From an uncultured Gammaproteobacteria bacterium (GTDB lineage: Bacteria; Pseudomonadota; Gammaproteobacteria; HK1): DNA of 64,000 nt. Position 1 is the stretch's first letter. Each line of letters begins with the position of its first letter. The translations under genes and the position numbers were made by a program. Shown here piece by piece: positions 1-64,000 of this stretch. Below the pieces are notes generated by a model. The model did no database searches. It was not told the DNA's origin and was given only the letters and a program-made list of their open reading frames with translations. The DNA lies in NCBI GenBank assembly GCA_947258715.1, contig CAMYJH010000014.1:1-64000 (forward strand), given 5' to 3'.

Positions 1-552
1 TCCCCTCCCCGCGTCCCCGGGACCGCGCTGCAATCGGCGCGGCGGTGATCGTTCCTTTCTTTGTCGCCTGCCCGCCTTCGGCGGATCGCCCGCGGCTAGT
101 CCTTCGTGCTCTCTTCATCGATCGGCTCTCCAGTTGTAACGATCTAGCGGCCGCATTCAGGGAAACACTATCCACCATATTTAAAACTGTGTTCGAGACG
201 CATCACGTGCCTTGATCCAGATCAGATACATGACCCGCCGCCGGCAATCCAGTGGTCGCGACGGCGGAAAATCATGATCGGGGTCAACCGGCGCCCCGAA
301 GGGAGGGATTTTCCAAACACGATCCCACGCGGCGGAACGAAAGCGAGCCGTGTCGAATGAAATGAATACTCGGATCCCGCCGGTGGCCGCACTCGGCAAA
401 CGTCCTCTATCAACCGGAAAACCCACGGTAAATGCCAGCGACGAAGGCCACGGGTCGTGCTCCTAGAACTGAAGGTCGGGCGCCCACGAGGACGAGAATC
501 GGATCGAGGTCGAGCCAGACTCGGTGATCGGACGGGGTGACACGTAACCGAG
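1..552. other. Region without a recognisable gene
   Basis: No reading frame here resembles a protein I recognise, and the longer open frames on either strand have the low-complexity Arg/Ser/Pro look of GC-rich shadow frames. The only local signal I can support is an FNR/ANR-like palindrome at 212-225. The stretch runs into a truncated phosphoribosyltransferase at 553, so it may be eroded sequence of the same block. Confidence 0.5.
212..225. promoter_or_regulatory. FNR/ANR-like box
   Basis: The sequence TTGAT-CCAG-ATCAG matches the FNR/ANR/DNR consensus TTGAT-N4-ATCAA at nine of ten defined positions. In other proteobacteria, genes for long HPF proteins, small phosphoribosyltransferases and universal stress proteins are often under such oxygen-responsive control, and the next genes downstream are of those kinds. 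The box lies about 330 bp before the phosphoribosyltransferase remnant, too far for simple promoter control, so a link to 553 or 1063 is only a suggestion. Confidence 0.35.
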
Positions 553-699
553 TTGCATTGGCTTGAGCGCTTCGTCGAACGGGCCGACACCGGACGCAGT
601 CTGGCAGCGTCTCTCTCCGCCTACGCGGGGCGCGACGATGTGATGGTCCTGGCGCTCCCTCGCGGGGGCGTGCCGGTCGGGTTCGAGATAGCGCGGCGC
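553..699 (+). pseudogene. Truncated phosphoribosyltransferase N-terminus
   Basis: From a TTG at 553, about 49 residues read like the start of the small phosphoribosyltransferase family often found in stress/anaerobic clusters: an [12 protein letters not shown]-type opening, then [16 protein letters not shown]. The family continues for roughly another 150 residues, including the PRPP-binding loop. Here similarity stops near base 700 and the frame continues as Arg/Pro/Ser-rich non-homologous sequence until it runs into the HPF gene. No PRPP loop appears in any downstream frame, so this is a truncated, very probably non-functional gene. Confidence 0.65.
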
Positions 700-1062
700 C
701 CCGGGCAGCGGCTTGCGCCCGGTCGCAGCTACAGTAGGGCGTTCGGGGACAGACGCCGCCGCCCTGCAACACGCCGGCGCTCGCTGCGTTTGACGATCGC
801 ATTGAGCGCCATTCCGATGGATGGCTCGCGTCTGGTGAAGGAGACGCCGATGTCGTCAAAGGTGCGGTCATCCGGGCCATCGGCCGGAGGCACTTGCGGG
901 AGCGGCGTCTGCAAGACTGACCATGGATTTCGCCGCACGAGCGTTGCCACGGCTCAACGCGCTCCATTTCTGTTCACTGATCGGGATCAATATGCACACC
1001 CGCCCGCCCCCGCAACATTTCGAGAAGACCGAACGGGCAGCAAGCCCCAGGGCACAATGCTG
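700..1062. other. Spacer after the truncated gene; no recognised gene
   Basis: The phosphoribosyltransferase frame stays open here but has no family-like sequence. A plus-strand open frame of about 60 codons lies between TAG at 735-737 and a TGA near 920. It encodes a plausible-looking acidic stretch ([18 protein letters not shown]) that I do not recognise. It may be the tail of another broken gene. It has no clear start codon with a ribosome-binding site. Confidence 0.35.
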
Positions 1063-1659
1063 ATGTTGATCCCACTTCAGATTACATTTCGCGGCATGGA
1101 TCCTTCCCCAACCCTCGAGGCGAAGATCCGCGAGCAGGCCAATAAGCTTGAGTCGTTCCTCGAACCGATCACTTCCTGCCGGGTAGTGGTGGAGGCGCGA
1201 CACCATCACCGCAAGGGCAACCTCTACCACGTGCGCGTCGACATTAGGGTGCCGGACGCCGAGATAGTCGCGAGCCGCGACCCCAAGGAACACCATGCAC
1301 ACGAGGACGCCTACGTGGCGGCGCGTGACGCCTTTGACGCAGTGCAGCGCCGCCTCGAGGATTACGCGCGCCAGCGCCGGGGTCAGATAAAGCACCACCG
1401 GGTACCCACGCACGGGCGCATCCGCGAAATCGTCCCTGCCGCCAACTACGGTGTCATCGAGTCGTCGGACGGACGCGAGATCCGCTTTGAGCGCGAATCC
1501 GTCATCGAAGGGAACTTCGACCGCCTCGAGGCCGGCGACGAGGTCCGCTTCGTTGAGGTTGAAGGGGCCGAGGTTCCGATCGCGAGCACCGTCCATCCGA
1601 TTGGAAAGCACCACCTGGCGGGTTCTCCGGTGCACGGAGATCGCGATGAAAACGCCTGA
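1063..1659 (+). CDS. HPF/RaiA-family ribosome-hibernation protein with C-terminal cold-shock-like domain
   Basis: A 198-residue protein. Residues 1-110 match the HPF/RaiA (S30AE) fold: opening [14 protein letters not shown], then the basic [15 protein letters not shown] strand and the [21 protein letters not shown] helix. HPF proteins bind the 30S subunit and hold ribosomes inactive in stationary phase or starvation. Residues from about 128 resemble a cold-shock (OB-fold) domain, but the RNP1-like aromatic positions are altered (NYGVI, then FERESV instead of the usual YGFI and FHRNSV). This two-domain form is a known family. ATG codons at 1057 and 1063 are both possible; 1063 matches family N-termini better. 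It lies between two broken genes but is itself intact. Confidence 0.85.
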
Positions 1660-1708
1660 TATGCTTTCCTGGCTGCTCTCTTTTACGCTCGTCCTCATGC
1701 TTGCATAA
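1646..1708 (+). CDS. Possible 20-residue hydrophobic peptide overlapping the HPF gene
   Basis: An ATG at 1646, in a different frame and overlapping the last codons of the HPF gene, is preceded by GGAG with about 6 bases spacing and ends at TAA 1706-1708. The product is a short Lys-led peptide with one hydrophobic stretch ([14 protein letters not shown]), like a single-helix small membrane protein. I know of no family for it. It may be translated by coupling from the HPF gene, or be chance. Confidence 0.3.
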
Positions 1709-1767
1709 GATTGAACCAGTCCCAACGGATGTGGGGATGTGGACAGTTGAGGATGAGCATTTGTGTA

Positions 1768-2393
1768 GATGCACCAGTCCGCGCTGCACCGCGAGGCGCA
1801 CGGCCTCGGTGCGGTTACTGGCGCCGAGCCTGGTGAACAGATTGCTGACGTGACACTTGACCGGGCGCTCGGTGATCTCCAGCTTTTCGGAGATCTCGCG
1901 GTTGCGCATGCCGTGGGCCAGCATGTCGAGGATGGTTTATTCGCACGTGGTGAGCGCGCGCGGGTGACGCAATCCGTGTGCCCGTTGATCCGAGCCAAGA
2001 GTGGGGCGCGTTTGCATTGCCGCCTCGCTCGCGGCGCGGTAGAGCCAGTCGGCGGCCTGGCGATAGTCGCGCTCGACGCCGATACACGGCGCATACATGC
2101 CGCCGGGCGCGCCTGGGCTTCCACCTGTCCCTGCTCTGCGACTTTGCGGAAGGCCAGCTCGCGGCTTGGGCCAAATCCTTGGCGACGCCGTCGCCGCGGG
2201 CGTACATCATGCCCAGGTTGAACCGCGAGGTCGGATCCCAAGCTTCGGCCAGCGGGCGCCAGACCTAAAGCGGGGTCTCGTAGTCGCCGGCCTTCGCCGC
2301 CGCGACGCCGGCCTCGAAATCCTGAGCAGCTGCAGCCGTCGGCGCGACGAGTAAGGCACCGGTCAGCAGCGCGATTTTAGTCAGCGGCCCCAT
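1768..2393 (-). pseudogene. Wrecked Sel1-repeat secreted protein joined to a LuxR-type DNA-binding domain
   Basis: On the minus strand, an ATG at 2393 opens a signal peptide (MGPLTKIALLTGALL, ending AAAAQDF), then an AAKAGDYETPL helix. TAG at 2265-2267 interrupts it at codon 43 where family members have a Gln or Arg. Beyond the stop come typical Sel1 repeat elements in three frames: FNLGMMYARGDGVAKD, LAFRKVAEQGQVEAQ and GGMYAPCIGVERDYRQAADW. The last frame continues into a LuxR-type helix-turn-helix (LAHGMRNREISEKLEITERP, then LFTRLGASNRTEAVRLAV) broken by TAA at 1937-1939. A secreted Sel1 protein and a LuxR regulator would not normally be one protein, so this looks like two genes joined by deletion, then decayed. 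Confidence 0.7.
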
Positions 2394-2440
2394 GCGTGTG
2401 CTCTCGGTGCGACCTTTATATTTATAAGCGATCTATAACA

Positions 2441-2458
2441 CTATCGGCCTGCCGATAG
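2441..2458 (-). terminator. Stem-loop downstream of the sixA-like gene
   Basis: CTATCGG (2441-2447) and CCGATAG (2452-2458) form a perfect 7-bp stem with a 4-base loop, about 50 bp beyond the stop of the minus-strand phosphohistidine phosphatase gene. On the minus strand it is followed by a TGTTATAG stretch rather than a clear U-run, so it is at best a weak terminator. Confidence 0.35.
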
Positions 2459-2508
2459 ACGTAGAGTTCCGTAATTTTCCAAGGCGCCGCGCTGGACGCC
2501 GATCCGAT

Positions 2509-3054
2509 TCAGGCCGTTAGCTCTCGAGGCCGGGTGACGCCGATAAGCTCGGCGCAGCCGGGCTCCAGATGCGACCAGTCGTCCGGCATCGACAGCCGCG
2601 CAAGCGCCGCAGTGGGCAGCGGCGGACTGTTTCCCGAATCGCCGATCGGCGATCCCGAAAGGTAGGCCGCCAGATCTTCCAGTCCCGGGTTGTGGCCCAC
2701 GATCATGCAGCGTCCGCCGGTCTCGTAACCCGCAAGCACCTGAAGCAGCGTCGTCACGTCGGCGAGATAAATCTCTTCCTGCCAGCGGACGATGGATTCG
2801 GGGATCTCTGCGTGGCGGCAAAATCTCAAGGTCGTCTGCCGGGCGCGTTCGGCGGTGGAGCTCACGATGTGGTCGGGCGTCAGCCCTTGCGCGCGCATCC
2901 AGCGCGCCATGCGCTTGACCGCTTTTCGGCCCCGCTTCGCGAGCGGTCTCTGAAAATCATCCTCGGCACCGGTATTCCAGTCGGATTTGCCGTGGCGAAA
3001 AATCAGCAGCTCGCGCGCCATAAGTTTTTGGGCTCGTTGCGACGAGTCAATCAT
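2509..3054 (-). CDS. SixA-type phosphohistidine phosphatase (histidine phosphatase superfamily)
   Basis: About 181 residues. The opening LLIFRHGKSDWN carries the RHG phosphate-binding and nucleophilic His motif. IVSSTAERARQT supplies the conserved Arg, and MIVGHNPGLEDLA holds the second catalytic His. Length and motif spacing match the SixA branch, whose E. coli member dephosphorylates phosphohistidine on phosphotransferase-type proteins. The target here is unknown. The first ATG is at 3054; an internal ATG at 3021 (MARELLIF) is closer to family N-termini, and neither has a strong ribosome-binding site. It is divergent from ppx across a 55-bp AT-rich gap, so the two may share control. Confidence 0.85.
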   Translation of the reverse strand: MIDSSQRAQKLMARELLIFRHGKSDWNTGAEDDFQRPLAKRGRKAVKRMARWMRAQGLTPDHIVSSTAERARQTTLRFCRHAEIPESIVRWQEEIYLADVTTLLQVLAGYETGGRCMIVGHNPGLEDLAAYLSGSPIGDSGNSPPLPTAALARLSMPDDWSHLEPGCAELIGVTRPRELTA

Positions 3055-3109
3055 ATTCTCGATGTATGATTATAAAAATGTTGTTGCGTGACGAGTATAT
3101 TACGGCAGC

Positions 3110-4657
3110 ATGCTTGTAAAGTCTGATAACGGCGATCCTGCTTCTCCACAATCACGCAGCGCAGATGCCAACTCCGCCGAAGTGATCGCAGCGGTGGACC
3201 TCGGCTCTAACAGCTTCCACATGAAAGTCGCGCGGGTCATCGATGGACAGCTCTCGGTCATCGACCGCATGCGCGATCCGGTGCGCCTGGCGGCGGGATT
3301 GAATGCACGAAAGAGACTGGACGAAGACGCGGTCGAGCAGGCCATCGAGTCGCTGAAGCGCTTTGGACAGCGACTTCGCGACCTGCCAAGCGACAACGTG
3401 CGCGCGGTCGGAACCAATACGCTGCGCCAAGCGCGGGATACGGAATCGTTTCTCGCCAGCGCGGAGGCCGCGTTGGGGCATCCGATCCAAATCATTTCCG
3501 GGCGCGAGGAAGCGCGGCTCATCTATATGGGCGTCGCGCACAGCACCGCCCAGGACGAGGGACGCAAGCTGGTGGTGGACATCGGCGGCGGCAGCACCGA
3601 AGTGATCATCGGCCGCCACTTCGAGCCGCTGATTACCGAAAGCCTCTACATGGGCTGCGTCGGCATGAGTCGACGGTTCTTCGCCGAGGGCGTCATCGAC
3701 GCGACCCAAATGCGCCACGCGGTGCTCGCGGCGAGACAGGAGCTGGAGCACGTGGAGAAGACCTTTCTGGATATCGGCTGGGACGTGGCCATCGGATCGT
3801 CGGGCACCATTCGAAATGTCGGTGAGGTGATCGTGAACCAGGAGTGGAGCCGGAAAGGGATCACCGCCAAGGCGCTATCCAAGCTGCGCCACGCCGTTGT
3901 TGATGCGGGCAGCGTGGACAAGCTGGATTTTCCCGGTCTGCAGCCGGAGCGCGCGCCCGTTTTTCCGGGCGGGGTCGCGGTTCTCACGGCGGTGTTTGAG
4001 GGGCTGGAGATCAAGCGCATGACGGTCGCCGACGGCGCGCTCCGCGAAGGGCTGCTCTACGACCTCATCGGGCGGCTGGGTTACGGCGACGTGCGCGGCG
4101 CCACCATCGACGATTGGTGTCGGCGCTACCGGGTGGACGACGCCCAGTCGCGTCGGGTGGCCGCGACCGCCGCCGCGCTGCTGGATCGAACCGCCGGGGC
4201 ATGGGAATTGAGCAAGAAAAGCTTCAGCCAGCTTCTGGTGTGGGCGGCGCGGCTGCATGAAATCGGCCTCGATATCGCCCACAGTCAGTACCACAAGCAT
4301 GGCGCCTACGTGATCGGCAACGCCGACCTGGCGGGCTTTTCCCGTCAGGAGCAGGCAGAGATCGCGGCCCTGGTGAGGGTGCACCGGCGCAAGTTCGCGG
4401 GCGAAGATTTCGACCCGCTGCCCAAGCGCCAGCGGGCCCGTCTTTTGCGCCTGGCGGTGCTGCTGCGCGTTGCCGTCGCCCTGCACCGGGGACGCTACGA
4501 TCTCGATCTCGACGGGCTCGAGGTCGATGCCAAAGCCGATTCCTTATCGCTTGCCTTCCCGCCCGGCTGGCTCGAGGACCACCCGCTCACCGCGGCGGAC
4601 CTGTCACGGGAACAGGCGTATTTGAAAGATGCGGGCGTCACGCTTCGCTTCGAGTAG
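3110..4657 (+). CDS. ppx: Exopolyphosphatase (Ppx/GppA family)
   Basis: 515 residues, the usual Ppx length. The actin/ASKHA-fold phosphate-binding elements are visible: AAVDLGSNSFHMKVAR near residue 28, GTNTLRQARD near 103, SGREEARLIYMGVAH near 128, and VVDIGGGSTEVIIG near 147. The C-terminal third has the HD-like helical domain (ARLHEIGLDIAHSQYHKHG), which favours the longer Ppx form. Ppx hydrolyses terminal phosphates from polyphosphate; GppA-type members also act on pppGpp, and sequence alone does not separate them. The neighbouring SixA and CHAD genes fit a polyphosphate role. No ppk is in the window. Confidence 0.9.
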   Translation: MLVKSDNGDPASPQSRSADANSAEVIAAVDLGSNSFHMKVARVIDGQLSVIDRMRDPVRLAAGLNARKRLDEDAVEQAIESLKRFGQRLRDLPSDNVRAVGTNTLRQARDTESFLASAEAALGHPIQIISGREEARLIYMGVAHSTAQDEGRKLVVDIGGGSTEVIIGRHFEPLITESLYMGCVGMSRRFFAEGVIDATQMRHAVLAARQELEHVEKTFLDIGWDVAIGSSGTIRNVGEVIVNQEWSRKGITAKALSKLRHAVVDAGSVDKLDFPGLQPERAPVFPGGVAVLTAVFEGLEIKRMTVADGALREGLLYDLIGRLGYGDVRGATIDDWCRRYRVDDAQSRRVAATAAALLDRTAGAWELSKKSFSQLLVWAARLHEIGLDIAHSQYHKHGAYVIGNADLAGFSRQEQAEIAALVRVHRRKFAGEDFDPLPKRQRARLLRLAVLLRVAVALHRGRYDLDLDGLEVDAKADSLSLAFPPGWLEDHPLTAADLSREQAYLKDAGVTLRFE

Positions 4658-4922
4658 CGGCCCGCGGCCGGCGGAAACGGCCCCTTGCCGGCGGCCCAGG
4701 GCTTGAAGTAGCCCTGTCATACGCGCCTGCGGGCATTCGCCTTCCTGGATCAGATATCATCGGGTTTCTGCCGCTGGCACGAATAGCGCCGTCATCCTGC
4801 GGGCCGGAGCGCAGCGATGGAGTCCCGCGGGGCAAGAGAAACGGCGGTGATGGCGCCTAACCGCCCCCGAGCTTCGGCTCGGCCGGCCGTTCAAGGCGCG
4901 ACGCCGCAGCGGACGCACGAGC

Positions 4923-6521
4923 ATGAAAAACAGCACACTCGTCGGCATCAACGAACCGATCGCCTACGTCCTCGAAAACGAGGCCGAGGGCCGGCGTGCG
5001 CTCAAAGCGCTGGAGTCGGCTTTCAGCACCCGTCGCGAGCGCTTGCCGGAGAACGATCTTGTCTACTTCGACACCTTCGACTGGCGTCTCTACGAGCGCG
5101 GCTTCAGACTGGCTACCGGTTGCCGCAACGGCGCCAAGATGCTGAAACTTGAATCCCCAGGTTTTTCCCTCGAAGCGCCGCTGGCAAAAAAAACCGCGCC
5201 GAGCTTCGGGCCGCGACTGCCGGAGGGCCCGCTGAAGGAGCTGCTTTGTCCAATTCTGGAGCTTCGCCGACTGCTGCCGCTGATGAAGATCGCCATCCGC
5301 AGCCACGGGCTTCGGATCCTCGACGGCGAGGAGAAGACGGTGGCGCGGGTCCATCTGGTGCATACCGACACCGCGCCGCCAGGCTCGCGACGCGCCCCGA
5401 TACCGCTGGCGCCGAGGCTCACGCTCACACCCATACGCGGCTACGCCGATCCGGCCGCACGGGTGATTCGTCATCTGGATACCGAGGTCGGCCTGGCACG
5501 GGCGTCTTCGAGTGCCTTCGACGAGATGCTCGCATCGGTGGAACAGCAGCCCGCAAGCTACAGCTCGAAGCTCCTTCTACCCATCCACCGCCGCATGAGC
5601 GCCGGAGAGGCGGTGCAGGTGATCTGCCGCCACCTGCTGAAGACCATGAAGGCGAACGAAGACGGTGTGCGCCGCGACTTAGACAGCGAATTCCTTCACG
5701 ACTTTCGGGTCGCGGTGCGCCGCACGCGGGCGGCGCTGGCGCAGCTCGAAGGGGTGTTTGACGCCGAAGCGCGGCGATTTTTCAAAAGCGAGTTCAAGTG
5801 GCTCGGCGCCATTACCGGCCCGGTACGAGATCTCGACGTCCACCTGCTGCAGATGGAGCACTACCGCGCAGCCCTGCCTTTAGAGGTGAGGCGCGATCTC
5901 GAGCCGCTCGCCACTTATCTTCGCCAGCACCGGGAGGCCGAGCGGCGAAAGCTCAAAACCAATCTTGCTACGCAGCGATACCGCCGGCTGGTGGAGCGCT
6001 GGCGAAAGTATCTGCAGGCGCCGCTGCCGGAGCCCGCGGTGTCGAAACACGCCCACCTTCCGGTGATCGAGGTCGCCTCCGCTCGCATCTGGCGCGCTTA
6101 CCGCAAAGTGGAAGACATGACCGCGGGCATTGACGACCTTTCCCCGGCCGATAAGCTGCACCGACTGCGTATTGGGTGCAAAAAGCTTCGCTACCTGCTG
6201 GAGTTTTTTCACCCCCTTTACGATGCACGCGCCGTTCAGCCCCTGATCAAATCGCTGAAGCAGTTGCAGGACAGTCTCGGGGATTTCAACGACCTCGAGG
6301 TGCAGCAGGTGGCGCTTAAGCGGTTTGCCCGGGAAATGAAGCACGAGGGACTGGCATCGGTGGACTGCCTGCTGGCGATGGGGCGCCTGCAGGGTCACCA
6401 CGATGAGCGTAAGACGACCGAGCGCCAGCGCTTCGCCCAGTGCCTTGGGGCATTCGACGCGCCGGAGAACAAGAAGCGCTTCGCGCGATTGTTCGACTCC
6501 ACACTCGGCAACGTCGGGTGA
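4923..6521 (+). CDS. CYTH-like/CHAD domain protein, probably polyphosphate-associated
   Basis: 532 residues. The first ~200 look like a degenerate CYTH/triphosphate-tunnel domain: YFDTFDWRLYERGFRL is recognisable, but the usual opening ExExK metal-binding motif is absent. From about residue 215 to the end is a CHAD domain: conserved His/Arg helices HDFRVAVRRTRAAL and LHRLRIGCKKLRYLLEFF, with many Lys/Arg. CHAD domains bind polyphosphate and locate to polyphosphate granules in characterised bacteria. The gene follows ppx by 265 bp and its stop codon overlaps the start of a ParA-type ATPase, so the two are probably co-translated. Loss of the ExExK motif suggests the N-terminal domain is not an active tunnel enzyme. 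Confidence 0.85.
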   Translation: MKNSTLVGINEPIAYVLENEAEGRRALKALESAFSTRRERLPENDLVYFDTFDWRLYERGFRLATGCRNGAKMLKLESPGFSLEAPLAKKTAPSFGPRLPEGPLKELLCPILELRRLLPLMKIAIRSHGLRILDGEEKTVARVHLVHTDTAPPGSRRAPIPLAPRLTLTPIRGYADPAARVIRHLDTEVGLARASSSAFDEMLASVEQQPASYSSKLLLPIHRRMSAGEAVQVICRHLLKTMKANEDGVRRDLDSEFLHDFRVAVRRTRAALAQLEGVFDAEARRFFKSEFKWLGAITGPVRDLDVHLLQMEHYRAALPLEVRRDLEPLATYLRQHREAERRKLKTNLATQRYRRLVERWRKYLQAPLPEPAVSKHAHLPVIEVASARIWRAYRKVEDMTAGIDDLSPADKLHRLRIGCKKLRYLLEFFHPLYDARAVQPLIKSLKQLQDSLGDFNDLEVQQVALKRFAREMKHEGLASVDCLLAMGRLQGHHDERKTTERQRFAQCLGAFDAPENKKRFARLFDSTLGNVG

Positions 6522-7297
6522 AGGTTTACGCCAGCTACAACATCAAGGGCGGGGTCGGAAAGACCACCGCCGCGGTCAATCTGGCCTTCCTCGCCAGCCA
6601 GCAGGGTCAGCGCACCCTGGTCTGGGACCTGGACCCCCAAGGCGCGGCCAGCTATTTCTTTCGCGTGAAGCCGAAATGGAAGGGCGGGGCCAAGGCGCTG
6701 ATACGGGGAAAACGCAGTCCGGAACCCCTGATCCGCGGCACCGATTTCGAGCGCCTGGACCTGCTTCGCGCCCACTTCGGATACCGGCACATGGACGTGG
6801 TGCTGTCGAAGCTCAAACGTCCCGACCGCCGCCTTGCCAAAGTGCTGGCCCTGCTCAAGGGCGAATACGATCGCGTATTTCTCGACTGTCCGGCGGGCAT
6901 CACCCTCGCTTCCGAGAGCGTGTTCCGGGCAGCCAACGTGCTGCTGGTCCCCACCATCCCGACCACGCTTTCCCTGCGCACCCTGCTTCAGCTTCTCAAA
7001 CACCTGAAGGGCGAGGGCGCGCGCCGACTTTCGGTGATGCCTTTTTTCAGCATGGTCGACAGGCGTAAATCGCTGCAGCAGCGGATCTGTCAGCAACCGC
7101 CGAATGGAATTCTCAAAAGCCACATTCCTTACTTAAGCGCCATCGAGCAGATGGCCGAGCGCCGAGCGCCCCTGCCCAGCTACGCTCCGTCGAGCCCGGC
7201 CGCGGAGGCGTTCAAGGCGCTATGGCGGGAGCTTGAAGCGAGCGATACCCAGGGGGTCTCCCTGAGTCGGCGCGAAGCGGAAGTGGCGATCATCTGA
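6518..7297 (+). CDS. ParA/MinD-type partitioning ATPase coupled to the CHAD gene
   Basis: 259 residues from a GTG at 6518 that overlaps the CHAD stop codon (GTGA). The deviant Walker A motif is intact with its signature Lys (KGGVGKTT, residues 10-17). The A' motif is DLDPQG and the Walker B-like motif is VFLDCPAG. The protein lacks an N-terminal helix-turn-helix and any membrane-targeting tail I can see. That resembles small ParA proteins that move cargo over the nucleoid rather than plasmid ParA regulators. No parB-like gene or parS-like repeat lies nearby. Co-translation with a polyphosphate-binding CHAD protein suggests the cargo could be polyphosphate granules, but this is inference. An in-frame ATG at 6440 is less likely than the overlapping GTG. 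Confidence 0.85.
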   Translation: MKVYASYNIKGGVGKTTAAVNLAFLASQQGQRTLVWDLDPQGAASYFFRVKPKWKGGAKALIRGKRSPEPLIRGTDFERLDLLRAHFGYRHMDVVLSKLKRPDRRLAKVLALLKGEYDRVFLDCPAGITLASESVFRAANVLLVPTIPTTLSLRTLLQLLKHLKGEGARRLSVMPFFSMVDRRKSLQQRICQQPPNGILKSHIPYLSAIEQMAERRAPLPSYAPSSPAAEAFKALWRELEASDTQGVSLSRREAEVAII

Positions 7298-7640
7298 AAC
7301 CAGAGAAAAGAAGAAAGATCATGCCGGCCGGTATCGATCCAATCGCCGATCCCGCGCTGGCGAATCGGTTCCCGAACTAAGAAAACGCGTGCCTTGAACA
7401 GGCTGTGTAAGAACTGATTCTTATGTGAGTCGGTGGCAGAAACTGGGTAAAAATGACTGTATTTCCAGCGGCTATCGCAAGTTTTTTGCACTCGAGCTCA
7501 TTAGGTGGCAAAAAAATCCGGTTACGTCCCAACGGCAACCATCGACCAAACCATCTACACAGCCCGTAAAGCAAGTGTTCGCTGGCGATGCCCCTCATGT
7601 TCTCGCGTTTTCTACCGCTTGTCGGCCTTGGCAAGGGATC
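7298..7640. other. AT-richer gap, with a possible 19-codon reading frame
   Basis: No gene of normal size is present. A 19-codon frame (ATG 7321 to TAA 7378-7380) follows an AAGAAAG ribosome-binding-like stretch, but its product resembles nothing I know. Around 7400-7520 the sequence is locally AT-richer than its flanks and contains AAGAA-CTGA-TTCTT. This might be the edge of an old insertion, but I see no transposase remnant or inverted termini. The gap separates the convergent parA and lapD genes and has no clear terminator. Confidence 0.35.
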
Positions 7641-9584
7641 TCAGATAGGCTCGGGACGCCCGATGAAGTAACCCTGAACGCCGTCGAAGCCGAGCGCCTC
7701 GACCGCTTCGAGCATGGGCTCGGATTCCACGTGCAGGGCGATGGTCTTGGTGCCCAGCGCCCGCGCCGTGGCGACCAGGGAGCGCACGTAGACCCGCTTG
7801 TCTTGTTCCGCTTCCAGTCCGCGGATGAAGGAACCATCGATCTTGGTGTAGTCCGCCTTGAGGCTCTTTAAATAATCCAGCGCCAGATCTCTGGAACCGC
7901 AGTGATCCACGCCGAAGCCCGCGCCTGCGGCCTTGAGCCTGCGAGCCATTTCCAGCACCGTCTCCGGCATGCTCGCCACCATGGTCTCTGTTACCTCGAA
8001 ATCGAGGCGAGCCGCGATCCCGGGACGCGCTCTGAGCGCGTCGAGCAGCCAGTCAGAAAACGCTTCGCTCTTGAGCGCGTGGCGCGACAGGTTGAGCGCG
8101 AATCGATTTTGGCGTTGCTCGTCTTTGCCGGCCACGTCCATGACCGCCTGAACGATAGCCCGGTCCAGCGCCTCGGCCAGCCCCATGCGAGCCGCCATGG
8201 GGAAGAAAACCCCGGCGGGCACCAGCTCCCCCGCCTGGTCCATCAGGCGCGCAAACACTTCCAGCTGAATCGGCTCGCCATCAGCCTGTGCCGAGCGCAC
8301 CGGCTGAACGTTCAGCACCACTTCGCCCTGGTCTATGACGTGGTTCAAAATTTCCCGCCAGCGATCCTCCCGGTGCACGTCGCGGCCGGCGGCGGTCTGC
8401 CCGTCGTCATAGAGGTGCCACAGATTGACGCCGTCGCTCTCGGCGTTGGCGAGCGCCGACTCCGCCCGCTCGCTCAACACTTCGGCGGTTTGGCCGCCGC
8501 CGAAGTGGGCGAAGCCGATATTGACCCCGGCAGGGTCAAGCCCGGCGACGCTGACATCGGCCAGCTCTCGCACCAGGGGCGTGGCCGTCTGCTCCACCTC
8601 GGACCTGGGGATATCCGGCAGGATGATCCCGAACAGCCCGCCGCCGAGCCGGGCGGCAAATCCCTCCCGCTCGGCCACGATGGGGCGGATCCGATCCGCC
8701 GCGCGCTGCAGCAGCGCGTCGCCCAGCTGGTAGCCATCGGCGAGATTCGCGGCTTCTAAACCGCGTATCCCCACCACGCCCACCAGTCCGTAGGCGTGCT
8801 CGTCCCTGCTGGCGGTCAACTGCTCCAGCTCGCGCTCGAACGCCCGCTGGTTGCCGAGACCGGTGACCGGATCGCCGTAGGCCGCCTCACGCAGGCGTTC
8901 CGACTGCTCGTGCTGCTCGGCGAGCAGGTCCTCGACTTTCTCGGTCATGTCGTTCATCGCCAGAACCACGCGACGCAGTTCCCGGGAGCTTGGAATTTGA
9001 TCGATACGCGGAAACTCCCTTTGGGCTATGGCAAGCGCCTGGGACTCCACCCGGCTGAGCGAGCGCAACACCACCCGCAGCGCGATGACGGTGACAACGA
9101 GGGCGACCGCCAGCGCAGCCAAAGACCACCAGAAGGTCTGCACCGCGTTGCTCCACAGCTGTGTGTAGGCGAGCCCGGGGTGGCTCGCCACGCGCAGCTG
9201 GCCCGCCTGTCGCCAGCCTGACATCAGCTTGGCGCTCGCCTCCGGAGTATTGAGCGGCAATTGGCGCACGAACCAGGCGGGAACGCCATAGACCTTCAGC
9301 GGCGGCTCGCGGGAAATCAGGGTCTCGCCCTGAAGATTCTCGACGATGATGCGCCGGTACTCGCCGCGGTCGAAGACCGCGTCCACCATGGATTTCATTC
9401 GCAGAACGTCGTCCATGTGCGGGCTCAGCGAAAGCGCAAGCGAGGTGGCCGTATCCTGGGCGTGGGACTCGAGCTGGTTCACCAGGTAGCGGCGGGTGTT
9501 GTCGACCGTGATGCTGAAGGTGCCCGCGAATACGAGCATGAACATCAGCGCAAGGATCACAATCAGCTGGCGTAGAAGCGTCAT
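7641..9584 (-). CDS. lapD: LapD-type inside-out c-di-GMP receptor
   Basis: 647 residues. An N-terminal membrane helix (residues 5-25) leads to a periplasmic LapD/MoxY-type module with the VYGVPAWFVRQLPL stretch, then a second helix (about 149-172), a HAMP-like linker, a GGDEF domain and an EAL domain. Both catalytic signatures are degenerate: GGDEF reads GGGLF and EAL reads EVF. That is what a receptor rather than a cyclase or phosphodiesterase shows. KIDGSFIRGL of the EAL fold is kept. LapD binds c-di-GMP inside the cell and sequesters the protease LapG outside, keeping a surface adhesin attached. lapG lies 22 bp upstream in the same operon. No LapA adhesin or LapBCE exporter is in the window. 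Confidence 0.9.
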   Translation of the reverse strand: MTLLRQLIVILALMFMLVFAGTFSITVDNTRRYLVNQLESHAQDTATSLALSLSPHMDDVLRMKSMVDAVFDRGEYRRIIVENLQGETLISREPPLKVYGVPAWFVRQLPLNTPEASAKLMSGWRQAGQLRVASHPGLAYTQLWSNAVQTFWWSLAALAVALVVTVIALRVVLRSLSRVESQALAIAQREFPRIDQIPSSRELRRVVLAMNDMTEKVEDLLAEQHEQSERLREAAYGDPVTGLGNQRAFERELEQLTASRDEHAYGLVGVVGIRGLEAANLADGYQLGDALLQRAADRIRPIVAEREGFAARLGGGLFGIILPDIPRSEVEQTATPLVRELADVSVAGLDPAGVNIGFAHFGGGQTAEVLSERAESALANAESDGVNLWHLYDDGQTAAGRDVHREDRWREILNHVIDQGEVVLNVQPVRSAQADGEPIQLEVFARLMDQAGELVPAGVFFPMAARMGLAEALDRAIVQAVMDVAGKDEQRQNRFALNLSRHALKSEAFSDWLLDALRARPGIAARLDFEVTETMVASMPETVLEMARRLKAAGAGFGVDHCGSRDLALDYLKSLKADYTKIDGSFIRGLEAEQDKRVYVRSLVATARALGTKTIALHVESEPMLEAVEALGFDGVQGYFIGRPEPI

Positions 9585-9606
9585 GCCCCTCGTCGCCCTG
9601 GAGGCA

Positions 9607-10320
9607 TCATCCGGAACGGTTCTCGATCAGGCCCTCTTTTTTCATACGCTTGAGCAGACCGCGCCACTGGGCAAGGGTGGAAGAGTCGCTGACGCGGCGT
9701 CCCAGAGAACGCTGCACCGCCAGCCAGAGTCCGTCGCCGTTGAAGCTGTAGACGGGTATCAGATCGGTGCGCTCGGAGCCGCGCATAATGGTCTGATTGT
9801 AGTTGTCTAAAATTAGCGGGTCGGCGTCGGGGGTAGGATAGTAAGCCAGCACCATATGGGTTTGTTTGAGCGCGGGCGCGCGCACGTAAGTAATGAGTAA
9901 GCGCTCCCTGGGCACCTCGAGCTCGAGAAGGGTGAAATATTTGCTGATGGAATAGTCCTCGCAGTCGCCGCCATTGGTGCCGATCATTTCCAGCGGCGTG
10001 GCCCAGTAGTCCGCCTGGCCCCAGTGCTTGTCGTCTGTGAGCCAGGGGATGCGATTGAAGAAATCGTTTGCCGCCTTGCGCTTCGTTTCTTCCTCGCTGG
10101 CTACGTTGGTTTGCATGACCTGCTGCCAGTCCATAAGTCGCTTGGTTGCTTCTCTACCGTAGGTCGTTTTGAAGTTTTGAATCACCTCATCGCTCAGCCG
10201 GCTGAGTTGCGCCAGCGCACCGCTCTCGCTGAGTAACAATAGAAGCCCAAGCGCAGTCGCGCTTACTCGCCGAAAACACAATCTGCGGTGACGAAGGTGA
10301 TTCTGGTTCTTGTCGAGCAT
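9607..10320 (-). CDS. lapG: LapG-type periplasmic cysteine protease (transglutaminase-like)
   Basis: About 237 residues from the ATG at 10320, which has an AGGCAGG ribosome-binding site 6 bases ahead; a GTG further up at 10344 is less likely. An N-terminal signal (LGLLLLLSESGALAQ) is followed by the bacterial transglutaminase-like cysteine peptidase fold. The triad is visible in GGDCEDYS (Cys), THMVLAYY (His) and LILDNYNQ (Asp). LapG cleaves the N-terminal region of large LapA-type adhesins and releases cells from a surface; calcium binding is typical. It is co-transcribed with lapD, its inhibitor. Confidence 0.92.
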   Translation of the reverse strand: MLDKNQNHLRHRRLCFRRVSATALGLLLLLSESGALAQLSRLSDEVIQNFKTTYGREATKRLMDWQQVMQTNVASEEETKRKAANDFFNRIPWLTDDKHWGQADYWATPLEMIGTNGGDCEDYSISKYFTLLELEVPRERLLITYVRAPALKQTHMVLAYYPTPDADPLILDNYNQTIMRGSERTDLIPVYSFNGDGLWLAVQRSLGRRVSDSSTLAQWRGLLKRMKKEGLIENRSG

Positions 10321-10628
10321 CACGGACCTGCCTATGTACGCCACGCCCCTGTGGGGCAGTAGGCGCAGGCGATTATTGGTCAGCTGCCAGCACCCGGCGG
10401 TATCCTAGGTTACGCCCACTAGCGGCACAACCGGCGAGCGGGACCCGGTTTCAGTCTTTTGCGCCACGGTGCCGTCGCTATTCACCACCAGTCGGCCGCG
10501 TGCGCCTTGAACGCAAGGCGTCTGGCACCATCGAGGGGCGATCCAAGATGGCACGTTGCACTTCAACTCAGAATGCGGATAATGCCGCCCCTCATTTCGT
10601 TCATCTGCTGGTTTACGGGGAGACGCCC
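10321..10628. other. Divergent intergenic region, lapG / speD
   Basis: This 308-bp stretch separates minus-strand lapG and plus-strand speD and should hold both promoters, but I could not pick a convincing -35/-10 pair. A minus-strand open frame across it ends in a hydrophilic stretch (GRLVVNSDGTVAQ) reminiscent of extracellular beta-rich proteins. It has no start codon independent of the speD region, and I do not treat it as a gene. Confidence 0.4.
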
Positions 10629-11114
10629 ATGGCGACGAACTCTTCCGCTGAATTGGGGATGGACTCAGGGACCCGCTCGGTCGAGAGTCATTCCAGCGTT
10701 CACGGCTCGGTGTCGGATTCGGCATCCGGAAAGGACTACTACATTACGCGTGACGGCGTTCGCTATGCGGGCACCCACCTGATCGTGGACCTGCGTGGCG
10801 CCGTGCGACTGGACGACATCGAGCACATCGAAAGGGCGCTGCGGGACGCCGTAACCGCCTCGGGCGCGACCCTGCTGCACATTCATCTACACCACTTCAG
10901 CCCCAACGGCGGCGTTTCCGGTGTGGCGGTGCTGGCCGAGTCTCACATCAGCATCCACACCTGGCCTGAACGCCGTTACGCGGCGCTGGACGTGTTCATG
11001 TGCGGCTCTGCGCGCCCGCAGAATACGCTTGACGTGTTTAAACGGGCGTTTGAACCTGATCGCATGGAGGTGGCCGAGCACCTACGCGGACGCGACCAGA
11101 AAGATCTCGACTGA
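10629..11114 (+). CDS. speD: S-adenosylmethionine decarboxylase proenzyme
   Basis: 161 residues from ATG 10629, with GGGGAGA about 8 bases upstream. The enzyme makes decarboxylated AdoMet for spermidine synthesis. The self-cleavage site is visible as LAESHISIHTWPE: by family precedent the chain cuts between Glu104 and Ser105 and the Ser becomes the pyruvoyl group. The conserved Cys lies in DVFMCG (Cys125). This is the short prokaryotic SpeH-like class. The first ~35 residues are a Ser-rich extension not usual in the class; a later start is possible but no better-placed ATG is obvious. No speE is adjacent. Confidence 0.92.
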   Translation: MATNSSAELGMDSGTRSVESHSSVHGSVSDSASGKDYYITRDGVRYAGTHLIVDLRGAVRLDDIEHIERALRDAVTASGATLLHIHLHHFSPNGGVSGVAVLAESHISIHTWPERRYAALDVFMCGSARPQNTLDVFKRAFEPDRMEVAEHLRGRDQKDLD

Positions 11115-11153
11115 AATCCAAAGCCCCGGCTGAGCCTGCAGCCCGCCGGTCCC

Positions 11154-11990
11154 TCAGCGCGCGCCACTGCCGGCCCCGCCTTTAAATGCCCGGATCCAGT
11201 CGCGACGGGTATCCCCGACAGCTAGGAAAGCGGGGTTTCGCAGCCCGGCGCGGGTGTTGTAGCGCAGCGGCCTGCCGTCGGTATCGATCATCTGTCCGCC
11301 GGCTTCCTCCACGATGCACTGCGCCGCGGCGGTGTCCCATTCCGAAGTGCGGCTGAATCCCGGATACACGTCGGCACCGCCTTCCGCCACGCGACAGGAC
11401 TTGAGCGCGCTGCCCACCCGCTCGATGCGCACCTTGCCCAAACTCTCGATGAAGGCCCCGGTCATCGGGTTGCGCTTGGAGTAATTGGTGACCACTCGAA
11501 TCGGAGGCTCGGCCTTTACCCTTACCCGAAGCCGCTGCGGTCCTTTTTCATCATCCGTCCGGTATGCGCCGCCCCCCGCGTGGGCGTAATAGCAGGCGCC
11601 GCTCTGCGGCACGTAGATCACTCCAAGCACCGGAACGTGCGCGTCGACAAGGGCGACGTTGATGGTGAAATCACCGCGGCGGGAAACGAAACCATGGGTG
11701 CCGTCCAGCGGGTCCACCAGCCAGTAGCGCTGCCACTTTGAACGCAGCTCGAAGGAGGGACACTCGGACTCTTCCGACAGCACCGGGCAGTCGGGGGTGA
11801 GCGCGGTGAGAGCCTGGTTGATGAGCGCATCGGAAGCCAGATCCGCTTCGGTGACCGGCGAGTCGTCAGGCTTATGCCGCACCCTGAATGGCTGCGAGTA
11901 AATGGCCATGATCACCTCGGAGGCACGCCTGCTGATGCGGATGACCGATTGAACCAGCTCGTCGGCTGGCGTCATGTCATCTGTTTCCAT
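11154..11990 (-). CDS. cysQ: 3'(2'),5'-bisphosphate nucleotidase CysQ (inositol monophosphatase family)
   Basis: About 278 residues. Metal-binding motifs of the family are present: LSEESE, then DPLDGTHGF near residue 95, and SEWDTAAAQCIVEEAGG near the C-terminus. CysQ hydrolyses the adenosine 3',5'-bisphosphate left after sulfate assimilation, and the FVSRRGDFTINVALV segment fits this branch better than true inositol phosphatases. ATG codons at 11990 and 11975 are both possible; the second has a GGAAAC stretch ahead. It is convergent with speD, 39 bp apart, with no clear terminator between. Confidence 0.88.
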   Translation of the reverse strand: METDDMTPADELVQSVIRISRRASEVIMAIYSQPFRVRHKPDDSPVTEADLASDALINQALTALTPDCPVLSEESECPSFELRSKWQRYWLVDPLDGTHGFVSRRGDFTINVALVDAHVPVLGVIYVPQSGACYYAHAGGGAYRTDDEKGPQRLRVRVKAEPPIRVVTNYSKRNPMTGAFIESLGKVRIERVGSALKSCRVAEGGADVYPGFSRTSEWDTAAAQCIVEEAGGQMIDTDGRPLRYNTRAGLRNPAFLAVGDTRRDWIRAFKGGAGSGAR

Positions 11991-12086
11991 CAGCGAGTCA
12001 AACGATTGAGTGGAAGCACAAAACCGGCTTGCGCCGCGCCGCGCCGGGGCCGGGGCCGGGAGCAACCTTGCGCACATGGGCGTCGC

Positions 12087-12869
12087 TCACGGGATGACGC
12101 CCCGACGCTCGAATACGAGATCGAATATGGCGTGGCCCAGCTTCTCGCCCCGGCACTGAAACTTGGTCACCGGGCGCTCCGCCGGCGCAGGCGCGAATCT
12201 TCCCTTGCCCGCGCGGTTGATGAAACAGCCCTGAGCCTCAATAAGGGTGAGCATTTGCACGGCGTAAGGCTCCCAGTCGGTGGCCAGCTCGAACTTGCCG
12301 CCGGCGGCGAGCTTTTCACACACCAGTCCGACGAAGGGCGCTTGGACCAGGCGTCGTTTGTGGTGACGCTTCTTGGGCCAGGGGTCGGGAAAGAAGACCA
12401 TGACGCCGTTAAGACTTGCGTTTTCCAGCGACAACAGCAGATCCACGGCGTCGGCGCGAACCAGTCGCACGTTGTCCAGGGATCGAGCGTGGATCTTCAT
12501 CAGCGCGCCGCCGATCCCCGGCGGATACACATCGACGCCGACAAAGTTACGCTCGGGGTGCGCCGCAGCCATGGCGACGAGCGCGTCGCCCATGCCGAAT
12601 CCGATCTCCAGCGTGAGCCGCCCCGGGCGGCCGAAAACAGCGCCAGGGTCAGACACCGCCTTAGCGTCCACTCCGTAGCGAGGCCAGAGCTCCTCCAGGG
12701 CCCTGCGCTGGGCCCGGGTCAGGCGTCCGGCGCGGTGGACGAAGCTCCGGATACCGCGACGCGGCACAACCCCCCGCGGGCCCTCGCCGCTCACGCCGAG
12801 CGCTCCGCGCTCAAGCCCTGCCCATCTTCGTACGTTTCCGCTTGCAACAATGCTCTGATCTGTCGACAC
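12087..12869 (-). CDS. trmB: tRNA (guanine-46-N7)-methyltransferase
   Basis: 260 residues from GTG 12869. The characteristic opening RRGIRSFVHRAGRLTRAQ is followed by the AdoMet-binding LEIGFGMGDALVAMA, then FFPDPWPKKRHHKRRLVQ, the hallmark of TrmB. The enzyme makes 7-methylguanosine at position 46 of tRNA variable loops. The first ~38 residues before the RSFV motif are longer than usual. It is upstream of cysQ on the same strand, with about 100 bp between. Confidence 0.93.
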   Translation of the reverse strand: MSTDQSIVASGNVRRWAGLERGALGVSGEGPRGVVPRRGIRSFVHRAGRLTRAQRRALEELWPRYGVDAKAVSDPGAVFGRPGRLTLEIGFGMGDALVAMAAAHPERNFVGVDVYPPGIGGALMKIHARSLDNVRLVRADAVDLLLSLENASLNGVMVFFPDPWPKKRHHKRRLVQAPFVGLVCEKLAAGGKFELATDWEPYAVQMLTLIEAQGCFINRAGKGRFAPAPAERPVTKFQCRGEKLGHAIFDLVFERRGVIP

Positions 12870-12958
12870 CGTCGGTTACCCACCCCTTGTAAAGCTGCTA
12901 AATTATCTCGGTAACAGAAGCGCTGGGAAAATAATCGGCCCTTCATTCGGCGGCTTAG

Positions 12959-13363
12959 GTGCGCGAGATGACCGACAGGCGGCCAAGAATCGTAGTCATC
13001 GACGACAGCGCGGCCGCGATAGCTCTGTATGAGCGAAGTGCCGAAGGCCTCGGCGTGCAGCTGGAAGCGTTCAGGTCGCCTGTGGAGTCGTTGCAGCATC
13101 TGAAGCCCCACGGAGCCGATCTGGTTTTCACCGGAATCATGATGCTGGAGGCCGACGGCTGGGGAATTTTGAAGAAGCTCAATAGCTGGACCCATCATCA
13201 GGATACGCCCGAAATCGTGGTCACGATGAAAAATTACGCCCAGGATCGGGTGCTCGCTGCGCAGCTGGGAGCGAGGGAGTATCTGATAAAACCACTGCGC
13301 TCCCAAGAGATCCGAGAAATTACCTGCAAATACACGGGGGCGAAAATCCCTGCCGAAGATTAA
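12959..13363 (+). CDS. Receiver-domain protein lacking the phosphorylatable aspartate
   Basis: 134 residues, a single CheY-like receiver with no output domain. The acidic pair is present (VVIDDS, near residue 15), as are the late Lys (YLIKPL) and a Thr in VTMKN. In the segment ADLVFTGIMM the position that should hold the phosphoacceptor Asp (usual pattern LVLLDIMM) is Gly. It therefore looks like a pseudo-receiver signalling without phosphorylation, or one responding to a bound ligand. GTG at 12959 or ATG at 12968 may be the start. The stop lies 8 bp before the next gene, a metallo-beta-lactamase-fold hydrolase, so the two probably form one unit. Confidence 0.82.
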   Translation: MREMTDRRPRIVVIDDSAAAIALYERSAEGLGVQLEAFRSPVESLQHLKPHGADLVFTGIMMLEADGWGILKKLNSWTHHQDTPEIVVTMKNYAQDRVLAAQLGAREYLIKPLRSQEIREITCKYTGAKIPAED

Positions 13364-13371
13364 GGTCCCGG

Positions 13372-14286
13372 ATGAGCTCCAACTACGTCCGATTCTGGGG
13401 CGTGCGAGGATCCTATCCCGCGCCCTTCAGCACCCACATGCGCATCGGCGGGAATACTCCCTGCGTGGAAGTGCGGCTCGGCTCCCGGGTGCTGATATTC
13501 GACGCGGGCACCGGCGTCATCCCGCTCGGCAACGAGCTGGTGAAGCAGTCGGATATCCATGAGGTCAACATTATTCTCACCCACTATCACTGGGACCACA
13601 TTTCAGGTCTGCCGTTTTTCGTCCCGGCTTTCATGCCGGGATGGAAGGTTCATATTTTCGGACCAGGGGACGAGCCGGCGGATCTGGAATCCCGACTGGC
13701 GGCGCAGATGAAGGCGCCATACTTTCCGGTGGAGACCGAAACCTGGCTTGCTGACGTGAGCTATCACACCCCGCATCCGGTGCCGGCTCAAATAGGGGAA
13801 CTCTCCGTCAGCTCATTCATCCTCCACCATCCGGGTATCACCTACGGCTACCGACTGGAAGTGAACGGAAAAACGATCGTTTACGCACCGGACAACGAGC
13901 TCTCATTCATCGATAGATCGATTGAGAAACGCAAGGCCGAATTTGACCAAGATGAGCAGACCCTTCTAAACGACATGAAACAAGAGGACAAATCGCGCAA
14001 CATCGAATTCATGACCGACGTGCATATGCTGATCCACGACGCCCAGTACACAGTGGATGACTATGCGCGCAAGCACGGCTGGGGTCATTCGTGCTTCATC
14101 GACACGGTCAATTCCGCTATGGACGCCGGCGTCAAGCACTTGTTTCTCTTCAGCCACGAACCTACTTACGACGATGAGCAGATCGAAGCTATGCATCGGC
14201 AGACGCAGGAGCTCATCCACGAGCGCGGCTCGAGCATGGTGTGTCACGTGTCAAGAGAAGGGATGCTTATCGACCTCGAGGATTGA
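13372..14286 (+). CDS. Metallo-beta-lactamase-fold hydrolase paired with a receiver
   Basis: 304 residues. The opening VRFWGVRGSYPAPF is typical of a widespread MBL branch sometimes annotated as cyclic-nucleotide phosphodiesterase class II-like. The metal-binding motif is THYHWDH near residue 70, followed by later His residues (LHHPG, IHDAQY, FSHEP) that complete a dinuclear zinc or iron site. There is no signal peptide, so it is cytoplasmic. A cyclic-nucleotide or other phosphodiester substrate is the family guess; nothing in the sequence fixes it. It starts 8 bp after the receiver gene, and pairing of such hydrolases with response regulators recurs in other proteobacteria. Confidence 0.8.
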   Translation: MSSNYVRFWGVRGSYPAPFSTHMRIGGNTPCVEVRLGSRVLIFDAGTGVIPLGNELVKQSDIHEVNIILTHYHWDHISGLPFFVPAFMPGWKVHIFGPGDEPADLESRLAAQMKAPYFPVETETWLADVSYHTPHPVPAQIGELSVSSFILHHPGITYGYRLEVNGKTIVYAPDNELSFIDRSIEKRKAEFDQDEQTLLNDMKQEDKSRNIEFMTDVHMLIHDAQYTVDDYARKHGWGHSCFIDTVNSAMDAGVKHLFLFSHEPTYDDEQIEAMHRQTQELIHERGSSMVCHVSREGMLIDLED

Positions 14287-14340
14287 TCCCCGCAGGTCAT
14301 GGCAGCTAGCGCACCCGGGCCGCGCGGGCAGGGACCCGGA

Positions 14341-15174
14341 TCAGAAAATTGTGCCGTCTATGGGCGAAGACGCGCTGGCGTAGCGTTTTCTGGGCATGCG
14401 GCCAGCTAAAAAGGCTTCCCGTCCCGCCTCTATCGCTTTTTTCATCGCCGATGCCATCAACACCGGGTCCTTCGCCTGAGCGATGGCTGTGTTCATTAGC
14501 ACGCCGTCACAGCCGAGCTCCATGGCAATGGCCGCATCGGACGCGGTGCCCACGCCGGCGTCCACCAGGATCGGTACCCCGGCATTTTCTACGATGGTTA
14601 AAATGTTGTACGGATTGCGGACGCCCAAGCCCGAACCGATGGGCGCCGCCAGCGGCATGACCGCGACGCAGCCCATGTCTTCCAGGCGCTTGGCGATGAT
14701 GGGATCGTCGTTGGTGTAAACCATCACCTTGAAGCCGTCCTTCACCAGCTCCTCCGCCGCAACCAGGGTATCGGTTACGTGCGGAAACAGCGTCTTTTCA
14801 TCCCCCAGCACCTCGAGCTTGACCAGATCGTGACCGTCGAGCAGCTCGCGGGCCAATCGGCAGGTACGCACCGCGGACTTGGCTTCGAAGCATCCGGCAG
14901 TGTTGGGAAGAATGGTGTACTTATCGGGTGTAAGAAAGTCGAGCAGATTTGGCTCATCGGGGTTCTGTCCGATGTTGGTCCGCCGGATGGCCACGGTGAC
15001 GATCTCCGCGCCGCTGGCCTCGATGGCCTCACGGGTCTGCTCAAAGTCCTTGTATTTGCCGGTACCGACGAGCAGGCGCGACCGATAGCTGACGCCGGCG
15101 ACAACCAGCGGTTCATCGACCCGACGCTCGGCTGCAGAAGCGCGGTCGCGGATTTCTTCGGCAGTACCTGACAT
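14341..15174 (-). CDS. thiG: Thiazole synthase ThiG
   Basis: About 277 residues. ThiG forms the thiazole phosphate of thiamine from deoxyxylulose phosphate, dehydroglycine and sulfur carried by ThiS. The TIM-barrel sequence is clear: [10 protein letters not shown] near the start, the Schiff-base Lys in [15 protein letters not shown], and the phosphate-binding [18 protein letters not shown] 15174 is chosen over an upstream codon at 15243 because the upstream start would overlap thiS by 41 bases and adds a non-family leader; GAGAAGG lies just ahead of it. It is 28 bp downstream of thiS in the same operon. Confidence 0.95.
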
Positions 15175-15202
15175 GGTCCTTCTCGTGCTGCTCTGGACCG
15201 CT

Positions 15203-15403
15203 TCAGCCGCCGCCGATGGCGTGAACGACCTCGACGCGGTCACCGTCTTTTAGCCGGTGCGCCGCGTGACGGCTCCTGGGTATGACCTCCTCGTTGACCT
15301 CGACCGCAATCCGGCGGCCCTTCAAAGCGAGCGCGGCGACGAGAGCCGCCACCGTGGCGCCTTCTTCCAGGGGAAAGCGGTCTCCGTTGAGGCGAATATC
15401 CAT
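15203..15403 (-). CDS. thiS: Sulfur-carrier protein ThiS
   Basis: 66 residues with the ubiquitin-like fold typical of ThiS ([10 protein letters not shown], then the [13 protein letters not shown] strand), ending in Gly-Gly-Gly. The C-terminal Gly-Gly end is the site adenylated and thiocarboxylated for sulfur transfer to ThiG, which follows. No TPP riboswitch features are visible upstream. Confidence 0.92.
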
Positions 15404-15868
15404 CCGGCTAGCCTAAGTCTCGCAATTTTTCAGATCAACCGGGTCCGCGGAAGCACGGTTTTGGCCCGTCGGCCGCTTCGCCTCCGGGCAAATTCACCGA
15501 CCTTTCGGCCGCAAACCCGGCAGATCGGAAATCGGCTCACCGGCCCCAACGAATTTACCGGGTCGGAGAGGGACGGACGTCCCGGTCGGTCCCTGCTGCA
15601 AACCACAAATGTCGACAGCCGTCGGCTTGTGACCTGCATTCGACGGCAGGCCGAAACATCGGCGGGCGGACGGGAGTAGGAACCTTGAAAGCGGTCGGTG
15701 AAACGCGATTAAGCACACGAATCTGCGTAAAATCACTCGTCAAATTCAATCAACTTATGATTACTTTTGTTGCACAATGAATAATAAAGCTGGACTCGAA
15801 CTGAAAAAGGTCACCAGCCGCGTAGTGAATTAGTCCTCGGATCCTGATCGCCAAGGCGTACAGCCTGG
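15404..15868. other. Gap with falling GC between thiS and an FkbM methyltransferase gene
   Basis: The 465-bp stretch holds no recognisable gene. It begins GC-rich like its surroundings and from about 15700 becomes clearly AT-rich (for example TTATGATTACTTTTGTTGCACAATGAATAATAAAGC at 15751-15788). I looked upstream of thiS for TPP riboswitch signatures on the minus strand and found none. Shorter inverted repeats such as GGGAC-GGAC-GTCCC near 15567 are present but not terminator-like. The composition shift suggests the join of a transferred segment. Confidence 0.45.
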
Positions 15869-16798
15869 ATGCAACCCGTCAAAAAAATCGGTAAGGAACT
15901 CGAGTGGTGGCTGCGCGAATTGCGCCTCGCGCCCGAAGTCCTGCGTCAGTACGGTACGCGATTCCCAAAGCGTATAAAACTGCCGGGTACGGATATCCAT
16001 ATTCATATCGACCCTGCGGATCGCAGGGCGCGTAAACAGGTTTTATTTGATCTGATTCGCGGTCGCGTGCATCGCAATAGTCGCTTCTGGAGAGATTTCA
16101 TCCTTCACACCGAGCCGACGACCGCCCTGGACATCGGTGCTAACTATGGTGAATGCGTCTTCAGTATGGAATATCCACAGAATGTGCGTGTTGTCGCCGT
16201 CGAAGCCAATCCGGAACTGATACCGCATTTGCTCAACTCCCTGCACGATCATCCATCTGCAGCGCAGATTGAAGTGATCAACGCTCTCGTATCCGATGAG
16301 TCCACGAATAGCGTCGCGTTCTACCTGAACCGGAATTCGAGCGGGCAATCGACTGCGGTAGCATCCATCGCCGCTGATTCTGGCGAAGTGGAGCCGGTTG
16401 AGATCGCGTCCATACGAGTTGACGATATTTTCTCCAATGCAAAATACCGGCCGGATAAGCTGGTTTTCAAGGTGGACGTGGAAGGATTCGAGCCGAACGT
16501 GCTGCGCGGAATGAGCGGCGCGCTCAGGGAGGCCTCATTCGCGGTAGGGTACGTGGAAATAGACTCGCACTTCTTGTCGCGCACGGGTTGGAAAATTGAA
16601 CGCTACGACGAGGAGATCATAAGCGCTTTTCAATTGTATATTCCGCTTGATAAAAAATCGCTCGTGCTCAAGCAGTACGACTCCTTAGGAGCGTACAGAA
16701 AAAGTTTTGGCGAAGGCAGGATTCACACGGATATGATTTTGGTGAGGAATCCAACGGCATTCGACTGGCTGCCCCACGCATGGCAGCTTGCGCAATAA
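15869..16798 (+). CDS. FkbM-family methyltransferase
   Basis: 309 residues. A class I AdoMet-binding domain begins near residue 88 with TALDIGANYGECVFSM, then VVAVEANPELIPHLL, and KVDVEGFEPNVLRGM, the mark of FkbM family members. These O-methylate sugars or other small substrates, often in capsule or lipopolysaccharide loci. No glycosyltransferase or sugar gene is adjacent. The gene is less GC-rich than its neighbours, follows an AT-rich gap and ends 61 bp before a tRNA gene, which together suggest horizontal transfer. The substrate is unknown. Confidence 0.85.
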   Translation: MQPVKKIGKELEWWLRELRLAPEVLRQYGTRFPKRIKLPGTDIHIHIDPADRRARKQVLFDLIRGRVHRNSRFWRDFILHTEPTTALDIGANYGECVFSMEYPQNVRVVAVEANPELIPHLLNSLHDHPSAAQIEVINALVSDESTNSVAFYLNRNSSGQSTAVASIAADSGEVEPVEIASIRVDDIFSNAKYRPDKLVFKVDVEGFEPNVLRGMSGALREASFAVGYVEIDSHFLSRTGWKIERYDEEIISAFQLYIPLDKKSLVLKQYDSLGAYRKSFGEGRIHTDMILVRNPTAFDWLPHAWQLAQ

Positions 16799-16859
16799 AG
16801 AGATCAAGTGATGACTGCCCTAGGCAGATCAGTGTACCCTAAATATATAAATTGTCCCC

Positions 16860-16933
16860 GCGGGTGTAGTTCAATGGTAGAACTTCAGCTTCCCAAGCTG
16901 ATAACGTGGGTTCGATTCCCATCACCCGCTCCA
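16860..16933 (+). tRNA. tRNA-Gly(CCC)
   Basis: A 74-base tRNA cloverleaf. The acceptor stem GCGGGTG pairs with CACCCGC (16923-16929). The D-arm TAGTTCAATGGTAGA, the anticodon stem TCAGC/GCTGA with loop TTCCCAA (anticodon CCC), and the T-arm GTGGGTTCGATTCCCAT are all standard. The CCA end is encoded (16931-16933). An AT-rich AAATATATAAA stretch just upstream may be its -10 region. It lies at the boundary of a composition shift, a place where integrating DNA often inserts, but no duplicated tRNA end was seen. Confidence 0.95.
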
Positions 16934-16943
16934 AACAACGCTT

Positions 16944-17522
16944 TCAACCCCTGACCTTCAAAACAATCGACTCAATCTTGTTCTCGTTAAGCCGCCGGCG
17001 GACTTCATTCAGCGAGGCGAGGTCAGAAAACGGCCCTAATCTGACCCGGTGCCAGGTGTCGGCGCCGTTGATCGCCACCGTCTGTATACTGGATTCGAGA
17101 CCGAGGAAGGCTATGGTCGCCTTCATCCTGTCGGCCTCCTCGGGCAAACGAAAAGAGCCCGCCTGCAGGTAGTATGTGCCCGGGGCGGCAGCCGCTTTGC
17201 GCGTCGCCGGTGAACCGGGATTCAAATCGGTGTCCGGTACGGCCACCTCCATCTCCGGAAGCAGGGTGTAGAACTCGAAGCGCGGCTTGGGCGCGTCTGA
17301 TTTGTCGGCTTTTGTCTTCGGCTTCTGTTCGACGCTCTTTTGCTCCGGGGTCGCTTTCGGAGAAACGTACAGAGGCACCGGCACGAACTCGTTGAAATAA
17401 ACAAGCACCGATACCGCCACCCCGGTGAGCATGCCGACCGCAAAGTACGGCCAGGGCGACCGCTGCCGAGCAGGTTTCTTCGGCCCCTGCCTCGGTCGCT
17501 GCTTGTAATCCCGCCGCGCCAT
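16944..17522 (-). CDS. SPOR-domain inner-membrane protein, FtsN-like
   Basis: 192 residues. A basic N-terminus (ARRDYKQRPRQG...) is followed by one transmembrane helix (about 26-43, YFAVGMLTGVAVSVLVYF), a Lys/Pro-rich periplasmic linker and a C-terminal SPOR domain (about 115-192). SPOR domains bind denuded septal peptidoglycan, and the basic-helix-linker-SPOR layout is that of FtsN. Position directly after argS is also the common place for an ftsN-like gene. Its start overlaps the argS stop by one base (TAATG), so translation is probably coupled. Confidence 0.85.
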   Translation of the reverse strand: MARRDYKQRPRQGPKKPARQRSPWPYFAVGMLTGVAVSVLVYFNEFVPVPLYVSPKATPEQKSVEQKPKTKADKSDAPKPRFEFYTLLPEMEVAVPDTDLNPGSPATRKAAAAPGTYYLQAGSFRLPEEADRMKATIAFLGLESSIQTVAINGADTWHRVRLGPFSDLASLNEVRRRLNENKIESIVLKVRG

Positions 17523-19282
17523 TACATCATCTCCGGTGCGTGCACGCCGAGAAGGTCGAGGCCGTTGGCGAGCACCTGCCGGGTGGCGCGATTCAGAGCC
17601 AGGCGAGCCGTCCGCAGCGCTTCTTTATCGACCAGGAACTGGTGCGCGTTGTAGTAGGCGTGAAAATCGTTGGCCACCTGGCGTAGATAGAATGCCACCT
17701 GGTGCGGTTCCCGCGCCAGCGCGGCAGCCTCCACCACTTCCGGAAACCGACTCAGCGTGGTCAGAAGTTCCTGCTCCTGCTCCTGTACCAGCCGCGAGGA
17801 ATCGACCTCTTCGGGCACGGTATCGATCTGGTATCCACGTTCCTTCGACTGGCGCAGGACGCTGCAGATACGCGCGTGCGCATATTGCAGATAGTAAACA
17901 GGGTTGTCATTGGATTGGGACTTTGCGAGATCGAGATCGAAATCCAGATGCTGCCCGCATCGCCGCATAATGTAGAAGAACCTGGCAACATCATTGCCAA
18001 CTTCACGCCTCAACTCGCGCAGGGTCACGAACTCGCCCTTGCGTGTGGACATAAAGGCCTTTTCGCCTCCGCGGTACAGATGAACCATCTGCACGATGGG
18101 TACCTCGAACGCGTCGGGGTCCTTTCCCAGCGCCGCAAGGGCGCCCTTGACTCGCGCCACATAACCGTGGTGATCGGCTCCCCAGACGTCGATAATTCTG
18201 CTGAAGCCCCGCTCGAACTTCTCCATGTGGTAGGCAATGTCCGAGGCAAAGTAAGTGGGCACGCCGTTTTCCCGGATAACCACTCGATCTTTGTCGTCTC
18301 CGAAGCTGGTGGACTGAAACCACAGCGCGCCATCTTTCTCATAAGCGTGCCCGGCCTGGCGCAAGGTCTTTACTGCCCGATCGATGGCGCCGCTATCGAG
18401 CAGCGAGCGCTCGGAATACCAGCGATCGAAGACCACGCCGAATTCCTCTAAGTCGGTGCGTATATCATTGAGCAGAGCGTCCCGCCCTGCAAATAAAACG
18501 AGGCGAAATTTGTTCTCTCCGAGCAGCTCGCGCATTCGAGCAATCACCGCGTCGACATAGACCTCCTTGTTGCCTCCGTTCGCTTCGTCCGCGGGCAGAT
18601 CCCTGCTGACGCCGGCAGCGCCGAGGAGAAGAGACTCGCCCTGTTGTTGGCGTAATTCGTCGGCGATGGTGCGAATGTACGCACCCTGGTAGGCGCTTGC
18701 GGGAAAAGGCACGACCTCGCCGAATATTTCCAGATAACGCAGCCAGACGCTCAGCGCCAGGATGTCCATCTGGCGACCAGCGTCGTTGACGTAGTACTCG
18801 CGCTGCACGCGGAACCCGGCGGCCTGGAGCAGATTTGCAAGCGCTGCGCCGTAGGCCGCTCCTCGGCCGTGGCCCACGTGCAGCGGCCCGGTTGGGGTCG
18901 CGGAAACGAACTCCACCTGCACCGACTCGCCCGCGCCCACATCACTGCGACCAAAGCCAGCGCCCTGTGCCAGCACCGTACCGACCACCGACTGCCGCGC
19001 AGATTTATCCAGAAAAAAATTAATGAAGCCGGGTCCGGCAATTTCTATTTTGGACACGCCTTCGACTTGCGGCAGGCGGGCGACGATCTGCTCCGCGATT
19101 TCACGCGGCTTGCGCTTCATGAACCGCGCCAGGCTCAGCGCCACCGACGAAGCGAAATCACCGTGACGCTCGTCGCGACTGCGCTCCGCCTGCGCCTTGA
19201 CTTTGCCTTCGTCGCAAAGCGCGCCCTCGGCACGCAGCGCGTCTAGGGCTTGGGCGAGCATTTCATCCACCAGGGACTTCAT
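17522..19282 (-). CDS. argS: Arginyl-tRNA synthetase
   Basis: About 586 residues from ATG 19282, which has a GGA 8 bases ahead; a GTG 12 bases upstream is less likely. The class I HIGH motif is HVGHGRGAAYG near residue 130, and the usual KMSKS loop is replaced by the MSTRKGEF form common in ArgS. The C-terminal anticodon-binding DALR domain begins around residue 460. It charges tRNA-Arg. It lies 95 bp downstream of priA and is followed by the SPOR-protein gene. Confidence 0.95.
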   Translation of the reverse strand: MKSLVDEMLAQALDALRAEGALCDEGKVKAQAERSRDERHGDFASSVALSLARFMKRKPREIAEQIVARLPQVEGVSKIEIAGPGFINFFLDKSARQSVVGTVLAQGAGFGRSDVGAGESVQVEFVSATPTGPLHVGHGRGAAYGAALANLLQAAGFRVQREYYVNDAGRQMDILALSVWLRYLEIFGEVVPFPASAYQGAYIRTIADELRQQQGESLLLGAAGVSRDLPADEANGGNKEVYVDAVIARMRELLGENKFRLVLFAGRDALLNDIRTDLEEFGVVFDRWYSERSLLDSGAIDRAVKTLRQAGHAYEKDGALWFQSTSFGDDKDRVVIRENGVPTYFASDIAYHMEKFERGFSRIIDVWGADHHGYVARVKGALAALGKDPDAFEVPIVQMVHLYRGGEKAFMSTRKGEFVTLRELRREVGNDVARFFYIMRRCGQHLDFDLDLAKSQSNDNPVYYLQYAHARICSVLRQSKERGYQIDTVPEEVDSSRLVQEQEQELLTTLSRFPEVVEAAALAREPHQVAFYLRQVANDFHAYYNAHQFLVDKEALRTARLALNRATRQVLANGLDLLGVHAPEMM

Positions 19283-19377
19283 TCGATGTTCCACTTAAAA
19301 ACCGCGCGTATTCTAACGTCAGCGGTTGCGGTTTTAAGCAAATCGGCGGAATCCAGCCCGTTTGCTTCGCTGCAGGT

Positions 19378-21642
19378 TCAGATAATCTCCTGCGGGTCCA
19401 CGTCCAGCGACCAGCGCACCCGTCTTGCGGATGGAAGACGCTCGAGCTCTGAAAGCCAGGACTTCAGGAAACGATGCAGCGGACCGCGGTGCCCGGACTC
19501 CACGAACAGCTGCGATCGGTAGCGACCAGCGCGGCGTGCCATCGGGGCCGGCACGGGTCCGAGAAGGTTTATGGATTCGACGCCCATGCCTTCGCCGCAC
19601 TCGAGCGCCGCGCTCAGAAAGCGCTCACAGGCTTCCAGCCTCTGTGCCTCGGCCCGCAGCAGAGCCATGTGCGCAAAAGGCGGCAGCGCGGCCTCGGCCC
19701 GCTCGGCGAGCGCATTGGTGGCAAACGCCCCATAGCCGGATTCCACCAGCGCGCGCAGCAGCGGGTGATCCGGGTGGTGGGTCTGGATCATGACGCGTCC
19801 CGGTTTTTGGCCTCGGCCTGCCCGTCCGGCGACCTGAAGCAGGAGCTGCGCCATGCGCTCTCCGGAACGGAAGTCGACGCCGAACAGCCCGCTGTCAGCG
19901 TCCACTACGCCCACCAGGGTCACGTTGGGAAAGTGATGGCCCTTGGCCACCATCTGGGTACCGACCACGATGTCGGTTTCACCGCCATGCATGGACTCGA
20001 TAAGCGCCTCGAACGCGCCTTTTCGCTTCGTGCTGTCGCGATCCACGCGGTAAATACGGGCCCGGGGGAGCCGCGCCGACAGCGTTTCCACCACTCGCTG
20101 GGTACCGAGGCCCTGGTGACGGAACTCACTACTCCCGCACCGTGGGCACGCCGCCGGCGGAGAACGCCGGCTTGCGCAATGATGGCAGAGCAGCAGCTCC
20201 TCGGGACGGTGAAGCACCATGTTGGCGTCGCAGCGATCGCATTCCGCGACCCAGCCGCAGGAGCGGCAGATATAGCTGGGCGCGAATCCGCGGCGGTTGA
20301 TAAATAGAATCGCCTGCTCGTAGCTTTCCACGCAGGACTCAAGGGCGGCCAAAAGCGGCTCGGAGAGCCCGGATTGAAGGCTTCGCCCTCGGATGTCGAC
20401 CACCTCCAGCGAAGGCGGGGTCGCTTCTCCGGCCCGTAGCGGCAGGTTCAGCTGCGTATAGCGCCCCGAAGCCACATTGTGCAAGGTCTCGAGCGACGGG
20501 GTTGCGGAGCCCAGTACCACTGGCGTTGCGCACATCTGCGCCCGCACCACCGCCAGATCTCTGGCCGAATAGCGTAAAGCGTCTTGCTGCTTGAACGACG
20601 GATCCTGCTCTTCGTCGACGATGAAAATTCCGGGATTCTTAAGCGGAGTGAACACCGCCGAGCGCGTGCCAATGACTACCGATGCGCGCCCGTCGCGGGC
20701 GGCGAGCCAGGCCTCGAAACGCTCCTTTTCGCTCAGGCCGCTGTGCAGAACCACGACCTCTGCTTTGAGCCGCCCGCGAAATCGGGAAACGATTTGTGGC
20801 GTCAGCCCGATCTCGGGAATCAGCACCAGCGCCTGGCGACCGGCGAGCGCCAGACGGTTGATGAGCTCCAGATAGACTTCCGTCTTTCCGCTTCCGGTCA
20901 CGCCGTTGAGCAAGAAGGCGGCAAATTCGCGGCTCGCGGAAAAAATACTTTCGGCCGCCTGCTGCTGCTTCGGGTTGAGCGAAGGTGGCTGGCTTAAGTC
21001 AGGGTCAGAGGTTTGCAGCAACGGGATCGAGATTCGCTGCACCAGATGGCGTGATAAAAACGCGCGCATGGGCGCGCGCCAGCTGACCAATCGCTTCGAC
21101 AGCTCGGGTTCGCTAAGGCCAGCCGGGTGTCGGCGCAAGATTTCGAGCAGCGCCTTCTGCCTTGGTGCGCGCCTGAGTTGTTCCGCATCAAGGTCGCCGC
21201 CGGCAGGACTCAAGGTCCATCCCGGGGTCCCCTGCTCCGGCACGGGACGACCCCGCCGCAATGCGCGCGGCAGCGCGCCCAACACAACCTCGCCCAGCGG
21301 ATGGTGATAGTAGTCCGCCGTCCAGCTCAGAAACTCGAGCAAATCGGCATTGATGACCGGAGCCTGGTCGAGTACCGTAGCCACCCGCTTGAGTTTGTTC
21401 AGCGGAAGTGATGTCCCTTGGACCACCTCCACCAGCACACCGATACGATTACCGCGACCGAAGGGAACGCGCAAGCGAACGCCGGGCTGCGACGCTTGGC
21501 CGACATCCCCGCCGGGGGGCAGATAATCGAACAGCTTTCTTAGCGGGGACGGGACCGCTACCCGCCATATTAACGGCCCACCGGCGGCATCGGGCATCTC
21601 AGACGGGAATCCCCTATCGCCCTCGCCGGCGGAAGTCGTCAA
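19378..21642 (-). CDS. priA: Primosomal helicase PriA (replication restart)
   Basis: 754 residues from a TTG at 21642 that overlaps the upstream stop (TTGA); an ATG at 21597 is the alternative. The DNA-binding domain (WRVAVPSPLRKLFDYLPP) is followed by a superfamily 2 helicase with Walker A GVTGSGKTEVYLEL and Walker B VDEEQDPSFKQQD (DEEQ where DEEH is usual). Eight zinc-binding Cys lie in the CRSCGWVAECDRC ... CHHC ... CPRCG region. PriA reloads the replisome at repaired forks. It continues the mrcA / nucleotidyltransferase-like run. Confidence 0.94.
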   Translation of the reverse strand: MTTSAGEGDRGFPSEMPDAAGGPLIWRVAVPSPLRKLFDYLPPGGDVGQASQPGVRLRVPFGRGNRIGVLVEVVQGTSLPLNKLKRVATVLDQAPVINADLLEFLSWTADYYHHPLGEVVLGALPRALRRGRPVPEQGTPGWTLSPAGGDLDAEQLRRAPRQKALLEILRRHPAGLSEPELSKRLVSWRAPMRAFLSRHLVQRISIPLLQTSDPDLSQPPSLNPKQQQAAESIFSASREFAAFLLNGVTGSGKTEVYLELINRLALAGRQALVLIPEIGLTPQIVSRFRGRLKAEVVVLHSGLSEKERFEAWLAARDGRASVVIGTRSAVFTPLKNPGIFIVDEEQDPSFKQQDALRYSARDLAVVRAQMCATPVVLGSATPSLETLHNVASGRYTQLNLPLRAGEATPPSLEVVDIRGRSLQSGLSEPLLAALESCVESYEQAILFINRRGFAPSYICRSCGWVAECDRCDANMVLHRPEELLLCHHCASRRSPPAACPRCGSSEFRHQGLGTQRVVETLSARLPRARIYRVDRDSTKRKGAFEALIESMHGGETDIVVGTQMVAKGHHFPNVTLVGVVDADSGLFGVDFRSGERMAQLLLQVAGRAGRGQKPGRVMIQTHHPDHPLLRALVESGYGAFATNALAERAEAALPPFAHMALLRAEAQRLEACERFLSAALECGEGMGVESINLLGPVPAPMARRAGRYRSQLFVESGHRGPLHRFLKSWLSELERLPSARRVRWSLDVDPQEII

Positions 21643-22256
21643 CCCTCGTCCGCGACCACAAGTGAGGCCACCTCGGCAAGGTTTGCACGACGGATGGGCC
21701 TTCCGTCAATCGGGCTCAAGGGAGGATGCCTACGCCCGGAATCCGGAAACACAATCAACTCGACGCTATGCCCGTCTGCCACAAAGCGGAACGCCGGCAT
21801 ACGCACCGTATCCGCAGCGCCCAACTTCAACTTTCGCTCCGAAGGCTCGTGTTCGATGCCGTTTTCCAGCAGGAAAATAGCTATCTCCTCGGCGGTCTGG
21901 GCAAAAAGGTGGAGACAGATTTCGCTGTTCTCATCGGCGGTACCGGTCAAGACCGGACCTACGAGCCTGGGTTTGAAGCGTTTGAGAAACTTCATCGCGC
22001 GCAGGGCGGAGTGCCTTAGCTGATTGAGTTCGAGCGGCTGACGATGGCCAAGAAAAAGGCGTTGGTAAGATTCAATGGCGCGCTCGATTTCGTCGTTTCC
22101 GGGAAGCTTGGACTTTCCCGACACACGCAAGCGCGCCATCGCTTTGCGTTTCGCCAGATTGAAATCGCGGGTTCCGCCTTCGATCATGACTCTCGCCGCC
22201 TCCTGGGCGATGCGCTCACGAATTTGCGACGTGCGGTCGTTGTTACGCTTTCGCAT
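21639..22256 (-). CDS. Conserved nucleotidyltransferase-like protein of unknown function
   Basis: About 205 residues from ATG 22256; an upstream extension that would overlap mrcA is not family-like. The N-terminal half is helical (RIAQEAARVMIEGG, AKRKAMARLRV). The C-terminal half has PRLVGPVLTGTADENSEICLHLF and ends with SPIDGRPIRRANLAEV. The same layout occurs in conserved proteins annotated as hypothetical or predicted nucleotidyltransferase in other Gammaproteobacteria, and the GTADENSEICLHL stretch is compatible with a minimal nucleotidyltransferase fold. No classical GS-x-D-x-D motif is obvious, so enzymatic activity is uncertain. Its TGA overlaps the priA TTG. Confidence 0.7.
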   Translation of the reverse strand: MRKRNNDRTSQIRERIAQEAARVMIEGGTRDFNLAKRKAMARLRVSGKSKLPGNDEIERAIESYQRLFLGHRQPLELNQLRHSALRAMKFLKRFKPRLVGPVLTGTADENSEICLHLFAQTAEEIAIFLLENGIEHEPSERKLKLGAADTVRMPAFRFVADGHSVELIVFPDSGRRHPPLSPIDGRPIRRANLAEVASLVVADEG

Positions 22257-22299
22257 GCTCTGGAACCCATGTGGCCGGTGGATGAGAGAACGCCGGCGC

Positions 22300-24795
22300 T
22301 CAAAACAACTGTTCGGTGACGCCCTCGCTTTGGCCCGAACTACCGCCGGAAGAGCGCGTCGTGGCTTCGGCCAGGCTCTCCGGCGCGCGTTCGCTGTAGA
22401 ACGTTTCGAATATTGCATGATCGTCGCCGGCGCTGGCCAGGCGACCGGTATCGGGATCGATTCTTACCGTAACCAGTCCTTGGGGCTGTTCCAGAATGGT
22501 CTCCGGCACGTCAAGTAGCGCCTCGCGCATGAAGTCGATCCACATGGGCAGAGCCGCCCTCGCCCCGGTTTCCCCTCGCCCAAGAGGTTCCAGCTGGTCG
22601 AACCCGACCCAGGCCGTTGTGACGATGTTCGGATTGAAGCCTGAAAACCAGGCATCCCTCTGATCGTTAGTGGTCCCGGTCTTGCCTGCCAAATCCTTGC
22701 GCCCCAAAACAAGCGCTCGCCGGCCGGTGCCGCGGCGGATCACGTCACGCATCATGGAATTCATGATCCATGCGTTGCGGGCCGATATGACACGCTGCGC
22801 TGGATCTGGCTCGGGTTCCTCCAACTCCTCCAATACCGCTTCGCTTGCTGCTGCTTCAATGGCTGAATCCGGGGCTACCGCCTGCGTCACCGATGCTTCG
22901 ATTGGCGCCGCTGCACTCTCGTTCTGCTCGACCTGTTGATCCATGCTTTCGCACTCGCGACAGACGCGGCGCGGGATTGTCTGCCCGATGATTTCACCGT
23001 CGGAGTCTTGCGTTTGCAGGACGAAATACGGCTCGACCAAGTAGCCCCCGTTGGCGAGAACGGAAAAGCCGCGGGCCAGTTCCAGCGGCGTGAGGGTGAC
23101 GCTGCCGAGGGCAATGGAGAGATCTCTCGGCAGCTTGGCTGGGTCGAAGCCGAAGCGTTCTAAATAAGCGAGGGTGTCGGCCACACCCATCGCTCGCACC
23201 AGGCGAATGGATACCAGATTTCTGGACTTGTACAGAGCTTCGCGGATCCGCGTGGGGCCGAAAAACCGGCCGCTGTAATTTTCAGGGCGCCACGCCGCCT
23301 CGATCCCGGGATCGTTGAACACCACAGGCGCGTCATTAATCATGCTTGCAGGCGTGAACCCGTTCTCCATCGCGGCTGAATAAACGAACGGCTTGAAAGC
23401 CGAACCGGGCTGGCGCTCGGCCTGAATGACGCGATTGAACTTGCTGCGATCAAAGTCGAAGCCACCGGACAGCGCCAGAACCGCGCCATCATTTGGGTCC
23501 AAAGCAACGATGGCGCCCTCCACCTTAGGAATCTGCGCCAGCGTCCAGCCTTCTTCGTTGAGCTCGACCCTAATCACATCGCCCTTGCCCAAGATCTGGC
23601 CGGCCTGCGTCAGCTCGGGCCCGAGCCGATTTTCGTCCAGGTGCCGCCGCGCCCACTGAAGCCCGCTCCAGGGAATTTCGATCTCGCCCGTGCCTTTCAC
23701 CAGCGCGGTAATCGATTGCTCTTCAACAGACAGCACCGCGGCAGGTATCAGGCCGCCGACGGCCGTGATATCCGAGATTGCTTTTTCCACCGCCTCGAGG
23801 TCGAGCTCCGGATCCAGTTTTAGCTCTGGACCGCGGAAACCGTGTCGCCGATCATAGGCCAGCAGCGCCTGTCGCAGTGCTTTGCTCGCGGCCATCTGAA
23901 ATCGCCGCTCGAGAGTCGTGTAAAGGCGGTAGCCGCCGGTATAGGCCTCCTCACCCAGCTTCTCCTCCATATACGCCCGCGCCATTTCAGCCACGTAGGG
24001 CGCTTCCAGCTCCGCCTTCAGACCATGAACCATGGCTGATACCGGTGCGCGAACGGCGGTCTCGTATTCTGCCGAAGTGATGAAGTCGAGGTCGCGCATG
24101 CGCCCGAGCACATAGTTGCGTCGCGTCAGTGCCCGATCGGGATTCGCCACCGGATTGAACCTCGAAGGTGCCTTGGGCAAGCCTGCGATCATTGCCAACT
24201 GGGGAAGGTCTAGCTGGTCCAGGGATTTTCCGTAATACACCTGCGCCGCAGCGCCCACGCCGTAGGCGCGATGACCGAGAAATATCTTGTTGAGGTAAAG
24301 CTCGAGAATGTCGTCTTTGCTTAGCTCTCGTTCGATTTTGAGCGCCAGAAGAATCTCGTTGAGCTTGCGCACGTAGGTTTTCTCGCGGCTAAGGAAGAAG
24401 TTGCGCGCCACCTGCATGGTAATCGTGCTGCCGCCGGGACCCTTTTCCCCGGTGCGGAGCAAATGCACGACGGCGCGGGTGATTCCCTGCCAATCCACGC
24501 CCGGGTGCTCATAGAAACGGTCGTCTTCGGACGCGAGCACCGCGTTGATCATGTTCCTGGGAACTTCGGCGAGCTGCACAGGCGAGCGCCTTTTCTCACC
24601 GAACTCCGCTATCAGGGTTCCGTCGCGGGCATAGACGCGCAACGGCACCTGAAGCTTGACGTCCTTCAGGACCTCTATGGAGGGTAGCTTCGGGTTGAGG
24701 TACCAGTAGACCCCAGCGGCCACCAACAGCGAACCGAGGCCGCCGAGGAGCACGAGAAACCCGACTACGCGCAGGGCGCTCGAAAGTCGTGGCAT
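22300..24795 (-). CDS. mrcA: Penicillin-binding protein 1A (bifunctional transglycosylase/transpeptidase)
   Basis: 831 residues. One N-terminal membrane helix (about 10-32) leads to a GT51 glycosyltransferase domain with catalytic ASEDDRFYEHPG near residue 90, and then the PCB transpeptidase. Its active Ser is in PGSAFKPFVYSAAM, with SRN and KTGTTNDQRDAWF as the second and third motifs. PBP1A polymerises and cross-links peptidoglycan. A Glu/Ala-rich insert (about 620-680) lies between transpeptidase motifs. It is divergent from pilM, as in many Gammaproteobacteria. Confidence 0.95.
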   Translation of the reverse strand: MPRLSSALRVVGFLVLLGGLGSLLVAAGVYWYLNPKLPSIEVLKDVKLQVPLRVYARDGTLIAEFGEKRRSPVQLAEVPRNMINAVLASEDDRFYEHPGVDWQGITRAVVHLLRTGEKGPGGSTITMQVARNFFLSREKTYVRKLNEILLALKIERELSKDDILELYLNKIFLGHRAYGVGAAAQVYYGKSLDQLDLPQLAMIAGLPKAPSRFNPVANPDRALTRRNYVLGRMRDLDFITSAEYETAVRAPVSAMVHGLKAELEAPYVAEMARAYMEEKLGEEAYTGGYRLYTTLERRFQMAASKALRQALLAYDRRHGFRGPELKLDPELDLEAVEKAISDITAVGGLIPAAVLSVEEQSITALVKGTGEIEIPWSGLQWARRHLDENRLGPELTQAGQILGKGDVIRVELNEEGWTLAQIPKVEGAIVALDPNDGAVLALSGGFDFDRSKFNRVIQAERQPGSAFKPFVYSAAMENGFTPASMINDAPVVFNDPGIEAAWRPENYSGRFFGPTRIREALYKSRNLVSIRLVRAMGVADTLAYLERFGFDPAKLPRDLSIALGSVTLTPLELARGFSVLANGGYLVEPYFVLQTQDSDGEIIGQTIPRRVCRECESMDQQVEQNESAAAPIEASVTQAVAPDSAIEAAASEAVLEELEEPEPDPAQRVISARNAWIMNSMMRDVIRRGTGRRALVLGRKDLAGKTGTTNDQRDAWFSGFNPNIVTTAWVGFDQLEPLGRGETGARAALPMWIDFMREALLDVPETILEQPQGLVTVRIDPDTGRLASAGDDHAIFETFYSERAPESLAEATTRSSGGSSGQSEGVTEQLF

Positions 24796-25167
24796 TGACT
24801 ACACTTTAACCTAAGGGGTGCCGACAGTTACGGCACTTTAGTCCAAATTGCGAGGCGCTTCACACCCCCGCGGTGAGAGGCGGCCGGAGGTGCATCCGAC
24901 AGCTATGGTTAGGGCTGTAGGTCCTCCCCCGATGCTGGGCAAAGCCGCAACGGGAGCGCACGCCTTCGGGCTTTTGGACCACTGGGGTCGGCAGCGCCGA
25001 CGGTTGATTCTGCGGCCGCCGAGATTGCGCCGCCGGGATCGCCGCTAAGCCCTTGAGTGGCGGCGAATTCGAGTTTGGGTTTGACAATTTTCATGGTCTA
25101 TAGTTAGGCCAATTAATGTATAAACGCACAAATTTTCGCTAACCGCGGGGATTAAAAGGGAAAAATT
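24796..25167. other. Divergent mrcA / pilM intergenic region with hairpins and promoters
   Basis: The 372-bp stretch holds no gene. Near mrcA is a perfect 6-bp stem-loop (GTGCCG at 24818-24823 with CGGCAC at 24831-24836), in the mrcA leader. A second perfect hairpin is GTCGGC-AGC-GCCGAC at 24987-25001. TTGACA at 25081-25086 is a good -35 candidate for pilM, but the nearest TATAGT is only 12 bases away, so a normal pair is not convincing. An AT-rich stretch with TATAAA lies about 44 bases before the pilM start. This size and hairpin content could also hide a small RNA. Confidence 0.4.
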
Positions 25168-26229
25168 GTGGGATTGTTCTCTCGAAACCATACGCCGGTC
25201 ATCGGCATCGACGTGAGTTCAACGGCTGTCAAGCTGCTGGAGCTCAGCGGCGGCGGCAATAAGTACAAGGTGGAGAGCTATGCCGTGGAGCCGCTGCCCT
25301 CCAACGCGGTAGTGGAGAAGAACATCACCGACGTGGAGGCCGTCGGGGAGGCTATCCGCCGCGCCGTAAAGCGTGCCGGTACCAAGAACAAGTTTGCCGC
25401 CCTGGCGGTCGCCGGCTCTTCCGTGATCACCAAGGTTATCACCATGCCCGGCAGTCTTTCCGAAGACGAATTGGAAAACCAGATCCAGCTGGAAGCCGAT
25501 CAGTACATCCCCTATTCCCTGGACGAAGTAAAACTGGACTTCGAAGTCATGGGCCCCAATGAAGCGGATCCCGATCGTCTGGACGTGCTCCTCGCCGCCT
25601 CGCGCTCAGAAATCGTCGACGCCCGCGTTGCGGCGGCGGATATCGCAGGGCTTACCTGCAAGATCATTGATGTCGAAGCTTTTGCCCTAGAGAACGCATT
25701 CGGCATCGTAGCCAAAGACATGGCCACGGGCGGGGCTGGCGAGACGGTAGCCTTGGTCGACATTGGGGCCACGATGACGGCTCTCAGCGTTCTCACAGAT
25801 AACAAGATTGTATATGCGCGCGAGCAGACCTTCGGCGGCAAGCAGCTTACCGAGGAAATTCAGCGCCGCTACGGCCTTACCTATGAAGAGGCAGGGCTTG
25901 CCAAGCGGCAGGGCGGACTACCGGACAACTACGTCCCGGAGGTGCTGGAACCGTTCAAGGAATCCATGGCCCAGCAGGTGAATCGATCGCTGCAGTTCTT
26001 TTACTCATCTAGCCAGGTCGGGCAGGTTGACCGAATCGTCCTCGCGGGCGGGTGTGCATCAATCGAAGGCTCTGACCAGGTCATCGCGGAAAAAACCGGC
26101 GTTGAGGTTCAGACCGCAAACCCCTTCGCCCATATGAGCCTTGCCAACAGAGTCAATGCTGGAGTTCTGGCAAACGATGCCCCGTCGCTCATGATCGCCT
26201 GCGGCCTCGCCATGAGGAGTGCTTTCTGA
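25168..26229 (+). CDS. pilM: Type IV pilus assembly ATPase-fold protein PilM
   Basis: 353 residues from GTG 25168, with an AAAAGGG ribosome-binding site. PilM has an actin-like fold: IGIDVSSTAVKLLEL near the start, LVDIGATMTALSVL near residue 197 and VLAGGCASIEG near residue 290. It sits on the cytoplasmic side of the inner membrane and binds the short N-terminal tail of PilN, linking the motor to the PilNOP-PilQ alignment complex. It overlaps pilN by one base (TGATG) and heads the pilMNOPQ operon. Confidence 0.95.
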   Translation: MGLFSRNHTPVIGIDVSSTAVKLLELSGGGNKYKVESYAVEPLPSNAVVEKNITDVEAVGEAIRRAVKRAGTKNKFAALAVAGSSVITKVITMPGSLSEDELENQIQLEADQYIPYSLDEVKLDFEVMGPNEADPDRLDVLLAASRSEIVDARVAAADIAGLTCKIIDVEAFALENAFGIVAKDMATGGAGETVALVDIGATMTALSVLTDNKIVYAREQTFGGKQLTEEIQRRYGLTYEEAGLAKRQGGLPDNYVPEVLEPFKESMAQQVNRSLQFFYSSSQVGQVDRIVLAGGCASIEGSDQVIAEKTGVEVQTANPFAHMSLANRVNAGVLANDAPSLMIACGLAMRSAF

Positions 26230-26816
26230 TGCCACACATCAATCTACTTCCCTGGCGCGAGGAACTCCGTCAGCAACGCAATAAAGAGTTTGGTCTTACT
26301 GCGGCTGTCGGCGTCGTCATCATGGCTGCGGTTGTCGCCGTCGTGCACCTTCACTTTAAGTCGCGCATTATGCACCAGAACGACCGCAACGGATTCCTGG
26401 AGGCCAACATCGCCATCCTCGATAAACGGATCAAAGAAATTCAGCGGCTCGACGACGAGAAGGAGCGACTGCTGGCGCGCATGCAGATCATCCAGCGTCT
26501 GCAATCGAGCCGGCCCGAGGTCGTGCACCTCTTCGATGAACTCGTACAGACCCTGCCCGAGGGCGTCTATTTCACCAGGATTCAGCAGAAAGGCCGCGTT
26601 TTGAACATTCACGGCGTGGCGCAATCCAATGCCCGCGTCTCGTCGCTGATGCGACAGTTGGACAGCTCCGATTGGCTCGAAAATCCGACGCTGCTGCAAA
26701 TCACCGCCGAGGTGCGTGAGGCAAGCAAGCAGCAACAAGGCGTGCGGATGAGCAATTTTCAGCTCAACGTATCCCAGGAAGATCCTGCAAAAGCCGCATC
26801 GGCTGAAGAGAAGTAA
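26229..26816 (+). CDS. pilN: Type IV pilus inner-membrane protein PilN
   Basis: 195 residues. The N-terminus PHINLLPWREE is the conserved PilM-binding tail. One transmembrane helix follows (about 22-42), then a coiled coil (about 50-90) and a ferredoxin-like periplasmic domain. PilN pairs with PilO in the inner-membrane platform. It begins on the last base of the pilM stop codon and ends 11 bp before pilO. Confidence 0.93.
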   Translation: MPHINLLPWREELRQQRNKEFGLTAAVGVVIMAAVVAVVHLHFKSRIMHQNDRNGFLEANIAILDKRIKEIQRLDDEKERLLARMQIIQRLQSSRPEVVHLFDELVQTLPEGVYFTRIQQKGRVLNIHGVAQSNARVSSLMRQLDSSDWLENPTLLQITAEVREASKQQQGVRMSNFQLNVSQEDPAKAASAEEK

Positions 26817-26827
26817 GAGAAACCGTC

Positions 26828-27457
26828 ATGAACCTTAAGGATTTTCAAAATCTGGATCCGAGAAATATCGGAAGTTGGCCCGCCGCGCTTAAGTCGCTGG
26901 TTCTGCTGAGCCTTTGCGTCGCGCTTCTGGGTGCGGGCTACTGGTTCGACACCCGGTCTCAGATCGAACAGCTGGAGCGAGAGGCAAAGAAAGAGGAACA
27001 GCTCAAGCAGACATTCGAAATCAAGCAGAGGAAGGCTGCAAACCTCGAGCCGCTCAAGCGGCAGCTTCAGGAGATGAAGCAGACCTTCGGAGATTTGCTG
27101 CGGCTGCTGCCGAACAAAACCGAAATCGAGGGTCTGCTGGTGGACATTTCCCAGTCGGGACTCGCCGCCGGCCTGGAATTTGAGCTGTTCAAACCCGGCC
27201 CCGAGCAGCCCCAGGAGTTCTACGCGGTTCAGCCGATCCAGATTCAGGTGACGGGCTCTTACCATCAGCTTGCGGAATACGTGAGCGCGGTAGCGGTGAT
27301 GCCGCGAATTGTCACCCAGCACGACATCAACATCGTTCCACGGCCGGGCGATCAAAAGACAACCAAGTTGAACATGCGCATGACGGCCAGGACTTATCGC
27401 TACCTCGAAGAGGATGAAATCGAAGCGCAAGCAAAGGCCAATAAGGGAAGAAAATGA
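26828..27457 (+). CDS. pilO: Type IV pilus inner-membrane protein PilO
   Basis: 209 residues: a short cytoplasmic tail, a membrane helix (about 22-40), a coiled coil rich in Glu/Lys (about 45-80) and a periplasmic domain with VTGSYHQLAEYVSAVA and MTARTYRYLE strands. PilO heterodimerises with PilN and contacts PilP. A ribosome-binding GAGAAACC lies ahead of ATG 26828. Its stop overlaps the pilP start by 4 bases. Confidence 0.93.
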   Translation: MNLKDFQNLDPRNIGSWPAALKSLVLLSLCVALLGAGYWFDTRSQIEQLEREAKKEEQLKQTFEIKQRKAANLEPLKRQLQEMKQTFGDLLRLLPNKTEIEGLLVDISQSGLAAGLEFELFKPGPEQPQEFYAVQPIQIQVTGSYHQLAEYVSAVAVMPRIVTQHDINIVPRPGDQKTTKLNMRMTARTYRYLEEDEIEAQAKANKGRK

Positions 27458-28053
27458 GGGGTGTTCAGTTATTAGCTTCGCGGCGTGTTGACGCGGAGTG
27501 CTGCTCTAGGAGTGCCGTTGGCGGTAAAACAAAGCTTTGGCGCCTGCTGGCCGCCACCGCCTTTGTGACCTTAAGCGGCTGCGGCGGCGGGTCCATGAGC
27601 GACCTGGAAAGCTATGTTAACGAGGTGCTTTCCAGGCCTGGGGGTAAGATCGCGCCCATTCCTCCCCTGGAGCCGTACGTCGTTTACACCTACCAATCAT
27701 CGGATGGCGTGGACCCCTTCGAACCGTTCTTCCAGGAACCCCCGGAGCCGACTACGGTAGCCGCAACCGGCGGCGGTCCGGCGCCGGATCCGAACAGAAA
27801 CAAGGAAGAGCTGGAGGGTTACTCGCTCGATTCATTGAGAATGATGGGCACGCTCGAGCAGGACGAAACGATCTGGGGAATCATAAGGACACCCGATGGC
27901 GCCATACATCGGGTTCAGTCCGGAAACTACATGGGCAGAAACCACGGAAAGATTACCCACATTTCTGAAGAGAAAATCGAACTCACCGAAATCGTTGCAG
28001 ACAGCCAAGGACGCTGGCAGGAGCGACCGGCGGGACTCGCATTGGCAGAATAA
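27454..28053 (+). CDS. pilP: Type IV pilus lipoprotein PilP
   Basis: 199 residues with a long N-terminal leader and lipobox LSGC (Cys near residue 46), then an unstructured Pro-rich linker (IAPIPPLEPYVVYTYQ) and the beta-sandwich domain (about 120-190, MMGTLEQDETIWGII). PilP links PilNO to the secretin PilQ. The start overlaps pilO (ATGA); an internal start closer to the signal peptide is possible. The gap to pilQ is 21 bp. Confidence 0.92.
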   Translation: MRGVQLLASRRVDAECCSRSAVGGKTKLWRLLAATAFVTLSGCGGGSMSDLESYVNEVLSRPGGKIAPIPPLEPYVVYTYQSSDGVDPFEPFFQEPPEPTTVAATGGGPAPDPNRNKEELEGYSLDSLRMMGTLEQDETIWGIIRTPDGAIHRVQSGNYMGRNHGKITHISEEKIELTEIVADSQGRWQERPAGLALAE

Positions 28054-28074
28054 GACTGGACGGGGATCCGGAAG

Positions 28075-30200
28075 ATGAAAACGCGTATTGCTTGGTACAA
28101 ACGGGCGGGGGCTGGTCGCGCGAAGGCGACCCGTGGCGGGGGCTTACTGAGCGCTCTGGCAGCGGCATTCACCGCCCTGATGCTGGCAGCGAGCCATGCT
28201 GCTTACGCCCAGTCGAGCGTTACCCTGGACGATATCTCTTACGCGTCGCTCCCCGGTGACAGAGTACAGTTGGAGCTCAAGCTTTCGGGAAGGGTCGACG
28301 AGCCTTTGAGCTTTGCTATCGACAATCCGGCGCGGGTGGCGCTGGATCTTCCCGGAGTCACGCTCAACCTTCCGCGTAAGACCTCGGAAATCAATATCGG
28401 CATGGCCCGCAGCGTCACCGCGGTGGAAGCCGCAGGTCGTACCCGCGTGGTATTGAATCTGGTCAAGCTGGTTCCCTATTCACTCAAGGTCGCGGGCAAC
28501 AGCGTTTTGCTCATCGTGGAAGGCGCTCGGCACTTGCGACCGCCACCAGAATGGCGGGCCGAGCTGCTGAGCGCGGGACTATTGAAAACATCGACTTCCG
28601 GCGCGGAGAAGAAGGCGAGGGCCGCGTCATCGTCACGCTCTCGGATCCATCCATTGTGGTCGATACCCAGGAGGAAGGCGGGCGCATTATTGTCGAATTT
28701 GTCAACGCAGAGCTCCCCGAGCGACTTCAGCGCCGCCTCGACGTCATCGATTTCGCCACCCCGGTTCAAACGGTGGAAACCGTGCAGCGGGGCAACAACG
28801 TGCGCATGACTATCCTGCCCAAGGGCTTGTACGAGCACCTCGCGTATCAGTCCAACGATATCTTCGCCCTCGACGTGAAGCCCGTCAGCGAGGCTGAGGA
28901 AGAACAGGTGCGTAAGGACAAATTCGGGTACACCGGCGAGCGCCTTTCGCTCAACTTCCAGAACATCGAAGTTCGGGCGGTGCTGCAGCTGATCGCCGAT
29001 TTCACCGGGCTCAATCTGGTGGCGAGCGATACCGTAACCGGCAACCTGACCTTGCGTCTTAAAAACGTACCCTGGGACCAGGCGCTGGACATAATTCTCA
29101 AGACCAAGGGCCTCGCCATGCGCAAGACGGGTAACGTCATACTCGTCGCGCCGAGCGAAGAGATTGCCGCACGGGAAAAGCTCGAGCTCGAAAGCCAGAA
29201 GCAGATCGAGGAGCTGGCGCCACTCCGATCCGAGTTCGTCCAGATCAATTATGCCAAGGCTTCCGACATCGCGGCGCTGCTCAAAGCCGAGGGCAATTCT
29301 CTGCTGACCGACCGCGGCAACGTCTCCGTGGATGCCCGCACCAATACGCTGCTGGTGAGAGACACCGCCGAGGCCATCGACGCGGTGCGCGTCCTGGTGG
29401 CGACCCTCGATGTGCCGGTGCGCCAAGTTCTGATCGAGTCGCGTATCGTGATTGCGGACGACAGCTTCAATCGCGATTTGGGCGTCCGATTCGGCTTGTC
29501 GAAGGCGGAAACGGTCAACACCGGCACCCCGCAACGTAATTTATTCGTGGGCGGCGGCCTTCCGGGAACAACGGATTTTGGTGGAACGGTGGCCTTTAAT
29601 GACGGCACCAACGAAAACCTGATCGTCGACCTGCCCATCGGCTCGCCTGCGGGCTCGCTTGCCGTCGCCCTGGTGGCGATCCCCGACCACATCCTCCAGC
29701 TGGAGCTGCAGGCGCTGCAGCTGGAGGGCCGCGGCGAGGTGCTCTCCAATCCGCGGGTGATCACCTCTAACCAGAGGGAGGCGATCATCGAGCAGGGCAC
29801 GGAAATTCCGTACCAGGAGGCCAGCTCCAGCGGCGCCACCTCCACCTCCTTTAAGAAGGCGGTCTTGAGTCTGAAGGTCACGCCGCAGATCACCCCGGAC
29901 GAGCGCGTCATCATGGATTTGGCCGTGAACCAAGATACGGTGGGCCGGGAGTTCGGCGGTGTGCCCAGCATCGACACCCGGGAGGTGACGACACAAGTTC
30001 TGGTCGACAATGGCGACACCGTGGTGCTGGGCGGAATCTTCGAGCAAACCAAGCGTAAAGACCAAGAGAAGGTTCCATTCTTCGGCGACCTGCCTTATCT
30101 CGGCATCCTGTTCAGAACCACGTCCATTCGGGATGAGAAGACCGAGCTGCTGATTTTCGTCACGCCCAAGATCCTGGAGGACGCCTCGCTAGGCGGCTAG
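28075..30200 (+). pseudogene. pilQ: Type IV pilus secretin PilQ with a frameshift
   Basis: Two overlapping frames together make a complete PilQ. The first (28075 to 28809) has the signal peptide, then an AMIN domain (VTLDDISYASLPGDR). Family-like sequence stops near 28510-28560. The second frame picks up the next AMIN domain (IENIDFRRGEEGEGR), the STN domain, the N-domains and the secretin core with VLIESRIVIADDSFNRDLGV and the VPFFGDLPYLGILF end. The second frame has no signal peptide or good start, so a one-base change in the linker between AMIN domains is needed to join them. Either pilQ is broken, or the sequence has an indel error. No clear slippery heptamer is seen in frame. Confidence 0.8.
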
Positions 30201-30268
30201 GCGGTGGCGCGAGCTCCGCCGCGCCAACTCAAGCGCGTGCGGGATAACTGAGAGTAGGCTTAAGCGAA

Positions 30269-30302
30269 GCCTGCGGGGAAACCCGCGGGCTTTGTCGTTT
30301 CT
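30269..30302 (+). terminator. Terminator after pilQ
   Basis: GCCTGCGGG (30269-30277), loop GAAA, CCCGCGGGC (30282-30290): a 9-bp stem with one T-G pair, followed by TTTGTCGTTTCT. It ends the pil operon about 70 bp past pilQ and 75 bp before aroK, which suggests that aroKB has its own promoter or depends on read-through. Confidence 0.8.
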
Positions 30303-30376
30303 AAAGGCGAAAATCTCAAGCGGCCGGCTAAAATGAACCGAATCGGGCCCTGAGCGCAGGCCCTTCTGACGCCGTC

Positions 30377-30907
30377 ATGAACAAGAAAGCCGCAGCTCCC
30401 AGCAACATTTACCTCATCGGCCCGATGGGCGCCGGCAAAAGCTCCGTTGGTCGGCATCTTGCGCGCATGCTCAAAAAGAGATTCTTAGACTGCGACCGGG
30501 AGATCGAGGAACGCACCGGCGCCCGAATTGCCATTATTTTCGAGCTCGAGGGCGAGTCCGGGTTTCGGAAAAGGGAGCGTGCCCTGCTAGAGGAGCTCGC
30601 CAACGAGGACGGACTGGTGCTGGCCACCGGCGGCGGAGTGGTTCTGGACCGCGCCAATCGGGAGCTGCTTTCGAGACGGGGATTCAACATCTACCTCAAC
30701 GCGCCGCTGGAGCTGCTCGTCTCCCGAACCTCGAGGGACCGCCAGCGGCCGCTGCTTCAGACTCAGGACCGTACAGCCCGCATCAAGGCCCTGGCGCAAG
30801 AGCGGGACCCGCTCTACCGCGAGGTGGCTGATATGATTGTCACCAGCGACAAGCGATCTGCGAAACACGTAGCGCGTGAAATCCTCAAGCAGCTGGAAGC
30901 CATATGA
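30377..30907 (+). CDS. aroK: Shikimate kinase
   Basis: 176 residues. Walker A is [15 protein letters not shown] (near residue 14), shikimate binding [14 protein letters not shown] follows, and the lid Arg lies in RDRQRPLLQ. It phosphorylates shikimate in the chorismate pathway. It overlaps aroB by 4 bases (ATGA), the classic aroKB pair after pilQ. Confidence 0.95.
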
Positions 30908-31989
30908 AGACGATTAAAGTCGAGCTTGGCGAACGCGCCTATTCAATCCACATCGGGGATGGACTCCTTTTGCGCGGCGATCTCATCGGCCCGCACATTG
31001 GCGGGACCCAAGTGATGGTGGTGACGAACGAGGTCGTGGCTCCGCTGTATCTGGACACCCTCGTATCCACGCTCACGGACTTCGACTGTCACAGCCTGGT
31101 GCTTCCCGACGGCGAATCGTTCAAGAACATCGAGGTGCTGAACAGCATCTTCGACGCCCTGCTCGAGCGCCGATTCACCCGCGACTCGACTCTGGTCGCC
31201 CTGGGTGGAGGCGTGGTCGGCGACATTACCGGCTTCGCTGCCGCTTGCTATCAGCGCGGGGTCGCGCACCTGCAAGTGCCTACGACTCTATTGGCTCAGG
31301 TTGACTCCTCGGTGGGCGGCAAGACGGCGGTGAACCATCGTCTAGGTAAGAACATGATCGGCGCCTTTCACCAGCCAAGCTGCGTGCTCGCCGATACCGC
31401 TACCCTTAAGTCACTGCCGTCGCGAGAATTTCGGGCGGGTCTCGCCGAAGTGATCAAATACGGGCTGATTCGCGACCCCGAATTCTTCCAATGGCTGGAG
31501 ACAAACATCGGAGCCACGCTTGATCTCGAGCCGGAAGCGCTGTCCTTAATTATAGAACGCTCCTGCCGCAACAAAGCCGAGGTGGTTGCCGAGGACGAAC
31601 GCGAGAGCGGCGCCAGAGCGCTTTTGAATTTCGGCCACACCTTCGGCCACGCGATCGAAACCGGGCTCGGCTACGGCACCTGGCTTCACGGCGAAGCGGT
31701 AGCCGCGGGCATGTGTCTCGCCACCTCGCTGTCGGCGCGCCTGGGGTGGATAAGCGAAGAAGACGTGCGCCGGGTGGAGAAGCTGCTGCTGCGGGCGGGC
31801 CTCCCCACGCGGCCGCCCGACGCCCTGGACGATGCTCGCATGCTCGAGCTGATGGCGGTGGACAAGAAGGTTCTGGGCGGACGCACCCGACTGGTGCTGC
31901 TCGAGGCCCTCGGCCGGGCGGTGGTCAGTGACGATCTGGACCCTAAGACCCTGCGCAACACCATCGCCCACGCTCGCGGCGCAGGGTGA
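30904..31989 (+). CDS. aroB: 3-dehydroquinate synthase
   Basis: 361 residues. NAD-binding [19 protein letters not shown] near residue 100 and the metal-binding residues in [10 protein letters not shown] and [10 protein letters not shown] are clear. It converts DAHP to 3-dehydroquinate, the second step to aromatic amino acids. It overlaps aroK at its start and the next gene at its stop (GTGA). Confidence 0.95.
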
Positions 31990-33167
31990 AAGTGCTTCAG
32001 CAAAGAAAGACTGCCGGCCGGCTCTCCCCGCCGTACGCGGTCGACGAATGCTCCAGCCGCGGCCGCTTGAAGCCTGAGCCCAGGGACGAGTTCCGCAGCG
32101 AGTTCCAGCGTGATCGCGACCGCATCGTTCACTCTGCCGCCTTCAGGCGTCTGGAGTACAAGACCCAGGTATTCGTAAACCACGAAGGAGACATGTTTCG
32201 CACCCGGCTGACGCATTCCATCGAGGTGGCCCAGATCGCGCGCACCATCGCCCGGGGTTTGCAGCTTAATGAAGACCTCACGGAAGCCATCGCCTTGGCC
32301 CATGATCTCGGCCATACGCCCTTCGGTCACGCGGGCCAGGACGCGCTCAACGAATGCATGCGCGACTACGGGGGCTTCGAGCACAACCTCCAGTCCTTGC
32401 GCATAGTGGATCTGCTGGAGGAGAAATACGCGCAGTTCGACGGTCTCAATCTGACCTTCGAGACCCGCGAGGGGATCTTGAAACACTGCTCGAAGAAAAA
32501 CGCCCGCGGGCTCGGTGAGCTTGGTCGGCGGTTCATTCAAGGCGGGCAGCCGAGCCTGGAAGCGCAGATAGCAAACCTCGCCGACGAAATCGCCTACAAC
32601 AACCACGACCTTGACGATGCCCTGCGCGCGGGACTGTTGCAGGTCGAAGACCTTTCCCAGGTATCGAGCTTCGATGAGCGCAACCAGGAGGTCAACGAAA
32701 AGTGGCCAGGACTGCCTCATCGGCGAGTGGTGCACGAAATCATAAGGCGCATGATCAACCACCTGGTGACCGACGTGCTGACCACAAGCAAAAGCGCCAT
32801 TGACGCCCTTGACCCCAAATCCGTCGACGACGTTCGCGCCTGCGGGGTGCCGATAGTGAGCTTTAGCGACTCGATGCGCGATCGGCACCTGGAGCTCAAG
32901 CGCTTTCTGCGCCAGCACGTCTATCGTCACTACCGGGTACACCGCATGACGGCAAAGGCGAAGAGAGTTGTTAGCGAGCTATTCCACAGCTTCATGCAGG
33001 ATAGCCGCCTGCTGCCTCCCGACGCGAGGGCGCGCGTTTACGATCTGGAGCGCAGCATGGGCGAAAACGGACGCGCCAGGGTGGTAGCGGATTACATCGC
33101 CGGGATGACCGATCGCTTTGCCATCGCCGAGCACGGACGCATCTTCGACCCCTCGCGACTCACCTGA
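31986..33167 (+). CDS. dgt: dGTP triphosphohydrolase-like HD-domain protein
   Basis: 393 residues from GTG 31986, overlapping the aroB stop. The HD-domain metal site is visible: [17 protein letters not shown], then [16 protein letters not shown] and [15 protein letters not shown]. This is the shorter, tetrameric dGTPase-like class common outside enterics. It hydrolyses dNTPs to nucleosides and triphosphate, helping control the dNTP pool. Its place between aroB and gltB is a recurring order in this phylum, though the link is not functional in an obvious way. Confidence 0.9.
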
Positions 33168-33498
33168 TTGGGGGCGTTCCGCCAGCCAATGCCCTCCATC
33201 CCGTGGCTTGGCGGTGCGCCTTCTCCCCATGAGCACAGATCACGCCCGGTGACAGCCCGCAGACCCGGCGATATACTTTTTCTCCTTTTTGCCCGCATAA
33301 AACCTCCACCAGGCCAGCCGAAACCGCAGGCGGGTATTCGGCGGAACGCTTCGGTAAGCGGGAATCGCGATGGCGCCCGGCAACGGAAGCGACCGCTCGC
33401 GCCGATGCCCATTGACCCCCCCGCCTTTTTGCCCTGGCGAGCTGGCGGCCTCGCAAGGCGTGCGAACGGAGACTTTAAGGATCGAGGAGGACGACGGT
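33168..33498. other. Leader region of gltB; no gene seen
   Basis: The 331-bp stretch between dgt and the chosen gltB start has no recognisable protein. An open frame continues upstream from gltB to 33370, but its sequence is not conserved GltB. The stretch contains CGCTTCGGTAAGCG (near 33351) and a C-run followed by GCCTTTTTGCC near 33420, possibly remnants of a leader structure. I matched it to no known riboswitch. Confidence 0.4.
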
Positions 33499-39400
<5,902 letters not shown>

Positions 39401-39401
<1 letters not shown>

Positions 39402-40492
39402 TGTCGTTAACGGACACTGAGGGCGAATCGGTGGCAATGGCGAACCATCGCCTGCTCAAGGCGCTCAGGCGCGAGCAGGTGGATCGGACTCCAATCTGGA
39501 TCATGCGCCAGGCCGGGCGCTACCTGCCGGAATACCGCGCCCTGCGTCAGCGAGCGGGCAGCTTTCTCACCCTCTGCAAAACGCCGGAACTGGCCTGCGA
39601 GATCACGTTGCAGCCCGTTCAGCGCTTTGCTCTGGATGCCGCCATCCTGTTCTCGGACATCCTCACCATTCCCGACGCCATGGGCTTGGGCCTTAGTTTC
39701 GCCGAGGGGGAGGGTCCGTGCTTCGAGCGGCCGCTGAGATCTAGAGCAGACATCGAGCGACTGCGCGTACCCGATCCAGCCTCAGATTTAAGCTATGTTC
39801 TAGACACGGTTAAGCTGGTGCGGGCAGCGCTTGGCGAGCGGCTGCCACTGATTGGCTTTTCCGGAAGCCCGTGGACGCTGGCGGCCTATATGGTGGAGGG
39901 GCGAGGGGGGACGAATTTCTCCCGCATCAAGGGGATGACCTTCGACGCGCCGAAGGACCTGCACCAGTTGCTCGGGCTGCTGGCGAAGTCAGTGATCGCG
40001 TACCTGTCCGCGCAGCGAGCGTCGGGGGCACAGGCTTTGATGATTTTCGACACCTGGGGCGGAATTTTGAGCGAACACGGCTACCGCGAATTCTCCCTTG
40101 CCTACATGAAAATGATTGTCGAAGCGCTACGCAGCGGCGAAGAGGCTGCGAGCGCGCCGCTGATTCTATTTACCAAGGGCGGCGGAAACTGGCTCGAAGC
40201 CATGGCCGACAGTGGCTGTGACGCGCTCGGCCTGGACTGGACGGTGGACATCGGCCGCGCCCGCAGCCGCGTCGGTCACCGCTGCGCCTTACAGGGCAAC
40301 ATGGACCCGGCGGTGCTTGGCGCTCGTCCCGAGCGTATTCGTGAAGAGGTGGCGCTGCTTTTGCAGCAATACGGCTACGGCAGCGGCCACGTGTTCAATC
40401 TCGGTCACGGCATTACGCCGGAAATCGACCCCGCCAAAGTGGCCGCAGTCGTAGACGCGGTGCACGAGCTGAGCGAAGCGTATCATCGCTGA
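39401..40492 (+). CDS. hemE: Uroporphyrinogen decarboxylase
   Basis: 363 residues. The signature [16 protein letters not shown] is near residue 27, and [14 protein letters not shown] holds the catalytic Asp. It decarboxylates uroporphyrinogen III to coproporphyrinogen III in heme synthesis. The start at 39401 overlaps gltD and has GGGGGT ahead; an internal ATG at 39437 ([10 protein letters not shown]) also fits family N-termini. Placement after gltD is common in this class. Confidence 0.95.
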
Positions 40493-40506
40493 CGGGTTTC
40501 GCAGCA

Positions 40507-41463
40507 GTGAAACATGGTTTTGGTCGAACCGTGACTGAATCTTCATCCAAATTTTTTCTAACCACCGCCGCCAGGGGTTTCCTCATGGGCGCCGCCGACG
40601 TGGTGCCCGGGGTGAGCGGCGGTACCATGGCGGTGGTGCTGGGGATTTATCAGCGCCTGATCAACGCCATCCGCGCCTTCGACATTCGCTTCATCCAGCA
40701 CCTTTGGCGCGCGCGACTCAGGTCGGCGGCGGAGCACGTTGACCTGCCTTTTCTACTCGCGCTGGGTAGCGGTATTTTTGCCGCCCTCATGTTTTTCACC
40801 CGGGTGATCTCTTTGCCGGCGCTCATCCACAGCCATCCGGAGCCGGTCTATAGTTTGTTTTTCGGCCTTATCGCCGCCTCCATCTTCGTTCTGCTCAAGT
40901 CTCACAGGGGCTTCGGTGGTACGGATGCGGTGGCCCTGATCGGCGGTGTCGTGGTGGGCTTTGGCATGGTCAACCTGGTGCCGACTGCCACCCCGGAGAC
41001 CGCCTGGTTCGTTTTTTTGAGCGGGGCGCTGGCCATCTGCGCCATGATCGTGCCCGGTATCTCCGGCTCGTTCATTCTTCTGATCCTGCAGAAATACGCC
41101 TATATTTTCGACGCCATCGGCCGCCTGGACCTTTACGTGCTGTTTCCGTTTGCCCTCGGCGCCGTGACCGGCCTGTTGCTATTCAGTCGGGTGCTTGCTT
41201 TTTTGTTGCGATCTTTTTACCGCCAGACCGTGAACGTCATCGTCGGCCTTATGATCGGTTCGCTTTGGGTCATTTGGCCGTTTCAGATCCGGGTCGAAGT
41301 GCTGGTCGACGGCACCACCCGCCTGCTGCGCAACGCGCCCTATGTTCCGCATTCTCTTAACGGCGACGTGCTCTCATCGATCGCGCTTGCGGGGATCGGC
41401 GTTGCTGTCGTTCTGGCGCTGCATCGCGCCGCCTCGGCGCGCGGCCTTCCCGACCACGTCTGA
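40507..41463 (+). CDS. DUF368 membrane protein, undecaprenyl-phosphate transporter (PopT-like)
   Basis: 318 residues with eight or more hydrophobic helices. The family hallmarks are MGAADVVPGVSGGTMAVVLGIY near residue 27 and the related CAMIVPGISGSFILLIL near residue 180, internal repeats containing a PGxSG motif. DUF368 proteins were recently identified as PopT, which recycles undecaprenyl phosphate across the inner membrane for cell-wall synthesis. This gene is assigned by family, not tested here. GTG 40507 is taken as the start, 14 bp after hemE. Confidence 0.85.
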   Translation: MKHGFGRTVTESSSKFFLTTAARGFLMGAADVVPGVSGGTMAVVLGIYQRLINAIRAFDIRFIQHLWRARLRSAAEHVDLPFLLALGSGIFAALMFFTRVISLPALIHSHPEPVYSLFFGLIAASIFVLLKSHRGFGGTDAVALIGGVVVGFGMVNLVPTATPETAWFVFLSGALAICAMIVPGISGSFILLILQKYAYIFDAIGRLDLYVLFPFALGAVTGLLLFSRVLAFLLRSFYRQTVNVIVGLMIGSLWVIWPFQIRVEVLVDGTTRLLRNAPYVPHSLNGDVLSSIALAGIGVAVVLALHRAASARGLPDHV

Positions 41464-41486
41464 GAAAGATTGAGGGCAAGCGCAGC

Positions 41487-42302
41487 GTGCCCGAACTGCC
41501 CGAAGTTGAAACCACGCGGCGCGGGATTGAGCCGCACGTCAGCGGACAGATTGTCGTCGCGGTCCACGTTCGCCAGCCGAAACTCCGCTGGCGGGTTCCC
41601 CCGGACTTGTCGCGGAAGCTCAAGGATGCCCGCATCGACTGCGTCGAGCGGCGGGGAAAATACCTTTTATTGAGGACCTCATCGGGCACCGTCATCGTAC
41701 ACTTCGGCATGTCCGGTAGCCTGCGCATGGTCAGCAACGAGGTAGCGCCACAGATCCACGATCACCTGGATGTGTGCCTTCGCAACGGCCTTCAACTCCG
41801 GCTTCGCGACCCGCGCCGCTTCGGCGCCGTATTGTGGACCGACGCGGACCCGCTGTTACATCCGTTGCTCGCAGGACTGGGACCCGAACCGCTATCCGAG
41901 GCCTTCGACGGTAACTGGCTTCAGCAGAGCGCCCGCCGACGGCGGGCGGCGGTAAAAACGCTGATCATGAACAGCCGCGTGGTGGCGGGCGTCGGCAACA
42001 TCTACGCCAGCGAAGCGTTGTTTCTCGCCGGCATTAACCCCGCGCGCAGCTCGAGGCGGATCTCGTCGCGGCGATTCGGCGCGCTCGCCGAGGCGGTGAA
42101 GCAGGTTCTGGGAGAGGCCCTAGAGCAAGGAGGAACGACCCTTAGGGACTTCGTCAACGGCGCGGGCGAGCCCGGCTACTTCGCTCAATCACTGCGGGTC
42201 TACGGACGGCGAGGCGAGCCCTGTATCAACTGCGGCGCGCTGGTCAAGGCGCGCGTTCTGGGACAGCGGGCGAGCTACTTCTGTCCCCGCTGCCAGCGGT
42301 GA
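41487..42302 (+). CDS. mutM: Formamidopyrimidine-DNA glycosylase
   Basis: 271 residues from GTG 41487. The catalytic N-terminal Pro follows the start (PELPEVETTRRGI), and the H2TH domain (VVAGVGNIYASEALF) and C-terminal zinc finger (CINCGALVKARVLGQRASYFCPRC) are complete. It excises 8-oxoguanine. It is 23 bp after the DUF368 gene and convergent with the ferredoxin gene. Confidence 0.95.
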   Translation: MPELPEVETTRRGIEPHVSGQIVVAVHVRQPKLRWRVPPDLSRKLKDARIDCVERRGKYLLLRTSSGTVIVHFGMSGSLRMVSNEVAPQIHDHLDVCLRNGLQLRLRDPRRFGAVLWTDADPLLHPLLAGLGPEPLSEAFDGNWLQQSARRRRAAVKTLIMNSRVVAGVGNIYASEALFLAGINPARSSRRISSRRFGALAEAVKQVLGEALEQGGTTLRDFVNGAGEPGYFAQSLRVYGRRGEPCINCGALVKARVLGQRASYFCPRCQR

Positions 42303-42364
42303 GGTGGAACTTGGCCAGCCCGCGCCTCCGTTGACGGCGGCTCGAAGAATATCGATTCGCAGCT

Positions 42365-42385
42365 GGTGATTGGTGATTAGTGATT
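42365..42385. repeat. Three-copy 7-bp tandem repeat
   Basis: GGTGATT, GGTGATT and AGTGATT run head to tail in the mutM / ferredoxin gap. It is short, with one mismatch, and is probably a simple slippage repeat. No function is apparent. Confidence 0.6.
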
Positions 42386-42463
42386 CGCGACCTGGTCGCC
42401 GACGGTCGATTCTGCGCCAAACTCGGCCCTCGTCCTGCCCATTCCCACCTTTGTTCGCCCCGG

Positions 42464-42718
<255 letters not shown>

Positions 42719-42738
42719 TCAGGTTCGCTCCACACCCT

Positions 42739-43236
<498 letters not shown>

Positions 43237-43257
43237 TTACCTCTTTTTATATCTTTG

Positions 43258-43872
43258 TCAGCCGGTCTCGTCGGCCAATTCCCGGCAGGCGAGATGATAC
43301 CGCACTTGTCCCGCGCGTTGGCTCTTGAGCAGGCGCCAGCCCGCCGGCAGCACCGGCGCCGGGTCTCCGGCACCGGTCTCCAGATACACCAGGCCGAGGG
43401 GGTTCAAGCGCCCGGATTGGTCGATGCGCGAACACAGTTCTGACACCTCGAAACGACCAAACGGCGGATCCAGAAACAGGATATCGAACCCCGTCTCACC
43501 GGAACCGAGCCATTGGAGGGCATCGGCTTGTATCACCTCTATCTCCTTTGCCTCGAGAACGGCGCAGGCATCGCGCAGCGCGGAGACGGCAATTGGATCC
43601 TGCTCCACCATCACCACATGTTTCGCCCCTCTAGACGCGGCCTCGAAGCCGAGCGCTCCGGTGCCGGCAAACAAATCCAGGCAGCGGCTATTCTCAACTG
43701 CCGGCCCGAGCCACGAAAACAGCGTTTCCCTGACCCGGTCCGGAGTCGGTCTGAGTCCCCGGGCGTCGGCCACTTTGAGTCTGCGACGCTTCCATTTACC
43801 GCCAATGATCCGCACCGATCCGCTAGGAGAGGAATTCCTATTTGCTCGCCCATGTTGTTTCGAAACAGTCAC
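43258..43872 (-). CDS. rsmD: 16S rRNA (guanine-966-N2)-methyltransferase
   Basis: 204 residues. VRIIGGKWKRRRLKV, then LRPTPDRVRETLFSWL, AdoMet-binding CLDLFAGTGALGFEA and DILFLDPPFGRFE (the DPPF catalytic loop) identify RsmD. It methylates G966 of 16S rRNA. It is divergent from ftsY, as in many proteobacteria. Confidence 0.94.
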   Translation of the reverse strand: MTVSKQHGRANRNSSPSGSVRIIGGKWKRRRLKVADARGLRPTPDRVRETLFSWLGPAVENSRCLDLFAGTGALGFEAASRGAKHVVMVEQDPIAVSALRDACAVLEAKEIEVIQADALQWLGSGETGFDILFLDPPFGRFEVSELCSRIDQSGRLNPLGLVYLETGAGDPAPVLPAGWRLLKSQRAGQVRYHLACRELADETG

Positions 43873-44053
43873 GGTTCGAGGTAAAAAAATTAATCCTTGG
43901 GGCCTGCTGATGTTATCGCGTCGCTCTCGGGAACCTACCGATTTCAGCGCCGAAGCAAACTCGACCCATGGTACGATATGGCGGCTTTCCCAGGTACGCG
44001 CCCTGACCGGAAAGCGATTGCTTCAATCGGACAGCGGGCGCAAATTCCAGTAC

Positions 44054-45031
44054 ATGTTCGGACGACAAAAACCTGCAGACGCCGGAAACGACGCCTCGAA
44101 TAAACCTGCATCGGGGCTGGTCTCGCGGCTCGGTGCCGCGCTTGGCCGTACCCGCGGTCGGCTGGTGCAAGGACTTTCCCGGCTTCTTGCCGGCGGAGCC
44201 AAGATCGACGATGCGCTCTTAGACCAGATCGAAGAACTTTTGCTCTCCGCTGACGTCGGGGTTGCCGTCACTACGCGCATCGTGGAAGGCATTCGCAGCG
44301 GAGTTAAAAAGGCGGACGGCGAAGCGGAAGACGCCGTTTTGCGTTCGCTCGAGAAGGAAATGCTTGCGGTGCTCGAACCGGTGGCCACACCGCTCGAGAT
44401 TCCCAGAAAGCTGAGCAGACCGTTTGTCGTACTGGTGGTTGGGGTCAACGGAACCGGAAAGACCACATCTATTGGTAAGCTGGCCTACCGCCTCAGGTCG
44501 GAAGGTCGCTCAGTGATGCTGGCCGCCGGGGATACCTTCCGCGCCGCCGCCATCGAGCAGCTCAAAAGCTGGGGGGAACAAAACCAGGTCGACGTTGTGG
44601 CACAGCATACCGGCGCAGATTCTGCCTCCGTGGTTTACGACGCCCTCCATTCCGCCACCTCGAGTCGAATCGAGGTGGTCATCGCGGATACCGCCGGACG
44701 CCTCCACACCCAGATCGATCTTATGGAGGAGCTGAAGAAGGTCCGTCGCGTGGTGAGTAAGCTAGACCCCGAGGCACCGCATGAGGTGCTGCTGGTGCTC
44801 GACGCAGGCACCGGCCAAAACGCCCTCGCCCAGGCGATCCAATTTCACCAGGCTGTGGGCGTGAGCGGATTATGCATTACCAAGCTCGACGGCACGGCCA
44901 AGGGTGGCGTAATTTTCGCCATCGCGGAGAGTCTTGGCTTGCCCATCCGATACATTGGGGTGGGAGAAGGCGTCGCGGATCTGAAAGAATTCGATGCCCA
45001 CGCCTTCGTTCAGGCGCTGCTTGCAGGCTGA
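44054..45031 (+). CDS. ftsY: Signal recognition particle receptor FtsY
   Basis: About 325 residues from ATG 44054. An upstream frame is open to 43325 but is antisense to rsmD and non-conserved. The NG GTPase domain has G1 VGVNGTGKTTSIGKLA, the DTAGRLHTQ motif and TKLDGTAKGG. The usual long acidic N-terminal A domain is nearly absent, which is normal in many bacteria. It docks signal recognition particle with the translocon. ftsE follows 56 bp on. Confidence 0.94.
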   Translation: MFGRQKPADAGNDASNKPASGLVSRLGAALGRTRGRLVQGLSRLLAGGAKIDDALLDQIEELLLSADVGVAVTTRIVEGIRSGVKKADGEAEDAVLRSLEKEMLAVLEPVATPLEIPRKLSRPFVVLVVGVNGTGKTTSIGKLAYRLRSEGRSVMLAAGDTFRAAAIEQLKSWGEQNQVDVVAQHTGADSASVVYDALHSATSSRIEVVIADTAGRLHTQIDLMEELKKVRRVVSKLDPEAPHEVLLVLDAGTGQNALAQAIQFHQAVGVSGLCITKLDGTAKGGVIFAIAESLGLPIRYIGVGEGVADLKEFDAHAFVQALLAG

Positions 45032-45087
45032 CCTCGGTCATTGCCGTACAACCCCAGCGCATTCCTTGCGACCGGTGACTCAAGGCC

Positions 45088-45750
45088 GTGATCGAGTTTC
45101 ATAACGTCACCAAGCGTTATCGCGGCGGCGTAGAAGCGTTGCGCAACGTCAGTATCCGCATCGACGCCGGGGAAATGGTTTTTCTCACCGGTCACTCGGG
45201 CGCGGGGAAAAGCACCCTGCTTCGCCTCACCACCTTGGTGGAACGCGCCACCCGAGGCCATATCATCATTGGTGGCCACAATTTAACCCGCATTCCGCCA
45301 CGCAAAATTCCCCTCTTTCGCCGCCATATAGGGGTCGTGTTTCAGGACCATCGACTTCTTCGCGACCGCACCGTATTCGATAACGTGGCGCTTCCGCTGG
45401 TGGTTTCTGGCCATGGCCATTCCGAGATCGGCAGACGGGTGCGCGCGGCGCTGGACAAGGTCGACCTGCTGGGCAAAGAGAAACAATTTCCCGTGGTCTT
45501 GTCCGGAGGCGAGCAACAACGCGTAGGGATCGCCCGCGCAGTGGTGCACAAGCCTCCGGTGCTTCTGGCGGACGAGCCCACCGGCAACCTGGACCCCGAC
45601 TTGAGCAAAGAAATCATGGGGCTTTTTGCCCAGTTCAACCAAGTGGGTGTCACCGTGCTTATCGCAACGCACGACCTCGATCTAGTGCACCACTTCGGCG
45701 ATCGCGTGCTTTTGCTTCGCAACGGACAGGTCGTCGACGGGCTAGGATAA
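45088..45750 (+). CDS. ftsE: Cell division ATP-binding protein FtsE
   Basis: 220 residues from GTG 45088. Walker A is TGHSGAGKSTLLRL, the ABC signature LSGGEQQRVGIARA and Walker B VLLADEPTGNLDPD. With FtsX it forms an ABC-type complex regulating septal peptidoglycan hydrolases. It overlaps ftsX by one base (TAATG). Confidence 0.95.
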   Translation: MIEFHNVTKRYRGGVEALRNVSIRIDAGEMVFLTGHSGAGKSTLLRLTTLVERATRGHIIIGGHNLTRIPPRKIPLFRRHIGVVFQDHRLLRDRTVFDNVALPLVVSGHGHSEIGRRVRAALDKVDLLGKEKQFPVVLSGGEQQRVGIARAVVHKPPVLLADEPTGNLDPDLSKEIMGLFAQFNQVGVTVLIATHDLDLVHHFGDRVLLLRNGQVVDGLG

Positions 45751-46739
45751 TGCTGACAAAAGCCAAGCGGGCAAACAAGATCGAAGCGAAATTCGAGCTC
45801 AAGGGTTCGGGAACGCGGATACTTCGGTCATGGTTGGTGCGTCATCTTCAGTCTTTCTTTTTCAGCTTAGGCCTGATGGCGAGGGAGCCCTTGGCAACAC
45901 TCTTGACTGCCGCGGTACTCGGCATCGCGCTGGCGTTGCCGGGTGGGCTCTATCTGCTGTTGGACAACGTCAACCAGTTGACCGGCCACTGGGACAAGGG
46001 AGGACACATTTCGGTGTTTCTGAAGACCGAGGAGTCCGACGCCGCCGCTGAGACGCTAGCGCAGGAGTTGCGCAGCTGGAACGAAATAGCGCGGGTGAGC
46101 GTGATTACTCGTGCAGAGGCGTTGTCCGAGTACCGCAGCATGTCGGGCTTTGCCGAGGTCCTGGATGCTTTTGAAGACAGCAACCCACTTCCTGCCGTGC
46201 TGACTGTCGAGCCGAGGCTCGAGGTTCAGAAGCCCTCCAGGATGAAGGATCTGGTCGCCAGGTTATCCGAGCTGCCGCAGGTGGAGGTTGCGCGATTCGA
46301 TCTGCAGTGGTTGAAACGCCTGGACGCTATCGTCGAAATCGTGCTCCTGGGCGTATATCTGTTGGCCGCGCTGCTGGCGCTGGGGGTTGTTCTCATCATC
46401 GGCAACACGATCCGCCTCGGTATCGAGAACCGGCGTGAAGAAATCGAGATAGCCAACCTCTTCGGCGGCACCAACGCCTTTATTCGGCGTCCTTTTCTCT
46501 ACGGCGGTCTGCTCTACGGGCTTTTCGGCGCCGTCATCGCCTGGGGCATACTCGCGTTGGGATTTGCCCTGCTCCAACCGTCGGTTGCCCGACTGGTCTA
46601 CCTTTACGGCAGTAACTTCGAGCTCGTGGCTCCGTCCGGACCGTGGGCCCTGGCCCTCATCGCCGGCGGCTCCGCCCTGGGGCTGCTGGGCGCCTGGGTG
46701 GCCGTGGGGCGACATTTGAGCACTAGGGCAGGGGATTAG
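45750..46739 (+). CDS. ftsX: Cell division membrane protein FtsX
   Basis: 329 residues. A cytoplasmic tail leads to a first membrane helix (about 45-70), a periplasmic loop with SVFLKTEES and VEPRLEVQKP, and three further helices. The layout is that of FtsX, which transmits FtsE ATPase activity to EnvC-type activators. Its stop precedes the rpoH leader by 155 bp. Confidence 0.94.
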   Translation: MLTKAKRANKIEAKFELKGSGTRILRSWLVRHLQSFFFSLGLMAREPLATLLTAAVLGIALALPGGLYLLLDNVNQLTGHWDKGGHISVFLKTEESDAAAETLAQELRSWNEIARVSVITRAEALSEYRSMSGFAEVLDAFEDSNPLPAVLTVEPRLEVQKPSRMKDLVARLSELPQVEVARFDLQWLKRLDAIVEIVLLGVYLLAALLALGVVLIIGNTIRLGIENRREEIEIANLFGGTNAFIRRPFLYGGLLYGLFGAVIAWGILALGFALLQPSVARLVYLYGSNFELVAPSGPWALALIAGGSALGLLGAWVAVGRHLSTRAGD

Positions 46740-46831
46740 ATCGTCGCCCCGCTGAACAATTAAATTCAATGAAATCAACAGTTAAGAGTGTTTCTCGGGC
46801 ACTGCCCGCGGGACGGGAACTCAGAATCCGT

Positions 46832-46858
46832 CTGGCACTCAAACGCACTGAGTGCTAA
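46832..46858 (+). promoter_or_regulatory. CIRCE-like (HrcA) operator upstream of rpoH
   Basis: CTGGCACTC (46832-46840), a 9-base spacer, GAGTGCTAA (46850-46858). The right arm is a perfect match to the CIRCE consensus TTAGCACTC-N9-GAGTGCTAA and the left arm matches seven of nine. CIRCE is the binding site of the heat-shock repressor HrcA. It lies about 36 bp before the rpoH start, in the 5' leader or promoter. hrcA is not in the window. Confidence 0.6.
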
Positions 46859-46894
46859 CATCAATCCTCGTGGAACCGGAGGTTTTTCACCCCC

Positions 46895-47749
46895 ATGACG
46901 AAATCACTGAATTTAGCTTTAGTCGCCCCCACCGGCAGCCCAGAGGCTTACCGCGCCGCGGTCAACAACTTCCCGCTGCTGAGCGCCGAAGAGGAGCGGC
47001 AGCTGGCCGAGCGCTACAGCCGGGACAACGATCTGGATGCCGCCTGGCAGCTGGTGCTTTCGCACCTTCGCTTCGTGGTGCGGATTGCCCGCGGCTACAA
47101 CGGCTACGGCTTGGCCGAGGCCGATTTGATTCAGGAAGGCAACATCGGTCTGATGAAGGCGGTCAAGCGTTTCGACCCGTCCGTGGGCGTTCGACTGGTC
47201 TCCTTTGCGGTGCACTGGATCCGGGCTGAAATCCACGAGTTCATTCTACGAAACTGGCGTATCGTCAAAGTTGCCACCACCAAGGCGCAACGCAAGCTTT
47301 TCTTCAATCTGCGCAGCGCCAAGAAGCGCCTTGGCTGGATGAACAAGGAAGAAGTCGACGCCGTGGCAGAGGATCTGGGCGTGAATTCGGCCACGGTAAT
47401 GGAGATGGAGCAGCGTTTGAACGCTCATGACGCCTCATTCGATCCCCAAGTCAGTCAGGACGCTGATAGCGACTACCTCGCCCCGGCGGGGTATCTCGAG
47501 GATCTGCGCTTCGAGCCCAGTCAGCAGGCCGAAGACGACGACTGGGAGAGTCACAGCGGCGATCGTCTCGAGAGCGCCATGGGGCGCCTAGACGAACGCA
47601 GCCGCGTCATCATCGAGAAACGTTGGCTGAGCGAGGAGAAATCGACGCTACAGGATCTCGCCGACCGCTTCGGCGTCTCCGCCGAACGTATCCGGCAGCT
47701 TGAAAAGAACGCCATGAAGAAGCTCAAAACCGTAATGCAAGCGGCTTAA
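46895..47749 (+). CDS. rpoH: Heat-shock sigma factor RpoH (sigma-32)
   Basis: 284 residues. The sigma-70 regions are clear: 2.1-2.4 ([35 protein letters not shown]), the RpoH box [16 protein letters not shown], and 4.2 ([26 protein letters not shown]). It directs transcription of chaperone and protease genes. It sits after ftsYEX as in other Gammaproteobacteria. CGGAGG lies 12 bases before ATG. Confidence 0.95.
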
Positions 47750-47771
47750 ACTCGAAGCTCTGACAAATATA

Positions 47772-47799
47772 AACGGCCTCCAACCGGAGGCCGTTTTTT
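47772..47799. terminator. Bidirectional terminator, rpoH / ctaB
   Basis: AACGGCCTCC (47772-47781), loop AACC, GGAGGCCGTT (47786-47795) then T4, with A-rich sequence on the other side. It can stop rpoH on the plus strand and ctaB on the minus strand. Confidence 0.9.
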
Positions 47800-47823
47800 C
47801 GTCTATGGTCGATCTTTCGACCC

Positions 47824-48741
47824 TCAGCCGACCAGAATTGGAAAGTAGTGATCGATGAGCAGCGCGGCGAAAAGGCCGCTTAAGTAGTGAATGGAATACT
47901 TGAAGGTCCTGTACGGGGCCCGTTTGTCCTCACCACGGTAGAGCACTAGGGCCTGGTAGAGAAAGCCTGCGCCCAAGATTAAGCTCGCCGCCAGATAGAG
48001 CACGCCGCTCATCCGGGTCACGAACGGCAACAGGCTGATGACGATCAGGACAAGCGTGTACAACAGCACGTAGGTTCGAGTGAAAGCAACCCCGTGAGTC
48101 ACCGGCAGCATGGGAATGTCGGCCCGCGCGTAGTCGTCCTTTCTGTGAATCGCCAGCGCCCAGAAGTGGGGCGGAGTCCAGGCAAAAATGATCAGGAAAA
48201 GCAGCAGGGCGTGAGGATCGACGCTTCCCGTCACCGCGGTCCAGCCGAGCACCGGAGGCATGGCCCCCGCGGCGCCGCCGATGACAATGTTCTGCGGGGT
48301 GCGCCATTTGAGAAAAACGGTGTACACCACCGAGTAACCGATCATGGAGGCAAAGGCCAAAACGGCGGTCAACGGGTTGACCATGGAAACCAGCATCAGC
48401 ATTGATCCGAGGCAAAGCACAGCGGCAAATACCACCGCGCGCATGGTGTCCAGGCGCCCCGTCGGCAGCGGCCGACCGCGGGTACGCGCCATAACGGCAT
48501 CGATGCGCCGGTCGGCGATGTGGTTGATGGCAGCCCCCGCCGAGGCGGCGAGCCCGATGCCTGCAGTTCCGAACAACAGGGCCGCTAGAGGAACCATGCC
48601 GTCGGTGGATAAAAACATGCCGATGACCGCGGTGAAAACGATTAGAGACACCACCCGCGGCTTGCACAACGCCACGTATTCACGCCACGCCGGTATTACA
48701 TCGGCGCGCTGATGGGGTTCGCTGATGAAGTGTTCGCGCAT
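47824..48741 (-). CDS. ctaB: Protoheme IX farnesyltransferase (heme O synthase)
   Basis: 305 residues with eight or nine membrane helices. The prenyltransferase Asp-rich motif is seen as INHIADRRIDAVMARTRGRPLPTG and the second as WTPPHFWALAIHRKDDYARADIPMLP. It adds the farnesyl group to protoheme to give heme O, the substrate for CtaA. It is 36 bp downstream of ctaA and closes this operon. Confidence 0.95.
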   Translation of the reverse strand: MREHFISEPHQRADVIPAWREYVALCKPRVVSLIVFTAVIGMFLSTDGMVPLAALLFGTAGIGLAASAGAAINHIADRRIDAVMARTRGRPLPTGRLDTMRAVVFAAVLCLGSMLMLVSMVNPLTAVLAFASMIGYSVVYTVFLKWRTPQNIVIGGAAGAMPPVLGWTAVTGSVDPHALLLFLIIFAWTPPHFWALAIHRKDDYARADIPMLPVTHGVAFTRTYVLLYTLVLIVISLLPFVTRMSGVLYLAASLILGAGFLYQALVLYRGEDKRAPYRTFKYSIHYLSGLFAALLIDHYFPILVG

Positions 48742-48777
48742 GCCTATGTGAAAATTTCCCTTCCGCCGATCGGCCTT

Positions 48778-49803
48778 TTAAGACGCCATCTTGGGCGGAG
48801 CCGCCATATGATACACGCTGACTGTTGACAGCAGCAGCAGCGTGGCCATCGCGTTGTGACCTACGGCAAGGCCAAGCGGTAGCTGAAGCAAGACGTTTCC
48901 AATGCCGAGCGAGACCTGCGCCACCAATAGCACCAGCATGATGCCGGCGCAGCCGGCCAGGCGACGGTCGAGACCCGAACGCATCAGGTACACGGCGACG
49001 AATCCGAGATAAACAAAAGTGACCAGCGCCCCCAAGCGGTGCGCTAGGTGTATGGCTACGCGGGCCTCCGTGGCCAGCACCCCGCCCTCGTAATTCTGCC
49101 CCACACCCCGCCACGGCAAAAAAGCCTCTGCGAAGGCCACCTCGGGCCAGACCTTGCCCTGGCAAAGGGGAAAGTCCACGCAGGCGAGCGCGGCGTAATT
49201 GGCGCTGGTCCAGCCCCCGAGCCCAATCTGCACCAGCAGCACCACAATTGCCGCCGCGGCAAGCCGCCGCGGCAAGCCCAAGCGCTGCGTCAGTAACCCG
49301 CCGTTCACTGCCGGCGCAGATCTGTGGCGCAGAAATACCCACCAGCAGAGCGCGGCTGTAGTCAGCCCGCCGAGAAGATGCGCCACCACCACCAGCGGTT
49401 TGAGCAACAGGGTTACGGTCCACATACCGAGAAGGGCTTGAAACACGACCAGCGCCACCAGCAGCAGCGGAATCGTGACCTGCTGGGCGGGATCGCGACG
49501 CCGCTTATAGGCCGCCAACGCCATTACGAAGATAGCCAGCGCCAATACTCCCGCCAGGTAGCGGTGGATCATTTCCTTCCAGGCCCGCTCGGCGTCAACC
49601 GGTCTTTCGGGATAGGCGAGATTGGCGCTGGCCACGTCTTTCTCATCCGCCGGCACCAGGAGTTGACCGTAGCAGCCCGGCCAGTCAGGGCACGACAGTC
49701 CGGCATGGGACAACCGCACGTAGGCACCAAGCACCACCACCACCAGCGCCAGGCCGACGGTTAACGCCGAGATGCCTGAGAATATTTTGCTGCCCGACAC
49801 CAC
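48778..49803 (-). CDS. ctaA: Heme A synthase (COX15/CtaA family)
   Basis: 341 residues in the membrane with eight helices. Heme-ligand and signature segments are visible: RLSHAGLSCPDWPGCYGQ, EMIHRYLAGVLAL, VVAHLLGGLTTAAL and AIHLAHRLGALVTF. It oxidises heme O to heme A, needed by aa3 oxidase. It starts with adjacent GTG codons directly at the stop of the SCO-like gene. Confidence 0.93.
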   Translation of the reverse strand: MVSGSKIFSGISALTVGLALVVVVLGAYVRLSHAGLSCPDWPGCYGQLLVPADEKDVASANLAYPERPVDAERAWKEMIHRYLAGVLALAIFVMALAAYKRRRDPAQQVTIPLLLVALVVFQALLGMWTVTLLLKPLVVVAHLLGGLTTAALCWWVFLRHRSAPAVNGGLLTQRLGLPRRLAAAAIVVLLVQIGLGGWTSANYAALACVDFPLCQGKVWPEVAFAEAFLPWRGVGQNYEGGVLATEARVAIHLAHRLGALVTFVYLGFVAVYLMRSGLDRRLAGCAGIMLVLLVAQVSLGIGNVLLQLPLGLAVGHNAMATLLLLSTVSVYHMAAPPKMAS

Positions 49804-50403
49804 TCAGCCAATCTTGGAAATTCTTAATAACCGTTTTAGATCCTTAATCAGGCCCGCGGGGTCGGCGTCAGCCCGGTACCACATAATCAGGTAGCCCTGG
49901 GGATCGACGATATAGATCTCGGCCTGGCCCAATGCCGGACGCGGGCGCACGATCCATTCCCGCTCGGCCGCAATCACCGTAAGCGCCGGATCATAGGCAA
50001 GTAACCTCTCGGCGGCCTCTTTGGCTACCGGTCTGGGCGCAACCACCAGCCTTTGGACCCGCTCCATGTCCTTGCCCATGGCATAGCGGCTTTGACGCAT
50101 GCGGTAGACGGCTTGATCGCACTCGGCCAAACACGCCGAGGGCTCGATATAGACCAGCGTCCACTTGCCCCTAATCAGGGTCTCGTCGACAGGGGCGCCG
50201 TCGACAGCGGTGAGCGTCGAGACTTCGAAGCGTTTTGCCGGCTCGATCAATTGACCGTGATTGGTCTTTCCGAAAGGAAGCCAACGGGGCAGCTCCACGT
50301 TCAGCGTCCAGGCGAACAAAATCGGCAGAAAAAAGAACGCGAACAAAGCGACCAGGACGAGTTGGGCCTTAAGCGGTGATTTGCGCGTGGGAGCTTCAGT
50401 CAC
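49804..50403 (-). CDS. SCO-like membrane-anchored thioredoxin-fold protein
   Basis: 199 residues. An N-terminal membrane anchor (about 14-34) precedes a thioredoxin-like domain. The SCO copper-binding pair is present as SACLAEC (CxxxC) near residue 89. SCO proteins also need a His, normally just before a YLIDP-type strand; the matching position here reads LGQAEIYIVDPQG with Gln and no His. It may transfer reducing power rather than copper, or use another ligand. Its operon place, between surf1 and ctaA, fits a cytochrome oxidase assembly role. It overlaps surf1 by 8 bases. Confidence 0.8.
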   Translation of the reverse strand: MTEAPTRKSPLKAQLVLVALFAFFFLPILFAWTLNVELPRWLPFGKTNHGQLIEPAKRFEVSTLTAVDGAPVDETLIRGKWTLVYIEPSACLAECDQAVYRMRQSRYAMGKDMERVQRLVVAPRPVAKEAAERLLAYDPALTVIAAEREWIVRPRPALGQAEIYIVDPQGYLIMWYRADADPAGLIKDLKRLLRISKIG

Positions 50404-51148
50404 TGTCGCTGCGTTTCAGGTTGACCAGGATGTAGATAAGTGCCAAAGCTGTGCCCAGTGCGAACCACTGGAATGCGTACGCCTGGTGCCCCTCGACGGA
50501 AATGCCGTAATAGGGCTTCCACTCGCGCACGAATCCGGCTGGCGTATCGGGGTCCAGCAGCACCACCTGGGGAAGCAGTGAAATGCCGAGCTGCTTAGCC
50601 ATAGGCTCGAGCTCCACCCGTTGGACAATCTTCGGCCACTGCCGCTGTTCGTATCCGGACGAGCCGAGCAACAGCGGCGATTTTCGGGGAGCGTCGAAGG
50701 CACCGCTGAGTCGCAACTCCGTCGAAGGCACCGGCAACGCCGGCGACCGGTCCCGCCGTTCACCCAAAGGGACCCACCCGCGATTGACCAGCACGCCGCC
50801 GGCCGCGCCGCCGGGAATGAATGCCGTCAGCACCTGGAAGCCCGCAATCCCGTTCCGGGTCCGATTGTCCAGCAAGTATTGGCGCGCGCCGTCGAAACGG
50901 CCGCTCATGGTGACCCGTCTATAGGCCAGCGCAGAGGAGTCGGTGCCAAGGTGAATGGAACTCCAGCGCGCAGCGTCGATCTCCAGCGGCGGCGCCTCGA
51001 TACGCCGGGCAACGGTTTGCTCAATGCTCCGCTTCGCTTCCGCGCGTCCAAGCTGCCACACGCCGAGACCGGTCAGCAGCGGCACCAAAACAGCGGTTAC
51101 CAGCGTTGGCACCAGCGCGGGAGAAAACCTGTACCTTCCGATGCGCAT
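50396..51148 (-). CDS. SURF1-family cytochrome oxidase assembly protein
   Basis: 250 residues with a membrane helix at each end (about 12-30 and 225-243). Hallmarks are LGVWQLGRAEAKR near the start, LLDNRTRNGIAGFQVLTAF, VLVNRGWVPLGERR and a C-terminal HQAYAFQWFALG segment. SURF1 helps insert heme A in subunit I. It heads the surf1-SCO-like-ctaA-ctaB run on the minus strand. Confidence 0.92.
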   Translation of the reverse strand: MRIGRYRFSPALVPTLVTAVLVPLLTGLGVWQLGRAEAKRSIEQTVARRIEAPPLEIDAARWSSIHLGTDSSALAYRRVTMSGRFDGARQYLLDNRTRNGIAGFQVLTAFIPGGAAGGVLVNRGWVPLGERRDRSPALPVPSTELRLSGAFDAPRKSPLLLGSSGYEQRQWPKIVQRVELEPMAKQLGISLLPQVVLLDPDTPAGFVREWKPYYGISVEGHQAYAFQWFALGTALALIYILVNLKRSDSD

Positions 51149-51235
51149 TAGCCGAAAAAATCAGTCCCTGCTTTGAACCATGCCCTGAGAACGCTTCAGT
51201 TATACTGTCCTTTTAAAAATCCCCCAACCGAACCG

Positions 51236-51445
51236 ATGCTAAGCAAAATCCTCGTCATCGCCATTTTCATCGCCGTCCTTGCAAGCCTCGCCTCGGCGCT
51301 GGTGTTCTTGATCAAGGACCGCGGTGGATCCACGCGAACCGCCAAAGCGCTCACCGTGCGTGTAGGGATCTCCATCGGACTTTTTACCCTCCTGTTCTTG
51401 CTCTGGTGGTTCGGGCTCATCACGCCTCACGGTATACAGCGCTAG
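51236..51445 (+). CDS. Twin-helix membrane protein (DUF2909 family)
   Basis: 69 residues from ATG 51236: two helices (about 5-26 and 41-62) joined by a short basic loop (KDRGGSTRTAKALTVRV). Small proteins of this type lie beside cox genes in other Gammaproteobacteria, in opposite orientation as here. The function is unknown; an oxidase-linked role is suggested only by position. Confidence 0.85.
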   Translation: MLSKILVIAIFIAVLASLASALVFLIKDRGGSTRTAKALTVRVGISIGLFTLLFLLWWFGLITPHGIQR

Positions 51446-51537
51446 CAGTCGCTCGAGAGACTCCGTTTGGCGCTCGGCTGATACGGGCGGAGACATCGCC
51501 CGAACCCTCATTGCCTATCTCCCTCCTTGTCTGCCCC

Positions 51538-51568
51538 CAGGGTTCCGCAGGGAGGGGAGGGAACCCTG
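51538..51568. repeat. Perfect 9-bp inverted repeat
   Basis: CAGGGTTCC (51538-51546) and GGAACCCTG (51560-51568) with a 13-base purine-rich loop, about 90 bp past the DUF2909 gene. It has no U-run, so it may be an attenuator-like stem or a protein site rather than a terminator. Confidence 0.55.
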
Positions 51569-51681
51569 CCGAAGACGACTGAAGCTTACGATTTGCCGAC
51601 CGCGAATTTCGCCAAAACTCCGGTTGAGAGTCGAGGAAGATCAATATTCCACATTTTGACGGCGGGTTGGGCGCGTCAAAT

Positions 51682-51711
51682 AAAAAAAGGCGTCCGGCCG
51701 GACGCCTTTTT
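51682..51711. terminator. Bidirectional terminator between DUF2909 gene and coxC
   Basis: An A-run, GGCGTCC-GGCC-GGACGCC and a T-run make a nearly perfect palindrome that would stop transcription from both sides: the plus-strand DUF2909 gene and the minus-strand cox operon, which ends at 51730. Confidence 0.92.
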
Positions 51712-51729
51712 GATGCTCTATGCGCCCGA

Positions 51730-52599
51730 TCAGAGCCAGTAGACGAATATGAACAGCCCGAGCCAGACCACGTCCACAAAGTGCCAGTACCAGGCCGCGG
51801 CTTCGAAACCGAAATGATTCTCCGCGCTGAAGTGTCCCTTCATCGCGCGCCATGTCATCACGCTCAGCATGATGGCACCGATGGTGACGTGAGCCCCATG
51901 AAAGCCGGTGAGCATGTAAAATGTCGAGCCGTAAACGCCGGTGGTAAGCCTAAGGTTCATTTCAGAGTAGGCGTGAATGTACTCGTACGCCTGCAGACCC
52001 ACGAACAGAAAGCCCAAGCCGACGGTCGCCAGCAGCCAGAGCACGAACTGCGGACGACGGTTCCTAAGGATGGCCCAGTGGGCGAAGGTCACAGTAACGC
52101 CGCTGCTCAGCAGGATGATGGTGTTGAGCGCAGGTATGCCCCACGCCGGCATGGCTTCGAAAGCACCGCCGATATCGCCGGGACCGTTGGTGGGCCAGAC
52201 GGCCTCGAAATTCGGCCACAGCACCGGGTTGGTGGAGATCCCGCCGGCGCCTTCGCCGCCCAGCCACGGAACCGAGTACACGCGCGCATAGAAGAGTGCG
52301 CCGAAAAATGCGGCGAAGAACATGACCTCGGAGAAAATGAACCAGCCCATAGCCCAGCGGAAAGAGTGATCCACCTGCTTGTTGTAGCTGCCGGACTCAC
52401 TTTCGCTGATAACCTCGCCAAACCAGAGAAACATCATCGCGGCGACGACGAGCACGCCGATGATCATGGTCGTGCTGCCGACAGCGGATCCGTTGAGCTT
52501 CAGCGCGAAGCCGGTCAGCAGCAACGAAAGTCCGATAGAGCCCATGATGGGCCACTTGGTGCCGTGAGGTAGATAGTAACCGTCGTGAGTTGCCGCCAT
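51730..52599 (-). CDS. ctaE: Cytochrome c oxidase subunit III
   Basis: 289 residues with seven membrane helices. RWAMGWFIFSEVMFFAAFFGALFYAR and the closing FHGAHVTIGAIML ... WHFVDVVWLGLFIFVYWL are typical. Subunit III stabilises the oxidase and binds lipid. It is the last gene of the coxB-coxA-cox11-coxC operon. Confidence 0.95.
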   Translation of the reverse strand: MAATHDGYYLPHGTKWPIMGSIGLSLLLTGFALKLNGSAVGSTTMIIGVLVVAAMMFLWFGEVISESESGSYNKQVDHSFRWAMGWFIFSEVMFFAAFFGALFYARVYSVPWLGGEGAGGISTNPVLWPNFEAVWPTNGPGDIGGAFEAMPAWGIPALNTIILLSSGVTVTFAHWAILRNRRPQFVLWLLATVGLGFLFVGLQAYEYIHAYSEMNLRLTTGVYGSTFYMLTGFHGAHVTIGAIMLSVMTWRAMKGHFSAENHFGFEAAAWYWHFVDVVWLGLFIFVYWL

Positions 52600-52641
52600 T
52601 GTCGTCGTTTCCTGGATTCTTGACTGAAAAGCGAAAAGTGC

Positions 52642-53181
52642 TTATCCCTTCGCGTCCCGCTCGAAAAATGTGTAGGAGAGCGTCACCGTTCTGATCTGCG
52701 CCGGAAGGTCGGTATCGACGACGAAGCGCAGGGGAAGCTCTCTTACTTCACCGGCCTCGAATCGCTGCTCAGTAAAACAGAAGCACTCGGTTTTGTCGAA
52801 GTACTTCGACGCCGTTGCCGGGGCGACGCTTGGCACCGCCTGACCCACCTTGGCAACCGATCCCATATTCCTGGCAACGAAGGTCGCCTCGTAGATTTTA
52901 CCGGGGTGGACCTTTATCTCGTGCTTGAGCGGCGCGAACTCCCAGGGCAGCCTGCTGTTGACGCTTGCGGTAAATTGCACCGTCACCAGCCGCGACTCGT
53001 CGACCGCGCCGTCCAGCGCGCTGGCTTCCACCACGCCGGTCTTTCCATTCAGACCCGTCAGCTCGCAGAAAACGTTGTAGAGCGGCACCAGCGCAAAGCC
53101 GAAACCGAACATCGCAACCACGACCAGGCCGAGTCTCCCCGCGGCGCGTCGGTTGGCTCGATTCGTGTCCGATTGGCTCAC
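52642..53181 (-). CDS. ctaG: Cytochrome c oxidase copper-assembly protein Cox11/CtaG
   Basis: 179 residues: one membrane helix (about 17-37) and a periplasmic domain with the copper-binding CFCFTEQRFEAGE motif. Cox11 inserts CuB into subunit I. GTG 53181 overlaps the stop of the tiny upstream gene (GTGA). Confidence 0.94.
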   Translation of the reverse strand: MSQSDTNRANRRAAGRLGLVVVAMFGFGFALVPLYNVFCELTGLNGKTGVVEASALDGAVDESRLVTVQFTASVNSRLPWEFAPLKHEIKVHPGKIYEATFVARNMGSVAKVGQAVPSVAPATASKYFDKTECFCFTEQRFEAGEVRELPLRFVVDTDLPAQIRTVTLSYTFFERDAKG

Positions 53182-53303
53182 AGCGGATTGACGAAAATCA
53201 TCAGCAAGTAAAAACCGAAAGCTATAAGCCCCAAAATGATCGCCAGCCGTATGTTGGCCTTACGCTGCTCCTTGTGCACGCCGTCCACCGTCTTAGATCC
53301 CAC
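53178..53303 (-). CDS. Small single-helix cytochrome oxidase assembly protein
   Basis: 41 residues from GTG 53303, preceded by AGAAAG. A charged start (KEQRKANIR) leads to one membrane helix (LAIILGLIAFGFYLLMIFV). Proteins of about 40 residues with this pattern lie between coxA and cox11 in other Proteobacteria and are called cytochrome oxidase small assembly proteins. It overlaps ctaG, so coupling is likely. A longer upstream frame is open but not conserved. Confidence 0.75.
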   Translation of the reverse strand: MGSKTVDGVHKEQRKANIRLAIILGLIAFGFYLLMIFVNPL

Positions 53304-53381
53304 AACGCTTTCTCGATCGCGCCCAGACGAACGCATAGTTGTAACACTCGAAGGCCAATCCCGAGCTGGCCTTGGCACGCA

Positions 53382-54986
53382 TCAGCTGTGCGCCTCTGCA
53401 TCGCTTACCTGAGGCGGCGTGGCGAAGGTGTGGTAGCCCGGCGGCGAGGACAGCGACCACTCGAGTCCGTGCGCGCCCTCCCATACCCGGTTGGTGGCCT
53501 TCTCGCCGCCGCGGATGGTGCTGAACACGATATAAACGAACAGCAGCTGCGAGATCCCGAAGACGAAGCCGCCCACGCTGGATACCCAGTTCCAGTCCGC
53601 GAACTGGATCGCATAGTCGGGTATGCGCCGCGGCATACCGGCGAGACCTAGAAAGTGCTGGGGGAAAAACAGCACATTCACGGAAATGGCCGAGAGCCAG
53701 AAGTGCCACTTACCGAGGGTCTCGTTGTACATATGCCCGGTCCATTTGGGCAGCCAGTAATAGGCCCCGGCAATGATGGCGAAGACCGCGCCGGTCACAA
53801 GCACATAGTGGAAATGGGCCACCACGAAATAGGTGTCGTGGTACTGAAAATCCGCCGGCACGATGGCCAGCATCAGACCGGAAAATCCGCCAATGGTGAA
53901 CAGCACCACGAACGAAATCGCCCACAGCATGGGCGTCTCGAAGCTCATGGATCCGCGCCACATGGTCGACACCCAGTTGAAGACCTTCACGCCGGTCGGC
54001 ACCGCGATTAGCAACGTCGTGTACATGAAGAACAGCTCGCCCGAAAGCGGCATGCCCACGGTGAACATGTGGTGCGCCCAGACGACGAAGGAGAGAAAGG
54101 CGATGGAGGCGGTGGCGTACACCATCGACTCGTAACCGAACAGCGGCTTGCGGCAGAACGTCGGGATGATCTGCGAAATGATACCGAAGGCCGGCAGGAT
54201 CATGATGTAGACCTCGGGGTGCCCGAAGAACCAGAAGACGTGCTGGAACATCACCGGGTCGCCGCCTCCAGCGGCGTTGAAAAACGCGGTGCCGAAGAAC
54301 TTGTCGGTGAGCAGCATGGTCACCGCCCCGGCCAATACCGGCATAGCCGCCACCAGTAGGTAGGCGGTGATTAGCCAGGTCCACACGAACAGCGGCATCT
54401 TCAGCAGCGACATGCCGGGTGCGCGCATGTTGAAAATGGTGACGATGATGTTGATCGCGCCGAGCACCGAAGAGATGCCCATCAGGTGCACGGCGAAGAT
54501 CAGAAACGGCACGTTGGCGCCGCCTTGGAGCACCAGCGGCGGATACATGGTCCAGCCGCCGGCCGGGGCGCCGCCCGGCATAAAGAAAGTCGCAATCAAC
54601 AGCGTGAACGCGAAAGGCAGGATCCAGAAGCTCCAATTATTCAAGCGCGGAAGCGCCATGTCCGGGGCGCCGATCATGATCGGGATCTGCCAGTTGGCGA
54701 AGCCCACGAAAGCTGGCATCACCGCACCGAAGATCATGATAAGCGCGTGCATGGTGGTGAACTGGTTGAACCGATGCGGGTCCAGGAACTGCAGACCCGG
54801 CTGGAACAGCTCGAGACGAATTCCCATGGCCAGAGCGCCGCCGACGAAGAACATGAGCAACGCAAAAAGTAAATAAAGCGTGCCGATGTCTTTGTGGTTC
54901 GTGGTAAAGACCCAGCGCAGAAGCCCGGGTTCAGGACCGTGATCGTGGTGTTCGTGATGTTCGTCGTGAGTCGTCGCGGTGCTCAT
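53382..54986 (-). CDS. ctaD: Cytochrome c oxidase subunit I (aa3 type)
   Basis: About 534 residues from ATG 54986, with GGAGG 9 bases upstream; a TTG 6 bases earlier is less likely. Twelve helices; FGHPEVYIMILPAFG carries the CuB His, the channel Glu and the cross-linked Tyr, and HHMFTVGMP the next CuB His pair. The heme a/a3 His ligands are in TTMHALIMIFG and VAHFHYVLVTGA. An N-terminal His/Glu-rich stretch (THDEHHEHHDHG) is unusual but seen in some relatives. It starts 2 bp after coxB. Confidence 0.95.
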   Translation of the reverse strand: MSTATTHDEHHEHHDHGPEPGLLRWVFTTNHKDIGTLYLLFALLMFFVGGALAMGIRLELFQPGLQFLDPHRFNQFTTMHALIMIFGAVMPAFVGFANWQIPIMIGAPDMALPRLNNWSFWILPFAFTLLIATFFMPGGAPAGGWTMYPPLVLQGGANVPFLIFAVHLMGISSVLGAINIIVTIFNMRAPGMSLLKMPLFVWTWLITAYLLVAAMPVLAGAVTMLLTDKFFGTAFFNAAGGGDPVMFQHVFWFFGHPEVYIMILPAFGIISQIIPTFCRKPLFGYESMVYATASIAFLSFVVWAHHMFTVGMPLSGELFFMYTTLLIAVPTGVKVFNWVSTMWRGSMSFETPMLWAISFVVLFTIGGFSGLMLAIVPADFQYHDTYFVVAHFHYVLVTGAVFAIIAGAYYWLPKWTGHMYNETLGKWHFWLSAISVNVLFFPQHFLGLAGMPRRIPDYAIQFADWNWVSSVGGFVFGISQLLFVYIVFSTIRGGEKATNRVWEGAHGLEWSLSSPPGYHTFATPPQVSDAEAHS

Positions 54987-54988
54987 TC

Positions 54989-55927
54989 TCAAAGTCCTCC
55001 GGATTTTTCGCTTCGCGCCGCTGCAACGATAGACGGCTGCACGAGATCGCTCGCATGGGTCACCACCGCCGCCTGCTCTTCGGGGGCCGCTTCAAGTGGC
55101 TTTTTCGCTTCGTTGGCCGCGACCTTCTTCGACGCCATGGCCGCTTTTCGTTCCGCGACCCACATCTTGTAACCCTCTTCGTTGCGCGCTTCCACGACGA
55201 TGGGCATGAAGCCATGGTCCTTACCGCAAAGCTCGGCGCACTGGCCCCGGTAGAGGCCGGTCTTGTCCTCGTCAATCTTGATCCACAGCTCATTGATGAA
55301 GCCCGGAATAGCGTCCTTCTTCATGCCCAGCGAAGGTACCCACCAAGCGTGGATGACGTCATCGGAAGTGAGCAGCACGCGGACCTTTTTGCCCACAGGA
55401 AGAACAACTCTTTCGTCCACATTGCGGAGGTAGTTGTCGACGGCTCTTGGATCTTCGTAAATCGCCTGGCGGCTCGACGGCGCCAGGTTGCTGTAGAAGG
55501 TAACCCCGTCCTCCAGGTATTCATACTTCCATTTCCACTGGTAGGCAGTGACCTTGATGGTCAGGTCCGACTCGCTGGTATCTTCCATGTTGATGAGCGC
55601 GTTGGTCGCGGGAACCGCCATGGCGACGAGGATGACACAGGGAAGCACCGTCCACACGATTTCCGCCTTGGTGCTGTGGTGAAACTGCGCCGGCTCGTGT
55701 CCCAGGGACTTTCGATGTTTCAGCATCGAGATGAACATGACGCCGAAAACGATGATACCGATGACCACACAGATGATGAGAATCAGCATGTGCAGCTCGT
55801 AGGCTTCGCGGCTTATGGGCGTTACCCCAAGCGGCATGTTGAGGTCGCTGAAGGCCGCAAACGCGCTCGAGCCAGTCGCGGCCAACAATGCGCCGACTAA
55901 GAGCCTGCTCAGTCTAGTGAAGTACAT
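54989..55927 (-). CDS. ctaC: Cytochrome c oxidase subunit II
   Basis: About 312 residues from ATG 55927. A signal peptide is followed by two membrane helices and the CuA domain with YRGQCAELCGKDHGFMPI supplying Cys, Cys, His and Met ligands. The aromatic cluster is VTAYQWKWKYEY. After the fold, about 50 residues rich in Ala, Lys and Glu (AAMASKKVAANEAKKPLEAA) form an unusual tail; no c-type heme motif is present. It is the electron entry subunit. Confidence 0.94.
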   Translation of the reverse strand: MYFTRLSRLLVGALLAATGSSAFAAFSDLNMPLGVTPISREAYELHMLILIICVVIGIIVFGVMFISMLKHRKSLGHEPAQFHHSTKAEIVWTVLPCVILVAMAVPATNALINMEDTSESDLTIKVTAYQWKWKYEYLEDGVTFYSNLAPSSRQAIYEDPRAVDNYLRNVDERVVLPVGKKVRVLLTSDDVIHAWWVPSLGMKKDAIPGFINELWIKIDEDKTGLYRGQCAELCGKDHGFMPIVVEARNEEGYKMWVAERKAAMASKKVAANEAKKPLEAAPEEQAAVVTHASDLVQPSIVAAARSEKSGGL

Positions 55928-55956
55928 TGGGTAGCGTCTCCTGAAAATTCCTGCAG

Positions 55957-56478
55957 TCAGACCAGCGTTGCTTCGGCCTCGATGGCCGCAACGCTGAATG
56001 TTTCTTCTGATGAGATAGCGCGTTTGAGTGCTCGAGCCAGTCGCTCGCGTTCCCCGTCCGTCAAAAACGCGCCCAATTGTAGCTGTTTTCCCTGAGATCG
56101 TATCACCAGACGACTCGGATACCATTCGATGCGTGATGGAAGCAGCTCGATCCGCGCCCAGACTCGGTCAAGCTCCCAAACCGTCCGCATTCCCCGTCTG
56201 CCTTTTTCGACCGCGATCCGGTTGTCCTTGATCCGAATCACTTCCGTTTCCCGCCCGCTCAAGGCGCAAAGATAAAAGCCCGCCGCCAACAGCAAAACTT
56301 CCGCCCCCGCCAAAGGCAGCACCAGCCAAAATCCCATCAGCGTGAAGCCGATGGCCACGAGCATGCAAAGCGACGCCAGCGTTGCGTATACGATTTTCGT
56401 CTGCCGCCAGCTGAGCGACCGGTTAGGGCGGATGACGAACCGGCAGCCCTCCTCGCGGCGAATCGTTGTTACGACCAT
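55957..56478 (-). CDS. DUF2244 membrane protein preceding ctaC
   Basis: About 173 residues from ATG 56478 (an ATG at 56535 is possible). RRFVIRPNRSLSWRQ-type opening (FVIRPNRSLSW), two adjacent helices, then a soluble domain with ELDRVWARIELLPSR and RLVIRSQGKQLQLG. DUF2244 proteins are often found next to cytochrome oxidase genes; their function is unknown. It lies 29 bp ahead of ctaC and probably starts the transcript. Confidence 0.8.
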   Translation of the reverse strand: MVVTTIRREEGCRFVIRPNRSLSWRQTKIVYATLASLCMLVAIGFTLMGFWLVLPLAGAEVLLLAAGFYLCALSGRETEVIRIKDNRIAVEKGRRGMRTVWELDRVWARIELLPSRIEWYPSRLVIRSQGKQLQLGAFLTDGERERLARALKRAISSEETFSVAAIEAEATLV

Positions 56479-56654
56479 CGCGCCTGATCCGGTCTGCTCG
56501 GCGTAACCGGATTCCTGTAAAAAAAGGCCACACATGCTAACTTAGGGGCAAGTGGCGCGCAAATTTTCCCGGCCAATAAATTCATGCACTTAAAGGCGGC
56601 TCACGCCGCCGACGCGAACCCGATTGGGAGTGAGGAAATTCTGCCGCTCAACCA

Positions 56655-57401
56655 TTAGCGGACGCTTCGCTCCAATGGCGTGATCCATTTGAGGTGGCGG
56701 TGGATGTCTTGCCCGCTGAAGGCTCGCTCGAAGTGCGCCACCGTCGGTGTCGGTGTGTAGCCCACAGTCGCCATTCGCGGCGCTGGAATCCGCGCGTTCA
56801 GTGCCTCGATATTTTCATCCGCCCGGGGGGCGGCGGCCGGAGTCAGCTGGTTGGCCACCCAGCCCACCAGCGGTAGCTCTCGTCGCTCGATGCTTTCCAC
56901 CGTCAACAGGGCGTGATTGAGGCATCCGAGCCTGATCGCAACAACAAGAACTACGGGCAGCGCGAGGCGCTCAACCAAATCTGCAATGCTGTTGCGAGAA
57001 TTCAACGGCACCAGCCAGCCGCCCGCACCTTCCACCACGCACACGTCGGCGGACGCGGCAAGCTTTTTGAAAGCGCGCTCGATGCGGGCGAAATCGATGC
57101 GCACTCCCGCCTCGGCGGCGGCAATGTGGGGAGCGACAGGGGGCTCTAAGGCCACCGGGTTGACACGCTCATAAGGCTGCGCGACCGAGGCCTGGCGTTG
57201 CAGCAGCAACGCGTCTTCGTTTCTCAGTCCCTCGGGCGTGCGCTCACATCCCGCGGATACCGGCTTCATGCCCACCACCGACCAGCTTTGCGCCTGAAGC
57301 GCCGCCATCAATCCCAAGCTAACCCAGGTCTTGCCGACCCCGGTGTCAGTGCCAGTGACGAACACGCCACCAGAGCCGGGGGTGGAAACATGATCGGTCA
57401 T
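56655..57401 (-). CDS. bioD: Dethiobiotin synthetase
   Basis: 248 residues. FVTGTDTGVGKTWVSLGL is the Walker A motif near residue 14, and VEGAGGWLVPLN the second conserved loop. It closes the ureido ring from diaminopelargonate with ATP and CO2. It overlaps bioC by 4 bases (ATGA). Confidence 0.94.
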   Translation of the reverse strand: MTDHVSTPGSGGVFVTGTDTGVGKTWVSLGLMAALQAQSWSVVGMKPVSAGCERTPEGLRNEDALLLQRQASVAQPYERVNPVALEPPVAPHIAAAEAGVRIDFARIERAFKKLAASADVCVVEGAGGWLVPLNSRNSIADLVERLALPVVLVVAIRLGCLNHALLTVESIERRELPLVGWVANQLTPAAAPRADENIEALNARIPAPRMATVGYTPTPTVAHFERAFSGQDIHRHLKWITPLERSVR

Positions 57402-58285
57402 AAACGCGGTGGCGCGACGCTCAAGCTGGTTGCCGCGCTGGGCACCGGTTTCCAGGCGTGGGCAAACACCGCTTCGATGGTAGCCGGCAACAGGCCGTTC
57501 CTGCGGTGAACTTCGTACGCTTGAGCCATGCGCTTCATCTTGGCGCGGGTGGTCAACCCCCGGGAGCGATTCACAAGCGCGTTGCCGGAGCCTGAGGACT
57601 TGAGCTCTTGCATCAGTTCCTCGACGTGCTCGTACTCGGCGGTGAGCCGCGCAGTATCCATCACCACGTCGGCAAAACCTGCGCCCACCAGAGCGTCGCC
57701 CAGATCGTGCATGTCCATGAATTTGTTAACGTGGGGCAAAGCATCGGTTTGGCTGAAGCTTTGGCGAAGCTCGCAAAATGTGTCAGGGCCGAGAGTGGAG
57801 AACATGAACAGACCACCCGGTTTTAGCAGTCTTAATATTTCGCTGAATACTCGATCCGGGTGATTGCACCACTGCAATGTTGTGTTGGAAAGCACAAGGT
57901 CCATGCACTCCGCGGCCAGCGGCAGATGCTCAGCGTCAGCGCAAACAAACTGCTGGCGGGTGAGCAGACGCCACGTCTTGCCCCGGGCAACGGCCAGCAT
58001 CGACTCGGCCAGGTCCAGTGCCAACACCCGAGAGCGGCGATAACGCCTACTGATTGTCGCGGTCAGTGCGCCGGTACCGGCGCCCAGGTCGAGAATCCGC
58101 GCGGGCTCAATACGCACCGGCTCCAGGTGTTCGAGCAGTCGCGCACCAAGTTCTCGCGGCACCCGAGCGGCACCGTCGTAATAACGGGCGGCGCGCTCAA
58201 AGTGGGTACGAACCGATCGTTTATCGAGGCGGTACGATACTGCCTGGTCGCGCACCGGGTCACTGTCGTCGCGCTGAGGGTTCAT
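57398..58285 (-). CDS. bioC: Malonyl-ACP O-methyltransferase BioC
   Basis: 295 residues. AdoMet-binding ILDLGAGTGALTATI and LPLAAECMDLVLSNTTLQWC are diagnostic of BioC. It methylates malonyl-ACP so that fatty acid synthesis can make pimeloyl-ACP. It is separated from bioB by 157 bp where bioF and bioH would often be. Confidence 0.92.
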   Translation of the reverse strand: MNPQRDDSDPVRDQAVSYRLDKRSVRTHFERAARYYDGAARVPRELGARLLEHLEPVRIEPARILDLGAGTGALTATISRRYRRSRVLALDLAESMLAVARGKTWRLLTRQQFVCADAEHLPLAAECMDLVLSNTTLQWCNHPDRVFSEILRLLKPGGLFMFSTLGPDTFCELRQSFSQTDALPHVNKFMDMHDLGDALVGAGFADVVMDTARLTAEYEHVEELMQELKSSGSGNALVNRSRGLTTRAKMKRMAQAYEVHRRNGLLPATIEAVFAHAWKPVPSAATSLSVAPPRL

Positions 58286-58442
58286 CCGATCTTCGGTACC
58301 TTCGGCGTCGTCTGTTTAACGAGAACTTTTACCGGAAGAAGTAAAACCCAACGCTGGCGGGAAAACAGGTGCCCGTTATCGGTTACTTCCACCGCCCCGA
58401 GAAGCAATTGGAAACCAAGCTCTTGCAACCCGTCTCGAGCAC

Positions 58443-59438
58443 TCAGTCCGGAGTCGATGCTGGTGACAACGGAGCACCCTCGGGGCGTATCCCGAGTCGC
58501 GCAAACAGCGCTTGATCGTCGGCCGGCACCGGGTTGGGGGTGGTAAGCAACTTTTCTCCATAAAAAATTGAGTTGGCGCCGGCAAAAAAACAAAGCGCCT
58601 GGGTTTCTGCCGACATCTCCTCGCGGCCGGCAGACAGACGTACATACGATGCCGGCATCATGATCCTGGCCAAGGCGATGACGCGCACGAACTCCAGCGG
58701 GTCAAGACGAGGCGTGCCATGCAGGGGCGTCCCCTCCACCTGTACCAGCAAATTGATGGGCACGCTCTCAGGATGCTGGGGCAGGTTAGCAAGCGTCAGC
58801 AGCAGTCCGATGCGGTCCTCCGGCCGCTCACCCATACCCAGAATTCCGCCGCAGCAGACTTGGATGCCGGCATTCCGCACGTGCTCGAGGGTCTCCAGCC
58901 GGTCCTCATAGGTGCGGGTGGTAATGATGGCCTGGTAAAAGCCCGGAGAGGTGTCCAGATTGTGATTGTAAAAATCAAGCCCGGCGGCTTTGAGACGATG
59001 GGCTTGTTTCAACGTCAGCATGCCAAGGGTGGCGCAGGTCTCTAGCCCCAGTGCGCTCACCGCCGCGATCATCACCTCCACCGCGTCTAGATCCCTATCC
59101 TTTGGGCCTCGCCAAGCGGCCCCCATGCAGAAACGCGTTGCCCCCGCAGCTTTGGCCGCGCGAGCCGCCTCAATGACCTCGTCCGGGGAGAGCAGGGACT
59201 CGGCTTGGCGGCCGGGCGCGTAGCGGGCGCTCTGGGGGCAGTAAGCACAGTCTTCGGGGCAGGCGCCGGTTTTAATGCTGAGCAGCGTGCTCACCTGGAC
59301 CCGGTTGGGTTCGAAACGCTGGCGGTGGGTGGTTTGCGCCGCAAACAGAAGGTCGTTTAGCGGGCGGGCGTAAAGCGCTTCCGCTTCTTTACGCGTCCAG
59401 TCGTGTCGAAGACCTTTGTCGTCTTCTGCCGTTGCCAC
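58443..59438 (-). CDS. bioB: Biotin synthase
   Basis: 331 residues from GTG 59438, with AAGGAG 5 bases ahead; a longer upstream frame is not conserved. Radical SAM cluster Cys are in [11 protein letters not shown] and further motifs are [19 protein letters not shown] and [11 protein letters not shown]. It inserts sulfur in dethiobiotin. It is divergent from comF. Confidence 0.95.
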
Positions 59439-59524
59439 TTGATCTCCTTGCGCTTGCGCTGAGAGAAAACTCGGGCAATCATGGGAACGGCTCGGCCGCT
59501 TGTCAACGCGAAGGACCGCAACAA

Positions 59525-60229
59525 GTGAACAACTGGCTAAGGATTGGTCATGAGTGGCTGCTTCCGCGCCAATGTTTGTTGTGCCGCGGCGCGGCTTCAG
59601 GCATCGACCTTTGCCCCGGATGCCGGCGCGCCCTTCCCCGAATCGAAAACCCGTGCCAGGGCTGCGGCACGCCGCTACGCTCTGGGCGACGCTGCGCACC
59701 CTGTATTCAGCACCCGCCGCCCTTCGACCGCGTGCGCATTCCCTACCTGTATGCGGATCCCGTCAATGCGCTGATCCACGCGCTCAAGTTCCGCCGCCGG
59801 CTCGCCGCCGCCTCGGTGCTGGGCAGCCTGCTTGGCGCACACCTGAAGGACTCAGGTCTCTTCCCGCCGCAGTGGATCGTGCCGGTGCCGCTGCACCCGA
59901 AACGTCAGCGAGAGAGAGGATTCAACCAGTCTATGGAAATAGCCCGGCCGCTGTCGGCTTGCCTCAAAGTTCCGATCGCGCCCCGACTTGCTCGCAGAAC
60001 CCGGCCCACCGTTGCCCAATCCAGTCTTCAGGGCGCAGACTCCAGGCGCCGCAACGTGCGCGGCGCGTTCTCAGCCGAGACCAGGACGGCGCAAACGGCG
60101 GCACATGTCGCTATTGTGGACGACGTGGTCACCACTGGCGCCACGGTAATTGCCCTTGCGCTGGCGCTCAAAAGCGCCGGGGTGACCCGAATCGAGCTTT
60201 GGAGCATCGCCCGGGCCAGTGAGCCCTAA
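59525..60229 (+). CDS. comF: ComF-family phosphoribosyltransferase-like protein
   Basis: 234 residues from GTG 59525. Four pairs of Cys form a zinc ribbon (CLLCRG, CPGCR, CQGCG, CAPC), then an amidophosphoribosyltransferase-like domain with [17 protein letters not shown] and the PRPP loop [16 protein letters not shown]. ComF relatives take part in DNA uptake; YhgH/GntX is the E. coli counterpart. With pil genes nearby, a role in transformation is possible. It lies next to bioB in E. coli-like order. Confidence 0.92.
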
Positions 60230-60254
60230 CCCGGTAGCGAACAGGTGACCGTCG

Positions 60255-63766
<3,512 letters not shown>

Positions 63767-63846
63767 GGTTTAGACCGCGCCCACACTTGGCGGGGCGAAT
63801 TGAACTCGGATTGGTTAGGCGCGGAGCGCGTCGGCTTTGAGGCGGC

Positions 63847-64000
63847 TTAAAGCCGCATCGGCATGACCACGTAGCGGCAGCGCTCCCCCCCTTCCGGGGT
63901 CACTAGGCAACTGCTGCTCGCATCAGTGAAGAAAAGCCGGGCATTCTCACCCGGCAGGGCGTTAAGAGCGTCCATGAGATAGGTGACGTTGAAACCCACC
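63847..64000 (-). CDS. dnaN: DNA polymerase III sliding clamp (beta), C-terminal end only
   Basis: The minus strand ends at TAA 63847-63849 and reads back through the window edge. The 50 visible residues (FNVTYLMDALNAL and the closing YVVMPMRL) are the C-terminus of DnaN, whose last residues carry the conserved MPMRL. The rest, including the start, lies beyond the window. recF follows after 80 bp. Confidence 0.93.
   Translation of the reverse strand, partial: VGFNVTYLMDALNALPGENARLFFTDASSSCLVTPEGGERCRYVVMPMRL

Follow-up and report, generated by a model that had tools for sequence, protein, structure and literature searches.

A CHAD protein gene coupled to a gene for a ParA-type ATPase as a candidate system for positioning polyphosphate granules

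The CHAD-ParA locus

The window analysed here, that is, the whole stretch of 64,000 nucleotides from an uncultured gammaproteobacterium, contains a gene for a long CHAD protein and, overlapping its end on the same strand, a gene for a ParA/MinD-type ATPase (Table 1). The CHAD protein combines a degenerate domain of the TTM/CYTH fold (about residues 13-205) with a long CHAD domain (about residues 210-525) predicted to bind polyphosphate (polyP). A ppx/gppA-type gene and a gene for a SixA-like phosphatase adjoin the pair, as a preliminary description of this DNA had stated. The ORF program had begun the ATPase frame further upstream, at GTG 6440, and we set the start at the later GTG because it leaves nine residues before KGGVGKT, as in the orthologs. 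From this start follow the GTGA overlap with the CHAD stop codon, in agreement with the earlier reading, and a product of the length given in Table 1; the overlap suggests that translation of the ATPase is coupled to that of the CHAD protein. The ppx and CHAD genes are separated by 265 bp, and no sigma-70-like promoter was found between them, which equals the chance expectation for the region.

Table 1 Features of the CHAD-ParA locus in window coordinates
Feature	Position	Strand	Details
SixA-like histidine phosphatase	2509..3054	-	divergent from the CHAD-ParA pair
ppx/gppA-type exopolyphosphatase	3110..4657	+	515 aa; Ppx-GppA 2e-77; upstream of the CHAD-ParA pair
CHAD protein	4923..6521	+	532 aa; ATG 4923, TGA 6519-6521; Pfam CHAD 1.3e-61 (residues 235-465)
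N-terminal pseudo-TTM domain, residues 1-205	4923..5537	+	lacks the catalytic ExExK motif
CHAD core with predicted polyP-contact residues	5625..6317	+	H259, R262, R266, R302, R423, Y424
GTGA, start/stop overlap of the CHAD and ATPase genes	6518..6521	+	4 bp
ParA/MinD-type ATPase	6518..7297	+	259 aa; start GTG 6518; deviant Walker A KGGVGKT, DLDPQ, FLDCP; Pfam AAA_31 6e-26, CbiA 2e-14

The pair is located on a 280-kb contig amid housekeeping genes, namely argS, priA, a penicillin-binding protein gene, pilM, gltB and gyrB, and therefore has no plasmid context. A genome-wide search for ParB_N detected no parB at the locus; the sole ParB_N gene of the genome (G000:C9:63592) is on a different contig and adjoins another ParA gene (C9:62546), so the CHAD-linked ATPase is distinct from that of chromosomal partition. 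Both absences had been claimed from the window, and both hold for the locus. The ppk1 gene of this genome is likewise on a different contig from the pair.

The window ends at gyrB (60255-62681), about 53 kb from the pair, and a 357-aa ORF next to it (62693-63766) may be recF; gyrB is often found near oriC. Convergent with the pair are genes for a LapD-like GGDEF/EAL protein (7641-9584) and a BTLCP-type protease (9607-10344), which together look like a Lap biofilm module.

Predicted anatomy of the two proteins

The AlphaFold2 model of the CHAD protein (pLDDT 94) matches the CtCHAD-polyP complex 6qva from about residue 210 onwards (Foldseek E 4.9e-17, TMt 0.93), while its N-terminal 200 residues or so match TTM/CYTH folds such as 2gfg (E 1e-4, TMt 0.65), and the model as a whole matches full-length YgiF (5a60, E 2.5e-11). 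In CtCHAD, polyP is contacted by H253, R256, R260, R296, R418 and Y419 (PMC6537752). Spacing and alignment place these at the six residues of the CHAD core listed in Table 1, none of which varies in any of 51 aligned relatives, so that, judged from the alignment, every contact tested appears to be kept in the protein of the window. The link to polyP that had been proposed earlier is thus strengthened by the invariance of these residues, and also by the recurrence of ppk, ppx, pst and sixA genes as neighbours, described below.

The ExExK motif is absent from this protein and from 81 of 82 ParA-associated CHAD proteins; in eight canonical CYTH-CHAD proteins not associated with ParA it is retained. 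Two genomes, G006 and G010, hold both kinds, an ExExK-bearing CHAD protein encoded near ppk and a degenerate one encoded with ParA. Because the motif is missing from the TTM fold, the CHAD protein looks like an adaptor and not like an enzyme, and for the same reason we do not favour an active polyphosphatase. No long disordered basic tail of the kind typical of ParB/McdB-type partners is present in the AlphaFold2 model. The idea of a ParA-specific C-terminal tail was dropped, since CtCHAD has the same C-terminal helix. The protein resembles phosins and other CHAD proteins (CtCHAD 6qva, Escherichia coli YgiF 5a60 and S. chartreusis PptA) in its CHAD fold and in all the polyP-contact residues tested, but it has in addition a TTM domain that is catalytically degenerate, and its gene is coupled to one for ParA; with the active TTM/CYTH triphosphatases of the YgiF type it has the TTM fold in common but not ExExK.

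By its motifs and predicted fold, the ATPase is a member of the ParA/MinD superfamily. Its model (pLDDT 88) resembles ParA-ATP 8ray (Foldseek E 7e-20, TMt 0.87) and Soj 2bek most closely, and McdA 6nop is also high in the ranking; identity with the cellulose protein BcsQ or with MinD was ruled out by curated cut-offs and by this ranking. K10, K15, D37, D39 and D123, which comprise the signature lysine of the deviant Walker A motif and the Walker A'/B aspartates, are invariant in 69 of 69 ATPases, and the protein is basic (pI 10.3). R183, which we take to be the first of the two DNA-binding arginines of Soj, is kept in 68 of the 69, and the second, at the position that we presume for it, is not kept.

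Conservation and phosphate-related gene context of the pair

The preliminary description had called for a survey of CHAD-ParA neighbours across genomes and had allowed that the pair might be limited to this strain; instead, it spans several phyla. Among 55 relatives, a ParA open frame adjoins ten further CHAD matches (L006-L013, L015 and L016), the start codon overlaps in 8 of the 11 pairs when that of the window is included, and no ParA frame was found beside L014 or the lower-scoring CHAD matches. Within 232 genomes of the class, 34 loci of the family ParA were found, and 28 of them have CHAD immediately upstream in the same orientation, among them all 27 that score above 300 bits; the six unlinked loci score below 300 bits. 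A scan of genome contigs with the ParA family yielded at least 594 stretches, the best 80 of which were examined for neighbours. CHAD adjoins ParA in 56 of these 80, half of the 56 (28) with the 4-bp overlap (-1 offset), and phmmer added three more adjoining CHAD genes (L048, L051 and L097), giving 59 linked loci. Within these best 80, linked loci carry the labels Gamma-, Beta- and Deltaproteobacteria, Actinomycetota and Planctomycetota, and the same pair occurs on plasmids of the alphaproteobacterium Paracoccus. An overlap and a gene order that recur in dozens of genomes are more than chance. Cultured carriers of the linked pair include Methylotuvimicrobium buryatense (L052), Nitrosomonas marina (L091) and Sedimenticola selenatireducens (L034). 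In a Geodermatophilaceae genome, a second gene of the CHAD cluster (L093, 4165-5682) follows the pair about 0.9 kb downstream.

At the limits used, the family ParA was found in 6 of 72,556 plasmid records and in none of 50,697 phages, and these counts, together with the lack of ParB at the locus, rule out a plasmid or phage partition cassette. The Paracoccus copies H1, H4 and H5 have CHAD upstream of ParA; a Pontibacter plasmid copy (H6) is at the edge of its record, where no CHAD gene is visible.

Linkage is not the only arrangement. In 13 genomes the family ParA has moved away, in Methylobacter and other methanotrophs to a place beside genes for glycogen phosphorylase or D-Tyr-tRNA deacylase, and each of the 13 keeps one long CHAD gene (450-524 bits, full model). 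Over 81 pairs, the distance matrices of ParA and CHAD show a correlation of r=0.84, against a maximum of 0.22 in 2000 shuffles; these mirror trees and the retention of both genes are in part a matter of shared ancestry. Across the phylum, the family ParA is present in 56 of 348 genomes, and among those examined the gene is linked to CHAD in only six (G000, G359, G594, G372, G394 and G521), the remainder being solo genes in housekeeping contexts. A CHAD protein is encoded in 39 of the 56 ParA-positive genomes and in 63 of the 292 others (Fisher 7e-12, without phylogenetic correction), and no CHAD match was found in 17 of the 56. The solo genes and these 17 genomes indicate that the reach of the ParA family exceeds that of the pair, the operon with CHAD being the tight form of the family. 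In Methylobacter and its kin (L038, L053, L062, L067, L069, L078 and L088), the family ParA stands beside glycogen phosphorylase, in some cases also MgtE, and CHAD was found elsewhere in the genomes checked; a link to another storage polymer is possible.

A polyP or phosphate gene was found in the retrieved flanks of 23 of the 59 linked loci. The neighbours are SixA-like (14), PPK2 (4), PPK1 (3) and PPX (2), besides Pst, PhoU and Na/Pi genes, all counts being approximate in that a single annotated member stands behind some of the cluster labels. A plasmid of Paracoccus marcusii (L151, 1-7249) carries an island of phosphate and polyP genes, in the order pstB-phoU-phoB and then CHAD-ParA-CYTH-NUDIX-CYTH; in G194, PPK1 follows a short way downstream of the pair; and in G162, whose genome has no CHAD match, ppk1 and the family ParA are 10 bp apart (L105, 4171-6417 and 6428-7186). 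In the class, 25 of the 27 genomes with the pair have PPK1, versus 117 of the 205 others, and both exceptions have PPK2. Of the 56 ParA-positive phylum genomes, half (28) have PPK1 and every one of the remaining 28 has PPK2, so every ParA-positive genome checked has one or the other, the PPK2 survey having covered ParA-positive genomes only. The co-occurrence of PPK1 with ParA is therefore supportive in the class and not phylum-wide, and PPK co-occurrence is weak evidence overall. In at least 14 of these 28 PPK1-negative phylum genomes, each of the 14 carrying a solo family ParA (G269, G282, G288, G291, G294, G297, G304, G308, G328, G332, G336, G347, G358 and G370), CHAD and PPK2 are within about 1.5 kb of each other on opposite strands; these stand-alone CHAD genes encode about 320 aa, with a match of fragment length in G269.

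Interpretation and relation to known systems

The evidence strongly supports a functional module of ParA, CHAD and polyP. We favour the explanation, at a probability of roughly 0.57, that the two proteins make up a two-component system for the positioning or partitioning of polyP granules. In the first protein, the CHAD half would hold the surface of the polyP, the N-terminal TTM domain, devoid of the catalytic motif, would be a docking module, and the co-translated ATPase would bind ATP and dimerise on the nucleoid. A granule coated with CHAD protein would come into contact with the ATPase, stimulate hydrolysis and so release it there, and as granules moved they would be spaced along the nucleoid or distributed to both daughter cells, as carboxysomes are by McdA. 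We infer a role in cargo positioning from what ParA folds do and from the binding of CHAD proteins to the granule surface. The preliminary description had regarded the CHAD protein as the natural adaptor; the loss of the TTM catalytic motif lends support to this point, and the reading as a whole is partly supported. Against positioning count the solo ParA genes, the 17 of 56 genomes without CHAD, the single Soj arginine, the folded adaptor without a disordered tail and the location of ppk1 on another contig. A wider claim, that of an ATP-driven partition machine for polyP granules in several phyla, in which a dead TTM-CHAD protein is the adaptor for an orphan ParA and a second ParA subfamily (L149) is independently linked to CHAD, stands in our judgement at even odds.

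The main rival explanation, possible although we think it unlikely, is that the ATPase is a nucleotide-dependent switch acting through the CHAD protein on the synthesis or breakdown of polyP (PPK, PPX, Pst and SixA signalling), the granules not being moved. Some relatives of MinD and ParA, such as BcsQ and FleN, act as regulators, and a switch would suit the phosphate-regulation neighbours (Pst, PhoU, PhoB, SixA, PPK and PPX), an adaptor lacking a ParB-like disordered tail, and the ppk1-parA arrangement without CHAD in G162; it agrees less well with the ranking of solved folds, in which partition ParA (8ray, Soj) and McdA come before BcsQ and FleN, and with the invariance of the deviant Walker A motif and of the hydrolysis-type aspartate. 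It is also conceivable, but improbable, that the pair serves to tether polyP to the chromosome or to couple chromosome segregation to polyP, with the nucleoid or the stress state as the real target, and the end of the window in gyrB, often a neighbour of oriC, would accord with such a role. Granule placement depends on chromosome segregation in Caulobacter, and in Pseudomonas aeruginosa the link between granules and nucleoid is made by AlgP (PMC13052382), which would accord with it too; the separate canonical parA-parB locus of the genome and the lack of a DNA-binding adaptor beside the pair speak against it. Solo ParA genes in varied contexts across the phylum, together with the ParA-positive genomes that lack CHAD, could finally mean that the ATPase is an orphan ParA with a housekeeping role of its own, for which CHAD is a secondary partner and the operon a convenience of some clades. 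This we consider very improbable, given that all high-scoring class members are linked, that linkage recurs in Actinomycetota, Planctomycetota and Alphaproteobacteria, and that both genes are retained after separation.

The granule-positioning reading has its closest parallel in McdAB and other ParA/MinD cargo positioners, which likewise combine a ParA-fold ATPase with the gene for a protein that binds, or in the present case is predicted to bind, the cargo, and no parB. A partner gene next to the ATPase gene and retained together with it, as such systems have, is a feature of the linked form and not of the solo family members. They differ in that the cargo here would be a polyP granule and in that a folded pseudo-TTM-CHAD protein, and no disordered protein of the McdB or ParB kind, would be the adaptor. 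With Soj/ParA of chromosomal ParABS the ATPase has its fold, Walker motifs and C-terminal layout in common, but no ParB gene is present at the CHAD-ParA locus and the genome has its own parAB elsewhere. AlgP of P. aeruginosa addresses the same problem, the number and spacing of granules on the nucleoid, but is a histone-H1-like DNA-binding protein with no known ATPase (PMC9239181, PMC13052382). AlgP is the sole polyP positioning factor in a 2025 review, which gives ATP dependence as 'Unknown' (PMC13052382). The CHAD-ParA pair offers a concrete ATPase-adaptor candidate for how bacteria space and inherit polyP granules; if the reading is true, these granules would join the cargo of ParA ATPases, one class of CHAD proteins would be explained, and a TTM enzyme domain would prove to have turned adaptor.

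Although the preliminary description knew of no system of this kind, a conserved folD-ppk-parA-CYTH-CHAD cluster has been reported in Acidithiobacillus (PMC6416229, PMC10892726), where it was read otherwise, as cAMP signalling and cell division (PMC6416229) or as copper resistance (PMC10892726). In the mainly open-access journal literature searched, and judged mostly by titles and abstracts, we found no paper proposing a ParA for polyP granules. Like the locus of the window, the Acidithiobacillus cluster has parA beside a CHAD gene, and ppk is part of the cluster; it differs in that parA is listed before CHAD and in that the CYTH domain was interpreted as a cyclase or phosphatase. The order parA-CHAD is also that of L149 (G119), with a different short ParA: a MipZ/AAA_31-like protein of 209 aa (8415-9041), distinct from the family, is encoded directly upstream of CHAD (8911-10557), apparently a second, independent ParA-CHAD linkage.
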